This document shows positions 1 to 64,000 of a DNA stretch of 64,000 bases, in pieces (the first letter of the stretch is position 1; the number at the start of each line of letters is the position of its first letter). The notes beneath the pieces were generated by a model. It was not told the DNA's origin and ran no database searches. It saw only the letters and a program-made list of their open reading frames with translations. The stretch is from a virus. The position numbers were made by a program, and so were the translations under genes. The stretch covers positions 33,067 to 97,066 of IMG/VR virus record IMGVR_UViG_3300007735_000793; one strand, given 5' to 3'.

Positions 1-929
1 GAACTCATAAACGATAATACATCTGCGCCAACCCCTAAAAATATATCTTCAAATGGTCGAATATTATCTTTTGATATTTTTTGATGATCATTCTTATCCA
101 CACCCTTCGCCCACTCTAATACCTTATCCGATTTTATGTTGTTACTATTTAAGACAAAACTTTTGTCGTAGAATGCCCATCTTTTTATCAAACCTTCTCG
201 TGTAAATTTATCTAATTTTTCGGGTGAGTTTTTATCTATGTATTCACCCCACCACGCCTGATGATATTCTGCCATACCATCACTATCTTTTAAACCATAT
301 TTTGATTGTAGTTTGTTTAACATCCCCAAATACTTTGATTGTAATTTTTCCAAGTTTATTTCCTTTGGTAGCTGTGTAATAGGTGGTCCTTGTATTGTGT
401 ATTTATCCTGCACATTCTGATTGATTTGTTTAATCATTCCCGCTAATACCTTTGCATCAGATTGGTCTGCCCCAATCGCAACACCGGATTCATCGTATTC
501 GGTAGTGTTGTGAAACACCAAAAGAGCCTGACCATAAGGTATTACATTTACTGATGTTGGATATATCACTTCCAAATTCATAAACTTTGCACCCTGTTTG
601 AAAATCTTATCCCTTTGTGCTTTTGATAATCGCTTTATTGCCACTTCTAAATCCCGCATAGCAAAGTTGTAAGCATCAGTTAGCCCACCCCTACCTCCGA
701 ACTTTGAAGCAACATCTGCGGCGTTCATTGCGTTTTCACCCCGATTAGCAAGGTGTCCTTTGTTTCTTGCGGCAATTAACCCCTTATCATCTCGCCAACT
801 AATAGCAAGTGCCTGTCCATCTGTATTATGAACCAATATACCATTTGCGTAATAACATGAAAAATTATCAACTTTTATGTCATACCTGGTCTGAACTTTG
901 TTTACTGGTTTTATTGATTTAATTTTCAT
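1..929 (-). CDS. Split-intein C-half fused to ligase-like C-extein (partial, runs off left edge)
   Basis: The gene starts with ATG at 929 and has no stop before base 1. Residues 1-35 are an intein C-terminal half: a YDIKV stretch (block F) followed by NGILVHN (block G) with penultimate His34 and terminal Asn35. Residue 36 is Thr, the +1 nucleophile of the C-extein. The extein opens with TDGQALAISW, which completes a nucleotidyltransferase/ligase KxDG motif I whose lysine is the last residue of the N-extein in the next gene (942-2516). Later stretches RNKGHL and FMNLEVIYP look like motifs Ia/III of RNA/DNA ligases. A GAGGG sequence lies about 9 bases before the ATG. The start is in the same frame as the upstream gene but separated from it by TGA and TAA stops. 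By splicing, the two products should make one polypeptide; whether they splice is inferred. Confidence 0.85.
   Translation of the reverse strand, partial: MKIKSIKPVNKVQTRYDIKVDNFSCYYANGILVHNTDGQALAISWRDDKGLIAARNKGHLANRGENAMNAADVASKFGGRGGLTDAYNFAMRDLEVAIKRLSKAQRDKIFKQGAKFMNLEVIYPTSVNVIPYGQALLVFHNTTEYDESGVAIGADQSDAKVLAGMIKQINQNVQDKYTIQGPPITQLPKEINLEKLQSKYLGMLNKLQSKYGLKDSDGMAEYHQAWWGEYIDKNSPEKLDKFTREGLIKRWAFYDKSFVLNSNNIKSDKVLEWAKGVDKNDHQKISKDNIRPFEDIFLGVGADVLSFMS
825..929 (-). other. Split intein C-terminal half (IntC, 35 residues)
   Basis: Thirty-five codons from ATG at 929 to the Asn codon at 827-825. This is the usual length for a natural IntC. Blocks F and G are present, ending VHN before Thr. 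The usual block F histidine is not at its expected place; Ser24/Cys25 occupy that area. Confidence 0.85.
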
Positions 930-941
930 AGTTTATTTCCC

Positions 942-1238
942 TCAAAGTGTTTTCAATTCCATATCTTCGGTCAAATCTTTAGCCTGAACATATCCTATAC
1001 CATCTACATACATTCTATGATTTGGGGTTACTTGAATGGTTTTACCATCTTCCATTTCGATTTCTAACCACTCATCAGTATCATCGTTATTAAAATATGC
1101 TATAACATCCATAAATTCACTATTTCCAGTTTCTTCATTAAATGATAATACCGAATCGGTAAGTTTATTATCTACAAACTCTGATATGGGTATATTTCCA
1201 TTATTTTTAGTTTGTATAACACTATCACCCGCTATGCA
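942..1238 (-). other. Split intein N-terminal half (IntN, 98 residues)
   Basis: The Cys codon is at 1238-1236 and the stop at 944-942. Block A is CIAGDSVIQT, followed by ISEFVDN and VLSFNEETGN strands, and block B is GKTIQVTPNHRMY with the TxxH pair. There is no endonuclease domain. Lys (AAG) directly precedes Cys1. Confidence 0.87.
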
Positions 1239-2516
1239 CTTTTCTCGAGTTAATTCCAAATCACCTTTTAAGGCCTTTGCTATTATGTTTTTTAAATCAC
1301 CAAAAGTTAAACCCAACTCTAAATCAAACGGATGATTCATATGACCGTATGCCCCGCCTTCTGTCAAATAATCGTTGAACTTTCTACCAATTCTTTCTAA
1401 TAACTTATATTGCTTTCTATCTATTACTTCTAATTTTTTTCCAATCACCCATTCAACAACCTCATATCCTAACCCCCTAAATACTTCCTGCAACTCCTTG
1501 TCCTCTACACCAGTAATATCAACCTCTACTTCGGGTGGAGCTTCAGGTGGTGCAACATCCAATGGAGTAGTAGCAATATCAGCAGTTACATAATCTTCCG
1601 TTTCGGGTATATCTAAAAGGTCATCCATTGTGAATACCTTTCTTCTACTTGCATATTGATAAAAATCACCCGTACCTTTTGCCGATTTTTTAACCATCGC
1701 ATCTGCTTTTGGAAACTCTATTTGTGTATATCCACCACTAACAAACCAATAATCGTTTTTTTGCGCATCTTTACCCAAACCCAATACTCGTTTTTTACCT
1801 GGCGGAACATAAATTGCATCAGGCTCACCTGGATCTGCACCATATCCACCTCCCAATGATGATTCAATAAGGGGAATTAAATTATACTTACTGAAGAAGT
1901 CTGATATAATTTCGTTTACTCCACCCAGCTTTTGGGTTATCATATTGTATATTTTTGGATTAAATTTTGGATATGCTTTTTTAAATCCCCCTTTTCTTTG
2001 TGATTCATCTCCCGCTGATAACCATTTTCTTACATCCGTTCCACTTATTGGATTTGGTTGAGCAGGTGATGTATAAACATAACCACTTTCTTCATATCCA
2101 CTTACAGGTTTAAATCCGGCACCACTATGAAATTTTTTGAAATATTTACCACCTAATCGTTGTGCATCTTTTTCCCCTACCACAGTTACAAATGCCGTTG
2201 TTTGAGGTGAAAATCCACTTAATATTTCAATTGGATTATATGGGTTTTTTACCTGCACTACCTTATTCTTTGGAATATTAAACATTGTAGTCATTATTGT
2301 TTTTTTCTCCAAAAAATTAAAGGGGTCTTTAGGTCCACCACTTTTGTTGGATGTCCCAATCCAAACGGCATCCTTACCAAACTTTTGAACTAAATGTGAA
2401 TAGGTAGCATAATGCCCCTTATGGAAAGGTTGAAACCTACCCGCATATACCACCACTATATCTTTGACTTCTTCGGTTAATATCTCTTTAACCCATTCTT
2501 TTATTAAATTTCCCAT
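942..2516 (-). CDS. NMN-adenylyltransferase-like / ligase N-extein with split-intein N-half
   Basis: The protein has 524 residues. Residues about 20-190 form a nucleotidyltransferase fold of the NadM/cytidylyltransferase type: GRFQPFHKGH carries the HxGH signature and ISGTDVRKW the ISxTxxR signature. A linker rich in Pro/Glu follows. Residues about 390-426 begin a ligase-type domain ending in LTREK, with Lys426 the predicted adenylated lysine of a KxDG motif. Residues 427-524 are an intein N-half: Cys427 starts block A (CIAGDSVIQT) and TPNH is block B. The gene stops at 944-942, right after the intein half, and the partner gene begins 12 bases later. The joined extein would be a bifunctional NAD-synthesis/ligase-like enzyme. 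Substrates are unknown; the ligase call is by motif only. Confidence 0.8.
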   Translation of the reverse strand: MGNLIKEWVKEILTEEVKDIVVVYAGRFQPFHKGHYATYSHLVQKFGKDAVWIGTSNKSGGPKDPFNFLEKKTIMTTMFNIPKNKVVQVKNPYNPIEILSGFSPQTTAFVTVVGEKDAQRLGGKYFKKFHSGAGFKPVSGYEESGYVYTSPAQPNPISGTDVRKWLSAGDESQRKGGFKKAYPKFNPKIYNMITQKLGGVNEIISDFFSKYNLIPLIESSLGGGYGADPGEPDAIYVPPGKKRVLGLGKDAQKNDYWFVSGGYTQIEFPKADAMVKKSAKGTGDFYQYASRRKVFTMDDLLDIPETEDYVTADIATTPLDVAPPEAPPEVEVDITGVEDKELQEVFRGLGYEVVEWVIGKKLEVIDRKQYKLLERIGRKFNDYLTEGGAYGHMNHPFDLELGLTFGDLKNIIAKALKGDLELTREKCIAGDSVIQTKNNGNIPISEFVDNKLTDSVLSFNEETGNSEFMDVIAYFNNDDTDEWLEIEMEDGKTIQVTPNHRMYVDGIGYVQAKDLTEDMELKTL

Positions 2517-2533
2517 ATAGATAAATATACAGT

Positions 2534-2698
2534 TTATTTTTGTTTATTGTTTTGTTTTAACTTCCCCATCGCTTCTTTGGATGTAAGTAACTTACCCATA
2601 CTTGCCATTTTTTGAAATTCCTCCATAGTAATACTGATAATGGGTTTACCACTATCTTTAATTTGTTGGAGGAGTTGAGGTGTGGGTTTAAGGAACAT
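2534..2698 (-). CDS. Small hypothetical protein (54 aa)
   Basis: ATG at 2698 and TAA at 2536-2534 give a Lys-rich protein starting MFLKPTPQLLQQIKD and containing ISITMEEFQKMASMG. It fills the gap between the intein gene and the first fibre gene and begins 10 bases after the fibre stop. The amino acid make-up is normal for a cytoplasmic protein. No family recognised. Confidence 0.6.
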   Translation of the reverse strand: MFLKPTPQLLQQIKDSGKPIISITMEEFQKMASMGKLLTSKEAMGKLKQNNKQK

Positions 2699-2708
2699 AG
2701 TGTTAGGG

Positions 2709-4508
2709 TTAGTTAGGTAAATAACAGGGGATTAGGACAGTATTTCCATTTAATTTTATTTCCATCCAATAATCAGGTGTTCCTAACGCAAAATCATCAG
2801 CAGTTTGCCCATATATTTCCTTAGCGGGAACATCTGGTAGGTATCTTGGTGGGGGATTACTAGCTTGTGCAGCATCAATTTGAATCCATTTTGTACTTGC
2901 AGGGTCTGATGTTATGTGTACATATTCAGCAGGTGATGATTGTTGTAACCCAACAAAACCACTATCTGTAGTTACAAGTATTCTTGGATTTCCACCCGTA
3001 AAAACCTCAATTACTCCAGTTGGTGTTTCAGTTCCTATACCAACATTACCATCACCCTGTACAAATAATGCTGCCGATGCTGATGGTGAAGATACCCGCA
3101 GTAATGATTGATTATTTGCCCCACTTACATGCAATCTTGCAGAAGGGGTTAATAATCCTACACCCACATTACCACTAGCACTTATAAAGAAGTATTCTGC
3201 ACCTGTTGTGCTTTGCACTCTCATTAAATTATCAGTAGCAACTGTGCCGCTAATGTGCAAAGACGCGGTTGGAAATCTTGTTCCAATTCCTACTCTTGAT
3301 GATCCTACAGTAGTTCCTACTGAATCTATAGTTAGTACTGAATCAGTTAAAGCAGTTGCGGAGGTTGAACTATTATTATTTAATAAAAAGTGTATTTTAC
3401 CACTTGCATTACCACCGCCACCATGCCCATCTGTCCTTTCAAATACAAGTGCCGATTTTCTATAAGATGCGTTTGTTTGCTCAACATATCCAAAAGATAT
3501 GCCTGAAAAGTTATTAATGGAGACTTGCGCTCCAAAACTCGCTGCTATACCAGATATACTACCATTATAGACATCAAAAAGACGTTGGGGGGTTGATATT
3601 CCAATACCAACTCTACCACTACCACTTACAAATAATATATTAGCGTTTGTTGGTGAACCTACCCTTAATAAAGCATCAGCATTAGCGCCACTTATGTGAA
3701 GTTCTGCGGTTGGTGATGTTGTGCCTATGCCCACCTCAGTTGTTGGAGTTATTTTAACATTATTTGTAAATGTAGATGTAAAGTCATTCCAACTTCTTAA
3801 TAACATACCACCATCGGTACTATCACGATGTATGTTAGGGAATGTAGCTCCATTAGCATTTATACTAACACCGGTGTTTCCATTAACAACTAAATTATGA
3901 ACAGGTGTTGTAGTTCCAATGCCTATATTACCACTGCTACTTACATACAGGTGATTAGTGTTAAATGCTGATGTGCCATCATTTAGTATAGTTAAACTTG
4001 CGCTTGCATTACTATTTTCTACCCTAAATGCTGTCGTTGCGGAGGTTGCTCCACTGCCTCTAATTTCTAATTTTGCCGATGGCGAACTTTCTCCAATACC
4101 TACAAACCCAGTAGAACCCACAATTCTCATTATTTCAGGTTGGGTAACTGCGCCTGCGTAAAATGATATATCATTTGCTCCAAATACCCCACCAAGCTCT
4201 GATAACATATAAGCCCCAGCATGTCCGAAACTTGAACTTGCTACTATGTTATTGGTATTATATCTGATATATGGAGTAAACTGCCCTGCCGTAAGAGCAC
4301 CAATAGTTGATGCCGTTATAGAGGTTACAGTTATACCCCCGTTTACTTGAAGAGTGTTTGTTGGTGTCCCCGTTCCAATACCAACTCTACCACTACCTGA
4401 TACGAATAAAGCAGAAGGTGCGGATGGTGATGATACTTGTAATAAATTGGCGTTATTTGAGCCAGTTATTAAAGCATTATCTAATATGGTAGGTGAAAAT
4501 ATATCCAT
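2709..4508 (-). CDS. Tail fibre / adhesin with GIGTTTP shaft repeats
   Basis: A 599-residue protein built from repeats of the form SGSGRVGIGTGTPT plus LHISGANxxxLLRVxSP, each about 35-60 residues, typical of trimeric phage fibre shafts (often seen upstream of intramolecular chaperone domains). No clear chaperone or peptidase triad is visible at the C-terminus, which ends LNGNTVLIPCYLPN. The stretch coded by about 4104-4345 is nearly identical in DNA to 18097-18340 inside another fibre gene. The gene lies 5 bases after the preceding gene's stop, so the two are probably co-transcribed. Expected to be on the virion surface and involved in host recognition. Confidence 0.75.
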   Translation of the reverse strand: MDIFSPTILDNALITGSNNANLLQVSSPSAPSALFVSGSGRVGIGTGTPTNTLQVNGGITVTSITASTIGALTAGQFTPYIRYNTNNIVASSSFGHAGAYMLSELGGVFGANDISFYAGAVTQPEIMRIVGSTGFVGIGESSPSAKLEIRGSGATSATTAFRVENSNASASLTILNDGTSAFNTNHLYVSSSGNIGIGTTTPVHNLVVNGNTGVSINANGATFPNIHRDSTDGGMLLRSWNDFTSTFTNNVKITPTTEVGIGTTSPTAELHISGANADALLRVGSPTNANILFVSGSGRVGIGISTPQRLFDVYNGSISGIAASFGAQVSINNFSGISFGYVEQTNASYRKSALVFERTDGHGGGGNASGKIHFLLNNNSSTSATALTDSVLTIDSVGTTVGSSRVGIGTRFPTASLHISGTVATDNLMRVQSTTGAEYFFISASGNVGVGLLTPSARLHVSGANNQSLLRVSSPSASAALFVQGDGNVGIGTETPTGVIEVFTGGNPRILVTTDSGFVGLQQSSPAEYVHITSDPASTKWIQIDAAQASNPPPRYLPDVPAKEIYGQTADDFALGTPDYWMEIKLNGNTVLIPCYLPN

Positions 4509-4513
4509 TTTTA

Positions 4514-7321
4514 TTAATAGAATATTAAGGTTCTGAAGTGCGGTGTATCATTACTTCTTAAATAGTATAAGTAATCTAATCCATCATCACTCGTTTTTAA
4601 TATCATTCTTTGAGCTTGTCTTGCGGTTGAGTTACCTGCTGGTAATGTGGTTGCGCCATTTTCCATAATATCTCTATCAGTATCTATGTAAACAAACTGA
4701 GCGGAGATGTTAGGTTGAATATAAATTCGGTTTTTACCATCATAAGTAATATTAGTTCCATCAGTTAAGTTAAAGTTGGTAGCGTGATGCCAAGGTGGTA
4801 TAAACGGATACTCATACATCATTGTTGCTATATTGTATTTTACAAACCTCAATGTAGAGTTTGCTTCAAACATATAAATGTATTTTCCTAATGAGCTAGT
4901 TGGTGTTAGGTTACTACCACTTTCTCTACCATATATCCATTTCATATCAGCACCCGCAGCACCTGTTACTGTAGAAGTTGTATTTCTTCTACCAGTTGGT
5001 AAAATACTATATACAGTTGTTGTATCAGGCGTTGCAGTTGTAGCACCAGCAGTATTAGTAGTACCAAAAGTTATTGTATTATTGGTATTTGATGAAATAG
5101 TTGCTTCTTGCCCCACACCCGTTCCTGCTAAAAATCTAATTTGAGCACCCACCCAAAAGTTAGTAGGCCAGTTTTTAGTAGCATCTACAAGAGTGGATGC
5201 AGTACCTCCCGTTGCAGTTCCAAAGCCACGCGATGATGATAACTCAAATGATACAACAAAGTTATTGGCAGTTGCTGCAGCATTTGCTGATAACGAAGCA
5301 GTTACAAATAATCCATTAGAACTTGTTTCAAATGAACGGAAGAATGTTGGAGAAGCAAAGTTTGTGCTGCTTGTTATAGGTGAACCAATGGGAACTTGTG
5401 ATAATGTAGCAAACTGCGAAGCACTCATATAAAGAAATGGTTGACCACTAATCGTACTACCTGTTAAATAAAAGCTACTTGTTCCCGTTGTTATACCAGT
5501 ATCTAATCCGTAACTTGCTCCAAATGCTTGAGGGCTTAATATGTTATATCCCCATACTGCCGTATTACCTGTTAAAGTAGTAGCGGATGCTTGTGCTGTT
5601 GCCAATGTTAGAGATTGCGAAGTATTTGCAGTAATTCTTGAATAGTTAGTTGTAGGTGCGGTTGGTGAGCTACTCCATACTTGCACTATATTACCTACAT
5701 GCTCATTTGTTACCCAGTTTTTAGATGTATCAAATAATAGTGTAGTTGTATGTGCGTTTAATACCGCATTTGCTGAAGGTGTACTACCCATCGCATAAGT
5801 AAATGCAGTTGGTTGTGAAGTACCTGTTAAAGTAGCTGATAGTGGATATGATGATGTTGCTATAAATGTTCCATTGTAAATTGCAGCATCAGCACCAGTT
5901 GCACCTGTAATTGTTATTCTATCTCCAGTTTCAAAAGGATGTCCTGTGATTGTGGTTACAGTAGCAATATTACCTGTTCTTGTAATTGCTGATATAGGAA
6001 CTTGAAAACTAAAAGATGAAGAATATCTAACTGATGCAACATTCGCTACACCCTCATCTAACCTTTGAGATGGATAAAATGAGTTATTTAGGTTAGAGAA
6101 TTGACCAACAGTAGCAAAGTTACCACCATTTATATAGGATTTATCATCATCTACTATAATTTGGTATTGATTTGAACCGCTTGGTGCTACATCTAAATCA
6201 GCAGCAAATTGAAGAGTGTTGCTAGTATTTGAAGTTATTAATCTTTCAATACCATTTGTTTGGTTTACAAACCTATAATTTCTCCATTGATTAATTCCCC
6301 AGTTTTGGGTAGTATCTACTGCTACTCTAGCTGAACCACTTGTTAAAGTTCCAGTAACAAATGGCGGTACTAATTCAGATGAAAGGGGTTCATATTGTAG
6401 GGTAGTTAAAGCTAAATAACTAGGCATTACACCTGTTTGACTATGTAATGGAAACCAGTTAGCATATAATGGGTCATATCTATATGCTAAAAAGAATGCG
6501 TTAGTAGATATATTTTGAACACTAACTAATGAACCAATTATTATTTCAAAACGTGAACTTTTATCTAAATTGGTAGTCCAAGGGCTATCTACTGTAATAG
6601 TACTTCGTTGAATAACACAGCGAGTAGCAGTTCCTACTGAGATTGCGTTAGCATCATATACATGGTTATATGCCTGATTGGGGTCGGTTACATGCCATTC
6701 TGCGTTAGCGAAGTATAAAGTATCATTGTTGTTATATAATACCCTTCTAACAAAGTATTGTTGTGAAGTTCCTAAATATGCTCTTACTTGATAACCTCTC
6801 CATTGATTTACCATCCACTTTTTGGTAGTATCAGTTATTGAGGTTACACCTGTTGTGGTGTTTGTATAAGTTGCAGTCGGAGTTAGATATTCTAAGTTTT
6901 CAGGTTGAGTACAAGCGGTAATAGTTCTTTCCTGTCCTCTACCTAATCCAGCTACTACTTTTATTTTTAATCCTACCACAGCACTTTCGTTGATAAATCC
7001 ACCTGTTGCAGTTGAACTACCACTTGTCCCTGCTATAAAGTTACCATAGTGTCCTTGGCTTAAATCCCATGAACCATTTACAGTTGATGCTGGTGAGTTA
7101 GGTAATAAAGAACCTAATGTTGTCCAAGAATCACTATAAGTGTCATATAGATACATTGTTGTAGCTGAAGTGTGGAATGTGTATCTATTATATCTACTTC
7201 CAGTTGCTGCAGCAGGGAAGTTATAAACACAAGAGTTTGCTGCGGTAGTATAAGGTGAATACCTCATCCATTCCCATACGGGCTGGTCTACCATTGTTTT
7301 TAATCGTTTTGTTAGTGCCAT
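4514..7321 (-). CDS. Large virion structural protein, Thr/Ser/Asn-rich
   Basis: A 935-residue protein starting MALTKRLKTMVDQPVW. It is rich in Thr, Ser, Asn and Ala, with several similar segments where a TTKKWxxNQWRxYxxR or TKNWxxNxWxGxxxR core recurs (residues about 160, 330, 530, 730), suggesting repeated beta-sandwich units. The C-terminal part has SAQFVYIDTDRDIMENG. It lies between two fibre-type genes and starts 3 bases after the stop of the upstream gene. Most likely a tail or tail-fibre component; no family named with confidence. Confidence 0.6.
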   Translation of the reverse strand: MALTKRLKTMVDQPVWEWMRYSPYTTAANSCVYNFPAAATGSRYNRYTFHTSATTMYLYDTYSDSWTTLGSLLPNSPASTVNGSWDLSQGHYGNFIAGTSGSSTATGGFINESAVVGLKIKVVAGLGRGQERTITACTQPENLEYLTPTATYTNTTTGVTSITDTTKKWMVNQWRGYQVRAYLGTSQQYFVRRVLYNNNDTLYFANAEWHVTDPNQAYNHVYDANAISVGTATRCVIQRSTITVDSPWTTNLDKSSRFEIIIGSLVSVQNISTNAFFLAYRYDPLYANWFPLHSQTGVMPSYLALTTLQYEPLSSELVPPFVTGTLTSGSARVAVDTTQNWGINQWRNYRFVNQTNGIERLITSNTSNTLQFAADLDVAPSGSNQYQIIVDDDKSYINGGNFATVGQFSNLNNSFYPSQRLDEGVANVASVRYSSSFSFQVPISAITRTGNIATVTTITGHPFETGDRITITGATGADAAIYNGTFIATSSYPLSATLTGTSQPTAFTYAMGSTPSANAVLNAHTTTLLFDTSKNWVTNEHVGNIVQVWSSSPTAPTTNYSRITANTSQSLTLATAQASATTLTGNTAVWGYNILSPQAFGASYGLDTGITTGTSSFYLTGSTISGQPFLYMSASQFATLSQVPIGSPITSSTNFASPTFFRSFETSSNGLFVTASLSANAAATANNFVVSFELSSSRGFGTATGGTASTLVDATKNWPTNFWVGAQIRFLAGTGVGQEATISSNTNNTITFGTTNTAGATTATPDTTTVYSILPTGRRNTTSTVTGAAGADMKWIYGRESGSNLTPTSSLGKYIYMFEANSTLRFVKYNIATMMYEYPFIPPWHHATNFNLTDGTNITYDGKNRIYIQPNISAQFVYIDTDRDIMENGATTLPAGNSTARQAQRMILKTSDDGLDYLYYLRSNDTPHFRTLIFY

Positions 7322-7324
7322 AAT

Positions 7325-7843
7325 TTAACTGAATTCTAATTGGTTTCTTAAAGTTGCGTATGCTATTCTGGATTGTAGTACAAATGTGGACTCGGGTGCT
7401 GATATTGTAGATGCGCCTGATGGTCCGTTTATCATAGTACTTTGCATTACTGTTGCTGTTCCTGTACTACCCCCAATATCAATAGTTTGCCTACCCGCAC
7501 TATCTTGTCTTGATGATGGTTCTAATAATTTAACCATCCTACCTAATAGTGCCGTTTGGTCACTCAAATATTGTAGAGTTTCTTGTGATGCAGGGGTGTA
7601 TTGATTTTCTAAAAATATCTGTAAACTATCACTATCACTCATTAATGATGTATTGTATGTTAATGTTAATACATTACCACTTATAGTTCCCCCATAATTT
7701 GGGTCTGCGAAGTTATAAATAATAAGATTATCAGTTACATTTGTAATAAGTAGTAATTGTGGTAATGATATAGTTTCCGATGTATTAAATGTAATTTGCT
7801 TTGCAGCCGCATTAAATGTATAATCTTCAAATAATATTTTCAT
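7325..7843 (-). CDS. Hypothetical structural protein (172 aa)
   Basis: Starts MKILFEDYTFN; the first 90 residues look like a beta-rich domain, then a helical piece SDQTALLGRMVKLLEP, then a Gly/Ser/Thr-rich tail. The start overlaps the stop of the upstream gene by ATGA, a sign of translational coupling, and the next gene begins 3 bases after its stop. Likely a tail-associated protein by context. Confidence 0.55.
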   Translation of the reverse strand: MKILFEDYTFNAAAKQITFNTSETISLPQLLLITNVTDNLIIYNFADPNYGGTISGNVLTLTYNTSLMSDSDSLQIFLENQYTPASQETLQYLSDQTALLGRMVKLLEPSSRQDSAGRQTIDIGGSTGTATVMQSTMINGPSGASTISAPESTFVLQSRIAYATLRNQLEFS

Positions 7844-8034
7844 AATCCTCCCCCTTCTTTTATAATTCTACATAGTTTTGGGTAGTTTTCAATTTGTAGT
7901 TTTTCAATACACCTCTCCGCCTCCTCATAAGAAGTAAATAGATAAATTGGTTTATTTTCCCCATCAACTAATGAAGCCCATATAGAGCTATTACCATCTA
8001 AAAATTGTATTTGTATTTCGTATCGTTCATTCAT
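7840..8034 (-). CDS. Small hypothetical protein (64 aa)
   Basis: MNERYEIQIQFLDGN leads a compact acidic protein with YLFTSYEEAERCIEKLQ, a likely helix. ATGA overlap with the downstream gene supports it as a real cistron. No family recognised. Confidence 0.55.
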   Translation of the reverse strand: MNERYEIQIQFLDGNSSIWASLVDGENKPIYLFTSYEEAERCIEKLQIENYPKLCRIIKEGGGL

Positions 8035-8052
8035 ATCTATTATATATAGTTT

Positions 8053-11000
8053 TTATAAAACAATTGAATATGCTATCATTAAAGAAAGTGCGTTGTTAGG
8101 TAATACACTACCCACTGTCGCACTTGCATATCCAGCTCTTGCCGTTGAAAATGTTATAACTGATTGATTATCTGATGTTCCTTGAATTGAATCAGGAACC
8201 ACCACTTGATAACTATTATCGTATACTGTTATTACAGGTGTTCTAAAATTAAGGTTATGATTAAAAGTCCAAGTGGTTGAAGCAACTGATTGTGTAAATG
8301 TTGCAAAGTTTTGACCGGAAAATGATGATGCGGTTAATGCGAGTGTAGCTGTTTGTGCGTTTTCTGCCCAACTTGCCGTTCCATAGAGTGAGCCTGTTAT
8401 TGAACCACTTACACTTAAAGAACCTGTAATTTGTATTTCCGAACCTGAAGCAAATAGTAAATTACTTCTATTACTATCATCAATACCATTACCTATTATA
8501 AAAGCAGATTGATCTGGTAATGATATATTATATTGACCTATTGTTAATTGATAGTCGCCTTGTGCTATTGTTCCTAATCCCTCTGCATGGGAAGCTATTC
8601 CTAATGCTAGTGTTCCTGATCCCTCTGCATGTGAATACGCCCCAGATGCTATTGTTGAAATCCCTTCGGCATGAGAGCTATAGCCGGAAGATAAAGTACT
8701 AGATCCTTCAGCATGAGATGTAGCTCCCGATGATATAGAACTTGCACCTTCGGCGTGTGAATAGTTACCAGATGCTACAGTTTCTGTTCCTTCGGCATGA
8801 GAAGCTTCACCGGTGGTCAATGTATCTACACCCTCGGCATGCGAATAATTACCTGTTGCAGTTGTTGCTTGTCCTTGTACAACTGTCCCTGCTACATCTA
8901 ATGTTGCTTTTGGAGTAGTTGTTCCAATACCTACATTACTGCCCGTAATTGTTAATTGTGTGGTATCTGCAGTTTGTAAAAATAATGAGCCTGAACCTCT
9001 TGCATTTATACTTAAATTTTGGTTATTTGATGTTCTGATTTCATTAAAGTTGGGTGTTGAATCATATAATGTTCCTATAATAGCCCCACCAATATTAAGT
9101 GTAACGGCACCACTACCATCTGATAAAAAGCTTAAATTAGTGCCACCACCATTTTTAAATATTGTAGCTAATCTAACAGAACCATTTACATCTAATTCTC
9201 TTTGTGGTGTTGCAGTTCCAACACCTACTCTACCACTACCAGATACAAATAAAGCCGAAGGTGCGGTGGATGAAGAAGCTATTAATAATGCTTCATTATT
9301 AGCTCCCGATATATGAAGTCTTGCATTTGGTGATGTGGTGTTTATACCAATAAGACCCGATGTATTGTTTATTTGAAATCTTACCGTACTATATGATACA
9401 TCTTCAATTGTAAAGTTAGAATTAGGAACAACACCCATTCTCCAACTATAACTGCTACCTCTATTAAATCTAATTGCACTTCCCTGCGATGCATCCCCCG
9501 TCAAATACACTAACTCATTTGTAGCGGATGTTCCACTTATATGTAATCTTACAGATGGTGTTGTAGTGCCGATACCAACATTACCACTACTACTAATGGT
9601 CATTCTTACAGAACCACTTGTTTCTAATTGTAAATCTTGAGTATCGTTAGTGCCTAAAAGTGCCGTAGCCCCAAATGAGTTGCCACCTTGCACAAATGCG
9701 TTAGTGCCTGTTGGGGCTATGAATGAAGATGTTAGTGCGTTTTGAGCCCAAGATGATGTTCCAAATAGTGAACCTGTTATTGAACCATTTACCCTTAATG
9801 AGCCTGTAAAGATATGGGTATCATCGGATGAATTACCAAATTGAGTTGAGCCTGATTGGTATATTATACTCGCAGATACAAACTCCGTATGAAACTCTTC
9901 TGCGGTTATTCTACCAGTTACTAACAAATTACCATCTACATGCAACCTTTCAGTTGGTGTTGTAGTGCCTATACCTACATTGCCTGAACTGGATATGAAT
10001 ACTCGTGTAGTATTGTTAGTTTCTAATTGTAGATTACTCGCATTAATTGTTCCAATTGTTAGCGGACTACCAACTGCTCCCGTATTATTACCATCATTTA
10101 GGATTACTGCATTAGAACCATAAAACAACCTATTAGATGAGTTTGTCCATAAGTGAGTTGAACTTGGTGCAGTTGTTTGAGATGAATTATTAAAATCAAT
10201 ACCCTTATAATTTAATAAGGTTCTACCCCTCAATTGTCCCAAACTGTCATAAGTTTCTGCTATGTAAGAAGCGCTGGTATGAGTAATTCCGCCAAAATCA
10301 CCATCTATTGTTATAATATTTTTGCTTTGTGTAACAGGTCCCCAAAAATTAGTTTTTCCGTAAACTTGAAACCCATCAATAGTGGTTGTGCTTGTAGGCG
10401 ATGGTGCAGTATCAATTTTTATACCCCTACTAATTGCACCAATCCCACCATATACTTCAAATATGTTTTTTCTATTTGCAGACGAAGGACCTGTTCCATC
10501 ACCCACCACAAATATATTGTTAAAATCAGTCATTGCTTCATTGTAATGACCTACTACCAATTGACCCGATGATGATGCGATAGTTCCAATACCAAATGCT
10601 ACTGTCGCAGTTCCTCTTGCCCACGAACCCGAACCGGCTGCAAAAGAACCCGAACCATCTGCATCAGTTTCAATACCCACACTAAATGCAGCATATCCAC
10701 TTGCGGTCGTATTTACACCAGCAGCATGAGCAGCAAATCCGGAGGCAAGTGTTCCCACACCTTCTGCAAATGAAGCAGTTCCGGTTGTAGTATTATTAAA
10801 CCCAAAAACGGAAGAGCTTGGAGCATTTACTGCGGGGTTTATACCCGATAATATTGAATTTACACCTAATTGGTCAGATACCCTTGTCAGATTAGCCGCC
10901 AATGTGGGCATCCTAATATCAAAGTTTTGGAAAACATCACCACTACCACTTGCGAACTCATTATACCAATCTTCATCAGTATCCAATGTAAATGAACCAG

Positions 11001-11283
11001 TAGACATACCACTTGCGGTTATGCTTAATATAAGTGTACCGTTGTTTACTGTCCAATTAGAACCGGTATTAAAAAATCCTACATTTAATTTTTTATCTTT
11101 TTGTAAAAATGATACGGTAGTAGAAATCCCCGCATTAACATCTTTTACTATAACCCCACCAGGAACATTAAACTTAAGGGAAACTGCGCCAATATTTACA
11201 GATGAAGTATTGCTTAATACACTAATGGTGTAGTTATCAAGTGTTGTGTTTAATGAGCCTGAATTTGTTAGTGTTACTGCCAT
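8053..11283 (-). CDS. Large tail fibre with YadA-like SHAEG head repeats
   Basis: A 1076-residue protein. Residues 1-135 are an N-terminal module (MAVTLTNSGSLNTTLDNY) shared with the gene at 16635-19019, probably the anchor. Then come YadA-head-like repeats (FAEGVGTLASGFAAHAAG), GIGTTTP shaft repeats, and near residues 800-900 seven SHAEG units spaced by 14 residues, as in trimeric autotransporter heads. The C-terminal 70 residues have SxTWxFNHNLNFRTP, a beta-sandwich seen at fibre tips. A cassette coded near 9790-9970 is shared with 17928-18075. The 54-base repeat just upstream (11291-11344) precedes this gene. A receptor-binding or decoy fibre is likely. Confidence 0.75.
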   Translation of the reverse strand: MAVTLTNSGSLNTTLDNYTISVLSNTSSVNIGAVSLKFNVPGGVIVKDVNAGISTTVSFLQKDKKLNVGFFNTGSNWTVNNGTLILSITASGMSTGSFTLDTDEDWYNEFASGSGDVFQNFDIRMPTLAANLTRVSDQLGVNSILSGINPAVNAPSSSVFGFNNTTTGTASFAEGVGTLASGFAAHAAGVNTTASGYAAFSVGIETDADGSGSFAAGSGSWARGTATVAFGIGTIASSSGQLVVGHYNEAMTDFNNIFVVGDGTGPSSANRKNIFEVYGGIGAISRGIKIDTAPSPTSTTTIDGFQVYGKTNFWGPVTQSKNIITIDGDFGGITHTSASYIAETYDSLGQLRGRTLLNYKGIDFNNSSQTTAPSSTHLWTNSSNRLFYGSNAVILNDGNNTGAVGSPLTIGTINASNLQLETNNTTRVFISSSGNVGIGTTTPTERLHVDGNLLVTGRITAEEFHTEFVSASIIYQSGSTQFGNSSDDTHIFTGSLRVNGSITGSLFGTSSWAQNALTSSFIAPTGTNAFVQGGNSFGATALLGTNDTQDLQLETSGSVRMTISSSGNVGIGTTTPSVRLHISGTSATNELVYLTGDASQGSAIRFNRGSSYSWRMGVVPNSNFTIEDVSYSTVRFQINNTSGLIGINTTSPNARLHISGANNEALLIASSSTAPSALFVSGSGRVGVGTATPQRELDVNGSVRLATIFKNGGGTNLSFLSDGSGAVTLNIGGAIIGTLYDSTPNFNEIRTSNNQNLSINARGSGSLFLQTADTTQLTITGSNVGIGTTTPKATLDVAGTVVQGQATTATGNYSHAEGVDTLTTGEASHAEGTETVASGNYSHAEGASSISSGATSHAEGSSTLSSGYSSHAEGISTIASGAYSHAEGSGTLALGIASHAEGLGTIAQGDYQLTIGQYNISLPDQSAFIIGNGIDDSNRSNLLFASGSEIQITGSLSVSGSITGSLYGTASWAENAQTATLALTASSFSGQNFATFTQSVASTTWTFNHNLNFRTPVITVYDNSYQVVVPDSIQGTSDNQSVITFSTARAGYASATVGSVLPNNALSLMIAYSIVL

Positions 11284-11290
11284 TTTTTTA

Positions 11291-11344
11291 TTTTATTTCA
11301 CCCACATTTAGTATAAATATACCCATTATAAATTAACATTTGGG
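11291..11344. repeat. 54-base intergenic repeat, copy A
   Basis: Identical in sequence to 13007-13060 and 19026-19079. It spans the last codons (NVNL, stop) of the upstream gene, the intergenic gap, and ends a few bases before the next start. It contains AGTATAAATATAC at 11310-11322. Confidence 0.9.
11310..11322. promoter_or_regulatory. Possible promoter-like element AGTATAAATATAC
   Basis: The same 13 bases occur in the repeats at 13026-13038 and 19045-19057, and AGTATAAATA also at 12223-12232, 30029-30038 and 48622-48631. TATAAATA is the T4 late promoter consensus, but here it is on the strand opposite to the genes; the coding strand reads TATTTATACT about 27 bases before the ATG at 11283. 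Function unproven. Confidence 0.25.
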
Positions 11345-12096
11345 ATGTAACTTCCGTCTACATCACCCAAACATAATGCCAAATATTGTAAGTTTGTGTT
11401 ATTAGCTGAAGCAGTTAGTGGTATACCCATAGATGATACTGCACCATTTAATGATGATGTAACACCATTTTGTGTCGCAGTACTATCCAAAGCAGTAGCA
11501 TTTATCCCATACCAACCTCTAAAATTTGCACCGGAACCTGAACCAAATACCCAATTACCTCTATAATTAGATACACCCGATGTTGATGATTGCAGAAATG
11601 CAGTGTCAATTAAATCGATATCAAGAAGATCTATGATATCATCACCATTTACATCTGCTGCCAATTGTCTAATACCAGTTAATACATTTCCCACAGCGGC
11701 GTGTTGAGATATACGTGACTCATCGACCATGTTTACTCCACCCCAAGGTTTACTCGTTTCAAATTGAACATAATAGTTTCCAATAGGAACTGGTCCAAAG
11801 TTAAAATCACCAGTAGTTGCGTTTGTATCAACTGATGTAAGTTGAGTACCACTTTCATCGAATAATGTCACCCTAGTATTTGTCATTGGTGTTAGGGCGG
11901 TATTATCATACCTAACAGTACCAGATTGTTGTACATATACCCTATTATCTAAACTTGATGTAAAATATGTTATTACACCACTTGCGGTGTTATACATCAA
12001 AACATGGTTTTTATAAAGGTTGGGTAAGTTACTTGCAGTTATGTTTAAAACATGCGCAGAACTACCTGATACAATAACCTTTTTCCATGATGGCAT
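11326..12096 (-). CDS. Short fibre-like protein with dockerin-like module (copy 1)
   Basis: Start chosen at 12096 (MPSWKKVIVSGSSAH) because three neighbouring genes begin the same way. After the anchor of about 25 residues comes a beta-sandwich module (VRYDNTALTPMTNTRV ... GNYYVQFETSKPWGGV), then a dockerin-like calcium-binding loop (LAADVNGDDIIDLLDID, with Asp/Asn at the ligand places), then GNWVFGSGSGANFRGW and a closing strand pair ending SYIPNVNL. This module order is common in Bacteroidota secreted surface proteins. About 256 residues. Probably a virion surface protein; a role in binding the host surface is inferred. Confidence 0.7.
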   Translation of the reverse strand: MPSWKKVIVSGSSAHVLNITASNLPNLYKNHVLMYNTASGVITYFTSSLDNRVYVQQSGTVRYDNTALTPMTNTRVTLFDESGTQLTSVDTNATTGDFNFGPVPIGNYYVQFETSKPWGGVNMVDESRISQHAAVGNVLTGIRQLAADVNGDDIIDLLDIDLIDTAFLQSSTSGVSNYRGNWVFGSGSGANFRGWYGINATALDSTATQNGVTSSLNGAVSSMGIPLTASANNTNLQYLALCLGDVDGSYIPNVNL

Positions 12097-12268
12097 ATAA
12101 CACTCACTAATTTTTAAATCATACAATATGGTTGGTTACACATACTAAGTGAGTAGTATATGAGCCCACTTCCTTATTCAGGCCAATATTGTAGTTTTTT
12201 GGTTAATTTATACTCAATATATAGTATAAATATAGAAAAAAAATAATAAATGTTTATTTCCTCAAAAG

Positions 12269-12985
12269 TTATTGAGGGGTGTAACTTCCGTTTACATCAC
12301 CCAAACATAATGCCAAATATTGTAAGTTTGTGTTATTAGCTGAAGCAGTTAGTGGTATACCCATAGATGATACCACGCCTAAACTTGGTGAAACGGCTTG
12401 AATCGATACCATTCGCCAACCTCTAAAATTTGCACCGGAGCCTGAGCCAAATACCCAATTACCTGCGGGGAATGAAAGGATTGAATTATTTATTCTATTA
12501 TTAACCGAACTATAATCGTCATTATCTATATCACCATCACCATCTACATCTGCTGCTAATTTTCTGATGTTGGTTAGTGGGTTACCATTAATATGTGCTT
12601 CTATTAGACTAGCATCATTTGTATTTACTCCACCCCAAGGTTTACTCGTTTCAAATTGAACATAATAGTTTCCAACAGGAACTTGTCCAAAGTTAAAATT
12701 ACCATTGGAATCTGTAATAACTAATCTAAATTGAGTACCATTACTTTTTAATAATTTCACAGTAGTATTTGTCATTGATGTTTGTGCAGTATTATCATAC
12801 TTAACACTACCAGATTGTTGTACATATACCCTATTATCTAAACTTGATGAAAAATATGTTATTACACCACTTGCCGTATCATACATCAATACATTATTTT
12901 TGTAAATATTGGGTAAGTTACTTGCAGTTATGTTTAGTAAGTGAGCTGCACTACCTGATAATATTACTTTTTTCCATGATGGCAT
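12269..12985 (-). CDS. Short fibre-like protein with dockerin-like module (copy 2)
   Basis: A 238-residue paralogue of the genes at 11326 and 13042. It has the MPSWKKVILSGSAAH anchor, the VKYDNTAQTSMTNT module and the most complete dockerin-like loop of the set, ADVDGDGDIDNDD, which keeps all acidic calcium ligands. It ends GDVNGSYTPQ, slightly shorter than its relatives. A 142-base gap before the next gene shows only AT-rich sequence with AGTATAAATA at 12223-12232. Confidence 0.7.
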   Translation of the reverse strand: MPSWKKVILSGSAAHLLNITASNLPNIYKNNVLMYDTASGVITYFSSSLDNRVYVQQSGSVKYDNTAQTSMTNTTVKLLKSNGTQFRLVITDSNGNFNFGQVPVGNYYVQFETSKPWGGVNTNDASLIEAHINGNPLTNIRKLAADVDGDGDIDNDDYSSVNNRINNSILSFPAGNWVFGSGSGANFRGWRMVSIQAVSPSLGVVSSMGIPLTASANNTNLQYLALCLGDVNGSYTPQ

Positions 12986-13006
12986 ATAATAGTTATTATT
13001 TTTTTA

Positions 13007-13060
13007 TTTTATTTCACCCACATTTAGTATAAATATACCCATTATAAATTAACATTTGGG
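13007..13060. repeat. 54-base intergenic repeat, copy B
   Basis: Same 54 bases as 11291-11344 and 19026-19079; covers the 3' end of the gene at 13042 and its downstream gap. Confidence 0.9.
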
Positions 13061-13764
13061 GTGTAACTCCCATTTACATCACCAACTGAAAGTGCCCAAT
13101 ATTGCAAGTATATGTTATCAGCTGAAGCAGTTAGTGGTATACCAATTGAAGATACTGCCCTATATAATGAGGATGTTTGTCCATTCATAAACCAACCTCT
13201 AAAATTTGCACCGGAACCTGAACCAAACACCCAATCACCTGCGATGAATGATGAACGCAGGAGTCCGAAACGTTGGTTGGCTTGGAGTGCATCGGTAGTG
13301 GTTATAGTATTACTTGCATTTATATCTGCTGCCAATTGTCTGATACCAGTTAATAGTTGAGTGTTGCTGAAGTGTCTTGAAATAAGTAATGCATCAGTTG
13401 CGGTTACACCACCCCAAGGTTTACTCGTTTGAAATCGAACATAATAGTTTCCAACAGGAACTGGTCCAAAGTTAAAATTACCCATCGCGTTTGTAATAAC
13501 TGATCTAACTTGAGTACCACTTTCATCGAATAATTTAACAGTAGTATTTGTCATTGGTGTTAGGCCGGTATTATCATACCTAACAGTACCAGATTGTTGT
13601 ACATATACCCTATTATCTAAACTTGATGTAAAATATGTTACTGCACCACTTGCCGTATCATAGATTAAAATCGCCTGTTCAAAAGTATTAGATAAATTAC
13701 TTGCGGTGATGTTTAATACTGATAACGCACTACCTGATGATATTACTTTTTTCCATGAGGGCAT
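13042..13764 (-). CDS. Short fibre-like protein with dockerin-like module (copy 3)
   Basis: A 240-residue paralogue starting MPSWKKVISSGSALS. The dockerin-like segment reads LAADINASNTITTTDAL, where acidic ligands are partly replaced by Asn/Ser, so calcium binding may be weakened. The same variant occurs in the C-terminal domain of the gene at 19061-21016. It ends GSYTPNVNL inside repeat copy B. Confidence 0.7.
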   Translation of the reverse strand: MPSWKKVISSGSALSVLNITASNLSNTFEQAILIYDTASGAVTYFTSSLDNRVYVQQSGTVRYDNTGLTPMTNTTVKLFDESGTQVRSVITNAMGNFNFGPVPVGNYYVRFQTSKPWGGVTATDALLISRHFSNTQLLTGIRQLAADINASNTITTTDALQANQRFGLLRSSFIAGDWVFGSGSGANFRGWFMNGQTSSLYRAVSSIGIPLTASADNIYLQYWALSVGDVNGSYTPNVNL

Positions 13765-13822
13765 ATAACACTTATTATATAATTACTACTTTATAAGTAT
13801 ATTTTTTTAATAATATTAGTGT

Positions 13823-14047
13823 TTATTTCTCCCCATTTAAATCAATATACTGTGATTGGAGTTTGATAATGGTATTATATACCAATTCAACATCACCTAC
13901 CTTAAAAGTTAAATCTTTTATTGATGTCAGTAAAAAGGTTATTTCTTCTACATTTAGATTACTTTCATTTAGGGTTGTAGTTTTAACCAATTCTTCCGCC
14001 GGAGTTCCAGTAGATGATTTCATTCTTATTTTATTTAATAATGACAT
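13823..14047 (-). CDS. Small hypothetical protein (74 aa)
   Basis: Starts MSLLNKIRMKSSTGTPAEE; a mostly helical protein with a coiled-coil-like centre (LNVEEITFLLTSIKDL) and LVYNTIIKLQSQ. It sits between two fibre genes. Could be a fibre assembly helper by position; this is a guess. Confidence 0.5.
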   Translation of the reverse strand: MSLLNKIRMKSSTGTPAEELVKTTTLNESNLNVEEITFLLTSIKDLTFKVGDVELVYNTIIKLQSQYIDLNGEK

Positions 14048-14089
14048 TTTTTATAACCTTTCATTTTAAATGAGTAATTTTAGTTTTTA

Positions 14090-15865
14090 TTACCCCGCAT
14101 ACACTATATTATCTTGATTATCTGCTAAGTCTGGACTCCAAAACCAAATATCACCATTATTCTGAATATACATATTACCAAATCCAAGAAGTTGACCACC
14201 AAATTCAGGTGCAGCTGTTGGAACTAAACTTGATCTTGTTACGGAAACCAAATAATCAGTTGGGTTTAGTGTAGTTTGAGTGTGCCCTACACTATTGTTC
14301 AATCCCCATCTCGCACTAAAAGTTTGATTATTTGGGGAGGTAACCTCCACTTTTGAATTTAAGAAAAGTGCCGAACCTGTCGGTGAACCACCACTACCCG
14401 TTGTATACTGAACGATAATACCACCATCCGTATGAGTTGCAGAACCTGATATAGAGCCTGAAGCAAGTAGGATAAATCTATCTTCTACCATTACATCTGT
14501 AACATTCAATATTGTAGTATTTCCGTTTACTGTCAGGTCACCACCAACTACAACATTTCCCGTTGTGGTTATACTAGCAGCATTTACAACTCCTGCTGTT
14601 GTCGCAGTGAAGCCTGTGGATACTGCAAATGTCGTACCATTAAAAGTTAAATCATTTTCACCATTTAAAGAATTCCCATCAGTAAATGTTGCGATTCTGT
14701 TATCAGCACCATTTGTAGCATCTACTAAACTGGTGCCGAATACACGGCTATCAATGGCTCGAGTAAACACCTGCCCACTCGAACCCGTAACTAAAACTGC
14801 GAGCTCCGATGAACCTACTGGTAAATTTAATATATTTACTCTACCCGCGTTTATTGATGCAGTGTCTGCTGCAGCATTTCCTAATGTAGTATTACCTTCT
14901 ACTGATAAATCACCACCAATAGTTCCATTACCACTTGTTGTTAGTATTGCACCTATTAACCCGGCAGAAGAACTTATGTTACCCGATGCTGTCAAGTTTG
15001 TGGTTGCAATACCACTACCAGCAACTTGAAGGGTGTTTGTTGGAGTTCCTGTTCCTATACCCACATTACCACTACCACTTACAACAAACGCATTTGGAGA
15101 ACCGAGTGAAGATGCCCTTAATATAATGGTGGGGTTAGTACCAACAACAGATAAAAAAGCATCTGGAGTTGTAGTATTTATACCTACTCTACCACTACCC
15201 GATACAAATAGAAAGGCCTGGCTAGCATCTGGTGCGCCCACTTGTAATAGTGATTGATTAGTGGTGCCAACTACATGTAGTAAAGCGGTTGGTGTAGTAA
15301 CACCTATACCTACCCTACCCGATGAGTTTATTCGCATTCTTTCTTGTGCCAAAGAACCACTTTGTGCAGTACCGAATGCAAGGAAAGTATCGGGACTAGC
15401 ATCTTCAGAAACTGCTTCTATAAAAGCTCTTACTAATTGTGAATTATTAGAACCAGAGGTATCAGTATCAGATGATTCAAATGCTATTCTACCTATTGAT
15501 TGAGTTACATCAGATGTTGTATCGGTATCTCTAAAAGTTATGGTGTTTAGTGATGCGGTTGTACCACCATTTGTACTATACTGCCTACCATTATTATCAT
15601 TAGCTAATATAACTGAATTTAAATTACCAGTAAATGTTCCTGCAAAAGAACCAGTAAAAGAACCCGTTAATATTGAATTAGTACCAGTTGAATTTATATT
15701 GGCACCGCCAATTGCTAAAGTAGTTCCGTTATAAGTTAATCCACTATTTTCAATTTGACCGACATTACCCGCGATAAGTAAATTATCATTTGTTAATACT
15801 GATGATGTTATTCCGGATAAGTGGGCTTGTGAACCGGATACTATAACCTTTTTCCATGATGGCAT
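14090..15865 (-). CDS. Tail fibre with MPSWKK anchor and GIGTTTP repeats
   Basis: A 591-residue protein. Residues 1-20 (MPSWKKVIVSGSQAH) match the anchors of the three dockerin-like proteins, so all four probably attach to the same virion site. Residues about 150-290 carry shaft repeats (SGRVGIGVTTPTALLHV, SGSGNVGIGTGTPT). The C-terminal 150 residues contain DRFILLASGS, TDGGIIVQYTTG and SARWGLNNSVG, a fibre-tip pattern seen in marine T4-like phages. Virion surface location expected. Confidence 0.7.
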   Translation of the reverse strand: MPSWKKVIVSGSQAHLSGITSSVLTNDNLLIAGNVGQIENSGLTYNGTTLAIGGANINSTGTNSILTGSFTGSFAGTFTGNLNSVILANDNNGRQYSTNGGTTASLNTITFRDTDTTSDVTQSIGRIAFESSDTDTSGSNNSQLVRAFIEAVSEDASPDTFLAFGTAQSGSLAQERMRINSSGRVGIGVTTPTALLHVVGTTNQSLLQVGAPDASQAFLFVSGSGRVGINTTTPDAFLSVVGTNPTIILRASSLGSPNAFVVSGSGNVGIGTGTPTNTLQVAGSGIATTNLTASGNISSSAGLIGAILTTSGNGTIGGDLSVEGNTTLGNAAADTASINAGRVNILNLPVGSSELAVLVTGSSGQVFTRAIDSRVFGTSLVDATNGADNRIATFTDGNSLNGENDLTFNGTTFAVSTGFTATTAGVVNAASITTTGNVVVGGDLTVNGNTTILNVTDVMVEDRFILLASGSISGSATHTDGGIIVQYTTGSGGSPTGSALFLNSKVEVTSPNNQTFSARWGLNNSVGHTQTTLNPTDYLVSVTRSSLVPTAAPEFGGQLLGFGNMYIQNNGDIWFWSPDLADNQDNIVYAG

Positions 15866-15990
15866 AAATGAACTCCCTTATGATTTTTGACTTTATTCTA
15901 CCTTATATAAATAGTTGTATATTTTATTTTCCCTTATAAATAAGTAGTGTTTATTTTTTTTAATGTTACTAATAATTAGTAATTATTTTT

Positions 15991-16635
15991 TTATTCATAT
16001 CCCAAATAAAAGTTACCATCCGCACTATAATACATCCCCCCAGTTACCGGAGTTGGTGGGGTATCAAACTTACCTAAAACCATAACACCCTCTGAATTGA
16101 TTTGTGCTGCAAGGAAACTACCTGATTTGATAATAAAGAAATCAGGCATTTCCGATGATATCTTTGTTTGGATTTGATTTGATTGATTATATATTACTAC
16201 ACTTGATGTGTTTATTCTTACATTTCCTAATTGAATATATTCATCTCCCCCAAAAACCTCAGCAGTTGTTACACCATTATCATCCACAAAACTCAAACTT
16301 CTGCTTACATAAACATCACTCCAAGCAGCAGTAGAGCTACCTAATGAGTGTGGGGATGTATTACCCGAAGAAACATGGGGAATTAAAGAACCTGAAAAAT
16401 TAGCAGAACCTGAAAACGAACTTCTACCAATTATCAGTAAATCACCTAAAAGATTAACCGAACCCGTTGTGGTTGTATTGGTGGTAACAGCTGCTTCAAT
16501 TGATTGACCAGCACTACCTGATTTTTTTAAGAATATTTTACCATCGGCAGTATTTACAGCTAACTCACCCAGCTCTAATGAGGATGTGGTTGGTACATTT
16601 CCACTTGTAAGATTTCTTCTAAGTAAAATTGACAT
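15991..16635 (-). CDS. Tail fibre-type protein (214 aa)
   Basis: The N-terminus MSILLRRNLTSGNVP followed by LELGELAVNTADGKIFLK is a well-known phage tail-fibre start motif. The rest is Gly/Ser-rich shaft and a C-terminal GGMYYSADGNFYLGYE. The start codon shares one base with the stop of the upstream gene at 16635, so the two are translationally linked. The 125-base gap downstream holds two TATAAATA sequences (near 15905 and 15936) and no gene. Confidence 0.65.
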   Translation of the reverse strand: MSILLRRNLTSGNVPTTSSLELGELAVNTADGKIFLKKSGSAGQSIEAAVTTNTTTTGSVNLLGDLLIIGRSSFSGSANFSGSLIPHVSSGNTSPHSLGSSTAAWSDVYVSRSLSFVDDNGVTTAEVFGGDEYIQLGNVRINTSSVVIYNQSNQIQTKISSEMPDFFIIKSGSFLAAQINSEGVMVLGKFDTPPTPVTGGMYYSADGNFYLGYE

Positions 16636-19019
16636 TAATAAAATCCCCCATCAACATTTAATGCAAAGGATGCGGTTATAGAATACGAACTACTTATAGG
16701 TGTTCCATTTTCCCATACACCTTCATTATATATCAACGCCTGCCCATCTGTGGCGGATGTAATGGTTACATTTGTTAAATCATCCAAAGTAGTTACAGCG
16801 CTTCCACCACCACCAGCAGCACCACCACCTCTAAATAATCCAGCAGGAATTATTTTATTATCAGTAGTGTTGGTTATATCGTTTGTATTACTTTTTAGTA
16901 CTAAAAACCCTAAAAAGGTTGTAAAATCAAAAGTATCACCTTCGGAAAATGAATCGGTTGATAAATTTGCTATTGCGTTTTGATAATCAGGATATATATT
17001 CCGGCCATAATAGATATACAACACACCTGTTCTTGGGTCGGAATACACCCGTTGTATTGTCCAATCATTGTTATTGACTGAACTGGTTGTACCTGTACCT
17101 GGATCATAAAATCCAGGTTTTAGTGATGTGTAAAAAGTATCATTATTCGTATCAAACCTAATTCCAGAACCTGAACTATAAACATATGCTATACTTGCTG
17201 TTTCCTGTGCGTTTGTGTTATATTGTGAGGGGAATTGTAAATTACTGTCATAAAACCCACCGTGAATATAAGATACACCCGAACCAACAGATAATCTTAA
17301 ACTTGAAGATTGTCCCGTTAATCCATATCCCGATAATTTTAATGGACCGAAAGCATCTATAAAGTTTACTATTTGAGCGGTTTGGTTATACGCGGTCTGA
17401 ACTGCTCCACCAAAAGCAGAAATACTACTATAATTAAAATGCGCCACTGCCCCTAATGGGATATCATCGTGGAATTGCTGTGAGGTAAATCTTGTTGATT
17501 GTTGTTGCAATTCCCCATCTTCATCAATGTAGATGTATGTTACCTGCTGCGTTGCAATATTTGTTATACTTTGTGTTATAGGTCCCCAAGTTACATAATC
17601 TACAATAGGGCCTACTTCAGAATTTGCGGTTACATTGTGATTTACAATAATACCACTACCAGGAGAAACAAACACATTACTACCACTATAAGTTACTATA
17701 CCACCATAAAGTAACCCAGTTTCCAACATCCCCTCAAACCATTTCCACTTTACTACATTACCATTTTGTCTAAAATATAAATCATTCCCCAAAAGAGTAT
17801 TGGATGAACTTTGAAATAAAATGGTTGAATTGGAATCTAATCCCGATGGATCCGGGTCTTGTGTTGGCTCAAACTTTATACTACCATCAAATACACTATT
17901 ACCCTTTACTAATAGTGAGCCTGTAAATATGTGGGTATCATCGGATGAATTACCAAATTGGGTTGAACCACTTTGATAAATGATACTTGCAGACACAAAT
18001 TCGGTGTGAAACTCTTCTGCGGTTATGCGGCCTGTTACTAATAGGTTTCCATTTACATGAAGTTTTTCGGTTGGTGCTCCAGTTCCTATACCTACAAACC
18101 CAGTAGAACCCGCAATTCTCATTATTTCAGGTTGGGTAACTGCGCCTGCGTAAAATGATATATCATTTGTTCCAAATAAGCCACCAAGCTCTGATAGCAT
18201 ATAAGCTCCAGTATGTCCGAAACTTGAACTTGCTACGGATATATTATTAGTATTATATCTAATATATGGAGTAAACTGTCCTGCGATTAATCCACCTTGT
18301 GTGGAAGAGGTTACTGAAGTTACAGTTATACCTCCGTTTACTTGAAGGGTATTTGTTGGTGTTGTAGTTCCAATACCCACATTACCACTACTACTAATGG
18401 TCATTCTCACCGAACCACTTGTCTCTAATCGTAGGTTTTGATTATCATTTGTTCCGATGGTCATTTCACTACCTAAAGTGTTACCATCGTTTAATATTAA
18501 TGCGCTAGAACTATAAAACAACCGATTGGATGAGTTTGTCCATAAGTGAGTTGAACTTGGTGCAGTTGTTTGAGATGAACTATTAAATAATATTGAGTTT
18601 AAGCCTAATTGGTCTGATACTCGCGCTATGTCAGTTACCAACACCGGCATTTTAATATCAAAGTTTTCGAAAACATCGCCACTACCACTTGCGAACTCAT
18701 TATACGAATCTTCATCAGTATCTAATGTAAATGAGCCGGTGGACATACCACTTGCGGTTATACTTAATATTGTGTTATTTGTATTTACTGTCCAATTTGA
18801 AGTTGTATATAGAGCAATATATAAGTTTTTATCTTTTTGTAAAAATGATACAGTAGCAGAAATTCCTGCATTAACATCTTTTACTATAACCCCACCAGGA
18901 ACATTAAACTTAAGATTAACTGCACCAAGATTTACAGACGATGTATTACTTAATACACTAATACCATAATTATCAAGTGTTGTGTTTAATGAGCCTGAAT
19001 TTGTTAGTGTTACTGCCAT
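16635..19019 (-). CDS. Large tail fibre (794 aa), shares N- and mid-modules with other fibres
   Basis: Residues 1-135 repeat the MAVTLTNSGSLNTTLDNY module of the 8053-11283 gene. The middle has GIGTTTP shaft repeats, a cassette shared with the 2709 gene (coded near 18097-18340) and another shared with the 8053 gene (17928-18075). The C-terminal half is different: SGSGIIVNHNVTANSEVGP, a long beta-rich domain with TYIYIDEDGELQQQS and VLYIYYGRNIYPDYQ, as in several phage structural proteins. Likely a receptor-binding fibre assembled by module exchange. Confidence 0.7.
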   Translation of the reverse strand: MAVTLTNSGSLNTTLDNYGISVLSNTSSVNLGAVNLKFNVPGGVIVKDVNAGISATVSFLQKDKNLYIALYTTSNWTVNTNNTILSITASGMSTGSFTLDTDEDSYNEFASGSGDVFENFDIKMPVLVTDIARVSDQLGLNSILFNSSSQTTAPSSTHLWTNSSNRLFYSSSALILNDGNTLGSEMTIGTNDNQNLRLETSGSVRMTISSSGNVGIGTTTPTNTLQVNGGITVTSVTSSTQGGLIAGQFTPYIRYNTNNISVASSSFGHTGAYMLSELGGLFGTNDISFYAGAVTQPEIMRIAGSTGFVGIGTGAPTEKLHVNGNLLVTGRITAEEFHTEFVSASIIYQSGSTQFGNSSDDTHIFTGSLLVKGNSVFDGSIKFEPTQDPDPSGLDSNSTILFQSSSNTLLGNDLYFRQNGNVVKWKWFEGMLETGLLYGGIVTYSGSNVFVSPGSGIIVNHNVTANSEVGPIVDYVTWGPITQSITNIATQQVTYIYIDEDGELQQQSTRFTSQQFHDDIPLGAVAHFNYSSISAFGGAVQTAYNQTAQIVNFIDAFGPLKLSGYGLTGQSSSLRLSVGSGVSYIHGGFYDSNLQFPSQYNTNAQETASIAYVYSSGSGIRFDTNNDTFYTSLKPGFYDPGTGTTSSVNNNDWTIQRVYSDPRTGVLYIYYGRNIYPDYQNAIANLSTDSFSEGDTFDFTTFLGFLVLKSNTNDITNTTDNKIIPAGLFRGGGAAGGGGSAVTTLDDLTNVTITSATDGQALIYNEGVWENGTPISSSYSITASFALNVDGGFY

Positions 19020-19025
19020 TTTTTA

Positions 19026-19079
19026 TTTTATTTCACCCACATTTAGTATAAATATACCCATTATAAATTAACATTTGGG
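19026..19079. repeat. 54-base intergenic repeat, copy C
   Basis: Same 54 bases as 11291-11344 and 13007-13060. Copies A and C lie before genes with the same N-terminal module and after genes ending NVNL, so the duplicated block includes coding ends. Confidence 0.9.
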
Positions 19080-21016
19080 ATGTAACTCCCATTTACATCG
19101 CCAACTGAAAGTGCAAAGTATGGTAAGTTAATATTACCACGAGATGCCGTTAGTGGTATACCAATTGAAGATACTGCCCAATTTGATGGAGATGTTTGTC
19201 CATTCATAAACCAACCTCTGAAGGTTGTATCAGTTGCCGTTGTCCCAAACACCCAATTACCTGCGGTGAATGAAGAACGATTGAAAGTGATTCTTTGCAC
19301 AATTTGAAGTGGATCGGTGGCGTTTATAGTATTACTTGCATTTATATCTGCTGCCAATCTTCTGATACCAGTTAATAGTTGAGTGTTGCTGAAGTGTCTT
19401 GCAATATTTAACGCGTCAGCTGCGGTTACTCCACGCCAAGGTTTATTCGTATAAAAATCGATATAATAACTTCCCGTTGGAATATTACCACCAAAGTTAA
19501 AATCACCAGTCGCGTTTGTAGTAACTGATGCAATTGTTTGATAACTACCCACATTTATAGTATCTTCGCGTAATAATCTCACAGTAGTATTTGTCATTGG
19601 TGTTTGGCCGGTATTATCATACCTAACAGTACCACTTATAGATGCAGTTTCTATTATTGCTGGTGAGATAGGTGGATTACATCCATTAGGGTCATAAAGT
19701 GTTATATTATAATTTTGGTTCAATGCGCTTGATGGGGATGGACTATATTGTGAACATACATATACTATATCGTTAGAACCACCACTAGATGCCCAAGTTT
19801 GTGGATTACCATTACAATTGGTATATGTGTATGTATCATGCGCACCACGATCTTCTATCAGCCAAGTTACACATAGAGGTGGTAAATTGGAGTATGTAAC
19901 CTCACCACTTTGGGTATTATACATTAGGTAAAACTCTTGCAATTGATTACGTGATTCGGTTAGATATAGTGAACCCGTTATTTCAAAATGTGAGCCGGAT
20001 GTATATACCAAATTTTTTTGAGAACCCAAACTACCTCTACCTATTATAAAAGAACCAGGTGTTTCCATCGGTAAGTTAAATTGACCAATTACACTTTGAT
20101 AATCTCCTTGTGCTATTGTTGTATTTCCGGCGGCATGTGAATAATTACCTGATGCGGATGTGAAATATCCTTCGGCATGAGAATAAGAGCCCGATGCGAT
20201 TGTTTGGTTTCCTTCGGCATGAGAATAATTACCATATGCAGTTGTTCTATCTCCTTCAGCATGAGAAGAAAAACCTAATGCGATTGTTCGGTCTCCTTCA
20301 GCATGAGAAATTTGACCAAGTGCTTTTGTTTGTTGTCCTTCTGTATGAGAAGCATAACCGGATGCGGTTGTAAGATATCCTTCGGCATGAGAACCTTCGT
20401 TTGTGGCGGTTGTAAGTAGTCCTTCGGCATGAGAATATTGGCCTGATGCGGTTGTGTATTGTCCTTCAGCATGAGAATAAGAGCCTGATGCCAATGTGTA
20501 CTCTCCTTGTGCATGTGAACCAGTACCTACTGCCATTAACCCCAAACCACCCTGCTGAAAACTACCTAATAAATCAAGTTTTGCTGTTGGTGTACTCAAC
20601 CCAATACCAACTCTTTGAGTTTGATAATTATATACAAAATCCGCAGAACCACTAAATTTGCTAGCGCTATTAAATTGAACTGCCATATCGGGTGGTGCTG
20701 CACCAGTTGCTGCACCAGTTCCACCTAAAAAATCTCCCAACTCAACCCAGTCATTAACAGTGTTGGTTCTTTGATTTGGTAAGAACGCAGAACCTGTGTT
20801 TATGTATACATAATATTTACTTACATCTTGTTGATAACACAATAAACCTTCAAAGCACAAACTATAATCTATAGCAAGTCTGTTACTTTGAGATAGTGCC
20901 AACATTCTAAAATCTAATGCCCACGACGGGTTAGTTAATGGGGAATAGTATGAACCTCCACTCGGAGTTTGTTGAAACTGATTTGGGTTGTTTGGGCTTA
21001 TTTGTATTTGAGACAT
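19061..21016 (-). CDS. Tail fibre with SHAEG head and dockerin-like tip
   Basis: A 651-residue protein. The N-terminal 140 residues (MSQIQISPNNPNQFQQ) differ from the other anchors. Residues about 165-310 hold about eleven SHAEG-type units at 14-residue spacing, like a YadA head. After FIIGRGSLGSQ and a short Cys/Pro-rich spacer comes a full copy of the VRYDNTGQTPMTNT beta-sandwich plus dockerin-like module, ending SYIPNVNL as in the short proteins. The fusion shows that the module moves between genes as a unit. Confidence 0.72.
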   Translation of the reverse strand: MSQIQISPNNPNQFQQTPSGGSYYSPLTNPSWALDFRMLALSQSNRLAIDYSLCFEGLLCYQQDVSKYYVYINTGSAFLPNQRTNTVNDWVELGDFLGGTGAATGAAPPDMAVQFNSASKFSGSADFVYNYQTQRVGIGLSTPTAKLDLLGSFQQGGLGLMAVGTGSHAQGEYTLASGSYSHAEGQYTTASGQYSHAEGLLTTATNEGSHAEGYLTTASGYASHTEGQQTKALGQISHAEGDRTIALGFSSHAEGDRTTAYGNYSHAEGNQTIASGSYSHAEGYFTSASGNYSHAAGNTTIAQGDYQSVIGQFNLPMETPGSFIIGRGSLGSQKNLVYTSGSHFEITGSLYLTESRNQLQEFYLMYNTQSGEVTYSNLPPLCVTWLIEDRGAHDTYTYTNCNGNPQTWASSGGSNDIVYVCSQYSPSPSSALNQNYNITLYDPNGCNPPISPAIIETASISGTVRYDNTGQTPMTNTTVRLLREDTINVGSYQTIASVTTNATGDFNFGGNIPTGSYYIDFYTNKPWRGVTAADALNIARHFSNTQLLTGIRRLAADINASNTINATDPLQIVQRITFNRSSFTAGNWVFGTTATDTTFRGWFMNGQTSPSNWAVSSIGIPLTASRGNINLPYFALSVGDVNGSYIPNVNL

Positions 21017-21030
21017 AAAATATTACCTTA

Positions 21031-24000
21031 TTAAGAAAATTTTAAATAATAATTAAAATACATACCCGTTTGATTAGATAGTTGTGCTTGCGTATCTTGA
21101 AAAATATAATATTTAAACGGAGAAACTACACCAGCATAACCAGGAACTGTCCAAGCATTTTTATTGGGTGTACCGCCCGATTGCCAAGAGTTATCAAGAT
21201 TAATATTTTCATTTACTATTATGTACAACCATTTTGAACCATCGCCACTAAAATCTGGCCAAAAAACTCGTAAATTATTACTATGTGTATTATTAGGATA
21301 TGGTGTTATTCCAGAAAAGTAATATTTTTGATTATTAACTATTCCCAAAGTAGGGTCGCTTTGATTATGTGTATAAACAATTTTACCCCGATTACTATTT
21401 GGAGTAGATGCATATCCAGGATCTTCATTTCCCGCACCACTATATGTCCAATTAACTAAATTATAAAAAATAGAACCCGTTATATCAGGATGCCCACCAA
21501 GTCTAATATCCCATCTTTTCACATCTAATAATGATTGTTCTGTAAAATATAGAGTTATAGCATTAGTTACATTACCGGTAGCTGCAGGTAAAACCCCCCA
21601 TCGTAAACTTATAGTTTTATTTATATTTACGGTTTCAGTAAAATCATTACAAATTTTGGGTGGTTGATTCAAATTAAAGTATGGTACTCCAGTTGAATTT
21701 GCGGAAGAAGTATATGATGAACTTATTAAAATTTTAAGATAAGAACGATTTGTAGATGTTGCACGAGGGAAGGTTGGATTATAAGGATAGGTTGTATCAA
21801 TTGGTATATTCAAACTACTGGTCTGAGTATTACCTAATGAACCACTATATAAACCCGTTAAGTTTAAAAGATATCTATATTCATTTCCTGCAATGGTATT
21901 AAAATTACGTTGAAGGTTTTGTGTAGTAATGTTATCTTTACGGTATTGTTGTGTCCATGGAGATAAATTTCTAAATTGATAACCAGTTGTGTTAGTAGGC
22001 CACTCTGATTGGTTTGTATTATATATAGATGCTGTAACTCCAATACTACCAGACAATCCTAATTCAACTGCCATATATCTAATGTCACCACCCAATTCGG
22101 ACGGCGGTGTTCCAAGTTGAAAGTTTGTATTATAATTTACAAATGTAGCGGGATTAAATGTAGCGGGATTTGGACACGGTCTTTCACTAACATTCAAAGT
22201 GAGTACCGATGAACACCTAGCCCAAGTAGTACTATCAAACCGGGATTCAGATAGGGATGCGGTCACCTGTAAGGTGTGTGTTACCGAACCAAATGATTGG
22301 GTTGGTAATGTGTGAATTGATAAAAGTGAGTTAAATAATGTATTTAAATAGTTTACACTACCAGTTTCCCATATCTTTGAACTTCCCGAAAAAAGTGATG
22401 CAGATATCAAAGTTATATTTGTGGGATTGGTACAAGGACTTTGCCATGGGTTGTTTGTTCTTCTAAATTTTGCCACTAAATTATAATCATCCAATTCTCT
22501 ATTATGGCGCGTTGGTAAAAAACCAGTTTGGGTTAATTCACACGCAATTGCTAAATTAGCAGGTGGAGTTATTGTAAACGGTGTAGGACCACATTCCAAA
22601 GTTCTCCATGCAGTCGGATTAGTAACTTCCGATGTATAACTGGCAGTAACTATAAACCTATAAGTAACATTTCCAATTGATGATGTTGAAATTGTCCATG
22701 TTATTGGTAACGAAGAATACGATTGATTATCTATAGACCATATTTGCGAACTTCCTGAAAATAGTGATGCCGAAATTACAGTTATAGATGGAATTGGTGA
22801 TGGTGCTGATGATAAACTAAACCCAAATGTTAAATTGTAATCATCACTTTCGTTTGGAAATCTGCATCGATTAAATGAATTATTATCTGTTATTGGTTGA
22901 CAAATAATATTAAAATCAGGTGGAGTAGAACTTACTTCAGCCGATGCAGTGCCATATGTAAACACCCCACTTTGAGAATTATATAAAATAACCCAAGGTT
23001 GTTGCACCTTTGGTAATCGCGCAATTACCCCACCCTCAATGTGTATTTTTTGCTGTGGATTAGAAGTACCAATACCAACATCTCCTGAGTTTTTTATCAC
23101 AAATGGGTTATCACTCACCTGCGGCCATAAAACCGACTGTGAGCCTATAAAAGTACCAATAGATGAACTTATGAAGAAAGCATCTCTATCACGATTTCTA
23201 AAATCAAAAAATCCAGAATAAGAGGATGTATAAGGAGCCAATGAGGGTGTTTCGATAATGATAATCTTATCAGAGTTTACTAATTGTCCTGTTGTAGTTG
23301 CTCCCGGCGTACCACCAACTCTATATTTTGAAAAACTACCTCCAATTATAGATGCAGAATCACTTAATTTTATAGATGTGAAAATGGAATTATCACCTGC
23401 TTGTGTGGGGGATGGGAATAATGAACGAATATAATCATTACTCAACCCACCATTAAAATCCATAACCACTAAATTTTTAGCAGGAGGTGTAAAAGAAATG
23501 CTTGTTCCTGCTGTAAACGAGCCACCTACTAATAATTTCGCTGAAGTATTTCCAATAAAATGAATTGTTCTAATTGAATTATTGGGTCTATCTTTAATTA
23601 AATCCCAAAAATCACCACTCTGATTCCAATCAGTACGAATTGAACCATTTCCGGGATTTAAACTTGTCATTTTATATTCAACCGAACCCGAATATTTAGT
23701 AAAGTTACCACCAATATACAGGTATTCATCCGGCGCAATGTACGGGTTGTAGATAGTGTATACTGCCGAACCCGATGTTCCACCACTTATAGAACTACTT
23801 TGATTGAATGTAGTAATTACACTACCATTATTATTTATTTTTAATATCCCGCCGTTACCATACTGATAATCAGATGAGCCTGAATAAGATGTAAATGTTC
23901 CACCAACATAAAGGTGTAAATTGGGGTTGTAACCTGCTATTGCAAATATTTCAGTATTACTACCAGTATCAAACCCACCCTTAAATGAGTTTATTACACT

Positions 24001-25929
24001 TCCCGTTCTATCTACTTTTAGTATTCTTCCAGCAGAACCTGAGTATTGTGTGAACGCCCCACCCAAATAAACCGAACCGCTGTTACCTGTTTCGGTTGAT
24101 ACATATATCGTATTTACCCTACCATCTAACTCACCATGCTCTTTAAAGTTAGATGCTATCGTTCCATCAGATTTTAACCTAACAAAGTATTTAACATCCT
24201 TTGAACCTGAATATTGTGTAAATTCCCCACCAACGTAAATATCACTACTACCGGAAGCAAATTGAATTGCTCTAACAGCCCCATTAAATCCTTTACCGGG
24301 ATTAAATCCGGTATCAATAGAACCACTCAAATTCAATCTGATTATTCCATTGTAACTTCTACCTAAATATCGTTCAAATTGACCACCAACATATATGTGG
24401 TTACTACCCGATTGTAATAAAGCAAATACTGTCCCATCAACATTAAACCCAAGCTCATTAAATATTTGCAATTTTGTGCTTGGATTATAAGTTCCAATAC
24501 CTACATTTTCATAGTTGTAATCATATGTAAGGTCATACGAACCTTCAAAAGCATCACTATTATTGTATTGAATTGATTTATCAGGTTGAGCAGGACTACC
24601 CATAATGGCCTCTTCAACCAAAAAATCATATATTACAATATTGCTATCCGATATATCCTCTTCAATATTTTCAAACTCCACCTTAAAATCGTAAGCAGTA
24701 TTTCGTCTAAAGTTTTTTACATTGGCGTAAAATGAAACACTTTCTTCATTTGAAAATAAAGTAGTAGAACCACCAAACTCAAAATCACTTACATTAAATG
24801 ATGGTCTATAATAAACCTTTACCCTATCTACATTACCCCCTAATGGATTTATACCATCAACAGTTACTAAAATGGTGGGGTTTTCAAATGGTGAGTCCGT
24901 ATAACTGCCCGTAGAAACATACCTAATTACCCATTCAGCATCTTTGAATTCAGTAAAATATGTCCGGTTTCGTTCCTCGCCCCCCACATAATTGGATGCT
25001 GTCAATGGATAGGATATACTCAATGTAGAGTAATCATCCACCGATAAAATTGAAGCAGTAAAACTTACAGGTTTTGTTATGTATTCAGGTAAACTATCAG
25101 GCTTTAATGAGTTGTACGCAGTAGTGGATTGTGATAGGTTTATCTCAATTGTCCCACCCGTCATCTTACCTACAAGGTTTTGAGCAAATACTAAACTTGC
25201 GGTATTATTTACTAATGCTCTTTTTCTGAATGTTAATTTGGGGAAATCCGACTGATATGGTGAATATGTATTAGTTCTAACATTACCCGTCGTTCCCAAC
25301 CCAGCATTATAATCATACGATACCAATATGGGTGATAAATCGTTTGAACCGGTATCCCTAAAACTTTGGGTAGTTAATAGTATTGATTCGCTTAAAAGCT
25401 CTACTTTTTTATAGTAGTTGGTTACTTCTTCTAATTTTACTTTTGGTAGTTCATTTCCCAAAAATATTATTTTTGAAGGGGATTTCTTTTCCCTCGTTAC
25501 AGGTATTTCCCTAACCCATCTAATGTTTACCTTATTTTTCCATTCATTGGGTATGGGTCTACCATCTACCGTTTGTTGCGCAATTCCGCAAATTATTACC
25601 TTACCAAGCCCATTTGGTGTGTTAATATTACCATTTGTATCATTATAAACCCAAACGGATATATATCTCGTTAAATCGGGCTCTGAATAATTGGGTAGTT
25701 CGTGATAAATGGTATTACCATTGACATCTAATACCTCAACATATATAGGAGAACCAGGTAGTAAATTACCTGAATTACCTTTTAATCTAACTAAATTTTT
25801 ACCATTTCCAAAATAGGATGGAAATTCAGTTATGTTAAAGTAACCTTTAGAATCTAATGATGTGTCTTGTATTAATACCGGTAATCTGTCAAGACCTAAT
25901 TTAGATTTTCTTTTATATTGTAAACCCAT
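21031..25929 (-). CDS. Giant tail/fibre protein with delta-60-type repeats (1632 aa)
   Basis: The N-terminus MGLQYKRKSKLGLDRLPV leads about 440 residues of beta-rich structural domain. Residues about 490-900 carry at least five propeller-like repeats (GAVRAIQF ... IYVGGEFTQYSG ... RLKSDGTI) matching the delta-60 repeat common in Bacteroidota surface proteins. A GIGTSNPQQKIHIEGG shaft unit follows. Residues about 1000-1270 have two or three copies of a domain with SASLFSGSSxIW, DDYNL and Cys residues. The last 350 residues are unique and end FNYYLKFS. Probably a distal tail or baseplate-attached receptor-recognition protein. Confidence 0.65.
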   Translation of the reverse strand: MGLQYKRKSKLGLDRLPVLIQDTSLDSKGYFNITEFPSYFGNGKNLVRLKGNSGNLLPGSPIYVEVLDVNGNTIYHELPNYSEPDLTRYISVWVYNDTNGNINTPNGLGKVIICGIAQQTVDGRPIPNEWKNKVNIRWVREIPVTREKKSPSKIIFLGNELPKVKLEEVTNYYKKVELLSESILLTTQSFRDTGSNDLSPILVSYDYNAGLGTTGNVRTNTYSPYQSDFPKLTFRKRALVNNTASLVFAQNLVGKMTGGTIEINLSQSTTAYNSLKPDSLPEYITKPVSFTASILSVDDYSTLSISYPLTASNYVGGEERNRTYFTEFKDAEWVIRYVSTGSYTDSPFENPTILVTVDGINPLGGNVDRVKVYYRPSFNVSDFEFGGSTTLFSNEESVSFYANVKNFRRNTAYDFKVEFENIEEDISDSNIVIYDFLVEEAIMGSPAQPDKSIQYNNSDAFEGSYDLTYDYNYENVGIGTYNPSTKLQIFNELGFNVDGTVFALLQSGSNHIYVGGQFERYLGRSYNGIIRLNLSGSIDTGFNPGKGFNGAVRAIQFASGSSDIYVGGEFTQYSGSKDVKYFVRLKSDGTIASNFKEHGELDGRVNTIYVSTETGNSGSVYLGGAFTQYSGSAGRILKVDRTGSVINSFKGGFDTGSNTEIFAIAGYNPNLHLYVGGTFTSYSGSSDYQYGNGGILKINNNGSVITTFNQSSSISGGTSGSAVYTIYNPYIAPDEYLYIGGNFTKYSGSVEYKMTSLNPGNGSIRTDWNQSGDFWDLIKDRPNNSIRTIHFIGNTSAKLLVGGSFTAGTSISFTPPAKNLVVMDFNGGLSNDYIRSLFPSPTQAGDNSIFTSIKLSDSASIIGGSFSKYRVGGTPGATTTGQLVNSDKIIIIETPSLAPYTSSYSGFFDFRNRDRDAFFISSSIGTFIGSQSVLWPQVSDNPFVIKNSGDVGIGTSNPQQKIHIEGGVIARLPKVQQPWVILYNSQSGVFTYGTASAEVSSTPPDFNIICQPITDNNSFNRCRFPNESDDYNLTFGFSLSSAPSPIPSITVISASLFSGSSQIWSIDNQSYSSLPITWTISTSSIGNVTYRFIVTASYTSEVTNPTAWRTLECGPTPFTITPPANLAIACELTQTGFLPTRHNRELDDYNLVAKFRRTNNPWQSPCTNPTNITLISASLFSGSSKIWETGSVNYLNTLFNSLLSIHTLPTQSFGSVTHTLQVTASLSESRFDSTTWARCSSVLTLNVSERPCPNPATFNPATFVNYNTNFQLGTPPSELGGDIRYMAVELGLSGSIGVTASIYNTNQSEWPTNTTGYQFRNLSPWTQQYRKDNITTQNLQRNFNTIAGNEYRYLLNLTGLYSGSLGNTQTSSLNIPIDTTYPYNPTFPRATSTNRSYLKILISSSYTSSANSTGVPYFNLNQPPKICNDFTETVNINKTISLRWGVLPAATGNVTNAITLYFTEQSLLDVKRWDIRLGGHPDITGSIFYNLVNWTYSGAGNEDPGYASTPNSNRGKIVYTHNQSDPTLGIVNNQKYYFSGITPYPNNTHSNNLRVFWPDFSGDGSKWLYIIVNENINLDNSWQSGGTPNKNAWTVPGYAGVVSPFKYYIFQDTQAQLSNQTGMYFNYYLKFS

Positions 25930-25945
25930 TAAATACTCCCATATA

Positions 25946-28900
25946 CTATAAGTATTTTATAGAAGAAAAAGAGTTTATTTTGTTTATATCAATAATTTCA
26001 TCCACCATATCCCGCGTTTTATCTATGTGTGATATTGTGATAATAAAATCAAATTGGGTTTTTAAATAATCAAATAGTAAATACAAAGAATTGAAGTTAT
26101 CAGTATCCAGCGAACCAAACCCCTCATCAATAGCAATAAAGTTTGGTCGAGGTAAGTTAGATACATTGATTAAAGCAGTTCTAATTGCAATTGAACTTAC
26201 AAACTTTTCCATACCACTTGTCAACTCCAATGGCCAATACTTATCATCACCATAACAAATATAGGAATTGATGTTTTTACCATCAGTATCTAATATAATC
26301 TGAAAATCAGTAATAGGTTGTAATATGTTGTTTATTTCCACCTCCAATTTTGGTAGTATCTCCGATATCAACCCATATGGTATACCATCTCGCTTAACCG
26401 CTGATAAGTAATACTCATACCCCATATATTTTAATTCCATCACAGACAGCTTTTGAATAGAGGTATTTACATTTTGAATGGTGTTTTGCTGAACCTTTAA
26501 CTCACCCATTAGGTTTATAAGATTGTTTGTTATTTCTTTGAATTCACGCTCCAACTTACTCCTATCGGATTTTAATGATGTTATTTCATCATTTAATTTT
26601 TTGTTTAATTCCAACGATTTCTCTTGCTTTTTAGCCAATTCAATTTTATGGGTTATCTTATCATACTTTGATTGTAAATCGATATAATCACTTCGAAAAT
26701 CGGTTACTTGGGAAATCAACGAATAATACTTTCGGTTTACCTGCTCTTCCTTTTCTTTAACCTGATTTACTTTATCCAAATCAGATTTAACATTATACCC
26801 ACTTTGCTCCAATTTCAAATTATCCACTTCCGCATTTAATTGTTTTATTTTTTGCTCAATATCCACAATCTTTGCCTCTAATTGAAGGCTTTGTTTAGCA
26901 AATGGGGTATTTTTGTTTTTAACGCAATGTTCACAATTATCATCATAAGTAAAACAACCAATACCATCCAAATGCTTTTTGTTGTGTGATAGTTCTAACT
27001 CTAATTTTGTAATTGTGTTTTTAGCTAGTGTTATATCCCTTTCCAATGATTGAAACTTAAAATCTTTTTGTTTTAATTCTTCCAAATTGTATTGGGTGTA
27101 AAACTCTGCAATTCGGGTGCGTTTTTCCTCTAAAGGTGATATCTGCTCTTCAATATCTCTGATGGAAATACTAACCGATTTAACATCTCTATTGCAATTA
27201 TCCAACTCACGCCGTAAACTATCTAAATCCAACGAATTATCAACAACAACCAATTTAGTTGCTTTATCTTCAATCTTTTGGGTTATATCTGATATCTTAT
27301 CACCCCACTCCAACTTATTGCTTTCTAATGTAGCAATAGAGCCGGTTATGGATTGAACGGCTAATTCAGCATTCGCCAATTTGGTAGGAAAGTCCTGCCC
27401 CTTATATTCTTTCAATAAGGTTGATAATTCTTTTATTTCCTCACTTGCTACCGAATACAATTGTTCAAAAACATCCATATCCAAAAATTGCGCAAGTAAC
27501 TCTTTCCGTTCCTTTTGCGATTTATCAATAAACCCACTATTGTTGAATTGCGTTGATAGCGCCGTCAATATAAAATCATCATATGTCCCAACATATTGTC
27601 TGATAACGGAATTAGTATCACGCCTTTCATCACCATTCAAACTTTGATTGTTACCTTCCTCATCTATATAGTAAAATTGAGTATCAACCTTTACTGCCCC
27701 CTTTTTTGATTTAGTTGCGCTTCTTTCAATTACATAATCCAACCCATTTAACTCAAAAGTAAACTTGCAATAAAAATCCTTTTTTGAGTAATTCATCACA
27801 TCCCCCGCTTTTGATGTGCGGGAACATTTATCAAAGATGCAAAAAGCAAGGGAGTCCCATAAAGAGGATTTACCACTGGCATTCGGTGCGAACACACCAT
27901 ATGCTCCTTTCATATTTTGAAAGTTTATATAATTATCCTCACCATAAGAAAACATATTGGAAAACTCAAAACTCTTTGGTATCCAAACTGAATTACGAAC
28001 CCCATATGGATTTACTATCTTTGTATTTATATCAGCGTTTATGCCTTTAACAACTTCAATGGTTTCCTCATCCACTCCAAACTTCGATGTTAGATAATCT
28101 ATCAATAATTTGTTTTGAAACCCAACATCCCGTACATTTTGTAAAATAATTTGTTGTGAGTGCCCACCACCCAAATTAGAAATAACCTTTTGAATACTTA
28201 ACTCTTCAACCTTATACTTCTTTTTTAGACCTGATATAACCTTGTTTAGCTGCGATGTTTGAGTTTCTTTCACCCGTAATCTTAATCTTGGTTTTGGTGG
28301 TATGTAATTATCAGATATAATCTTACCATCTTCAACATCTACCGTAGCATACCCATAATCATTATGTATTGTAACAAATTGCGATGTTTTACTATCCACA
28401 TCCCACACTAAAATACCATGATGAGGGTAAACTGCTTCTGAATGGTTTTGGACAATTAACGAACCAGGATACTTCACAGTATCCACACCAGCAACCGAAT
28501 TATTGGGAACATGAATATCACCCAAAAGAGTTAAATCATATTCTGAAAAACTCATAGTTGTTACATTCTTATTATCAATAACAAATCCATGCTCCGTTTG
28601 TATTCCATCAACAGCACCATGATAAAGAGCAATCTTTGTTAGATTGTTATTGGGTGGTGATGGAAATCCCTTATCACTATCAAAAACCGATTTGTGGGTG
28701 AATGAAATATCACCATAAATGAACTCAACAGTATCTTTGTAGTAGTATAAGTTTGGATGATTTAATGCGTTTACAATTGGTGTAAGAGCATCTAATCGAG
28801 TTGGATTATTTAGGTTAGCATCGTGATTGCCGGGAATTAAAATAGTTGGTAAAATATCGGAAAGCGATTTTAAGAAGTTTTGGGTCATGTCCACAACCTC

Positions 28901-29080
28901 CGGTGTCATATCCGTTTTAGCATGAACAATATCACCTGCTAACACAATTATAGAACTCTCATCCTTTTCTGATTTTATGTAATCATACAATCTATTAAAG
29001 ACCTCAATATACTCTTTATGCCGTTTCAAGTTTCTGATATGAACATCAGCTATATGAAATATTTTCTTTATTTGTTTCAT
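25946..29080 (-). CDS. Fused Mre11-Rad50-type recombination nuclease (gp47-gp46 in one chain)
   Basis: One 1044-residue protein holds both subunits that are separate in T4 and most cells. Residues 1-350 are the Mre11/SbcD/gp47 nuclease: HIADVH (Asp12, His14), AGDIVH near 48-53, GNHD at 84-87, YHG near 153 and LLGDIH near 185-190. Residues about 370-1044 are the Rad50/SbcC/gp46 ATPase: Walker A GVFAPNASGKSS at 395-406, long coiled coils, a zinc-hook CEHC at 716-719, signature TSGMEKF near 954 and Walker B FIAIDEGFGSLD near 981-992. It processes DNA ends for recombination-dependent replication and may aid host DNA degradation. The stop overlaps nothing upstream; its own start overlaps the primase stop by ATGA. 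Confidence 0.92.
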   Translation of the reverse strand: MKQIKKIFHIADVHIRNLKRHKEYIEVFNRLYDYIKSEKDESSIIVLAGDIVHAKTDMTPEVVDMTQNFLKSLSDILPTILIPGNHDANLNNPTRLDALTPIVNALNHPNLYYYKDTVEFIYGDISFTHKSVFDSDKGFPSPPNNNLTKIALYHGAVDGIQTEHGFVIDNKNVTTMSFSEYDLTLLGDIHVPNNSVAGVDTVKYPGSLIVQNHSEAVYPHHGILVWDVDSKTSQFVTIHNDYGYATVDVEDGKIISDNYIPPKPRLRLRVKETQTSQLNKVISGLKKKYKVEELSIQKVISNLGGGHSQQIILQNVRDVGFQNKLLIDYLTSKFGVDEETIEVVKGINADINTKIVNPYGVRNSVWIPKSFEFSNMFSYGEDNYINFQNMKGAYGVFAPNASGKSSLWDSLAFCIFDKCSRTSKAGDVMNYSKKDFYCKFTFELNGLDYVIERSATKSKKGAVKVDTQFYYIDEEGNNQSLNGDERRDTNSVIRQYVGTYDDFILTALSTQFNNSGFIDKSQKERKELLAQFLDMDVFEQLYSVASEEIKELSTLLKEYKGQDFPTKLANAELAVQSITGSIATLESNKLEWGDKISDITQKIEDKATKLVVVDNSLDLDSLRRELDNCNRDVKSVSISIRDIEEQISPLEEKRTRIAEFYTQYNLEELKQKDFKFQSLERDITLAKNTITKLELELSHNKKHLDGIGCFTYDDNCEHCVKNKNTPFAKQSLQLEAKIVDIEQKIKQLNAEVDNLKLEQSGYNVKSDLDKVNQVKEKEEQVNRKYYSLISQVTDFRSDYIDLQSKYDKITHKIELAKKQEKSLELNKKLNDEITSLKSDRSKLEREFKEITNNLINLMGELKVQQNTIQNVNTSIQKLSVMELKYMGYEYYLSAVKRDGIPYGLISEILPKLEVEINNILQPITDFQIILDTDGKNINSYICYGDDKYWPLELTSGMEKFVSSIAIRTALINVSNLPRPNFIAIDEGFGSLDTDNFNSLYLLFDYLKTQFDFIITISHIDKTRDMVDEIIDINKINSFSSIKYL

Positions 29081-30015
29081 TTCACCCCAAACATTTTATA
29101 CTCCACCAAACTTAAAAAATTCAACGAAGGTGTGTCATATATCATTGTATTTATCTTATCATACCCCACTTCAGAGGCATCCCCCCTATCTAACCTAACC
29201 ATATGAGTTGTTATACCATAATTCATCAACTTTTCACATATATCAATTCCGGCTCTTAAAGCATCCGAATCCAAACAAACATATACTTTGGAAACACTCT
29301 TACTAACCAATTTGCTTTCTAATTTTTGGGGTATGGTTTTACCAAATAATGGTATGGCATTCCTACGAATGGTAATAGCATCAAAAACACCCTCACACAA
29401 AACAATCGGTTCTTTCCAATTAACAAACAACTCAAACCCAATAACATCTTTCGATACCTTTGGATTTTTGTATTTCATAGGCCCATCATAAATTGCTCTA
29501 CTAACAAAATAGTTTAATACCCCCTCACTATCATATGAAGGTATGATAATCCGATTACTATACTCACCATCCTCACAATACCCAATATTGTATTTCACAA
29601 TATCGCCCGGTCTAATACCTCTATTCAAAACATAGTTAATAGCGTGTAAATATGTTGGTGATTTTCTACTTTCCCACAAGGGTAAAAATTCTTCCGGCAA
29701 TTGAAGTAGGGGTGTATATGTTGGCTGAACATCCGTTTGGGGTGTATACCTTTTAACATTTTTGAAAATAGAGTTATACTCATCCCATATTTGAGGAGAT
29801 ACATTCAGCTTTTTAAATAATGAACGAATTGTTTTTCCCTTTGCATCAGATATCCAACAATGCCATGGGTTATCACCACCCATTTTTACATTTATCTCAA
29901 GCTTTGGTTTGTAATGTTCCGCAAATGGAGAGTAAAAAGCATAATTATCCCCAGTGGTTTTTTTACTTTTACCCAAAACTCGTTCCAATAACTCAACTAA
30001 TCTTTCTTCTGCCAT
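29077..30015 (-). CDS. DNA primase (DnaG/T4 gp61-like, TOPRIM)
   Basis: A 312-residue primase. The N-terminal region (FYSPFAEHYKPKLEI ... PWHCWISDAKG) resembles a CHC2 zinc-binding domain that has lost its cysteines except one. RGIRPGDIVKYNIGYCEDG and RIIIPSYDSEG are typical of the primase core. The TOPRIM site is IVLCEGVFDAITI (Glu) and VYVCLDSDALRAG (DxD). Its stop overlaps the start of the Mre11-Rad50 gene by 4 bases, and its start lies inside the 3' end of the Mom-like gene, so the three are one operon. It should make RNA primers on the phage lagging strand. Confidence 0.85.
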   Translation of the reverse strand: MAEERLVELLERVLGKSKKTTGDNYAFYSPFAEHYKPKLEINVKMGGDNPWHCWISDAKGKTIRSLFKKLNVSPQIWDEYNSIFKNVKRYTPQTDVQPTYTPLLQLPEEFLPLWESRKSPTYLHAINYVLNRGIRPGDIVKYNIGYCEDGEYSNRIIIPSYDSEGVLNYFVSRAIYDGPMKYKNPKVSKDVIGFELFVNWKEPIVLCEGVFDAITIRRNAIPLFGKTIPQKLESKLVSKSVSKVYVCLDSDALRAGIDICEKLMNYGITTHMVRLDRGDASEVGYDKINTMIYDTPSLNFLSLVEYKMFGVK

Positions 30016-30607
30016 GTCTTAAATCGTAAGTATAAATATGTTTTGGTAAGTTAGTAATTATTTTTATGTTTTTATCCCCCTCCTTATATCGCCGGTTTAT
30101 CTCAACCCCATATGGTCTATCCAACATAGAAAGCGTTCTGATGTGAAATGATTTACCATCTACCTCCAACGATTTTGAAGGTGATGTTTCACCCAAATAA
30201 TTGAAATTGGAAGCGCGATAGATAACCCCACTATGCCCCTGATTTTGGTCTGCATAACTTATTACATACTCCCAATCCGTATTTTTCTTTAACCACTTAA
30301 TTGTTTTAGATATGAAATACGATTCAGCATTCTTTGGTGTATCATCCACTAAACACAACCTCCGCAATTCCAAAACCTTATTGGGGTTTGATGGATGATA
30401 TGTCTGCCCAGCAGATGGGCCGGCAGGACGAGTGTAAATACAAACTCCAATTATTTGAGGCATTCCAAAGTTTCCATCCCTAAGTAAAATAAAAGCATGT
30501 TTTGTTTGTATATTCACATAATCGGAATAATGCCATTTTTTCAAAAAAGCACGAACATTATCATTAAATGTGGTATGTTCTACTTTATATGCCTTTACTA
30601 ATCCCAT
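29993..30607 (-). CDS. Mom-like DNA adenine modification protein (GNAT-related)
   Basis: The start is set at 30607 (MGLVKAYKVEHTTF), or possibly the ATG four codons upstream, because longer readings run through the endonuclease I gene. About 204 residues. The core ELRRLCLVDDTPKNAES, YFISKTIKWLKK and VISYADQNQGHSGVIYRA followed by NFNYLG is the characteristic signature of the phage Mu Mom family, which converts adenine to N6-carbamoylmethyladenine and protects DNA from restriction. Its 3' end overlaps the primase gene by 23 bases. Acceptor-substrate specificity cannot be read from the sequence. Confidence 0.8.
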   Translation of the reverse strand: MGLVKAYKVEHTTFNDNVRAFLKKWHYSDYVNIQTKHAFILLRDGNFGMPQIIGVCIYTRPAGPSAGQTYHPSNPNKVLELRRLCLVDDTPKNAESYFISKTIKWLKKNTDWEYVISYADQNQGHSGVIYRASNFNYLGETSPSKSLEVDGKSFHIRTLSMLDRPYGVEINRRYKEGDKNIKIITNLPKHIYTYDLRHGRRKIS

Positions 30608-30635
30608 AATACCCAACATACAAAATAAAAGTGAA

Positions 30636-31055
30636 TTATCCAAACAAAAATGTTTTGGGTTCTTCTGATACCCATTCCAATGGTATCTCTTTTGCAGCCC
30701 ACTTAAATCCATTTTTATCGGCCCACATTCCATATGTAGTTTTTGAGTTTTTTGCTAATTTTGCGTTGGGGTTCTGAAACACAAATCTAATATCTAATTC
30801 CGGTTTTTGATTTTGTATCAATAAATGCTTTTTTCTGTCTGATAAAGTAAACCTACCCTTTGTTTCTATGAAAATACCATTAGGTAATCTAAAATCAGGC
30901 TTATATGTGTGATTGGTCGCAGGCTTGGTATATCGTATTTGGTGCTTTTCATACTCACCATCAATACCAATTTTTTTTAATTCATCCGAAACTTTATCCT
31001 CAAGGCCGGAACGATGTCCCTTACTCCGTTGGATATGACCCCAATTTTTAGGCAT
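30636..31055 (-). CDS. T7-type endonuclease I (Holliday junction resolvase)
   Basis: A 139-residue protein that matches T7 gp3 along its length: RSGLEDKVSDELKKIG, NHTYKPDFRLPNGI, ETKGRF and RKKHLLIQNQKPELDIR. The metal-binding catalytic set is Glu19, Asp54, Glu64 and Lys66, equivalent to T7 Glu20, Asp55, Glu65 and Lys67. The C-terminus keeps TYGMWADKNGFKWA and IPLEW. It resolves branched DNA before packaging and can break down host DNA. It is followed by the Mom-like gene after about 28 bases and preceded by a structural gene ending 2 bases upstream. Confidence 0.93.
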   Translation of the reverse strand: MPKNWGHIQRSKGHRSGLEDKVSDELKKIGIDGEYEKHQIRYTKPATNHTYKPDFRLPNGIFIETKGRFTLSDRKKHLLIQNQKPELDIRFVFQNPNAKLAKNSKTTYGMWADKNGFKWAAKEIPLEWVSEEPKTFLFG

Positions 31056-31057
31056 AT

Positions 31058-32011
31058 TTAATCTATATCAAACTTAACATTTACTATAAAGGTATTAGTG
31101 CTACTCTTTCGTAATGGTGTTGATAGTTTAGCAACAGCCATCAACTCACTATCATCATTATATAACCCAATTTTGGTAAAGTATGGGTTAAAATCAGATG
31201 ATGTTGTGAAACCCGCTCTAACATTTGAACCACTAACCAATGAAGATGCGTTTGTAGTTACATTAAATTCACCCTTACCAATTTCACATAATATACTATA
31301 TTCATCAAACTCTCGCGTTGATTTATAAGTAAAGTTGAATGGAGCCGAACTGTAATTCCACGAACCATTACCTAAAAACACATTTTGAGAACTACCCGTA
31401 TTATTCATTACAATTAACCCATGTTTGTAAAACACATAACCACTAGCGTTTTTAGCAAGAGTAGATCCGGATTGAATAACACCTGCTAAATTTGATTGAG
31501 ATACGATAATACCTAAATCAGGTGCAACATACACATCATTGTAATGAGCCGATGAATTAGTTATTTGTAATGATGTTGGTTTAATTCCACCCCAAACACG
31601 GTACATGGGGATTGATACCACAGACGCAGTATTTTCTAATATCAATTGTCGAGATGATGTATCTATTATTGTTGTGTTGAAAAACATTGTTTTTAAGTTT
31701 CTCCACAACCCATCGCGTGATATTTGTGTTGGTGTATTTGAGTATCTACTACTCACAGGTATTATGCCGGATGGCCGGGATGTTGGTAATTGAACCGGAG
31801 ATGTAGATGCTGCAAGAGAACCCGTATCACCAAATTGTGCTTTCAACACATAGATGCCAAAACTACCTGTATTGGTGTTTGTTACATTAAAAGACTTATG
31901 CGCTACAAATCGTTTCTTTTCTAAAAAGAACCCTTCTTTTAATGGTTTAAATCCAATATTGGCTACAGGTCTAACATCTGGATAACTTAACCGTATGGAT
32001 TGTTGTGCCAT
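31058..32011 (-). CDS. Tail/baseplate structural protein (317 aa), paralogue of next gene
   Basis: Starts MAQQSIRLSYPDVRPV. Rich in Ser, Thr and Asn. The C-terminal 90 residues (FTSTREFDEYS ... YTKIGLYNDDSELMAVAKLSTPL) are similar to the end of the 32037-32978 protein (YITTVGLYNDASELLAVGKVSNPI), so the two are paralogues. Position next to baseplate genes suggests a virion protein. No catalytic motif seen. Confidence 0.6.
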   Translation of the reverse strand: MAQQSIRLSYPDVRPVANIGFKPLKEGFFLEKKRFVAHKSFNVTNTNTGSFGIYVLKAQFGDTGSLAASTSPVQLPTSRPSGIIPVSSRYSNTPTQISRDGLWRNLKTMFFNTTIIDTSSRQLILENTASVVSIPMYRVWGGIKPTSLQITNSSAHYNDVYVAPDLGIIVSQSNLAGVIQSGSTLAKNASGYVFYKHGLIVMNNTGSSQNVFLGNGSWNYSSAPFNFTYKSTREFDEYSILCEIGKGEFNVTTNASSLVSGSNVRAGFTTSSDFNPYFTKIGLYNDDSELMAVAKLSTPLRKSSTNTFIVNVKFDID

Positions 32012-32036
32012 TAATACTAAACTTTTTCATTTTTGA

Positions 32037-32978
32037 TTAAAAATCAACTTTAACCTTAATCAATGCCTCTGATGCATAACTTTTGTAAATCGGGTTTGAT
32101 ACTTTTCCAACTGCTAATAACTCACTTGCATCATTATACAATCCAACCGTAGTAATGTAAGTTATGGGTGAATTATTATCAGCATATCTTATAGAAGGTC
32201 TTATATAATTTAATCCCGCAGAAGCGCTCACAAATGATGGATTATTACTATGATTAAATTTAGAATTTCTAGCTCTAACAAAGTAAATATACGATTTAGT
32301 AACCTCTTGCTTCTTTGCTATTATTTGTGTTAGGTTATTTGCTGCCTGACTTGCCGATGTTGGGTAATTAAACTGACTACCTGTAATTAAAACTATACCT
32401 TTAGATGGGTAAAATCGGGTGTTGGTATCAGTTGTTCCATTACGTTTTAAGTAAAGATAACTATCCAACGCATAAATACTACTACTGTCTATATCCGGTC
32501 TGAAATTGTTATCAGCCCCAGAGGCAGTTAATTGAAATGAAATAGGGTCTAATCTATCTCTGAACAATTCCCTATGAAATGCTAATGCCACACCACTTTG
32601 AACTGCTGATGGGAACGAATCTAAATAATTTTTTAATTGTAAATATGCCCTTTTAGGAGCAGAACTATTACTACCACTATTATTAAAGTAAATTACATCA
32701 AAAAATGATTGGCTGACAGGTGAATAGTCTTTATTATACATAGTTACATATGATTGAGATGCTTCAGTATCTGTGGTATAATCCTCTAACTCACTCGCAG
32801 CATCATTTATTGTAGTATCCCCGTTAAATAATCCGGTGGACACATTGCCAACATATCCAGTTATAACATCATCTGCTGCAAAAGTTTCAAAAGAACCACC
32901 ACCTAATAAGTTTGGTAATGTTCCTGCAGATACTAATCCCGAACTTCGGGTATTGATTACTATTGTGCTTCCAGCCAT
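32037..32978 (-). CDS. Tail/baseplate structural protein (313 aa)
   Basis: Starts MAGSTIVINTRSSGLVSAG. Beta-rich, no catalytic motif. The C-terminal section carries the LYNDASELLAVGKV motif shared with the neighbour at 31058, including a GKVSNPIYK stretch that recalls C-terminal segments of proteins in marine T4-like tail clusters. Co-directional, 25 bases from both neighbours. Function inferred from context only. Confidence 0.6.
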   Translation of the reverse strand: MAGSTIVINTRSSGLVSAGTLPNLLGGGSFETFAADDVITGYVGNVSTGLFNGDTTINDAASELEDYTTDTEASQSYVTMYNKDYSPVSQSFFDVIYFNNSGSNSSAPKRAYLQLKNYLDSFPSAVQSGVALAFHRELFRDRLDPISFQLTASGADNNFRPDIDSSSIYALDSYLYLKRNGTTDTNTRFYPSKGIVLITGSQFNYPTSASQAANNLTQIIAKKQEVTKSYIYFVRARNSKFNHSNNPSFVSASAGLNYIRPSIRYADNNSPITYITTVGLYNDASELLAVGKVSNPIYKSYASEALIKVKVDF

Positions 32979-33004
32979 AATATACTCTTTTTTCGTTTAA
33001 TTAA

Positions 33005-33598
33005 TTATAATGTAGGTGCTGATTGAATAAATGTTCCTGTTGTTACTTCTTTTGTTATAGTAACAGGTATCTCAAGTCTTGCACCAGTTTCTTCACCAAC
33101 AACAATTATTCGGGTAGTTACTGTATTAGTCGATAATGTATTGGCAGGAGAGAATGCAAATTGGTCAGTTCTACCACTTACCATTCTTAATGTTCCTGCC
33201 GTATCATCCAATAAAACAACAAAATAAGATGTGTTTGAATCTGTTGGATTTGATGTTAATGTTACAATTGTTTCATTAACTGTACCGGTGTTAGATATGG
33301 GTATTCTGATTTCACTAACGTTTGCGATAATAGATGGTATTACATCTACCGTTGGGTTTAAGGTTAGCAACTTACTTTTAAATGCATAATTTTCATCAAT
33401 AATTGCTTCAAAAACAGGTAGTTGTTCTATAAAAACTCCCGGATTATTTTGCGTTGTATCCCATAATGAATAATCTATTTCATCATCCCCCAAAGCAAAT
33501 TTTGTTATTTGGAATGGCTTTCCACTTGCAATATACTGCCTACCTAATTTGGTAAGAACTGCATCAATCGTTGTTTCGGTTTTATCTAAATATCCCAT
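33005..33598 (-). CDS. Tail structural protein (197 aa)
   Basis: Starts MGYLDKTETTIDAVLTKLG, then KPFQITKFALGDDEIDYSLW, a pattern I associate with T4-like tail-cluster proteins of marine and Bacteroidota phages. The rest is a beta-rich domain with GTVNETIVTLTSN. A virion component, most likely near the baseplate; the exact T4 equivalent is not clear. Confidence 0.6.
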   Translation of the reverse strand: MGYLDKTETTIDAVLTKLGRQYIASGKPFQITKFALGDDEIDYSLWDTTQNNPGVFIEQLPVFEAIIDENYAFKSKLLTLNPTVDVIPSIIANVSEIRIPISNTGTVNETIVTLTSNPTDSNTSYFVVLLDDTAGTLRMVSGRTDQFAFSPANTLSTNTVTTRIIVVGEETGARLEIPVTITKEVTTGTFIQSAPTL

Positions 33599-33645
33599 AA
33601 TATTTCTCTTTTTATATATAAATACAATTTAACTTAAAATTATCA

Positions 33646-36600
33646 TCATTCGGTGAATCCACCAAGAGTATCATCTAAACTTGGCGCAACAGGCCCACCA
33701 ATTGTTGGGCCCGATGGAGCACCACCATCAGTTGGTAAAATCGGACGGCGGGGTTCTTCCAATAAAACATTAGCAACCGCACTTATACCTTTTGGGTTAG
33801 ATGCAATTTGAGTCGATACACCACCAAACACACCGGAAGTATCTGCCGCCTGAAGTGCGAATGGGTCTGCCGTAAACACCTCTACAACGGGAGTTCCATC
33901 AAAAGATTTACTCCACCTACTACCCCTTGCAATTATATAATTACCATTTGGTTGTATTTCAGATGGTCGTAATGCATCATTCAAATTGGAGGTATCATAT
34001 CTAAATATTGATTGACCGGCAGTAGAACCCGATTCTATTATGTATGTTGGTGGTTCGCCTATATAACTCAATGAAGTAGCAGATTTCCATGTACGGGGTT
34101 TTGAAAATGTATATCCCGTAGGTCTATAAGGAACTACTGTCAAATTAGGGTTTTGAGGTTGAACTTGTGCGGCAATTTGCTGAACTACCGGCAGCGTTTG
34201 AGGTTGTGCCGCAGAAGCAGGTTCTATTTGAGTTCTAATTTGAGTTAAAACACCGGAGTAATTTGATGCCATAGCAGAATAATTCTGATTTGCAGTTGAA
34301 CTTCCCGGTTGAGGAGCAGGACGGGGTGAAAATCCCGGTACAGGAGTACCAACATTTGCATTGTTACCACTACCAACCGCCGGACCACCATTGGGTTGAT
34401 TGTAATTTTGTTCTACTAATTTGAATACACCCGGCCAATGTAACTTATTCCGTTCTAATATATGTGGTTCTATCAATATACCCGAATAGTAATTTGCTCT
34501 TGCAGGTATTACCTGGTCTATTTGTGAAAATATACTATCATCGTAATTTGATACAAGATTTAACAATAAATTTGATGGTGATAGGTCCTGATAACGAATA
34601 CCTTCGGATGTGTTTAAATATCCAAAATATTGGGATGATGTGATTCTTAATGTTGGATAGTATGTCTTTCTCCTATCTATTGGGTCACCAATCCATTGGT
34701 CTATAAGTGAATAATCCCCCGTAGATTGAAAACTCCAAGAATACATATGCGCATTTAATGTATCAGTTGTTGAGAAATAAACACCTAACAAGTTAGAGTC
34801 CAATGGAGCATCATCAAATTGCGAAGTTACTCTACTACTATCTGTATCTAAAAATTCTCCGTTTAGGGTTGATGATTCAATTCTAATTTTATTATTAGTG
34901 TTATTTTGCAACATCCCACCAACAAAAAACTGATTATCATGCACACTTAAACTTTGTGTTAGAATAGGACCACCATACTCTTTGATTTTTAGAAACTCTT
35001 CGGAAATACCATAACATGACATTATGGTTTCAATTGATTGTCGTGTACCTTTTGTTTTATAAATGTAAGGTAAGTTGTTTAACAACCTGCGCCATATCTC
35101 ATACTTTACTTTTTGCTTCGGTTTTACTACAACCGAACCCGAAATACTCATAGATGCGCTTGTTGGTAATATACTACCTGTGGTATTAGTTCCTAATGTA
35201 TACTCCCATAAATTAGATGTTCCATATCCATCGGCCAATTTCCACCCCAATGAGTTTGCTACACTATACAATAACTCATCCGGCATACCATCATTAGGAT
35301 GTTCCTGCCTTTCATTTATAGATGTCATTTCCCTAACAGCATTCCATATCATATCAAAGAAATGCCCCACCATATCAATAAATTTGATATAATCAGCATT
35401 TAAAGTATCTTCCGCAATAGCAAATGGTATAAGTTTTGAAAGTTTAGAACCATTATCAGCATCAAATAAGGATGCAGAACTATAAACTCCGGCATACCAC
35501 CCCTCAACCTCAGATGAATTATACGAATATAATTGATAAGGTTGTGTAGATATTTTGGGATATGGAACAATACTATTTTCAACTGGGTAGTGAGTATATA
35601 ACAATGATGATTTATACCCATTAGATGTATAAGAACCTGAACCCTGATAGTATAACCAATTTTCAAACCCATCAAAATTTGATATAAGATTATCCCTACT
35701 TAAAACTGATTGCGATATATTAACATTAGAATATTGACCTGTAACCGAAGTAAGTGTTGCAATCCTTGTATTATATTCTTCTATTTTTTGGATTTTATTC
35801 ATAAATACATCTAACCTCTCAACGGCAGATGAATACTTTATAAAGTTTTTAAAACCTGAATAATCAATGTTTAAGTTTTGCGGTTTTTCACTAAAATACT
35901 TATCTACCAATTGATTAGATGCGCTTAGGGGTAGTAAATCCTTCCATGATTTATAATCAGTATAAATTGAAGCACCCCACCCATCCAATGGTATATTGAA
36001 ATTGGGTTCTGACCAAAATGGTATTTCCAAATCACCCAATATTCTCCATGCAATAATCTTTTCAATGTAAGATTTCTGCAACCTACCATAAATACCAACC
36101 CGCCTACCTTCCTCTATTTCATCCGGTAACGGCTTGTGTAATTTTAATATTAAATTTGTAAATCCATATTGCGCATTAGATGTAGTGTTTATAACACGAT
36201 ATGGAACTCCCTTTGTGTAAATACCCAATCGACTTGTCCAATTTGGTATTGGAGCTAAATCAATGTTTAAATCCGGAAAATCGGGCGCATATACATAAAC
36301 ACCATTTTTACTATCAGATGGTTGTTGTATTAGTGTCCCATTATTTGATGCTATATCTAAAATAATTTTCCAAGTATTTAACCAAGCCCCCACCTGCAAT
36401 GCAATTGTAGTATGAACTCTCATATACCGTTCTAATACCCTACCTTCACCACTATTCTTTTTTCCGTTTGGTAATGCATCCCATTGAGCATCTAACTGAT
36501 TTAAGTTTCTAGTACACTCATTTACTAAAAACTCCGCAGCATTCAATGAGTTAGGATTTAACGCTCCCAACGCAACACCACGCCTCCATTCGATACCATT

Positions 36601-38034
36601 ATATAAACGATTTAATGAGTTTCGATGATAACCCATTATTTCTTCATATGCCTCTAAAGTGCGTTGAAGTTCTCCTTCAAAAGTTTCTTTATTTGCAACT
36701 GATATAATACCTGCTGTTAATAATGCTGTTATAACTGCAGGACCCACAGGTGTAACTGTTAAACCTACAAGTGGAGCACTTAAAAAAGCGGCTGTTAGAC
36801 TGGGAGCGGCTATTGCGGCAGTTGCAATACCCGCCACACCCCCAGCAAAATACCCAAGACCACTTCCCGGTGGGTCATATTCTTCACCCGCTGATATACC
36901 AGTTGCAAGTGCCAAACCTGCTATGTAGTTTCTTTCCCACCGTTCTTGTCTACGATTTTTCTGATTATTTATTAAGGTATCTACCAAACCATCAATATCA
37001 GAAATTCGCTGCTCTAAACCTTGTCCAGATGTGCCTGAATCAAAACTTGGTAACCCATGCCAAAAGTAAAACGGAGAATCTAAATAGTTAGTGCTTATAT
37101 TATGTGGTGGTTGGGTAAATCCGTTTGTATAATCGGTTTCGGTATATTGTTCGATATACCAATTTAAATCTTCCTTTTCATCCAATAAAGGTGGGCTTTC
37201 TTGTAATGTTTTGGTAGATGGTGGTGCTCCTAACCTCCAAAAGGCGGCTCTACCTGTTGCAGTACCGGTTTGTTGATAGTATTCGGCAAAGTAAGAACCT
37301 CTTCTACCATCCTGATCTCGATTAAATGTTGAACCTGAAACATGAACATTAACCCAAATAGTTTTTAATCCATTAAAAAATGATTGTGGATATGGTGCGT
37401 ATTTAGTTTTAGTTCCCTCAAAAAGAATATGGGATATATCTGATATTTGATTTTCACCACAATTTAATAAAAACTCTTCTTTACCAATGCCATATACAAA
37501 TGAATTTCCACCGGGTGTAAGTAAAGTTTCATCATCATAAAACTCTTTAAGAGTAATGATAGATTGTTGTAAACCTACTTGGTCCTGCCACTTATCTCTA
37601 ATTTTTACTTTTACTTCCGTTCTATCCGATGATATTTCTCGAATAACTAATTGGGGTTGCTCTACATTTCCGGCAAATTTATATATGGTGTTGTAAACCA
37701 TATTATAACTTCCTTGGTCAAATCCCATAGTTCGTAAATCCTCTTCGGGTTTGAAATAAAATAAATTACCAGAATTTTGAATAGGTTCATCATAAAACGA
37801 TTCTAATAGTATATCATCAGAATAAACATGCATTTCCTTTAATATACCCGCACTTCTACCGGCATAACCTGCACTAGTCGCTCTTAAATTTGCTCTAATA
37901 GTACCATCTATAACTGCGTTAATACTACCGGATAATGGTTCTATTAAGTTTCTATCCTTTTCTAAAAAGGTTTCACCATAGGTAGGAGATATACCTAATA
38001 CTTCATCTATATTTTCGTATCTATCTAATGACAT
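33646..38034 (-). CDS. Very large baseplate-associated protein (1462 aa)
   Basis: Starts MSLDRYENIDEVLGISPTYG. A region near residues 920-1030 has IWNAVREMTSINERQ, YEIWRRLLNNLPYIYKTKGT and MSCYGISEEFLKIKEYGGP, resembling tail-protein-I-like segments of phage baseplates; a lamin-G-like part follows. Residues about 390-450 form an unusual hydrophobic Ala/Gly-rich stretch (FAGGVAGIATAAIAAP, AVITALLTAGIISVA) that looks like two membrane-type helices. The C-terminus is rich in Pro and Gln. Size and place next to gp6 make it a candidate for the gp7-like wedge protein, but that is inferred. Confidence 0.65.
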   Translation of the reverse strand: MSLDRYENIDEVLGISPTYGETFLEKDRNLIEPLSGSINAVIDGTIRANLRATSAGYAGRSAGILKEMHVYSDDILLESFYDEPIQNSGNLFYFKPEEDLRTMGFDQGSYNMVYNTIYKFAGNVEQPQLVIREISSDRTEVKVKIRDKWQDQVGLQQSIITLKEFYDDETLLTPGGNSFVYGIGKEEFLLNCGENQISDISHILFEGTKTKYAPYPQSFFNGLKTIWVNVHVSGSTFNRDQDGRRGSYFAEYYQQTGTATGRAAFWRLGAPPSTKTLQESPPLLDEKEDLNWYIEQYTETDYTNGFTQPPHNISTNYLDSPFYFWHGLPSFDSGTSGQGLEQRISDIDGLVDTLINNQKNRRQERWERNYIAGLALATGISAGEEYDPPGSGLGYFAGGVAGIATAAIAAPSLTAAFLSAPLVGLTVTPVGPAVITALLTAGIISVANKETFEGELQRTLEAYEEIMGYHRNSLNRLYNGIEWRRGVALGALNPNSLNAAEFLVNECTRNLNQLDAQWDALPNGKKNSGEGRVLERYMRVHTTIALQVGAWLNTWKIILDIASNNGTLIQQPSDSKNGVYVYAPDFPDLNIDLAPIPNWTSRLGIYTKGVPYRVINTTSNAQYGFTNLILKLHKPLPDEIEEGRRVGIYGRLQKSYIEKIIAWRILGDLEIPFWSEPNFNIPLDGWGASIYTDYKSWKDLLPLSASNQLVDKYFSEKPQNLNIDYSGFKNFIKYSSAVERLDVFMNKIQKIEEYNTRIATLTSVTGQYSNVNISQSVLSRDNLISNFDGFENWLYYQGSGSYTSNGYKSSLLYTHYPVENSIVPYPKISTQPYQLYSYNSSEVEGWYAGVYSSASLFDADNGSKLSKLIPFAIAEDTLNADYIKFIDMVGHFFDMIWNAVREMTSINERQEHPNDGMPDELLYSVANSLGWKLADGYGTSNLWEYTLGTNTTGSILPTSASMSISGSVVVKPKQKVKYEIWRRLLNNLPYIYKTKGTRQSIETIMSCYGISEEFLKIKEYGGPILTQSLSVHDNQFFVGGMLQNNTNNKIRIESSTLNGEFLDTDSSRVTSQFDDAPLDSNLLGVYFSTTDTLNAHMYSWSFQSTGDYSLIDQWIGDPIDRRKTYYPTLRITSSQYFGYLNTSEGIRYQDLSPSNLLLNLVSNYDDSIFSQIDQVIPARANYYSGILIEPHILERNKLHWPGVFKLVEQNYNQPNGGPAVGSGNNANVGTPVPGFSPRPAPQPGSSTANQNYSAMASNYSGVLTQIRTQIEPASAAQPQTLPVVQQIAAQVQPQNPNLTVVPYRPTGYTFSKPRTWKSATSLSYIGEPPTYIIESGSTAGQSIFRYDTSNLNDALRPSEIQPNGNYIIARGSRWSKSFDGTPVVEVFTADPFALQAADTSGVFGGVSTQIASNPKGISAVANVLLEEPRRPILPTDGGAPSGPTIGGPVAPSLDDTLGGFTE

Positions 38035-38057
38035 TTTTGTTTATCTCCACCAATTTA

Positions 38058-39653
38058 TTAACAATTATGTGTATCTAATATTTTACCAGTACCACGTTCA
38101 ATTTTAAAAGCACGCTTAGTACCACCTGCACTAAACGCAAACCACTCATCATCCCAATTTTCTGGTATAAATGTATCTGATGGGATGTATTCGTAATTTG
38201 GGTTGAACGAAGGAGGGGTATCTACCGTATAAATATAATCACCTATTGTTAATTCATTAATTCGTTTTAATGTATAGTATGTATTAAATACTCTATATCT
38301 GTTACACGCAGCACCCTTTGTATTTGCATTCCACTCATTTTTCGCAGCCTTATTACCCCCAATCATTTGCCATAATGTATAATCACCAGTATTTTTACCA
38401 ATTGGTAAAGAACCTTTTGGTCTTGGTATACCCGCGGTCTGTCTACATATTTGAACAGAAATAATTCTACCCGAAATCGCTTCAAATGTAATTAAACGTC
38501 TCACACCATTAGCTTGAAAAACAACTTTAAACTCATATGTTTGTTTTAAATTATCAGATATGGTTGCATTACTCCAAACATAGTCATTGATACCTAATTC
38601 CCAAATTGGTTTTTCAGTATAATAGTTCACACCACCTGTCCCAGTCCAATCATTACATTCATCGTTTCTATTGAAATTAGTATTCTTACCAATCATTGTA
38701 TAGTTACGTGTTAATGAAGTTGGTGAAGGGGGTGGACTGGAACCAGGGCATATATTTTTTTCTAATATTCTACCGGTATCCTTTTCAAGTTTAAAAGCAT
38801 ACTTTACCCCATTTGCTGAAAATGCTTTCCACAAATCATTATTTGTTGCGAGTATAAGTGCTGTTACATTATCAGGTAGTATTGGCAAGCTCGCAGTGGT
38901 TGTTGTATTGGGAGTTATTGCACGATATATATAATCTCCCGCTACCAACTCCGAAATTGGTTTTTGTGTATAAAATTCTTCTTCATCTCTCCATTCACGA
39001 CACGCTGCATCAGAACCCCAACTTCTAAAATTACCACCATCAGTAGAACCCTTCATTGCCCAAGTTAATAGTGCATTTGGAGGTTGTCCACCAGAACCAG
39101 CGCATCTGTGTACATCTAATATTTTACCAGTACCTTTTTCCAATTTAAATGAACGTTTTACACCACCAGCCATAAAAGCCATTCGTTTATTATCATCCAT
39201 AAATACAAGAGCCGTTAATCCATTACTATCTTTATAAATATAATCATCCTGTACTAATTCCCAAATTGGTTTAAATGTATAATATGTTTCTTCATCGGCC
39301 CACCGATTACATGCCCCGTCGTGCGAATTTCCCGCACCAACATTTTCCACACGCAATCCCCTCATTTGCCATTGAGGGAATTGGTTTGCAGTAGTACCAA
39401 ATTTACTACCAGTTAAGTATTGAAATGTTACGGCCGGAAAACTTACTTGGGTTACATCAAACGATACAAATACCTGATTAAAAGGCAATTCAAATTCATC
39501 TCTTTGTGGTAATGGGTATTCTTCATTATACGAATCTTCATCAAACTTTTCAACAAATGGTTCTAAAAATACCTTACCATATTCCAAGTTAGAAGATGTA
39601 ATTTCATATGAAACTATCTGCCCAAAATCGTTTCTTGTTATTTCTCTTTCCAT
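38058..39653 (-). CDS. Structural protein with four tandem Cys-bounded repeats (531 aa)
   Basis: After about 90 N-terminal residues (MEREITRNDFGQIVSYE) there are four repeats of about 90-120 residues. Each has a Cys followed by Asn/Arg and Trp/Tyr (CNRWADEETYYT), a KPIWELV-GDYIY core, an AFSANGVKRAFKLE strand, and a closing GKILDxHxC. The paired cysteines at the start and end of each repeat are conserved in all four. No named domain recognised. It lies between two structural genes and probably projects from the baseplate. Confidence 0.6.
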   Translation of the reverse strand: MEREITRNDFGQIVSYEITSSNLEYGKVFLEPFVEKFDEDSYNEEYPLPQRDEFELPFNQVFVSFDVTQVSFPAVTFQYLTGSKFGTTANQFPQWQMRGLRVENVGAGNSHDGACNRWADEETYYTFKPIWELVQDDYIYKDSNGLTALVFMDDNKRMAFMAGGVKRSFKLEKGTGKILDVHRCAGSGGQPPNALLTWAMKGSTDGGNFRSWGSDAACREWRDEEEFYTQKPISELVAGDYIYRAITPNTTTTASLPILPDNVTALILATNNDLWKAFSANGVKYAFKLEKDTGRILEKNICPGSSPPPSPTSLTRNYTMIGKNTNFNRNDECNDWTGTGGVNYYTEKPIWELGINDYVWSNATISDNLKQTYEFKVVFQANGVRRLITFEAISGRIISVQICRQTAGIPRPKGSLPIGKNTGDYTLWQMIGGNKAAKNEWNANTKGAACNRYRVFNTYYTLKRINELTIGDYIYTVDTPPSFNPNYEYIPSDTFIPENWDDEWFAFSAGGTKRAFKIERGTGKILDTHNC

Positions 39654-39655
39654 TA

Positions 39656-40756
39656 CTATCTAACTAATCTAAAATAAAAATTGTCTGAATAATATTGTTT
39701 ATTTCCACCATCATCTATACGAATCATAAATTCATAATATCTTTCAGGTTGTAGTGTATCAAACCAAAAATCAAAATAGTTTCCATCTCCATCACAACTT
39801 AATTTAGTATAAGTAGTATCAAACGGAATAATTACATATTTACTTTCAGCATCCCTTAAAGACCAATATGAAGATGAGGGCAGGTACTTAATCGTTGATA
39901 ATGCCCCACTATTACTAAATGTTCTTTGTGGGTATCTTTCTCTACCATATACTCTAATTCTTTCTTTTGAGTCCTTTACATATTGTGATTTTAGTTTAGG
40001 TAAATAAACTATAATATCGGATGTGTTTAATTCCACCAAAGAAGCCGTAGTAAATGTAGTGTTGTCCCATCGAGTTTCTAAAACAGGTGAATATATCGTA
40101 TTGGTATTCGATGAAAAATATTTGGCAGAACCTAATTTGAATATTGAAGATGATTCATCGGTTTGCGGTAACTTAATCATAAACCCATTATTTGGTCTAC
40201 TGCCACTCAATATATCATTTACATAATGAGTAATATCAACATTTATATCCGATACATTTCTTGTAAACGATTGTGAATATGTGGTGTTGTTTACCGATGA
40301 AGTAAACCAATTACCACCGCCATAGTTTGTTCTATAAAAAAAGTCCGAATTACCTACTGCCAAACTCCACGAAACATCAGTCTGCCTATTATACCAACTT
40401 ACATCGTTTTCGTTTATGGGTGTATCATAAAATCTACCAACCCCATCTGCCCAACTTTGTGATATTGGATAAAACTCCAAAGTATATGTTGTGGGTATTT
40501 CCACCTCTTCGGTGGATACCATTTTCAAATAATGCTTTATATTACTACCTGATATAATACCATCTGATATTGATTGGGATACTGATGATAAATCAAACTT
40601 AATTAATATTCTACTATTACCCAAAAGTATATCGGTATCAGTTGCATCATACAACTTTCTAATTTCCAATATCTCATCATTACTTACATTTTGTAATTGA
40701 CGGACACTATCTTCATATATAGTAGTATCATTAGATGGGTATATTCTATTTATCAT
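39656..40756 (-). CDS. DNRLRE-like structural protein (366 aa)
   Basis: MINRIYPSNDTTIYED, then ILLGNSRILIKFDLSSVSQS, and later YTLEFYPISQSWADGVGR and GFMIKLPQTDESS follow the pattern of DNRLRE-type surface domains (beta-sandwiches with conserved Asp/Phe). The C-terminal DTLQPERYYEFMIRID suggests a second beta domain. Start overlaps closely with the gp6-like stop (11 bases). Likely a baseplate peripheral protein. Confidence 0.6.
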   Translation of the reverse strand: MINRIYPSNDTTIYEDSVRQLQNVSNDEILEIRKLYDATDTDILLGNSRILIKFDLSSVSQSISDGIISGSNIKHYLKMVSTEEVEIPTTYTLEFYPISQSWADGVGRFYDTPINENDVSWYNRQTDVSWSLAVGNSDFFYRTNYGGGNWFTSSVNNTTYSQSFTRNVSDINVDITHYVNDILSGSRPNNGFMIKLPQTDESSSIFKLGSAKYFSSNTNTIYSPVLETRWDNTTFTTASLVELNTSDIIVYLPKLKSQYVKDSKERIRVYGRERYPQRTFSNSGALSTIKYLPSSSYWSLRDAESKYVIIPFDTTYTKLSCDGDGNYFDFWFDTLQPERYYEFMIRIDDGGNKQYYSDNFYFRLVR

Positions 40757-40767
40757 TTATTTCTCCC

Positions 40768-42642
40768 TTAAAACAACGGAACTACCCGCCCTTTAATATC
40801 TACATCCGGAAACTTAACTTCAAAGATTGCAGGGTCTTTAGCAGGATATATAATACCATTTCGGGTTGCATTTTTGATGTTATACCTTTTTTCCGAATAC
40901 TCACCACCATACTTATTCACAATTTGTAATCCACCATCACCCCCAGTGGAAGGTCTTACAACCGTCTGAACACCATCTACTTTATCCAAAAGAACATATA
41001 TATCGGATAGTAATATAGGTTGATTTATCTGCCACTTATCAATATTGAAATAATTTTTTAACTCCGAAACACACCTCAACAATACCTCATTTGCATTGTA
41101 GTTGGGTAAAACCACCACCTCAAACTCAACCCCAATGTTTATTATATTACCATCCAAAATGTTAAGAGCATCAGTTAGTATTCTATAAAAGGACATGTAG
41201 TTTTTAAGGTTTTGCTTTGTAGCTTGATTTAAATTGGCCAATGCACCTACATTGTTTTTACCCAATACAAACAAGTTTAACCCCAGCCCATTCAATGTTG
41301 CTATTTTAGAAGTACTCCTATCCTTATAATCAGGTATAACATAAACTTTTGATACCGAACCAAATTGTGGGGGTAATGAATACGCTCTAACCGTATAATC
41401 ATTCAATGTAACTGCGCGATTTTGTGTTGGGAAAAACGATATTGCCTGCTGCCTTATTTCCTCAACAGTATCAGAAAACTTACCACCTGATGTTGGTTCT
41501 TCATTAACTGCTGCAAGAGAAGCCACTACCTCATTAGAAACGGATGGGGCTGATGTGGGTAGTGTATTATCAAAAATAACAGATGATATATTAGATAAAT
41601 CCCGCGCAGGCACATTATCACCAATACCCGTACCAACTCTGTAAACAACAGTTAGTGTGGTATTCGCAGGTGCTAAACCATATTCAGCCGTATACAAAAA
41701 GTTTGATGGGTCTATCGAATTTACTATATTATCCAACTTAAGATTTAGTTTTGGGTCAGGAACCAAATCTTCCATATTAGTTGATAATCCAGAACCAAAC
41801 TGAATTGATAATGAGCCATCATCCTCTATACGGGTAATATACCTTTTTGGTATTTTTTTGAGTTTTAAAACATATGGAGTTTCTTGACTATAATTTTCTA
41901 AACCGGTATTATTGGCACTAATATTTCGCACCTGCTCAAAAATTGTTTGCTGCCCAAGAAAATCAACTTTTGTCCACAAATCACCATTTGAATCAGTTAT
42001 ACTAACCACATCAATCAACCCTTCTTCTGATATGTTGATTTTATCATATGGTCGAGGTGTTCCAAATGTAAAAGTACGAGTTACTAATTCACCACTTATC
42101 GCTTCAACCTTTTTCTTTAATAAAAATCTTGTTGGATTGTTACCAGTACCAATCGCATAGACCGATACCTCCAATGGGTCAAAAAATGATGATGAATATG
42201 AAAAATCAACCTTTTGCTTTGTAGAAAATACAACATTTGGATTAGATGTTGATGTTACCTGCATCCCTTCCTTTACTACAAGAGCATAACTTAAATCGGG
42301 TTTATAGTCTGCTGTAGCAGGCACTAATTGATATACTGATAAGGTTGTTGTTGATGGCGAATATAACTTTGGGGTATATCCAAATGATTGAGCCAAAGAA
42401 ATTACATTTTTTCGTTCCTTTGCTTGCTCTAATATACTTTCTCTTAATTGGGTATCGGTATAATACGATAACACATCCCCAACATAAGATGCCATCTCCA
42501 TAAACATCATACCTGGAGATGACTCATTAAAGTCATTATATGTGTTTGGGTAATATTGTTTGGCAAAATCTATAAGATTTAACCGTAATCCTCCAAAATC
42601 CCTACCTAATAAATTAACTTCTTTTGTTGAATTATTTAACAT
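40768..42642 (-). CDS. Baseplate wedge protein, T4 gp6-like
   Basis: A 624-residue protein of the gp6/J family. It has YYPNTYNDFNESSPGMMFM, EMASYVGDVLSYYTDTQLRE and LAQSFGYTPK near the N-terminus, a hallmark of T4-like gp6, and TVEEIRQQAISFFPTQNR with VTLNDYTVRAYSLP in the middle. T4 gp6 has 660 residues, so length fits. It forms the inner ring of the baseplate. The gp25-like gene precedes it, the usual order in T4-like phages. Confidence 0.85.
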   Translation of the reverse strand: MLNNSTKEVNLLGRDFGGLRLNLIDFAKQYYPNTYNDFNESSPGMMFMEMASYVGDVLSYYTDTQLRESILEQAKERKNVISLAQSFGYTPKLYSPSTTTLSVYQLVPATADYKPDLSYALVVKEGMQVTSTSNPNVVFSTKQKVDFSYSSSFFDPLEVSVYAIGTGNNPTRFLLKKKVEAISGELVTRTFTFGTPRPYDKINISEEGLIDVVSITDSNGDLWTKVDFLGQQTIFEQVRNISANNTGLENYSQETPYVLKLKKIPKRYITRIEDDGSLSIQFGSGLSTNMEDLVPDPKLNLKLDNIVNSIDPSNFLYTAEYGLAPANTTLTVVYRVGTGIGDNVPARDLSNISSVIFDNTLPTSAPSVSNEVVASLAAVNEEPTSGGKFSDTVEEIRQQAISFFPTQNRAVTLNDYTVRAYSLPPQFGSVSKVYVIPDYKDRSTSKIATLNGLGLNLFVLGKNNVGALANLNQATKQNLKNYMSFYRILTDALNILDGNIINIGVEFEVVVLPNYNANEVLLRCVSELKNYFNIDKWQINQPILLSDIYVLLDKVDGVQTVVRPSTGGDGGLQIVNKYGGEYSEKRYNIKNATRNGIIYPAKDPAIFEVKFPDVDIKGRVVPLF

Positions 42643-42651
42643 TTACTACTC

Positions 42652-43086
42652 CTAAACTATTGATAATCCACCCTGGTTATCAACCTCTAAAATTATGGTT
42701 TGGTTTGCACCCTGTTCGGTAACTCTGAAACGAATTTTTATAGACACTCTATTATAATCAGGTTCGGTGTTTACTTCAACCCCATCCAATAAAATATATG
42801 GTAACCAAAACCCAATATCTTCCGTTAAAGATGTTTCCAATGTAGAACCCAAATCATCGCCTATGTTTTCAAATAACAATGAATAAATGTTGGCACCAAA
42901 AAGTGGTTGAAATGGTCTTTCACCTTTTGTTGTTAATAGTAAACCCTTTAAGTTAGATATAGCCTGTTGTTCGGTTGTATAGCTGGATTTAAACATGGGA
43001 CTACCACCCAATGGTAGTAATATTCCAACTGCACGATTTTTATCTAAATCAATGGGGTTATATCTATATTGAGTTCTTTGTGCCAC
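42652..43086 (-). CDS. Baseplate wedge protein, T4 gp25-like
   Basis: A 144-residue protein; T4 gp25 has 132. The pattern YTTEQQAISNLKGLLLT, GERPFQPLFGANIYSLLFE and RVSIKIRFRV matches the gp25/W baseplate family, including the conserved E-R-P and LF motifs. The start is GTG at 43086, four bases after the TAA of the preceding gene; no in-frame ATG fits better. It connects wedges to the hub and sheath. Confidence 0.88.
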   Translation of the reverse strand: MAQRTQYRYNPIDLDKNRAVGILLPLGGSPMFKSSYTTEQQAISNLKGLLLTTKGERPFQPLFGANIYSLLFENIGDDLGSTLETSLTEDIGFWLPYILLDGVEVNTEPDYNRVSIKIRFRVTEQGANQTIILEVDNQGGLSIV

Positions 43087-43089
43087 TCA

Positions 43090-43575
43090 TTACCTCTTCT
43101 TTTTATTATTCATTACTTTCATAAGTTGTGAGTAATCTCGTGTAAGAGCATTTACAACGGAAGCACCTGCTTCAGTTTGTGCTAAAGCATCCATAGATAC
43201 GGACCTGCCTTCTGAATCTTGAATAGTAGATTGGTTCATCATACCACCTCCTGCAAAAGATTGCGCCATATCGGATGTAAATGTTCCACCACTATTGATG
43301 TTTCTCCATTCACCACTTTGATAGGTTTCATTTAAAACTTCAGTAAGAGGTGATTTTTTTGTGAATAATGGTTTTTGAGTTTTTTTAGTTTCTTCAAAAA
43401 TATGCTCAACATCTAATGGGTCTTTTTCAACCACATTTGTAACCCTTTTTACCGATTGTTGTTTCAATTCATGTAAAAGCGATTCCTTCATGGATTTTCT
43501 TTCCACAATGAGTTGTTTTTTAACCTCATTCTCAACAATCAGCTTAATTGCTTTTAAAAGTTTTTTAGTATCCAT
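43090..43575 (-). CDS. Hypothetical tail-cluster protein (161 aa)
   Basis: MDTKKLLKAIKLIVENEVKK begins a helical, Lys/Glu-rich half; the second half has GGGMMNQSTIQDSEGRSV and ends NNKKR. Located between the gp5-like and gp25-like genes. Hypothetical proteins of this build are common at this place in T4-like marine phages; a role in baseplate assembly is possible. Confidence 0.55.
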   Translation of the reverse strand: MDTKKLLKAIKLIVENEVKKQLIVERKSMKESLLHELKQQSVKRVTNVVEKDPLDVEHIFEETKKTQKPLFTKKSPLTEVLNETYQSGEWRNINSGGTFTSDMAQSFAGGGMMNQSTIQDSEGRSVSMDALAQTEAGASVVNALTRDYSQLMKVMNNKKKR

Positions 43576-43608
43576 AGTAATAAATATATTTTTTTGTATT
43601 TTATTTCA

Positions 43609-44652
43609 CTACAATTGTTTCATTTTCGTAAGTTCTGTTGTAATTCTTGCTAATGCAGGTATAACCTGAGATGTTATTTGAGTATTTGCTACCAATGCAG
43701 GAGCACCTATTGGTGTTAATGGTGGCGCTGTTAGTGCAGAATAAGCTATCACCATAGTTTGCAGAGTAGTGGTTAATGATTGTAAAGTATTTTTAAGTTC
43801 TTCTATTTGTGAAAACATTGTGTTTATATCAGCTTTCCATTTTGTAGTAGAAACATATATGTTATCATTAGAAGATAACACAATACTATCTGATTTACTA
43901 TTAAATACCAACCTATTTGAATTGATAATTACTTGCGAACTATTATAGTTACCTACTAATTTATCAGGCCGTAGTATACCTACTTTATTTGCTAATTTTA
44001 ATTTAACCCTTTGACCATCTGTCAACCAAATACAACTACTATCTTCGTTTATATCCTCAACAGTGAATTTATCATACCCCTTATTTTCAGCAGCACCATT
44101 ACGAATTATGGTTATAGGTGAACCGGGTTGTGTAGATGTCCATGTAGGTCTATTTATGGTTTCAGGTCTTTGTGGGGTATATCCAAATCTGATTGATTGT
44201 CCAAATCTACCCTCAAATATAACATCACCAATATAAGGTTGTAATTGAGATAACCCTTTAATTTCAACAAACCCCTTTCCAAAATCTTTTCTACGATTTG
44301 TAGTATTAGTTCTTTGCGGATTAGGGGATGAATAATTTGTGGTAACATTTAATGATGTAATTGTATTTTTTACCGCGCCTGGTAGTGGGTTGTTATTTAA
44401 CCCTCGTTGTAAAAATGTAGGCGATATGTAATAGTATTGATATCCACCGGATAATGGACCGGATTCAGGCCCAGTAGCAGTTATTAAATAAACTTGCTCA
44501 CCAATAAGAGGTATTGATTTTATATATGGATTTAAGGGATATGCCACCGCATTAGTAGCACCCCCAAACCCTTGCTTTAATGAAACTCCAATTTTATAGA
44601 AATTATCAGAGTTTCTATCACTCAAAAATACTTCGGTTACCTCCGCAAGCAT
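43609..44652 (-). CDS. Baseplate hub/spike protein, T4 gp5-like (no lysozyme domain)
   Basis: A 347-residue protein. YQYYYISPTFLQRGLNNNP and GKGFVEIKGLSQLQPYIGDV followed by FEGRFGQSIRFGYTP are the OB-fold region found in gp5-like hub proteins of marine T4-like phages. After that DSIVLSSNDNIYVST forms the short beta-prism-like part, and the C-terminus is a helical bundle. The catalytic lysozyme domain of T4 gp5 is absent. Expected in the central spike of the baseplate. Confidence 0.75.
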   Translation of the reverse strand: MLAEVTEVFLSDRNSDNFYKIGVSLKQGFGGATNAVAYPLNPYIKSIPLIGEQVYLITATGPESGPLSGGYQYYYISPTFLQRGLNNNPLPGAVKNTITSLNVTTNYSSPNPQRTNTTNRRKDFGKGFVEIKGLSQLQPYIGDVIFEGRFGQSIRFGYTPQRPETINRPTWTSTQPGSPITIIRNGAAENKGYDKFTVEDINEDSSCIWLTDGQRVKLKLANKVGILRPDKLVGNYNSSQVIINSNRLVFNSKSDSIVLSSNDNIYVSTTKWKADINTMFSQIEELKNTLQSLTTTLQTMVIAYSALTAPPLTPIGAPALVANTQITSQVIPALARITTELTKMKQL

Positions 44653-44654
44653 TG

Positions 44655-45014
44655 TTATTCCTCATCTTTTTTCAATGATGTCAGTTTGGTATCAACATCC
44701 TTACTTGCTTCCAATAACTGCCTCTTTTCCTCATCTGTCAATGCAAACCCACCAATATCACTACTTGCTGCATTTAAAAGACGTTGAGCAATTGCTGCCA
44801 TCCTAACCAATTGGTCATCGTTTTTAACCGAAACCTCTAAATACTCTTTGATTAGTGGAACTACAACTGAAGCATCGTTTAGGTTTTTAACCAATGGCTC
44901 TAACTGCGCAATCAGTAATTTAATTTGTCTATCTTTTTTGCGTGAATTTTCGTAAATATCTTTTAACAAGTCTGCAAAAGATTTACCTTTGAATATATCA
45001 TCATCCTTCGTCAT
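44655..45014 (-). CDS. Hypothetical helical protein (119 aa)
   Basis: MTKDDDIFKGKSFADLLKDI leads an all-helical Leu/Lys-rich protein with QLEPLVKNLNDASVVVPLIK. It overlaps the sigma-factor gene start end by 14 bases and lies 2 bases before the gp5-like gene, so it is part of the same operon. Same gene position is often occupied by unknown small proteins in T4-like phages. Function unknown. Confidence 0.6.
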   Translation of the reverse strand: MTKDDDIFKGKSFADLLKDIYENSRKKDRQIKLLIAQLEPLVKNLNDASVVVPLIKEYLEVSVKNDDQLVRMAAIAQRLLNAASSDIGGFALTDEEKRQLLEASKDVDTKLTSLKKDEE

Positions 45015-45732
45015 AGTATCTTTCTATATTATGATTTAATTTTAAAATACCCGTTTTACTATACTCGGTGTTTAATTCAACAAACATTACTTTCATTTTT
45101 CCTATAACTTTAGTAATATATTGTGTATTTACTCCCGTTCTATCTCTTATAAGTATGTAAAGTGCTTTTTTGTTATATGAGTATAAATCCTTTCGGGTTC
45201 TAAATAACTCATTTACGGAGTCCGCAACCTTTCTATCCCTATCCCTTAAAAATATCTTATTTAAATTTGTATCAATATAATCCACATAAAAATCCATAAA
45301 ATCGGATTTTTCCTCTAAATAATTATGTTCATAAACTTCATTGGAGATATTTCTACCCAAATCAACCGCATCCAACTTTTCATGCACTTTCATTTTAGCA
45401 TAATTTGCGTTATTCTCATTAAACAAAAAGTTTCTTGCAATAACAGTAAAGTATGAAAATGCTTTTCCTCTATCTCCCTTAAACTTATGCATTTTTTCAT
45501 TTAAAAACGCAACAACGGAAGCTTTTACATCTTCATATGGTTCATCGAAATAATAAGTTTTATAAGTGTGTATTACATTCTCTGCCAGTTTATCCAATGG
45601 GTATTTTATAAACCTATTATATATCTTATTTTTTAACACATCACTATCACAATTGTTATAGGCGTTAATAGCCATTTCAGTTATGTGTGTAAAATATCTA
45701 CCACTACTTGGGTTCTTCGCTTTTCTGGCCAT
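45001..45732 (-). CDS. Late-transcription sigma factor, T4 gp55-like
   Basis: A 243-residue protein. RYFTHITEMAINAYN, FIKYPLDKLAENVIHTY and HKFKGDRGKAFSYFTVIARNFLF match gp55-type sigma factors of marine T4-like phages, where this block corresponds to sigma region 2. The C-terminal part has ALYILIRDRTGVNTQYITKV, a helix-turn-helix-like pattern. It would direct host RNA polymerase to late promoters. It overlaps the small upstream gene by 29 bases and the downstream gene by 14. Confidence 0.7.
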   Translation of the reverse strand: MARKAKNPSSGRYFTHITEMAINAYNNCDSDVLKNKIYNRFIKYPLDKLAENVIHTYKTYYFDEPYEDVKASVVAFLNEKMHKFKGDRGKAFSYFTVIARNFLFNENNANYAKMKVHEKLDAVDLGRNISNEVYEHNYLEEKSDFMDFYVDYIDTNLNKIFLRDRDRKVADSVNELFRTRKDLYSYNKKALYILIRDRTGVNTQYITKVIGKMKVMFVELNTEYSKTGILKLNHNIERYYDEG

Positions 45733-46012
45733 AGTAACTATCCAATTCCTCTATTATATTAAACATTTCTCTAAATACATAACCTGTCTCATCATCAGCC
45801 TCAAAAGCACCAATTCTATCAATAGACCTCATTCTATCCACTGCGTTTTGAATTCTTTCTTGCATTGAATCCAATATAGTATCAGCCTGAGTATATTCTT
45901 TAACCAATATATCCAAATCTTCTTCTGCCCTTTCCAACTTCCGTAGTAAGTTCCATACAAAGAAACCTAAAAATACATCAGTTAAAAATAGTAATACCAA
46001 TAATATAACCAT
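45704..46012 (-). CDS. Membrane-anchored coiled-coil protein (102 aa)
   Basis: Residues 1-22 (MVILLVLLFLTDVFLGFFVW) form one transmembrane helix, followed by a charged coiled coil (LLRKLERAEEDLDILVKEYTQ) and an acidic end. DRIGAFEADDETGYVFREM recalls a short protein found beside gp55 in T4-like phages. It overlaps the sigma-factor gene by 29 bases. Possibly linked to late transcription or membrane anchoring; not resolved. Confidence 0.6.
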   Translation of the reverse strand: MVILLVLLFLTDVFLGFFVWNLLRKLERAEEDLDILVKEYTQADTILDSMQERIQNAVDRMRSIDRIGAFEADDETGYVFREMFNIIEELDSYYGQKSEEPK

Positions 46013-46013
46013 A

Positions 46014-46820
46014 TCAATCCTCCATTATATCTTTAAACGCATCAAACACCATATCCACCTTTGGTTTTTCATCCTCCGTACGGGTAGACATCAACTTTTC
46101 AAATTTACTCATTGAACCTGGTCTACCATTTTGAATAGAACCACTTCTACCACCTTTAAGTTTAGTTCCATCAGTTACCCATCGATTGTATTCAAATTTT
46201 GAAGCCATAAAATCGGCCTGGTGTAAAATGTGAGGTAAAAATGTTTTTAGTTGATTTTCAGGCTGAAAACTCTTATAGTAACTTTCAGTAGATGTATCAT
46301 ATAACCCATCTGTCAATCGAATAGCAAGATATTCTTCCTCACTACACTTTACACCAAAATGATTTAATAGATAAAATGTCCTATCGTGTATTTCCATCCA
46401 ATGTAACTTTGGATTGGATTTGTAAATCTTACCCTGATTTTTGACATGCCATTCGGATTCGTTTTTCTTATACCAATCATCCGATACCGAACCTACCTTA
46501 CCCAAATCATGATGCAATGCAGCAAATACCACCGATTCTCGTGTAATATCATCAGTAACCATATCCAAATCCTTCCAAAGTTCGTAAACTTTTAAGGCGT
46601 TTCTTGTAACTCGTAGTATATGGTCAATATATCCACCGGGAAATGCATTATGAAAATGCTCAAACGATGAAGCGGGTGTGTAAATAATCCGCTCTTCAAA
46701 GTGGTCATACATTTTGTTCAGAGCATCTAACCTCTCACCACTAAATTCCTGATTAATAAGTTTTCTGAACTTTTTGTAGTTTTCCAGTAGTTCTTCTGGT
46801 GTAAAAAAATCAAAATACAT
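46014..46820 (-). CDS. HD-domain phosphohydrolase
   Basis: A 268-residue protein with YIDHILRVTRNALK, FAALHHDLGKVG and ILHQADFMASK, giving the H...HD...D metal-binding set of HD hydrolases. The family acts on nucleotides or phosphate esters. HD proteins of this size are frequent in T4-like marine phages, where the substrate is unknown. It lies in an operon with the ClpP-like protease (2 bases apart). A role in nucleotide pool control is possible. Confidence 0.75.
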   Translation of the reverse strand: MYFDFFTPEELLENYKKFRKLINQEFSGERLDALNKMYDHFEERIIYTPASSFEHFHNAFPGGYIDHILRVTRNALKVYELWKDLDMVTDDITRESVVFAALHHDLGKVGSVSDDWYKKNESEWHVKNQGKIYKSNPKLHWMEIHDRTFYLLNHFGVKCSEEEYLAIRLTDGLYDTSTESYYKSFQPENQLKTFLPHILHQADFMASKFEYNRWVTDGTKLKGGRSGSIQNGRPGSMSKFEKLMSTRTEDEKPKVDMVFDAFKDIMED

Positions 46821-46822
46821 AA

Positions 46823-47458
46823 TTAAATAATTTTATCAATAATACCTAAATTAAGGGCATCCTCTGCCGTTAAAAACAAATCGCTTTGCTGATTTGATTC
46901 CCACCATTCCTTTGGTTTGTTTGTGAACTCTGCCATCATAGTGTTACATTCCTCCTCAAGCTTATCAGCAAATTTTGCGTTTGATTTTACATCACTCAAT
47001 TTACCTGCTGCAAAAGTTGATAGTTGGTGAACCATAATCTTTGAGTGCTTTGAAGCGGCTCTAACACCAGTACCTGCTGCAAGTAAGAGTGCTGCAGCGG
47101 ACATTGCAATACCTCTACAAATGATATTGAATTTAATATCTTTATTACCCCTAATGTAATCAATCATACCCAATGTTTCTACAACATCACCACCACCTGA
47201 ATTCAATAGTATGTTTATTGAAGTAAGTTCGGTATTTATCTTTTTAAGTAATCTTACCTTAGCAATAAATTCGGGAAGTAAACCCATCTGAATTTCATCG
47301 CATATTACAATTACATTGTCTGTTAAATCAATACCATAATCAAACTCTCTAAAATAATCTTTGTATGGATCATCCATAGTATCATTCTTTTTAGTTTTAT
47401 AACTATAATTTACATTCTGATTAGAAGTGCTTGTGTAAAGGTCATCTTGTGTTGACAT
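46823..47458 (-). CDS. ClpP-like serine protease
   Basis: A 211-residue protein of the ClpP fold: INILLNSGGGDVVETLGM, CRGIAMSAAALLLAAG with nucleophile Ser120, and SKIMVHQLS with His144. The Asp of the triad is expected further on. Phage ClpP-like proteases can act as prohead maturation proteases or alter host proteolysis. Capsid genes are not in this window, so the role is left open. Confidence 0.8.
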   Translation of the reverse strand: MSTQDDLYTSTSNQNVNYSYKTKKNDTMDDPYKDYFREFDYGIDLTDNVIVICDEIQMGLLPEFIAKVRLLKKINTELTSINILLNSGGGDVVETLGMIDYIRGNKDIKFNIICRGIAMSAAALLLAAGTGVRAASKHSKIMVHQLSTFAAGKLSDVKSNAKFADKLEEECNTMMAEFTNKPKEWWESNQQSDLFLTAEDALNLGIIDKII

Positions 47459-47512
47459 ATATTTTTAATTTTAATTTTACTTATTATACAAAATAATTGT
47501 TAGATTTCCAAA

Positions 47513-48547
47513 TTATCTATACCTATCAGCCCCAGTTTTTCTATATGTGTGTATAGGTGGTGGTTGGGGTTGTTCGTTGTATAAATTTACAGCCTCTTCG
47601 GTAGTTGGTTCAAATACAACATCCGGTTTTTCTTGTTCCTTTATTTCCACAACAGGCTCTTCCACTAAGGGTTCTTCCACCACAACAGGTTCATCATTTA
47701 ATGGTTGTTCAACAATTGGGGGAGTTTCAACAATTTCATTTTTAACTATCACCTCTCCTACATCCGGTCTAATCTCCTTAACCAATTTGTTTAAAGCAAC
47801 TACCATAGCGATTGCCAATGGGTCAAAAACCAATACTATCAGTAAAGTAAACCAATTCACTATTTTATCCATACCCCACCCAGTTAGTTTTGCTAAATAT
47901 CTTAATGGGCCAATTTCAGCAGCAACCTCATTGTTTGACTCTTTATCTAATATTTGTAAATCCAATGATGTCAAAGAATCATTCAACCCTTCTATTTTTA
48001 AACTTAATTCATCCCTTTGCGAAATAGCAGTTTTTAACTCACCACTCAACACCCTCCGCTGCGATGCAGCCCCTCTATCAGTTTGTGAATTGTTATTTGC
48101 TAAACCACCTCTTAATCCTGAAATTGAGGTTTCTAACATGCGCTTTTCTTCATTCAAATCAGCAAGTTGTTCTTTGAACCTGGTTCTTTTTACATCTGTA
48201 ATACCAACCTCTTTATCCAAAATTGTCAATTTATCGCTTGTTGTCTGATATGCCGATGTTAAAAACCCATATATACCTAATGATGTTATAATCATTAATA
48301 TACCAACAGCTGAAACCAAATACCATCTCAACCATCCAATTGTTTTCCAGTAGTTGTGGAGATATGAAGCAAGAATTAATTTTGCAAACTCCAATGAACC
48401 TGCCATTATAATTACTTCAGTCCTTGCACCTGCAAAAAGTGAACTAAGCCCGAAAACCGAATAATAAGCAGCCGAGCCTGCAAGTGTGAATGTAGACAAT
48501 ATCATTAAGAAAATAAATCCGTTTTTCCTACTGAAAAAGTTTTTCAT
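47513..48547 (-). CDS. Multi-pass membrane protein with coiled coil
   Basis: The start is set at the ATG 48547 (MKNFFSRKNGFIFLM); a longer reading would need a TTG start. About 344 residues. Three transmembrane helices lie in the first 110 residues, including FIFLMILSTFTLAGSAAYY and YLVSAVGILMIITSLGIYGF, then a coiled coil of about 100 residues, then another helix (LIVLVFDPLAIAMVVAL). The C-terminus is a Val/Pro/Glu-rich repeat tail (EPVVVEEPLVEEPVVEI). It resembles unknown membrane proteins of T4-like marine phages. Role unknown; inner-membrane location expected. Confidence 0.65.
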   Translation of the reverse strand: MKNFFSRKNGFIFLMILSTFTLAGSAAYYSVFGLSSLFAGARTEVIIMAGSLEFAKLILASYLHNYWKTIGWLRWYLVSAVGILMIITSLGIYGFLTSAYQTTSDKLTILDKEVGITDVKRTRFKEQLADLNEEKRMLETSISGLRGGLANNNSQTDRGAASQRRVLSGELKTAISQRDELSLKIEGLNDSLTSLDLQILDKESNNEVAAEIGPLRYLAKLTGWGMDKIVNWFTLLIVLVFDPLAIAMVVALNKLVKEIRPDVGEVIVKNEIVETPPIVEQPLNDEPVVVEEPLVEEPVVEIKEQEKPDVVFEPTTEEAVNLYNEQPQPPPIHTYRKTGADRYR

Positions 48548-48749
48548 AATTTTTTCCCAATTTTCAATTTTATTAACTTTCTCGATTGTATTTATTAACA
48601 AATAGCTTGTTTATCATTTTAAGTATAAATAAGTATAATAAGCTTGATTACAAAATGTATCAACTAAGTAACAAAAGCTTGTTAGGCTTACCAAAGTTAA
48701 AAAGCTTAAATAAACATTTACTAAAAGCATACAAACAAATAAGGAGAGG

Positions 48750-49640
48750 TTATGCCTCATACTTTTCTAAATACGAAATAACAGCCAATTCTTTCATTTT
48801 TGCTTCTACCTCAATATCTAAGTCATATCCATAAGTATTGATTTTTTCAAAAATGTAGTCAGAGTGAGCCTGTGGTATTTTACCTGGCGCTGATTCCGAA
48901 TAGTGAACTAATGGTTTAATACCTTCAGCCCAAGTACTCATCGCCATTTCCAGCGCATCCTTTTCCGATAAATCCCCAGTGCAAAATTTGTGGTGATGGT
49001 AATCAAATACAATAGGTATACCGGTCCGTTGGTGGATATACATTAAATCTTTTACTGAATACATACTTGCCTTATCATCATTTTCCACCGTCAAACGGGT
49101 CTGAACCGATTCCGGCAGTCTTTCAAAGTTTCTACAAAACCTATCCATCGCTGATTCTTTATCTCCATAAACACCATTACAATGGATATTGATTACATTA
49201 TAATGTGTCCTACTTAATCCCATCAAATCAAATACCTCACCATGTAATGATAAATCGGTTATGGTATTTCTCACCACATTTTCATTAGGTGAAACGAGAA
49301 CATTAAAGGGGCCTGGATGGGATGTAATTCGTTGCCCATACTCTGATGCCAATTCGCCAATATCTTTTAATATGGATGCTATGGAGTTGAAATGGGGCAT
49401 ATCACATAATTGGTATTCGGATGACCAAGGAAATAAGTTAGAAGTGGTTCTGAACAATTTAAATCCGTTTTGCTCATTCCACTTAACAATTTTCATCAGG
49501 TCTTTAGTATTTAACAATCCTAACTCCGAAGCCCTATCAATACCTTCTTTCAAAAAGGTTTTTTTAATCATACCCCTATTGGTGGTAATCTTTTTCTTGC
49601 CCAAAGTCATATTGATGCAAGCGTATCCTAAGTTTGACAT
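48750..49640 (-). CDS. uvsE: UV damage endonuclease (UvsE/UVDE)
   Basis: A 296-residue TIM-barrel repair enzyme that nicks 5' to UV photoproducts. Diagnostic stretches are MSNLGYACINMTLG, FKLFRTTSNLFPW, ITSHPGPFNVL, VINIHCNGVYGDKESAM, LTVENDDKASMYS, IPIVFDYHHHKFC and HYSESAP. These carry the metal-binding His, Glu and Asp residues. Length is normal for the family. It gives light-independent UV repair. The 147-base gap to the next gene (48602-48749) is AT-rich and shows several AAGCTT-like words but no gene. Confidence 0.92.
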   Translation of the reverse strand: MSNLGYACINMTLGKKKITTNRGMIKKTFLKEGIDRASELGLLNTKDLMKIVKWNEQNGFKLFRTTSNLFPWSSEYQLCDMPHFNSIASILKDIGELASEYGQRITSHPGPFNVLVSPNENVVRNTITDLSLHGEVFDLMGLSRTHYNVINIHCNGVYGDKESAMDRFCRNFERLPESVQTRLTVENDDKASMYSVKDLMYIHQRTGIPIVFDYHHHKFCTGDLSEKDALEMAMSTWAEGIKPLVHYSESAPGKIPQAHSDYIFEKINTYGYDLDIEVEAKMKELAVISYLEKYEA

Positions 49641-49669
49641 AATTTTGGTTTATATTCCACAAATATAAT

Positions 49670-49697
49670 AAAAAAGGGGGATTTTTACAAACCCCCC
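49670..49697 (-). terminator. Rho-independent terminator
   Basis: On the minus strand GGGGG, an 11-base loop and CCCCC followed by TTTTTT. It lies between the synthetase-like gene (stop at 49724) and the UvsE start at 49640, so it should end transcripts coming from 50542. Confidence 0.7.
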
Positions 49698-49723
49698 ATA
49701 TTAAATTATTATTAAATTTTTGA

Positions 49724-50542
49724 TTAAATGTATTTGTGTAGTAGGCTATATGCTCTACCCAATCTCGTTAATCCAATACCCCCACCAAATCGAGGGAAGA
49801 AATCATGCGATAAAAATTCTTCTAATTCCTTTTCAACCCTTTCTCTACCAAATAAGCTAAATAACTTTTCTGAATATTTACCATCTTCAATACTATAAAA
49901 CATTTCACGCATTTTGGTTACATCACAACTTCTTTCAGCCGAACCAATGGTTTCTTGCCCATATAGTATAACATCTACTTTATTGAATATACCATCATCG
50001 TTATGCTGCATATTCCAAAATGGGTTTGTTCTTATGGGGAAATTTTGTAATGAAATTACATTACCTTTTTCTTTCCACATTCTTTCTTCATGCTCATTTT
50101 CCAAAATTGAAACATCGCCATATTCTGCGCACACATCATCATAATTTACTTCAACGGGAGAATCAAATCCTAAATGCCTCAATAAATCACTTTCCAATTG
50201 TAATAACTCTTTAATACCGCCCTTTGATTCAAACTCAAACATCGGAAATATAAGTTCGTGTCTACCAGGTATTGGATTTTTTTCTTCCCTATAAGAAGTC
50301 GAAATGCAATAAACTCCATTCCATTCAGGATTTTTAAGTAGTTCATACTCCAACCACATTTGACCTGTTTGTGGTAGAGGGTAAATCTCACCACCATATT
50401 CAAAGGTTTTAATCGAATGAGGATTTTCACATGCTGCGAGAATTGATAATCGGCTTTGAACCGGAACTTCATAGTAACCCCTATCTAAAAAGAAGTTACG
50501 CATTTGTTGAACCATTTTATGGTACAATACTGTGTTTTTCAT
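49724..50542 (-). CDS. Asp/Asn-tRNA-synthetase-like class II enzyme without anticodon domain
   Basis: A 272-residue class II catalytic core. LPQTGQMWLEYELL and the motif 2 segment ISTSYREEKNPIPGRHELIF (79-98), the loop ETIGSAERSCDV and motif 3 FGGGIGLTRL (252-261) place it in the AspRS/AsnRS family. The N-terminal OB-fold that binds the anticodon is missing, as in archaeal-type asparagine synthetase A and other synthetase paralogues (about 290 residues). It probably forms an aspartyl-adenylate. It lies next to a PurA/PurZ-family gene that also uses aspartate. True tRNA charging seems unlikely. Confidence 0.8.
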   Translation of the reverse strand: MKNTVLYHKMVQQMRNFFLDRGYYEVPVQSRLSILAACENPHSIKTFEYGGEIYPLPQTGQMWLEYELLKNPEWNGVYCISTSYREEKNPIPGRHELIFPMFEFESKGGIKELLQLESDLLRHLGFDSPVEVNYDDVCAEYGDVSILENEHEERMWKEKGNVISLQNFPIRTNPFWNMQHNDDGIFNKVDVILYGQETIGSAERSCDVTKMREMFYSIEDGKYSEKLFSLFGRERVEKELEEFLSHDFFPRFGGGIGLTRLGRAYSLLHKYI

Positions 50543-50583
50543 ATATGTTTCCTTTTTTTACATTATGAATAAATACAATCCGA

Positions 50584-51582
50584 TTAAACTAAAAGTGGTG
50601 AATAACTAAAATAAATCCGTCTAACACTATCACATTTTGAACGAATGATTGCTTCCAAATTAGTTATAAAAGATTGGGGGGTTTCGAAATATACAGGTTT
50701 ACCATCTCTGATAAAGCAAAGTTCACCTGCATCTTCTAAAACATCAATTTTATTAAACACTAAATCAGTTACACCATTCAATCTTATAGCCATTATAAGT
50801 GAATCTAAATCCAACCAATTTACTTGCCTACTTCTACCAGTTGTAGCACCATACTCATTACCCAACTCTCGTATTTTAGAGAATATTTTTTCATCCCCCT
50901 CAAATTGCTTTGCACCCACATATGTTCTATACCCTTTTGCAATACCATACACATTTCGTATTTTTTGAGGAGGAACACCATTTAGAATAGCAGAACCCAC
51001 CATACAATGAGATGAAGTTACATATGGGTAATCACCCCAATCAATATCCAACTCAAAACCTTGAGCACCTTCAAATAAGATTTTTACGGGGGTATCGCTG
51101 TGAAACTCCTTATAAATATCAATAGTGTTTTTTACATCTATATCACCAACTCTCTTACCCAATCTTCCATACTTATCCCTATACGCCGGTCCATTACCCG
51201 TTTTAGTAGTTCCAATTTTAGTATCTTTGGAATCTTCCAATAAATGTTCCGGCTGTATTACATGAACCCGTTTATCTATAAAAAGATAATCGGAAACATT
51301 GATACCCCTATCTTCCAATCCCTTCCACTCACTATATAAATCTACTAAGTTTACAACACACCCCGGCCCTATGATAGATTTAATACCATAGAAAACTCCA
51401 ACGGGTATATAATGGGTTACAAACTTTTCACCATCGTGGTAAACGGTGTGGCCGGCATTCCCACCACCATTGTAACGAACCACATGAGTGTATTCTTTAC
51501 CTTTGGATAGGAAATGCGCAACCTTACCTTTACCAGTATCACCGGCTTGTAAATCTACAATAATATCAGCATACTGAATCAT
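50584..51582 (-). CDS. Adenylosuccinate synthetase family protein (PurA/PurZ-like)
   Basis: A 332-residue protein, short like archaeal PurA and phage PurZ and unlike bacterial PurA (about 430). GDTGKGK (14-20), YNGGGNAGHTVYHDG, IGTTKTGNGPAY, FEGAQGFELDIDWGDYPYV, TTGRSRQVNWLDL and FNKIDVLE match the family. PurA joins IMP and aspartate; PurZ joins dGMP and aspartate on the way to 2-aminoadenine DNA. The active-site Asp15 that PurZ usually replaces by Ser is kept here, so it could be PurA-type or the PurZ0-like variety. MazZ, DatZ and PurB partners are not seen in the window. Confidence 0.85.
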   Translation of the reverse strand: MIQYADIIVDLQAGDTGKGKVAHFLSKGKEYTHVVRYNGGGNAGHTVYHDGEKFVTHYIPVGVFYGIKSIIGPGCVVNLVDLYSEWKGLEDRGINVSDYLFIDKRVHVIQPEHLLEDSKDTKIGTTKTGNGPAYRDKYGRLGKRVGDIDVKNTIDIYKEFHSDTPVKILFEGAQGFELDIDWGDYPYVTSSHCMVGSAILNGVPPQKIRNVYGIAKGYRTYVGAKQFEGDEKIFSKIRELGNEYGATTGRSRQVNWLDLDSLIMAIRLNGVTDLVFNKIDVLEDAGELCFIRDGKPVYFETPQSFITNLEAIIRSKCDSVRRIYFSYSPLLV

Positions 51583-51604
51583 ACATAACTTTTTTAAAGA
51601 TTAT

Positions 51605-51622
51605 AACCCAAGGGTATGGGTT
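51605..51622. terminator. Weak hairpin between Hsp20 and PurA-like genes
   Basis: AACCCA and TGGGTT form a 6-base stem around a 6-base loop in the 49-base gap. On the minus strand it is followed by ATAATCTTT rather than a clean T-run, so it is only a possible terminator. Confidence 0.3.
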
Positions 51623-51631
51623 TTTATTTGG

Positions 51632-52051
51632 TTACTTAATTTTTAGTGATTTTGGTTTTGATTCTTCGGAAAATGGAATACTGATTTTAAGTAACCCATC
51701 CTTCATACTTGCTTCCGCTGAATTCAAATCATATTTACGAGAAATCTTATACCCCAAATTAAAAGAGCGTTTTGCAATGCCTTTGTGAATATAAGTTATT
51801 TCATCATTTTTGGTTTCATCTTTTTTACTATAAGAAACCCTTAACAAATCGCCTTCGATATTAATATCAATATCTTCTTTGGTTAGCCCTGTTCCGGCAA
51901 TTTCAAAACATAACCCCTCTTTAGTTTCATAAATATCTACGGGGTGGCCGATTTTTACATCCATCGCTGGTGCGAAAAATGAATCGTTTGTGAAAAAGTT
52001 TTTCACCAAAATATCAAATGGTGAATATGGTAATTCTCTAATTTGTGTCAT
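51632..52051 (-). CDS. Small heat shock protein (Hsp20)
   Basis: Start set at 52051 (MTQIRELPYSPFDIL); earlier in-frame codons lack an ATG of good context. About 139 residues with an alpha-crystallin domain: VDIYETKEGLCFEIAGTGLT, DIDINIEGDLLRVSYSKK, and the conserved A-x-x-x-DGLLKISIPF ending. The C-terminal KSLKIK keeps the IxI-like tail. sHSPs are often carried by T4-like marine phages and may help virion protein folding. Confidence 0.88.
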   Translation of the reverse strand: MTQIRELPYSPFDILVKNFFTNDSFFAPAMDVKIGHPVDIYETKEGLCFEIAGTGLTKEDIDINIEGDLLRVSYSKKDETKNDEITYIHKGIAKRSFNLGYKISRKYDLNSAEASMKDGLLKISIPFSEESKPKSLKIK

Positions 52052-52162
52052 AATAGTCCTTAAATCTATTTTAATTGTTAAACATAATTTTAATTTTGAC
52101 CCCATAAGGTGGTCGCCATACCCTTGAGTTATATTTCTATTCCATCAAATATCATACCAATT

Positions 52163-52555
52163 TTAATTATATGATAATGGTGGTATTTTTCCTATAATAT
52201 CGTAAGTTACCAATAGTGATGTTTTAATGGGTGTGCTGCTTACTGTTTCATGATTTTTAGATAGAATTAACCCATTCATAGATAAACGGGTTATAAACAT
52301 ATTAACCGATAACTTATCTCTGTTTAAATTATTCATATTTAATTCAAATACAACATTATTTCCTGATCCAATTTCATCAGTATCATCCATATCATCATTA
52401 TCAATGAATTCACTCTCATCAACAACATCATCCTCATCATCGCCTAATTTTTGGAAAAAACCTGAATACATATCAGTTATGTATACCAACTTATCTTTAT
52501 CGGATAACGATTTATAAAAGTCATAATCCTGCTCATGCCATAGTATATCATCCAT
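52163..52555 (-). CDS. Acidic hypothetical protein (130 aa)
   Basis: MDDILWHEQDYDFYKSL starts a protein with an Asp-rich middle (DDEDDVVDESEF, DDMDDTDEIG). The C-terminal half looks folded (LSVNMFITRLSMNGLILS). It could bind a basic partner or DNA-mimic target; unproven. The preceding 110-base gap (52052-52162) has no gene. Confidence 0.55.
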   Translation of the reverse strand: MDDILWHEQDYDFYKSLSDKDKLVYITDMYSGFFQKLGDDEDDVVDESEFIDNDDMDDTDEIGSGNNVVFELNMNNLNRDKLSVNMFITRLSMNGLILSKNHETVSSTPIKTSLLVTYDIIGKIPPLSYN

Positions 52556-52567
52556 ACTAATAAATAT

Positions 52568-53026
52568 TTATTTTTTTTTATATTGTTTGTTTAACCACTC
52601 CAAAATTTGTTTTGATACTGCGGTATTATTACGGGATAAATATTCTTCTATAATGTCGGCAACCTCACTTAACACATCATTTTTTGTGTGATATGAATGG
52701 TGCTGTATAAGATGTAATTTACTCTTCATTTGAGTTTTATACCCATCATCAACCTTGATATCAGTTGCCAAATACCTATTCAGTATTGTGTGTTTAATTA
52801 GTGTATAATAAGGTTCTTTTTTTATTTTAATAATATCAGAACAATTATCTATATATTCTTCAAAACTATCTACGATTACCCCATCAACTATTCCTTTGGC
52901 AGCTGCTGCATCATTCCACACACTATCATCATTTTCAAAGTTTTTGGCAGGTGTATCTGATTTAGTTGATACCCATTCCGAATCAAATATAAGTTTTTTA
53001 AAATCATTTAATTCGGATGGGTTCAT
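52568..53026 (-). CDS. Hypothetical protein (152 aa)
   Basis: MNPSELNDFKKLIFDSEW begins a helical, charged protein with Asp and Lys in balance, and QHHSYHTKNDVLSEVADIIEE near the end. No family recognised. It is 12 bases from the acidic gene, so co-expressed. Confidence 0.55.
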   Translation of the reverse strand: MNPSELNDFKKLIFDSEWVSTKSDTPAKNFENDDSVWNDAAAAKGIVDGVIVDSFEEYIDNCSDIIKIKKEPYYTLIKHTILNRYLATDIKVDDGYKTQMKSKLHLIQHHSYHTKNDVLSEVADIIEEYLSRNNTAVSKQILEWLNKQYKKK

Positions 53027-53035
53027 ATAATAGTG

Positions 53036-53338
53036 TTAAAAAATGTTTAATCGGTTTTTTCTATCCACAGTTAATAATGCATCCTGTAAAGTTTCTATTA
53101 TCCTTTCAATTTCAGATTTAGTTACAGTTGTTTCAACATTACCAATTTTCAATACACCAATTTCAGTAAAAGGTTTAAGTGGATAATCAGCCGGTTTTAG
53201 GTCTGGATTAAATTGTAAGTCTATGCTTGAATAATTTTTCCCATTATACTTCTGAGCTTTAGCCTCATTTTTAGGTGTAACTCCAAAAGCATTATTTACA
53301 TAGCTTTTCAAAACCGCGTTTTTGTATTTGTTGCTCAT
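53036..53338 (-). CDS. Hypothetical protein (100 aa)
   Basis: Start set at ATG 53338 (MSNKYKNAVLKSYVNNAFG). The protein ends TVDRKNRLNIF, with GVLKIGNVETTVTKSEIERI before. Small soluble protein, no family recognised. Confidence 0.55.
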   Translation of the reverse strand: MSNKYKNAVLKSYVNNAFGVTPKNEAKAQKYNGKNYSSIDLQFNPDLKPADYPLKPFTEIGVLKIGNVETTVTKSEIERIIETLQDALLTVDRKNRLNIF

Positions 53339-53393
53339 AACTTTAAGTTTAATTGTTATACAGCAATAAATATACAAAAATATTTATTAAACT

Positions 53394-53702
53394 TTATTTT
53401 AGTTTTCTATTTCGTTTTGAAACTCTATTAAATCTACTTTCATCAAAATCCATGAAAGCTTTGTCTGGGTGAGTTCTATTTATGTTTTGTTCGGTTTTTA
53501 AGGTTTCTACCGCCCACACCCAAGCATCCATTTCGGATGCCTGAGGGGGGATAAAAAACTCTTCACCAATAAAACCATCTATCCCATTGTAGATACTATA
53601 CCTACCATCGCTTACATACAACTTTGCTTTGGGATATAACTTCAATACCTTATTCCGTAATCTCTGAAGTTTCTTCTGTGGGAGTTGGGTTGTGTCTTTC
53701 AT
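53394..53702 (-). CDS. Hypothetical protein (102 aa)
   Basis: MKDTTQLPQKKLQRLRNKVL leads; the centre AKLYVSDGRYSIYNGIDGF has a beta-hairpin look and AWVWAVETLKTEQNI a helix. The end is Arg/Lys-rich. Its first 53 bases overlap the 3' end of the next gene in another frame, a large overlap, so one of the two starts or ends may be different from real use. Confidence 0.5.
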   Translation of the reverse strand: MKDTTQLPQKKLQRLRNKVLKLYPKAKLYVSDGRYSIYNGIDGFIGEEFFIPPQASEMDAWVWAVETLKTEQNINRTHPDKAFMDFDESRFNRVSKRNRKLK

Positions 53703-53904
53703 TAAACATTTGAGTTAATTTCTTATTTATTAAAAAGCCATTAGCTATTTCTTTATTTAAAGAGCAATTTTCAATTAATCTACCATCTTCCAATTTTACA
53801 TCGTAAGCGTTACTGTTTCTTATTTTTGTTTTAGAAATAACCTTACCCACTGCCCAACTGGAATATACTCTGAGAACTATTAAATCTCCGATATTATATA
53901 CCAT
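53650..53904 (-). CDS. Hypothetical protein (84 aa), KOW-like start
   Basis: MVYNIGDLIVLRVYSSWAVG and KVISKTKIRNSNAYDVKLEDG look like a small beta-barrel (SH3/KOW-like). C-terminus is Pro/Thr/Glu-rich. Overlaps the next gene downstream by 53 bases. Confidence 0.5.
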   Translation of the reverse strand: MVYNIGDLIVLRVYSSWAVGKVISKTKIRNSNAYDVKLEDGRLIENCSLNKEIANGFLINKKLTQMFNERHNPTPTEETSEITE

Positions 53905-53905
53905 A

Positions 53906-54109
53906 CTAGTTTCCGATTACATTTAAGATTTTAGTTTGAGTTACCGAACACACCTCAAACTCTAATGGGGAACTTTGCAAGAAAGCTGTTATATGCGCTT
54001 CTGCGTCTGTAACTGATACGGCCTTTACCAAATATTGTTCGGTATTCTTTTTGATTTTACCATTACCATTATCAGTTTCTATTTGAACTTTTACTAAATA
54101 ATACATCAT
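53906..54109 (-). CDS. Small hypothetical protein resembling DUF4494
   Basis: MMYYLVKVQIETDNGNGKIK plus YLVKAVSVTDAEAHITAFLQ recalls the DUF4494 family (YLV-A-SVTEAEA), which is common in Bacteroidota and their phages. At 67 residues it is shorter than usual for that family. Function unknown. The 69-base gap downstream of it toward 54178 (upstream in gene order) is empty. Confidence 0.5.
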   Translation of the reverse strand: MMYYLVKVQIETDNGNGKIKKNTEQYLVKAVSVTDAEAHITAFLQSSPLEFEVCSVTQTKILNVIGN

Positions 54110-54178
54110 AATTTTTTTGTTTTAATACGAATGAAAGTTTATAAATTTTAATATTGTTTACTATTGTTGTGGAATAAC

Positions 54179-54451
54179 TTATTCTAATGCCAGTTTGTTT
54201 TTCACAATCTCACATGCTTTATTAAAGTTTTCCTTTCCCATCTTACCCAACTCTGTGTGATGTTCTCCAGATACTTTACCACCATCAATTGCTGCGCTGG
54301 TGTAAGCATACCTTTTTAATTTGTAGCCAGATAGTGGGGCAGAGAATTGCTCCATATACTTTGATTTACTATCCAAATATTCGAATAGTTGATAATCGTT
54401 TAGCTTTTCTATCTCCTCATTAGATAGAGGATTATTAGGGTCATACATCAT
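54179..54451 (-). CDS. Hypothetical protein (90 aa)
   Basis: Start at ATG 54451 (MMYDPNNPLSNEEIEKLNDY); a GTG start two codons upstream is possible. Charged helical protein with GKVSGEHHTELGKMGKENF. No family recognised. Confidence 0.55.
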   Translation of the reverse strand: MMYDPNNPLSNEEIEKLNDYQLFEYLDSKSKYMEQFSAPLSGYKLKRYAYTSAAIDGGKVSGEHHTELGKMGKENFNKACEIVKNKLALE

Positions 54452-54482
54452 ACTCACAAATATACGAAATTAAATTGATATA

Positions 54483-54773
54483 TCAAAATATTGGTGATAC
54501 ATTTTTCTTATTGTAACCATCAATCTCACAAATTTCAAATCTAAAATCACTACCATTATCCCACACACTTATTTGGAAGCATTCAGCAGTTCCAAATGCT
54601 TGACAAACCCCCCTAAATGCAGGTTTTTCAGGTGATTTTGGTAACGCGGTGTTAATCTTTTTAAATGAACCCCAAGCACGAATTGGTCCTATAACATTAG
54701 ATTCCTTATACCTATTATAGTGATTTTTTTTACAATTTTTTAACTCGGTAAAATTCTTTAATGATCTCGACAT
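54483..54773 (-). CDS. Hypothetical protein (96 aa)
   Basis: MSRSLKNFTELKNCKKNHYN start, then GPIRAWGSFKKINTALPKSP and FQISVWDNGSDFRFEICEI. It reads as a folded alpha/beta protein with three Cys residues. Unknown. Confidence 0.55.
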   Translation of the reverse strand: MSRSLKNFTELKNCKKNHYNRYKESNVIGPIRAWGSFKKINTALPKSPEKPAFRGVCQAFGTAECFQISVWDNGSDFRFEICEIDGYNKKNVSPIF

Positions 54774-54807
54774 ATTGATTATTTTTTATTTGTTTATTAT
54801 ACTAATT

Positions 54808-54969
54808 TTATTCAATCTCACTTTTCCATGTCTTATTTTTGCGAGAATAGATTTTAGATGAATTAACAACTTGCTGGGTAAGCTTTTTACCAATATGGTA
54901 GGCTGCTTCACCTGAACTCCAATTACCATTAAAGTCCAACACTTTTTTATTTTTACGGAAATTACACAT
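54808..54969 (-). CDS. Small hypothetical protein (53 aa)
   Basis: ATG at 54969, TAA at 54810-54808. The translation MCNFRKNKKVLDFNGNWSSG continues with EAAYHIGKKLTQQVV and TWKSEIE. It is much more protein-like (mixed charged residues, two Trp, AAYHIG helix) than the longer reading in another frame of the same segment. Not a known family. Confidence 0.55.
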   Translation of the reverse strand: MCNFRKNKKVLDFNGNWSSGEAAYHIGKKLTQQVVNSSKIYSRKNKTWKSEIE

Positions 54970-55041
54970 ATCAATAAATATTTAATACACAAATATAACG
55001 ATATTATTTGAATTCACCAAATAATCTATATTAAGTTTATA

Positions 55042-55434
55042 TTAACTTTTTTGAGCGTATTTTCGTTTTACTCGTTCTGATATGGGTATTGAGTTACCAT
55101 CCTCATCAATTCTTACAAAGGTGATATAAGTAGATACAATTGTAGTTTGTTTCCCAGTATACACATTATGCGCTCTTGCTTCGATGTATAATTTGATTGA
55201 TGTATTACCAACACTATCTACCTTACCATACACCTTTAATAGTTGCCCTTCCTTTGCGGGTTTTTTAAATAGGCATTCATCTATTTTGATAGTAACCACA
55301 CGCGGAGTATCACAAGCTTGCATAGCAAATGCTGCTGCAGATGAATCTAACCATTTTAGTAAGTTACCACCAAAGAGGTTTCCATGAAACCCTAAATCTG
55401 ATTTTTTGACCGGATATGTATTAATTAACTCCAT
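55042..55434 (-). CDS. Acyl-CoA thioesterase, hotdog fold (YciA-like)
   Basis: Start set at ATG 55434 (MELINTYPVKKSDLGF); the reading five codons longer uses TTG. About 130 residues with GFHGNLFGGNLLKWLDSSAA, the classic hotdog helix, plus RVVTIKIDECLFKKPAKEGQL and IEARAHNVYTGKQ. It should hydrolyse acyl-CoA. This is rare in T4-like phages and may alter host lipid supply. Its start overlaps the preceding short gene by 14 bases. Confidence 0.85.
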   Translation of the reverse strand: MELINTYPVKKSDLGFHGNLFGGNLLKWLDSSAAAFAMQACDTPRVVTIKIDECLFKKPAKEGQLLKVYGKVDSVGNTSIKLYIEARAHNVYTGKQTTIVSTYITFVRIDEDGNSIPISERVKRKYAQKS

Positions 55435-55624
55435 TTGGTATTTCTTCAAATGGTATTGAAACTATTTCTCTACAAAAATACAATAACCCATCTTTTCTAA
55501 AAGCATGAGAACACTTCCAAAATTTTTTTACACCATCAACATCCAACACTCCCTCTTCCCGTATAACCCTATAAATCTGAAAAATGGAATCTTGTGTATG
55601 TATTAACTGTCCTAACTGACTCAT
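55421..55624 (-). CDS. Small hypothetical protein (67 aa)
   Basis: ATG at 55624 (MSQLGQLIHTQDSIFQIYRV). Longer readings begin in the adjacent tRNA gene and are artefacts. The sequence has VDGVKKFWKCSHAFRKDGLLYF with two Cys. The stop overlaps the thioesterase start by 14 bases, so they are coupled. No family recognised. Confidence 0.55.
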   Translation of the reverse strand: MSQLGQLIHTQDSIFQIYRVIREEGVLDVDGVKKFWKCSHAFRKDGLLYFCREIVSIPFEEIPNGVN

Positions 55625-55638
55625 AAGTTGATTTGTTG

Positions 55639-55709
55639 AGCGGGTAGATGGAATCGAACCACCGTCATAGGCTTGGAAAGCGAATGTAATACCATTATAC
55701 GATACCCGC
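55639..55709 (-). tRNA. tRNA-Gly (UCC)
   Basis: Acceptor GCGGGTA pairs with TACCCGC, anticodon loop TTCCAA with TCC, T loop TTCGATT. Strongly like E. coli glyT. No CCA encoded. Confidence 0.9.
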
Positions 55710-55715
55710 AAGATT

Positions 55716-55736
55716 GCCTCCTTTTTAGGGGAGGGC
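55716..55736. terminator. Hairpin after the lipoprotein gene
   Basis: GCCTCC and GGAGG-GC make a stem with one bulged base around a TTTTTAGG loop, between the lipoprotein stop and tRNA-Gly. The T-run is on the plus side, so use as a minus-strand terminator is uncertain. Confidence 0.3.
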
Positions 55737-55742
55737 TTTTAA

Positions 55743-55913
55743 TTACTCACCAATAGTATCATTGGTAGGCGCAGGTGGAATACTATCATTAACCACTTCA
55801 GTTGAATCGGTGGTTGTAGTTTCTACCTCTTCAGTTGCAGGTGCTTCACTATTAGTGCATGCGCTAACTGAAACGAATGTGATGGCGAGCATCAAAAGAA
55901 AAATGTTTTTCAT
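55743..55913 (-). CDS. Small lipoprotein (56 aa)
   Basis: ATG 55913, TAA 55745-55743. MKNIFLLMLAITFVSVSAC is a lipoprotein signal with lipobox VSAC; mature residues are Thr/Glu/Asp/Pro-rich and unstructured, ending PPAPTNDTIGE. It should be fixed to a membrane on the periplasmic side. Phage lipoproteins sometimes serve in superinfection exclusion or lysis, which would fit but is not shown. Confidence 0.65.
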   Translation of the reverse strand: MKNIFLLMLAITFVSVSACTNSEAPATEEVETTTTDSTEVVNDSIPPAPTNDTIGE

Positions 55914-55990
55914 AATCAATTTGTTTTTAAATTTTATACAATATACGAAACTTTTTTTAATTATCCAAATTATTTCTTAAATAAATACAA

Positions 55991-56374
55991 TTATTTTTTT
56001 GATAAAATTTCGGTGAGCATGTTTATTTCCGTTTTGAACATTTCGGCCTCCATTTTACCTCGCTCTTTCTCAATTGCCCTTTGAACTAAATCAATCAATT
56101 CATTTGATAGAACTGAACTAATATTAAACTCAAAGGTATAGCTATGATTGGAAACCTTTACCAAATTATCTTGCAGCATTAAGGTATATTCCCTATCATC
56201 AGTTTGAACATAGTATTTACCAGATGGTGTCATTAAGTAATGAGTCTTTGGATTTGATATCAATCTAATTAAAACTCGTTTTGTTAAATTCTCCCGTTCG
56301 GTATAAGGTTCATGGCTGTTCAATTTTTGACCAAACCAAACACGCAACTTTCTCAATTTGTATTTTATATTCAT
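55991..56374 (-). CDS. Hypothetical protein (127 aa)
   Basis: MNIKYKLRKLRVWFGQKLNS start, basic N-terminus; GKYYVQTDDREYTLMLQDN and YTFEFNISSVLSNELIDL beta/alpha core; C-terminal helix with EAEMFKTEINMLTEIL. Lies between tRNA-Arg and the lipoprotein. No family recognised. Confidence 0.55.
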   Translation of the reverse strand: MNIKYKLRKLRVWFGQKLNSHEPYTERENLTKRVLIRLISNPKTHYLMTPSGKYYVQTDDREYTLMLQDNLVKVSNHSYTFEFNISSVLSNELIDLVQRAIEKERGKMEAEMFKTEINMLTEILSKK

Positions 56375-56390
56375 TTATTTTTTGTTTTTG

Positions 56391-56464
56391 TACGCCCGAA
56401 GGGATTCGAACCCCTGACCCACAGCTTAGAAGGCTGTTGCTCTATCCAGCTGAGCTACGGGCGC
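56391..56464 (-). tRNA. tRNA-Arg (UCU)
   Basis: Full cloverleaf: GCGCCCG acceptor, GCTCAGCTGGATAGAGC D arm, anticodon loop CTTCTAA (TCT), T arm GGGTTCGAATCCC-type. Reads AGA/AGG. Confidence 0.93.
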
Positions 56465-56478
56465 AATTTTTATACTTA

Positions 56479-57342
56479 TTACACAATTCTAACTAAATAA
56501 TATGACGCATTTAATGGTTCTTCTTCAAAATAACACTTTAAAAACCTACCATATTCTTCGATTGAAAATTTGGCATATGTAGATGTTTTATTTGAGTCCA
56601 ACACCCGTCTGAATTCATCAAATGAATATTTAGAACCACTCAAACTATTTACATTTGCAACTGACAAACTCCCAGTTCTAAAATGTGGGTGGAGGTTAAA
56701 CCTGATTTCATCATTGGTAATATAGTTGTTGGAATTAAACGATGCAGAGTTTATAGTTAAGTATTCTGCTCTATTACCAAATAAATCTTCCCCAATATCA
56801 AAACTTATAGTGGATGATGTAATCCATAATGAAGCAGTTAAAAAGCTATTTACAAAATTATTAGAACCAGTTACCTCAAAATATATATCAGAAAAGTTTA
56901 ATGGATAAGGTTCACCCACGTCACCCTCTTCTGCGGGTAGTAGAGGTAAAAATCCACCTTCCTCTGGCAATCTTTCCACCTGAATCTCTTCGGGTGTTTT
57001 GATTGGTTGTGGTAATGATAAGGATACCAACTCTAAATTTAAAACAGGTGGTATTTCAGAAGCATTATCAGATACTATTAAATAATTTGCACCATATTGG
57101 GTAATTATCTGCTCTGAAAACGAATTTAAAGTGTTTATTACCTCATTGAGATTGTTTATTACGATAGTCGATGTTGGTAACCCCGTCATAGTTCCCACAA
57201 CTTGACCATACATAACACTACCGGATGTGGTAAACGAAGATGATACTGCCGAATCGCTGTTTATAAATTGAATAGTAACATAATCATTTAACCCATTCAA
57301 ATAAACTCGTTTTAGTAAAGATTGTAATTCAGAACGTATCAT
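56479..57342 (-). CDS. Hypothetical protein (287 aa), probable virion protein
   Basis: MIRSELQSLLKRVYLNGLND start, then SSSFTTSGSVMYGQVVGTMTG. A Pro/Glu-rich linker near 130-160 is followed by a beta-rich section (YFEVTGSNNFVNSFLTASLW, RTGSLSVANVNSLSGSK). Ser/Asn-rich build is like this phage's fibre genes. Overlaps the methyltransferase start by 4 bases. Confidence 0.5.
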   Translation of the reverse strand: MIRSELQSLLKRVYLNGLNDYVTIQFINSDSAVSSSFTTSGSVMYGQVVGTMTGLPTSTIVINNLNEVINTLNSFSEQIITQYGANYLIVSDNASEIPPVLNLELVSLSLPQPIKTPEEIQVERLPEEGGFLPLLPAEEGDVGEPYPLNFSDIYFEVTGSNNFVNSFLTASLWITSSTISFDIGEDLFGNRAEYLTINSASFNSNNYITNDEIRFNLHPHFRTGSLSVANVNSLSGSKYSFDEFRRVLDSNKTSTYAKFSIEEYGRFLKCYFEEEPLNASYYLVRIV

Positions 57343-58007
57343 TTATTACCCTTTGATAAAACAAATATACCTATCCCATTCCACCAATTTTTGTAAGCCT
57401 CATCGCGGGGGGTATGCGTATTATCATCAGTAAACCTCATTTCGTTACTGTATAAAATATTTAACCCCAAATCTTGTATTGCCATATGTGTTCCTTCTCT
57501 TACATCTTCCCAATTCCAATCATCTACTATATAAATAAACTCATTATCTAAATTGTTTATATAATATGTCAATGCGTAATATTGGGATGATATACTATGA
57601 TCTCCATCATACATATAAATATTAAAATCAGTTGGTAAGGTTGATGTGTTTATTAAAAAGCTATCATCATCATAAACTACTACTCTATTAGAACCAACAA
57701 ACTTATCAAAGTTTTCTTTGAATTCCACCCTACCACCAAATTCAGACCAATTATCAATAACAACAACATCTGCAGTATTTTCATACATAGCCGCAAATGT
57801 TGAAGCACCTTGCCAACATCCTATTTCCAAATATTTAACACCTTCAACCGATAATAGGTTATTATAAAAGTGCTGCGTTTTTTCACCAATTAATCCGTTA
57901 ATAGTGTTGTTACTTACTAATGGAGATTCATTAGAGTTATTTAACTTTGATTGACGCAATTCTGCTAACTCAATACATTTTTCAGTATGTTCTATTAAGT
58001 TTATCAT
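57339..58007 (-). CDS. Class I SAM-dependent methyltransferase-like protein
   Basis: A 222-residue protein with motif I YLEIGCWQGASTFAAM, then VVVIDNWSEFGGR and IYMYDGDHSISSQYY, typical of the Methyltransf_24-type Rossmann fold. The target is not readable; members act on sugars, small molecules or proteins. Its stop overlaps the downstream gene by 4 bases. Confidence 0.7.
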   Translation of the reverse strand: MINLIEHTEKCIELAELRQSKLNNSNESPLVSNNTINGLIGEKTQHFYNNLLSVEGVKYLEIGCWQGASTFAAMYENTADVVVIDNWSEFGGRVEFKENFDKFVGSNRVVVYDDDSFLINTSTLPTDFNIYMYDGDHSISSQYYALTYYINNLDNEFIYIVDDWNWEDVREGTHMAIQDLGLNILYSNEMRFTDDNTHTPRDEAYKNWWNGIGIFVLSKGNK

Positions 58008-58032
58008 ATGCGTTTTATATATCTATCAATTG

Positions 58033-58117
58033 TACCTCGAACCGGACTCGAACCGGTACAGCCTCATCGGCTACAGGATTTTAAGTCCTGCGTGGCTACC
58101 TATTTCACCATCGAGGC
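58033..58117 (-). tRNA. tRNA-Leu (UAA)
   Basis: 85 bases with a long variable arm; GCCTCGA/TCGAGGT acceptor; anticodon loop CTTAAAA (TAA). Confidence 0.93.
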
Positions 58118-58125
58118 AATTTTAA

Positions 58126-58293
58126 TTATTCTTCAACCAATTCAACTGAAAACAATTTATTGAATTCACTAACCCCCATTTGTTTTTGGGAAGCAAATAA
58201 CTCAATGGCATCTTCTAATGAGTGGGCAAGTTCCTTATTGATGGGTTCTTTTTTGGAATCGCTTTTGCTATAAAAATAATATTGTTTCATCAT
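58126..58293 (-). CDS. Small hypothetical protein (55 aa)
   Basis: ATG at 58293 (MMKQYYFYSKSDSKKEPINK). Acidic C-terminus FNKLFSVELVEE, and a helix LEDAIELFASQKQM. Position just after dCMP deaminase. Unknown. Confidence 0.5.
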   Translation of the reverse strand: MMKQYYFYSKSDSKKEPINKELAHSLEDAIELFASQKQMGVSEFNKLFSVELVEE

Positions 58294-58319
58294 AATACCT
58301 CTAATATACAAAAAAAATT

Positions 58320-58769
58320 TTAAACATCCAAATTGTGATAATTTATTTTTATTCCCGCCTCATTAAGCATCTGAATACTACGAACCGCCGATTCTGCCCA
58401 CTTTTCTCTGCCACCACCCCCATCATCCTTAACCCATATTTCTTCAACACCGGCATTTATAATTGCTCTCGCACAATCTGCACATGGCATACCACAAGTC
58501 ATATACATTTTTGAACCTTTGGTTGATACTCCAATTCTCGCCGCATTATAGATTGAGTTTCTTTCAGCATGTTCAAACCAATAGTATTTTTCAGGTCTTT
58601 CCTGCCTTTCATCAACCATGTCATCAATCCCTCTGGGAAATGAATTATAACCCGTAGAAACAATCTCATTATCCTTACCAACTAACACTACTCCTATTTG
58701 AGTGTATTTATCTTTGGATTTTAGTTTTACTTGTGAAGCAATACCTAAAAAATATTCAGTCCAATTCAT
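58320..58769 (-). CDS. dCMP deaminase
   Basis: A 149-residue zinc deaminase: WFEHAERNSIYNAAR gives the HAE and catalytic Glu, and CGMPCADCARAII gives the Cys pair. GYNSFPRGIDD is typical of phage dCMP deaminases. It converts dCMP to dUMP for thymidylate synthesis. Length matches T4 and cellular ComEB enzymes (150-190). Confidence 0.9.
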   Translation of the reverse strand: MNWTEYFLGIASQVKLKSKDKYTQIGVVLVGKDNEIVSTGYNSFPRGIDDMVDERQERPEKYYWFEHAERNSIYNAARIGVSTKGSKMYMTCGMPCADCARAIINAGVEEIWVKDDGGGGREKWAESAVRSIQMLNEAGIKINYHNLDV

Positions 58770-58771
58770 TA

Positions 58772-59050
58772 CTATAATTTTCTATAAGCAAGTTTATATT
58801 CCCCACCATCTTCCGTTTTAAAATGAATGAACCCTTTGCGAGATTCTATAATTTCACTTATTTTAGGTGTCATATAGGTATAAAATGGCCCCATCAACTC
58901 TGAATACTCAAAGTTAAGTATAAGTGAGTTACCAACTTGTGGTCCATTTGAATCCCAATCACTTAGTCTATGATGTTTATCAATTTTTGTCCATCGGTAA
59001 TTTTCCGCGTTCCAACTTTTATTTTCGTTTATTTTTTCTAATGTATACAT
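58772..59050 (-). CDS. Hypothetical protein (92 aa)
   Basis: MYTLEKINENKSWNAENYRW and DWDSNGPQVGNSLILNFEYS; a short beta-rich soluble protein, two bases from the dCMP deaminase start and four from RpiB stop. No family recognised. Confidence 0.5.
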   Translation of the reverse strand: MYTLEKINENKSWNAENYRWTKIDKHHRLSDWDSNGPQVGNSLILNFEYSELMGPFYTYMTPKISEIIESRKGFIHFKTEDGGEYKLAYRKL

Positions 59051-59054
59051 ATTT

Positions 59055-59480
59055 TTAATTTAGTTTAATTCCCGCAACTCTTTTAACATGTCTGCCTCCT
59101 TCAAACTCGGTTTCTATAAAAGTAGATACCATATCTATTGCATCTTCTACGGAAATAAACCTTGCGGGTAAACAAAGAACATTTGCGTTATTGTGCGCTC
59201 TTGATAATCTTACGATATCCACATCCCAACAAAGAGCTGCCCTAACATCAGGCCACTTATTTGCTGCCATACACATACCATTGCCACTACCACATATAAG
59301 TATACCAAAGCCTGATTTTAGATTTGAGCATAACTGATGTGCGTAATCGGAGTAATCAACGGACTCGGGAGTGTTTGTTCCCAAGTCCGTTACTACTATA
59401 CCATCCCACTTTTTTAAAAACTGAACAATGAGTGTTTTTAATTCCCACCCAGCGTGGTCTGATGCGATGTATACATTCAT
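59055..59480 (-). CDS. rpiB: Ribose-5-phosphate isomerase B
   Basis: A 141-residue RpiB. IASDHAGWELK, VDYSDYAHQL, GILICGSGNGMCMAANK and RAALCWDVDIVRLSRAHNNAN are all family signatures; the catalytic Cys is in ICGSGNG and the ring-opening His in SRAHN. It interconverts ribulose-5-P and ribose-5-P in the pentose phosphate pathway, giving ribose for nucleotides. Standard family length. An auxiliary metabolic gene by context. Confidence 0.93.
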   Translation of the reverse strand: MNVYIASDHAGWELKTLIVQFLKKWDGIVVTDLGTNTPESVDYSDYAHQLCSNLKSGFGILICGSGNGMCMAANKWPDVRAALCWDVDIVRLSRAHNNANVLCLPARFISVEDAIDMVSTFIETEFEGGRHVKRVAGIKLN

Positions 59481-59489
59481 ATCAATATA

Positions 59490-61055
59490 TTATTGATTAA
59501 TAATCCGTTTGGTATAGGTTCCTGATGTTGTGGTGATACGAACTAATAACACACCACTAACACCACCATTAATTGTTACGATTGATTGTAGTTCATCCCA
59601 CACACTATTTAGGGGTTGTCCTATAACATTGTAAACCATAACACCCAAAATAGGTTCATCTGAACTTATCACAAATTTACCATTCGATGGATTTGGGTAT
59701 AATTTCATTTGGGGAGATGAAACAAAATTGATTGATGTTGGAATAGTATCGGGCATAAAATTAGACCAACCACTTGTCCAATCGGAACTATCACCAAATG
59801 CGCCAATATAAGTAACCGGTGTAAAGAATGAGTTGGATAAACGGGGGATGGTAAATGAAGCGCCATGCCTTAAAATACTATTGGGTTGTAGTAACAATTG
59901 AGGATTTGTTAAATTATTGTAACCAACCGATAAACCAATTTGATGTGTGCTATCATATGTAACATTACCTCTTATGCTATTTGAAAAATATGTTTCCATT
60001 CCAGCCCAACTATTTGCACCTTGCGATTGCTCAAAGTTATTGGTCATATTGGCAAAAACCACTCTTTCAATTTGAAGTGAATCATTGGTGGCGTTACTTT
60101 GAGCAGCACTTCCGTCAATATGTAATCCTGTTGGGTATCCCATAAATACTGAATTGTAAATAGATGTACGGGTGTTTCTACGAAGATGCAATGCTCTACG
60201 ATAAAGCGATGCGGGAGTTCCATTTTCTTTAGGACCGATGATAGTTACATTGGAGAATGTAGGTGCGGTGATAGGTGTGAGTGAAGTACCAGTCCCATCG
60301 TTATCAGACTCGAACCCATTTGATTGTGATTGGTCTGCTATTTGCGCATCACGCATTGAAAGAGCAAATTGAACTTTACCTGTATAACCAAAATCGGTAT
60401 CGAAATCATCATCCCAACCTCTATATGCAATCAGATATTTACAATTTACAGTTCCACCAAACCATTCATAACTATCATCGCCGGAATAAGATACCTGAAC
60501 ATATTCAATAATAGTCCTTCTACCAACCCCGCCCAATGTCAATCCATTAATCTCACTGTTGGGTTGATAAGCAATGCCCGGATATTCAATCCGAACATAT
60601 CTAAATACGCCTGAGCTATCATCATCATAACTCCCACCATATTCCGCATCCGGTCCAAGTAATCCACCTTCAATTTGACCATTTCCACCAGGTACATTTA
60701 TTGTTGCACTACCCAAAATAACAACACCACCCCAATCACCATAGTTCCTTTGACCCGCAGGTTCGTTGGAAGTAAATACAATTGGTTGCGTTTGAGTTCC
60801 GTTTGCATAAATGAGGCCAGAACGAGCAATTATAAGAGTTCCTTTTGTTGCTTTATCCCCCCTAATAATGGTACCCGGTTGAATAGTTAATGTAGCACCA
60901 TCCTTTACAAACCTATTTCCTTTTAGGAGGTAAATACGGTCATTGGTCCAAGTGGTAGATGTGGTGATATCCGTTTGGATAGTGTCAATAGTGGTTTGTG
61001 CTTGTGCAAAACCAAGTGTGCTCATAAGAGCAATCATAAAAAGTTTTTTAATCAT
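59490..61055 (-). CDS. Secreted beta-helix protein with type IX secretion sorting domain
   Basis: A 521-residue protein with a signal peptide (MIKKLFMIALMSTLGFAQAQ), a right-handed beta-helix-like body (IQPGTIIRGDKATKGTLIIA, GDWGGVVILGSATI, RRTIIEYVQVSYSGDDSYEW) and, from residue 450, a type A T9SS C-terminal domain (MKLYPNPSNGKFVIS, VMVYNVIGQPL, and YTKRIINQ). Bacteroidota use this tag to send proteins through T9SS to the cell surface. This is the only gene of this kind in the window and is flanked by RpiB and the tRNA block. It was probably taken from a host. It could alter the infected cell surface; that is an inference. Confidence 0.88.
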   Translation of the reverse strand: MIKKLFMIALMSTLGFAQAQTTIDTIQTDITTSTTWTNDRIYLLKGNRFVKDGATLTIQPGTIIRGDKATKGTLIIARSGLIYANGTQTQPIVFTSNEPAGQRNYGDWGGVVILGSATINVPGGNGQIEGGLLGPDAEYGGSYDDDSSGVFRYVRIEYPGIAYQPNSEINGLTLGGVGRRTIIEYVQVSYSGDDSYEWFGGTVNCKYLIAYRGWDDDFDTDFGYTGKVQFALSMRDAQIADQSQSNGFESDNDGTGTSLTPITAPTFSNVTIIGPKENGTPASLYRRALHLRRNTRTSIYNSVFMGYPTGLHIDGSAAQSNATNDSLQIERVVFANMTNNFEQSQGANSWAGMETYFSNSIRGNVTYDSTHQIGLSVGYNNLTNPQLLLQPNSILRHGASFTIPRLSNSFFTPVTYIGAFGDSSDWTSGWSNFMPDTIPTSINFVSSPQMKLYPNPSNGKFVISSDEPILGVMVYNVIGQPLNSVWDELQSIVTINGGVSGVLLVRITTTSGTYTKRIINQ

Positions 61056-61105
61056 AGATAAATTTGTTTTGTTAATAAATATTGTTTTTAGTTGATAAAA
61101 TTAAG

Positions 61106-61179
61106 TAGGGGAAGCGGGACTCGAACCCACAACCTCGTGCTCCCAAAGCACGTAATCTAACCAATTGATATATTCCCCT
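61106..61179 (-). tRNA. tRNA-Pro (UGG)
   Basis: AGGGGAA/TTCCCCT acceptor, anticodon loop TTTGGGA (TGG), TTCGAGT loop. First of the dense tRNA array. Confidence 0.9.
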
Positions 61180-61271
61180 ATGTTTCCCCACCCTGAGATT
61201 GGGGGTGAGTAGTTATTTCGGTTTTCTATTTCTTAAAAACCTGCGAGGCATCCCTCATTAAAACATCCAAG

Positions 61272-61388
61272 CTACTGGGAGGCTCTGCTACCTACCTTTA
61301 TTCCCAAGATGTCCCACTCACGCCGTAGACATTCTGCGAGTTCATTGTTTAAGTCTTGAACCAAAGACTCTGAGTATCTCTTACTCAT
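61272..61388 (-). CDS. Very small hypothetical protein (38 aa)
   Basis: ATG 61388, TAG 61274-61272. MSKRYSESLVQDLNNELAEC continues LRREWDILGIKVGSRASQ. It is the only protein-like reading in the 210-base gap between tRNA-Pro and tRNA-Asp. The rest of the gap has a CACCC/GGGTG hairpin near 61187-61206. May be a real tiny gene. Confidence 0.4.
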   Translation of the reverse strand: MSKRYSESLVQDLNNELAECLRREWDILGIKVGSRASQ

Positions 61389-61390
61389 TG

Positions 61391-61464
61391 CGGTTCGTAT
61401 GGGAATCGAACCCATGACCTTCGCAGTGACAGTGCGATATTGTAACCAACTCTACTAACGAACC
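61391..61464 (-). tRNA. tRNA-Asp (GUC)
   Basis: GGTTCGT/ACGAACC acceptor with G discriminator, anticodon loop CTGTCAC. Confidence 0.93.
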
Positions 61465-61468
61465 ATTG

Positions 61469-61541
61469 AGCGATAAGTAGGACTCGAACCTACAACCCCC
61501 GACTTGGAAGGACGATGCTCTACCATTTGAGCTATTATCGC
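61469..61541 (-). tRNA. tRNA-Gly (UCC), second copy
   Basis: GCGATAA/TTATCGC acceptor; anticodon loop CTTCCAA (TCC). The anticodon stem has a U-U mismatch at 30-40. Different sequence from the copy at 55639. Confidence 0.85.
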
Positions 61542-61547
61542 AAATTG

Positions 61548-61620
61548 AGCGGTAGACTGGATTCGAACCAGCGACCCTAACCTTGGCAAGGTTATGCTCT
61601 ACCAACTGAGCTACTACCGC
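61548..61620 (-). tRNA. tRNA-Gly (GCC)
   Basis: GCGGTAG/CTACCGC acceptor, anticodon loop TTGCCAA (GCC), U discriminator. Confidence 0.93.
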
Positions 61621-61625
61621 AAATG

Positions 61626-61698
61626 AGCTTCTTATCGGATTCGAACCAATGACCATCCGCTTACAAGGCGGAAGCTCTACCAACTGAGCTAAAGAAGC
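61626..61698 (-). tRNA. tRNA-Thr (UGU)
   Basis: GCTTCTT/AAGAAGC acceptor, stem TCCGC/GCGGA, loop CTTGTAA (TGT). Confidence 0.93.
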
Positions 61699-61704
61699 AT
61701 TTTG

Positions 61705-61778
61705 TGGACCGTACCGGATTCGAACCGATGACCTTCTGAATGCAAATCAGACGTTCTAGCCAACTGAACTAACAGCCC
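61705..61778 (-). tRNA. tRNA-Ala (UGC)
   Basis: GGGCTGT/ACGGTCC acceptor with two wobble pairs, anticodon loop TTTGCAT (TGC). Confidence 0.9.
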
Positions 61779-61783
61779 TTTTG

Positions 61784-61857
61784 TAGCGGGTGAGGGATTC
61801 GAACCCCCGATTCCTGGCTTATGAGACCTGGCGGATAGACCACTTCCATAACCCGCA
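61784..61857 (-). tRNA. tRNA-Met (CAU), initiator-like
   Basis: Anticodon loop CTCATAA. Best fold puts T opposite T at position 1-72, i.e. no pair, a feature of initiators, and G29-C41, G30-C40 in the anticodon stem. An A-A mismatch at 28-42 is unusual. Elongator Met or tRNA-Ile2 remain possible. Confidence 0.8.
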
Positions 61858-61866
61858 ATAGATTTG

Positions 61867-61941
61867 TACTCCGTATGGGACTCGAACCCATAAGCTCTCC
61901 CGTGAAAGGGGAGTGTCCTAAACCAATTAGACGAACGGAGC
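61867..61941 (-). tRNA. tRNA-Glu (UUC)
   Basis: GCTCCGT/ACGGAGT acceptor (G1-U72), CTCCC/GGGAG stem, loop CTTTCAC (TTC). Confidence 0.93.
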
Positions 61942-61951
61942 ATATTGTTTG

Positions 61952-62023
61952 CGTCCTGAGTAGGGATCGAACCTACGACCTAACGCTTAACAGGCGTTTG
62001 CTCTACCTCTGAGCTATCAAGAC
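61952..62023 (-). tRNA. tRNA-Asn (GUU)
   Basis: GTCTTGA/TCAGGAC acceptor, G discriminator, loop CTGTTAA (GTT). Confidence 0.93.
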
Positions 62024-62029
62024 AATTTG

Positions 62030-62113
62030 TACCGAAGGCGAGACTCGAACTCGCACTGCTGATATAGCGCTGGTTTCTAAAACCAGTGTGACTACCAATT
62101 CCACCACTTCGGC
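62030..62113 (-). tRNA. tRNA-Leu (UAG)
   Basis: 84 bases with long variable arm; GCCGAAG/CTTCGGT acceptor; loop TTTAGAA (TAG). Followed by a 53-base AT-rich gap without features. Confidence 0.93.
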
Positions 62114-62166
62114 GTAATGTTTGTAAATATACAAAATATTTTTTAATTCTCCAAATTTATTTTTTG

Positions 62167-62253
62167 TGGAAGATATTGGATTCGAACCAATGAGCCGGTT
62201 TCCCGACCAACACCTTAGCAGGGTGCCGCTATAGACCTCTCAGCCAATCTTCC
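62167..62253 (-). tRNA. tRNA-Ser (GCU)
   Basis: 87 bases with long variable arm; GGAAGAT/ATCTTCC acceptor; loop CTGCTAA (GCT). Confidence 0.93.
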
Positions 62254-62256
62254 TTT

Positions 62257-62332
62257 GGGTGATTGATGGGAATCGAACCCATGACCTACTGAACCACAAT
62301 CAGTTGCTCTAACCATCTGAGCTACAACCACC
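62257..62332 (-). tRNA. tRNA-His (GUG)
   Basis: GGTGGTT/AATCACC acceptor, C discriminator as in bacterial tRNA-His, stem ACTGA/TCAGT, loop TTGTGGT (GTG). The -1 base is T, so G-1 is not encoded. Confidence 0.92.
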
Positions 62333-62341
62333 ATAAATACT

Positions 62342-62791
62342 TTATCTACAATGATAATCTGCTGCACGAGTTGCAATTTGAATATCAGGTTTAACATTTA
62401 CTTTATATCCTAATGATACTGCCCACCCCCGTGTCGCTCCTATAAGTTTATTAGATTGAGAAAATTCATCCTGATTATAATCCATATCAATTTCAACTTT
62501 AATATTGATTTGTTGAGTAAACCATTCTGCAACTTCTATTGTACGAGAACATTCATCAAATAATCTTGTAAACATATCTCTAACCAATGGAACTTTTTCT
62601 TTTGTATAGATATAATGAACTCCTCTTACACCAAAACGATATGCTATTACCGTTACATATGATGTTTCCAAACCTACATTTTGAGAATCAGTACCAATAT
62701 GGACTTTTAAATTAGGATGTATTTTCATTATCTCTAAAGTATGTTCGATAACATCTACCACTTTATTGTTTACTGATTTGAACCTTTTCAT
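62342..62791 (-). CDS. YkuK-like (DUF458) RNase H-fold protein
   Basis: A 149-residue protein. KVHIGTDSQN with the acidic pair, YVTVIAYRFGVRGVHYIY, KVPLVRDMFTRLFDECSRTI, EIDMDYNQDEFSQSNKLIGA and RGWAVSLGYKV match the YkuK/DUF458 predicted RNase H-like family. Its substrate is not known. It lies in the middle of the tRNA array, which could point to tRNA processing but may be chance. Confidence 0.82.
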   Translation of the reverse strand: MKRFKSVNNKVVDVIEHTLEIMKIHPNLKVHIGTDSQNVGLETSYVTVIAYRFGVRGVHYIYTKEKVPLVRDMFTRLFDECSRTIEVAEWFTQQINIKVEIDMDYNQDEFSQSNKLIGATRGWAVSLGYKVNVKPDIQIATRAADYHCR

Positions 62792-62817
62792 TTTACTTCT
62801 ATTTTAGAAACTTTTTG

Positions 62818-62888
62818 CATGGGTAGTAGGATTCGAACCCACAACAACGCTTTTGGAGAGCGACATGATACCATTTCACTATACCCAT
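62818..62888 (-). tRNA. tRNA-Trp (CCA)
   Basis: ATGGGTA/TACCCAT acceptor, G discriminator, loop CTCCAAA (CCA). Confidence 0.92.
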
Positions 62889-62898
62889 ATTATCTTTG

Positions 62899-62969
62899 AG
62901 GTACTGATTGGATTTGAACCAATATAAGAGCTTTTGCAGAGCTCCACCTTGCCAGTCGGACACAGTACC
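62899..62969 (-). tRNA. tRNA-Cys (GCA)
   Basis: GGTACTG/CAGTACC acceptor, U discriminator required for Cys, stem GAGCT/AGCTC, loop CTGCAAA. Confidence 0.93.
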
Positions 62970-62975
62970 ATAATG

Positions 62976-63047
62976 TGGCTCTTGAACGATTCGAACGTCC
63001 AATACTTCGTCCGTAGCGAAGAGGTTTATCCATTAGCCTAAAGAGCC
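62976..63047 (-). tRNA. tRNA-Arg (ACG)
   Basis: GGCTCTT/AAGAGCC acceptor, CTTCG/CGAAG stem, loop CTACGGA (ACG). A34 would need deamination by TadA to read CGN. Confidence 0.93.
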
Positions 63048-63052
63048 TTGTG

Positions 63053-63126
63053 TTGGAATAGCCGGATTCGAACCAGCGACCTTTTGAATATCAGTCAAAT
63101 GCTCTAACCAACTGAGCTAAAGGTGT
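63053..63126 (-). tRNA. tRNA-Ile (GAU) with broken acceptor stem, possible pseudogene
   Basis: D arm, anticodon arm (TTTGA/TCAAA, loop CTGATAT, GAT) and T arm are intact. The 3' acceptor strand is TATTCCA but the 5' strand reads ACACCTT, which pairs at only one position. The 5' strand would have to be TGGAATA. Confidence 0.75.
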
Positions 63127-63131
63127 AAATG

Positions 63132-63204
63132 TGACCCCGAACGGAATCGAACCGTTACTCCCCTGGTTAAAAGCCAGGTGCTTTACCAATTAAGCTACGA
63201 AGTC
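63132..63204 (-). tRNA. tRNA-Lys (UUU), 5' end replaced next to HNH gene
   Basis: GACTTCG pairs with CGGGGTC using two G-U wobbles; stem CCTGG/CCAGG, loop CTTTTAA (TTT). The first bases overlap the last codons and stop of the HNH endonuclease gene (stop 63192-63190). A perfectly pairing alternative 5' end lies at 63872-63895. Confidence 0.9.
63181..63204 (-). repeat. tRNA-Lys 5' segment, direct repeat beside HNH gene
   Basis: 24 bases that match 63872-63895 at 19 positions; the two copies flank the HNH endonuclease. Confidence 0.8.
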
Positions 63205-63810
63205 ATATTCTCTTTTCAATCTATGACACCTATTATAGTTTCCGCCTTTAGGTGCTAACCCAACCGAAATAAGAGATTGTCTGAAATTCCACATATTGAG
63301 TAGTAGTGATTCTAATAAAGTTTCATCATTAACTCGCAGTTTTCTTTCTTTTTTATTTCTACCTCGCCATGTAGATGTGAGTGAATGACAATTAGGACAT
63401 AGCATTTCTAAATTATCTCTACAGTTATTAAAGTGATTACCATCTTTATGTTCTAATTCCAAAACTAAAGGAGTATTTAACCACTCATCCAATCCACATT
63501 TATTACATTTTTCATTTTGTTCGTATAATATTCTGGCTCTGAGAGATTCAAAACTTAAATCAGAATAATTGGACTCTAATATATGTTTTTTATGAGCCTC
63601 TCTTTTTGTTTTTGTTATTTTATCAATAATCTCCTTACTTTTCAGAGATTCTCGTTGTTTTATAGCTTTTTCAGAAGTTCTAGCAGCTTTTGATTTTTTT
63701 AATTTATCATTATCCGACCAAATTCTACTATTCCTACAATTCAAAGAGCAATAATTAATCAAACCTTTAGTTGGTTGAAAGTCGATTCCACATTTTTTAC
63801 ATTGTTTCAT
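63190..63810 (-). CDS. HNH homing-type endonuclease
   Basis: Start at ATG 63810 (MKQCKKCGIDFQPTKGLINY). About 206 residues. A zinc-ribbon-like N-terminus (CKKCG, YCSLNC) is followed by a Lys-rich helical linker and an HNH nuclease core: CNKCGLDEW, LELEHKDGNHFNNCRDNLEM and LCPNCHS. The last codons overlap the tRNA-Lys gene by 15 bases. Such free-standing HNH enzymes spread by cutting DNA at their insertion site. The gene is flanked by repeats of the tRNA 5' half. Confidence 0.88.
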   Translation of the reverse strand: MKQCKKCGIDFQPTKGLINYCSLNCRNSRIWSDNDKLKKSKAARTSEKAIKQRESLKSKEIIDKITKTKREAHKKHILESNYSDLSFESLRARILYEQNEKCNKCGLDEWLNTPLVLELEHKDGNHFNNCRDNLEMLCPNCHSLTSTWRGRNKKERKLRVNDETLLESLLLNMWNFRQSLISVGLAPKGGNYNRCHRLKREYDFVA

Positions 63811-63871
63811 AAGTTTTGTTTTAATATAAATATTATGTGGAACTCTCAAATATTAAAAAATTAAAAAATAA

Positions 63872-63895
63872 TTTAACCAATTGAGCTACGGGGTC
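63872..63895 (-). pseudogene. Orphan 5' fragment of tRNA-Lys
   Basis: On the minus strand GACCCCGTAGCTCAATTGG followed by TTAAA, then AT-rich DNA: a complete acceptor 5' strand and D arm with no anticodon arm. GACCCCG is a perfect complement of the CGGGGTC 3' acceptor of the tRNA-Lys at 63132, 660 bases away. It is the remnant of the tRNA before the HNH gene entered. Confidence 0.85.
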
Positions 63896-63900
63896 ATTTG

Positions 63901-63973
63901 TACTCTCGACAGGATTCGAACCTGTAACCTCGATGATATAAGCATCTTGCGCTAACCATTGCGCCACGAGAGC
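63901..63973 (-). tRNA. tRNA-Ile (UAU)
   Basis: GCTCTCG/CGAGAGT acceptor, loop CTTATAT with TAT at 34-36. This decodes AUA, useful in an AT-rich genome and uncommon in bacteria. Confidence 0.85.
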
Positions 63974-63982
63974 ATAATTATG

Positions 63983-64000
63983 AGGAAGAGGTGAGATTCG
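63983..64000 (-). tRNA. tRNA 3' end, cut by window edge
   Basis: Only the 3' acceptor strand (CTCTTCC) and part of the T arm are present. Identity cannot be read. Confidence 0.6.

Follow-up and report, generated by a model that had tools for sequence, protein, structure and literature searches.

In this study, we analyzed a tRNA-Lys site in a viral genome where the gene for an HNH endonuclease lies within the remains of one tRNA-Lys gene and runs into a second, complete one. The window, a stretch of 64,000 nt, corresponds to bases 33067-97066 of an IMG/VR record with a length of 97,066 bp (IMGVR_UViG_3300007735_000793). Related phages carry the site in three states, i.e., with an uninterrupted resident tRNA-Lys (Lys-A; state A), with the 5′ end of Lys-A followed by the HNH gene and a different tRNA-Lys (Lys-B; state B), or with Lys-B alone (state C). 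We consider the site a probable product of intronless homing into tRNA-Lys, in which a linked variant tRNA-Lys would have been co-converted and the unshared end of the target left behind as a remnant.

Results

A tRNA array was detected by ARAGORN on the minus strand at the right end of the window. Along that strand from 63973, the order is tRNA-Ile(TAT) (63900..63973), which forms the left flank and anchors the site in all relatives, a 5′ tRNA remnant (63873..63895), an A/T-rich leader (63811..63872), the HNH ORF (63190..63810) and a complete tRNA-Lys(TTT), Lys-B (63131..63204). The remnant begins 3-4 nt past tRNA-Ile(TAT) and comprises the first 21-22 nt of a tRNA, namely the 5′ strand of the acceptor, the 5′ side of the D stem and the D loop. 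It reads GACCCCGTAGCTCAATTGGTTA (63895-63874), or GACCCCGTAGCTCAATTGGTTAA with one more base (63895-63873), and its agreement with uninterrupted relatives stops at 63874, after A21. The leader, which is also seen 5′ of HNH in L002, L005, L006, L009 and L046, is 79% identical between the window and L002, and its motifs TTAA.TTATTTTTTAA... and GTTC.A.TTNATATTTATA recur where HNH relatives occupy other sites. On the left, the junction lies where the D loop ends: GGTTA runs into the leader, whose counterparts at other HNH loci start with TTAA, consistent with joining at short microhomology.

Lys-B was recognized by both ARAGORN and Rfam, and its score of 72.3 bits is the highest of any tRNA between 62300 and 64000 (Rfam). 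The acceptor is GACTTCG/CGGGGTC, with two G.U wobbles as described in an initial annotation of this DNA. The overlap with the HNH stop that it reported is likewise real: the last HNH codons, GAC TTC GTA GCT TAA, are nt 1-15 of Lys-B, giving an overlap of 15 nt with the stop codon at nt 13-15. RNase P processing at G1 of Lys-B would strip this stop codon from the HNH message. A second tRNA-Lys was found neither in the window nor in the remainder of the record, and the completeness, score and full cloverleaf fold of Lys-B support the earlier proposal that the phage has kept one working tRNA-Lys.

The HNH ORF encodes 206 aa, with its last five codons, stop included, inside the tRNA-Lys gene. The protein has an N-terminal CxxC segment, an HNH core and a C-terminal helical (HTH-like) segment. 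It was identified as an HNH endonuclease by its match to PHROG 14736 (E=3e-29), by the motif ELEHKDGN..NLEMLCPNCH, which is conserved in the homologue alignment, and by an AlphaFold model (pLDDT 83) whose nearest PDB folds are HNH domains, with weak E-values. In Pfam the window protein goes unnamed, and HNH models match weakly and only to other family members. A profile search of the PDB also returned cytochrome c-552, which we judged an artefact of CxxCH motifs. A scan of genome contigs for HNH relatives recovered distant HNH proteins only, and homologues in named phages are also distant (<60%); in T5-like named phages, the homologue overlaps tRNA-Leu by 6-7 nt.

Relatives of the site were gathered via the HNH protein, via tRNA-Lys patterns and, to anchor the search without bias, via the adjacent tRNA-Ile(TAT). 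State A, in which Lys-A reads GACCYCGTAGCTCAATTGGTTAGAGCTTCGCACTTTTAATGCGAAGGTTTCGGGTTCGAGTCCCGATGGGGTCAC, occurs in at least 10 contigs (L022-L027, L029, L031, L035 and L039; also L130, with GATCCCG), and the remnant is its 5′ end. State B is found in the window, L002-L004 and L005, and state C in L013, L015, L129, L141 and L145; some related phages carry the HNH gene at this site and others lack it. L027, the closest relative with the tRNA uninterrupted, reads ...ACAAATGACCCCGTAGCTCAATTGGTTA^GAGCTTCGCAC... (^, break point) and is the same as the window up to the break. Over remnant and spacer the two agree at 28/28 positions, and their downstream flanks are 87.7% identical. Comparison with phages lacking the HNH gene, proposed as a check in the initial annotation, thus recovered the gene in its uninterrupted form and bore out the view that the element lies inside a former tRNA-Lys gene. 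The remnant and spacer of L002 equal those of L023/L029 (28/28), and a single lineage contains all three states (L029, A; L005, B; L141, C) with flanks at 94.8-97.4%. Because each remnant with its spacer matches the Lys-A of its own lineage, and all three states occupy one site, the remnant represents the 5′ end that the resident tRNA-Lys originally had. When compared with the 5′ end of the downstream tRNA-Lys in two sister loci, the remnant gave a local score of 36 vs. a shuffle maximum of 20-21 (200 shuffles). Its pairing with the 3′ strand of the present tRNA, described in the initial annotation, is indeed perfect (7/7), but its real partner is TGGGGTC of the uninterrupted relatives rather than CGGGGTC of Lys-B.

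Between the window and L002, the HNH gene is 80% identical at the nucleotide level and the flanks 81.6%. Since the two divergences are equal, transfer between these lineages was not recent. The remnant is better kept than HNH (22/23), which could reflect renewal from local Lys-A alleles or chance. Among 37 HNH-next-to-tRNA loci searched for a 5′ remnant, one was present in L002 and L005 only (0/35 in the others); at older HNH insertions, remnants have either been lost since or were never there.

Lys-A and Lys-B differ beyond the 5′ end, in the D stem, anticodon stem, variable loop and T stem. Therefore, a whole variant tRNA-Lys, or at least nt 1 to ~53 of one, was brought in, and the idea that the element supplied only a new 5′ half is not supported in that form. 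The far 3′ end looks resident only in L005/L141, whose tRNA is Lys-A-like from the T loop onward; two changes restore T-stem pairs, one mismatch remains, and the chimeric T arm reads as the trace of a probable crossover in the T loop. Each tRNA variant found with HNH has an HNH-free twin with an identical tRNA (the window, L129/L145; L002, L013; L005, L141). An uninterrupted relative with GACTTCG as its original 5′ end had been named as the finding that would speak against replacement. Such relatives exist in L129 and L145, but their downstream flank is less similar to the window (82.8%) than that of L027, and they leave the remnant unexplained. A Lys-B-like tRNA also occurs in more distant phages (L271 and L272), whose arrays are similarly ordered and lack an HNH gene in the vicinity, and Lys-B therefore need not have come with HNH.

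Two further features of the array were observed. A chimeric tRNA (63054..63126, minus strand) neighbours Lys-B; it was missed by ARAGORN and gave a partial Rfam hit of 50.7 bits. Its 5′ acceptor and D arm come from tRNA-Val and the remainder from tRNA-Ile(GAT), with unpaired acceptor strands. L027 has separate Val-Phe-Tyr-Ile genes at this position, which indicates that ~256 bases were lost in the window and that the chimera formed by deletion between two TAGCTCAGTTGGTT D arms. In addition, a gene for an RNase H-like protein (PF04308; 62342-62791, minus strand) lies within the array between tRNA-Trp and tRNA-His. A gene resembling it directly follows tRNA-Ile(TAT) in L125, at a site without tRNA-Lys.

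In a tree of 71 HNH homologues, the window falls in a clade of nine (support 95) with tRNA-Lys at 9/9 loci; ARAGORN placed tRNA-Lys nearby in 8/9, and an interrupted tRNA-Lys was seen by eye in L008. The Lys label requires 6 changes on the tree vs. at least 10 in shuffles (0/300), and the Leu label 12 vs. at least 14 in 300 shuffles. The reading frame of many homologues extends into the tRNA downstream and often ends at U8-A9-R10 (overlap 10 nt). Since this offset is partly expected once the frame enters a tRNA, the 10-nt overlap shows abutment, not separate adaptation. In L006, the same HNH family abuts tRNA-Lys directly, with no remnant, so the HNH-Lys unit exists on its own.

The HNH proteins of L051 and L052 are ~43% identical to that of the window and occur in other phages, at an unrelated tRNA-Lys. 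The resident tRNA-Lys of these phages reads GGGGGTATAACTTAACGG...CTTTTAA...AGTTCGATTCTCTGTGCCCCTACCATA; matches to its 3′ end occur in at least 120 contigs, and the tRNA is complete at nearly all of the loci that we inspected. In L052, the upstream flank is followed by a different, complete tRNA-Lys, the leader, HNH and a 3′ remnant of the resident gene, AGAGTTCGATTCTCTGTGCCCCTACCATA. This is an independent mirror image of the window site, with the replacement tRNA-Lys upstream and a 3′ remnant downstream. L051 has an uninterrupted twin in L163 (98.8% in the upstream and 91.1% in the downstream flank). Only half a tRNA lies upstream of HNH in L051, and a search of its 14-kb contig gave 26 tRNAs but no tRNA-Lys. 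Since tRNA-Lys was lost there without rescue, rescue is frequent but not obligatory.

Several other HNH loci have unusual tRNAs. In L008, the 5′ part of a tRNA-Lys lies upstream of 3001 and a matching 3′ acceptor, TAGGTTCACA, past the HNH stop (3648), apparently a split tRNA-Lys without rescue. L064 and L045 carry 3′ tRNA fragments (T arm and acceptor) directly after HNH, as do L051 and L052. The tRNAs by the HNH genes of L045, L046, L009, L050, L052, L061 and L070 have odd T loops (AGCGTTA, ATCGTTA or ATCGTTC), with A at position 54 and U at 58 vs. the usual U54 and A58. In Gordonia phage Mareelih (L146), an HNH misc_feature (1192-1716) is annotated over the tRNA-Tyr gene (1582-1664).

Discussion

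The mechanism that we propose is intronless homing with co-conversion. A free-standing HNH gene with an adjoining downstream Lys-B would have moved into phages that carried Lys-A after tRNA-Ile(TAT). The enzyme may nick or cut Lys-A centrally, and repair would then copy HNH and Lys-B from the donor. Two unrelated tRNA-Lys genes are broken on opposite sides of the center, which suggests a cut in the central part of the tRNA. On the right, the exchange would end in homologous tRNA, in the T loop in L005 and at or beyond the 3′ end of the acceptor in the window. On the left, with little homology, the join would form where the D loop ends, by microhomology of GGTTA with the leader at TTA(A), and the first 21-22 nt of Lys-A would be left as a dead remnant. 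Lys-B would keep lysine decoding, presumably without the cut site, and so shield its carrier. Later loss of HNH by recombination of the two similar 20-nt 5′ tRNA ends could yield Lys-B alone.

The main rival, which we think rather unlikely, is that tRNA genes in the array recombined in the ordinary way, through D-arm and T-loop homology, swapping the Lys alleles and trapping HNH as a passenger, the nuclease being uninvolved. Such an event would resemble the D-arm recombination behind the Val/Ile(GAT) chimera in the same array, and it fits the occurrence of Lys-B without HNH as well as the equal divergence of HNH and flanks. However, it leaves unexplained why members of this HNH clade are found at tRNA-Lys even in phages whose arrays are unrelated and how a mirror-image insertion arose in a different tRNA-Lys. 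Because of this isotype association and the mirror-image case, an active role of the nuclease is favored. Similarly improbable in our judgment is that state C was the original empty site, into which HNH with an attached 5′ piece of Lys-A inserted just upstream of Lys-B, by repeated homing into Lys-B phages and with the tRNA body never replaced there. The three HNH-free twins with identical Lys-B are what this would predict, but in every lineage the remnant agrees with the Lys-A allele and spacer found locally, and the L005/L141 tRNA is itself chimeric with a Lys-A-like 3′ end. The direction between states B and C is partly resolved, and C could also be a site that never held HNH, not one from which it was lost. 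We give little credence to the original version, in which the target's own 3′ half persists in the present tRNA: the remnant pairs with the present 3′ strand, and the T loop and 3′ end of L005 look resident, but the anticodon stem, variable loop and T stem of the window are all unlike those of Lys-A in L027 and the other state A relatives. Finally, a self-splicing intron or an integrase-type element, although both typically insert within tRNA genes, is hardly credible, since Rfam showed no group I or other intron match, the insert has no integrase-sized gene in the ORF listing, and the complete tRNA lies outside the insert, making splicing unnecessary; around the ORF (62300-64000), the Rfam search for a ribozyme gave tRNAs and sub-threshold chance matches only, and the protein does not qualify as a group I intron-encoded endonuclease.

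Intronless homing as proposed here has precedents. T-even phages have free-standing homing endonucleases that spread by intronless homing with co-conversion of flanking DNA, and their HNH Mob enzymes nick their targets (PMC2988022, PMC13096335). One such enzyme, T4 SegB, belongs to the GIY-YIG family and is encoded between tRNA genes, with relatives that favor no particular isotype (PMC2988022; PMC13096335). The window resembles these systems in having an intronless endonuclease gene within a phage tRNA cluster. Unlike SegB, the window protein is an HNH enzyme and not a SegB member, its gene is embedded in what is left of one tRNA and overlaps the replacement copy, and its clade follows tRNA-Lys. 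The closest mechanistic parallel is provided by the mORFs of fungal mitochondria (Allomyces atp6; Glomus atp6, atp9, cox2 and nad3), where insertion of an endonuclease gene came with a foreign gene end and the native end was displaced as a remnant (PMC3630166). In the window, too, a foreign homologous piece associated with an endonuclease gene replaces a displaced native end that stays in place. The mORFs, in contrast, concern protein genes in mitochondria that gained new 3′ ends, and the atp6 mORF is a LAGLIDADG enzyme, whereas the window has an HNH enzyme and a phage tRNA with a new 5′ part or a wholly new tRNA. Integrases that insert in tRNA genes rebuild the 3′ end and thereby preserve tRNA function. 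Function is likewise preserved in the window, but the site has neither an integrase nor an att duplication, its rebuilt tRNA is a divergent variant, and what was left behind as a remnant is a 5′ end. In our literature search, which covered papers outside subscription, no report of an HNH insertion that replaced a tRNA was found.

Phage tRNA sets vary widely, and the reasons are debated, with codon supply and escape from tRNA-cutting defences among those proposed. More tentatively, the window protein may represent a family of HNH homing endonucleases in which each clade is specific for one tRNA isotype, cuts that tRNA and supplies a cut-resistant variant, acting as a natural gene drive for tRNA alleles. 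The stop codon buried in the tRNA might then limit synthesis of the nuclease, as RNase P processing would remove it. The findings extend the gene-end replacement of fungal mitochondria to a phage tRNA gene, and the allele pairs of states A, B and C provide ready material for assays of homing, resistance and loss. In these phages, a selfish nuclease appears to exchange one tRNA-Lys allele for another and to leave a footprint, and part of phage tRNA variation may be a by-product of homing.
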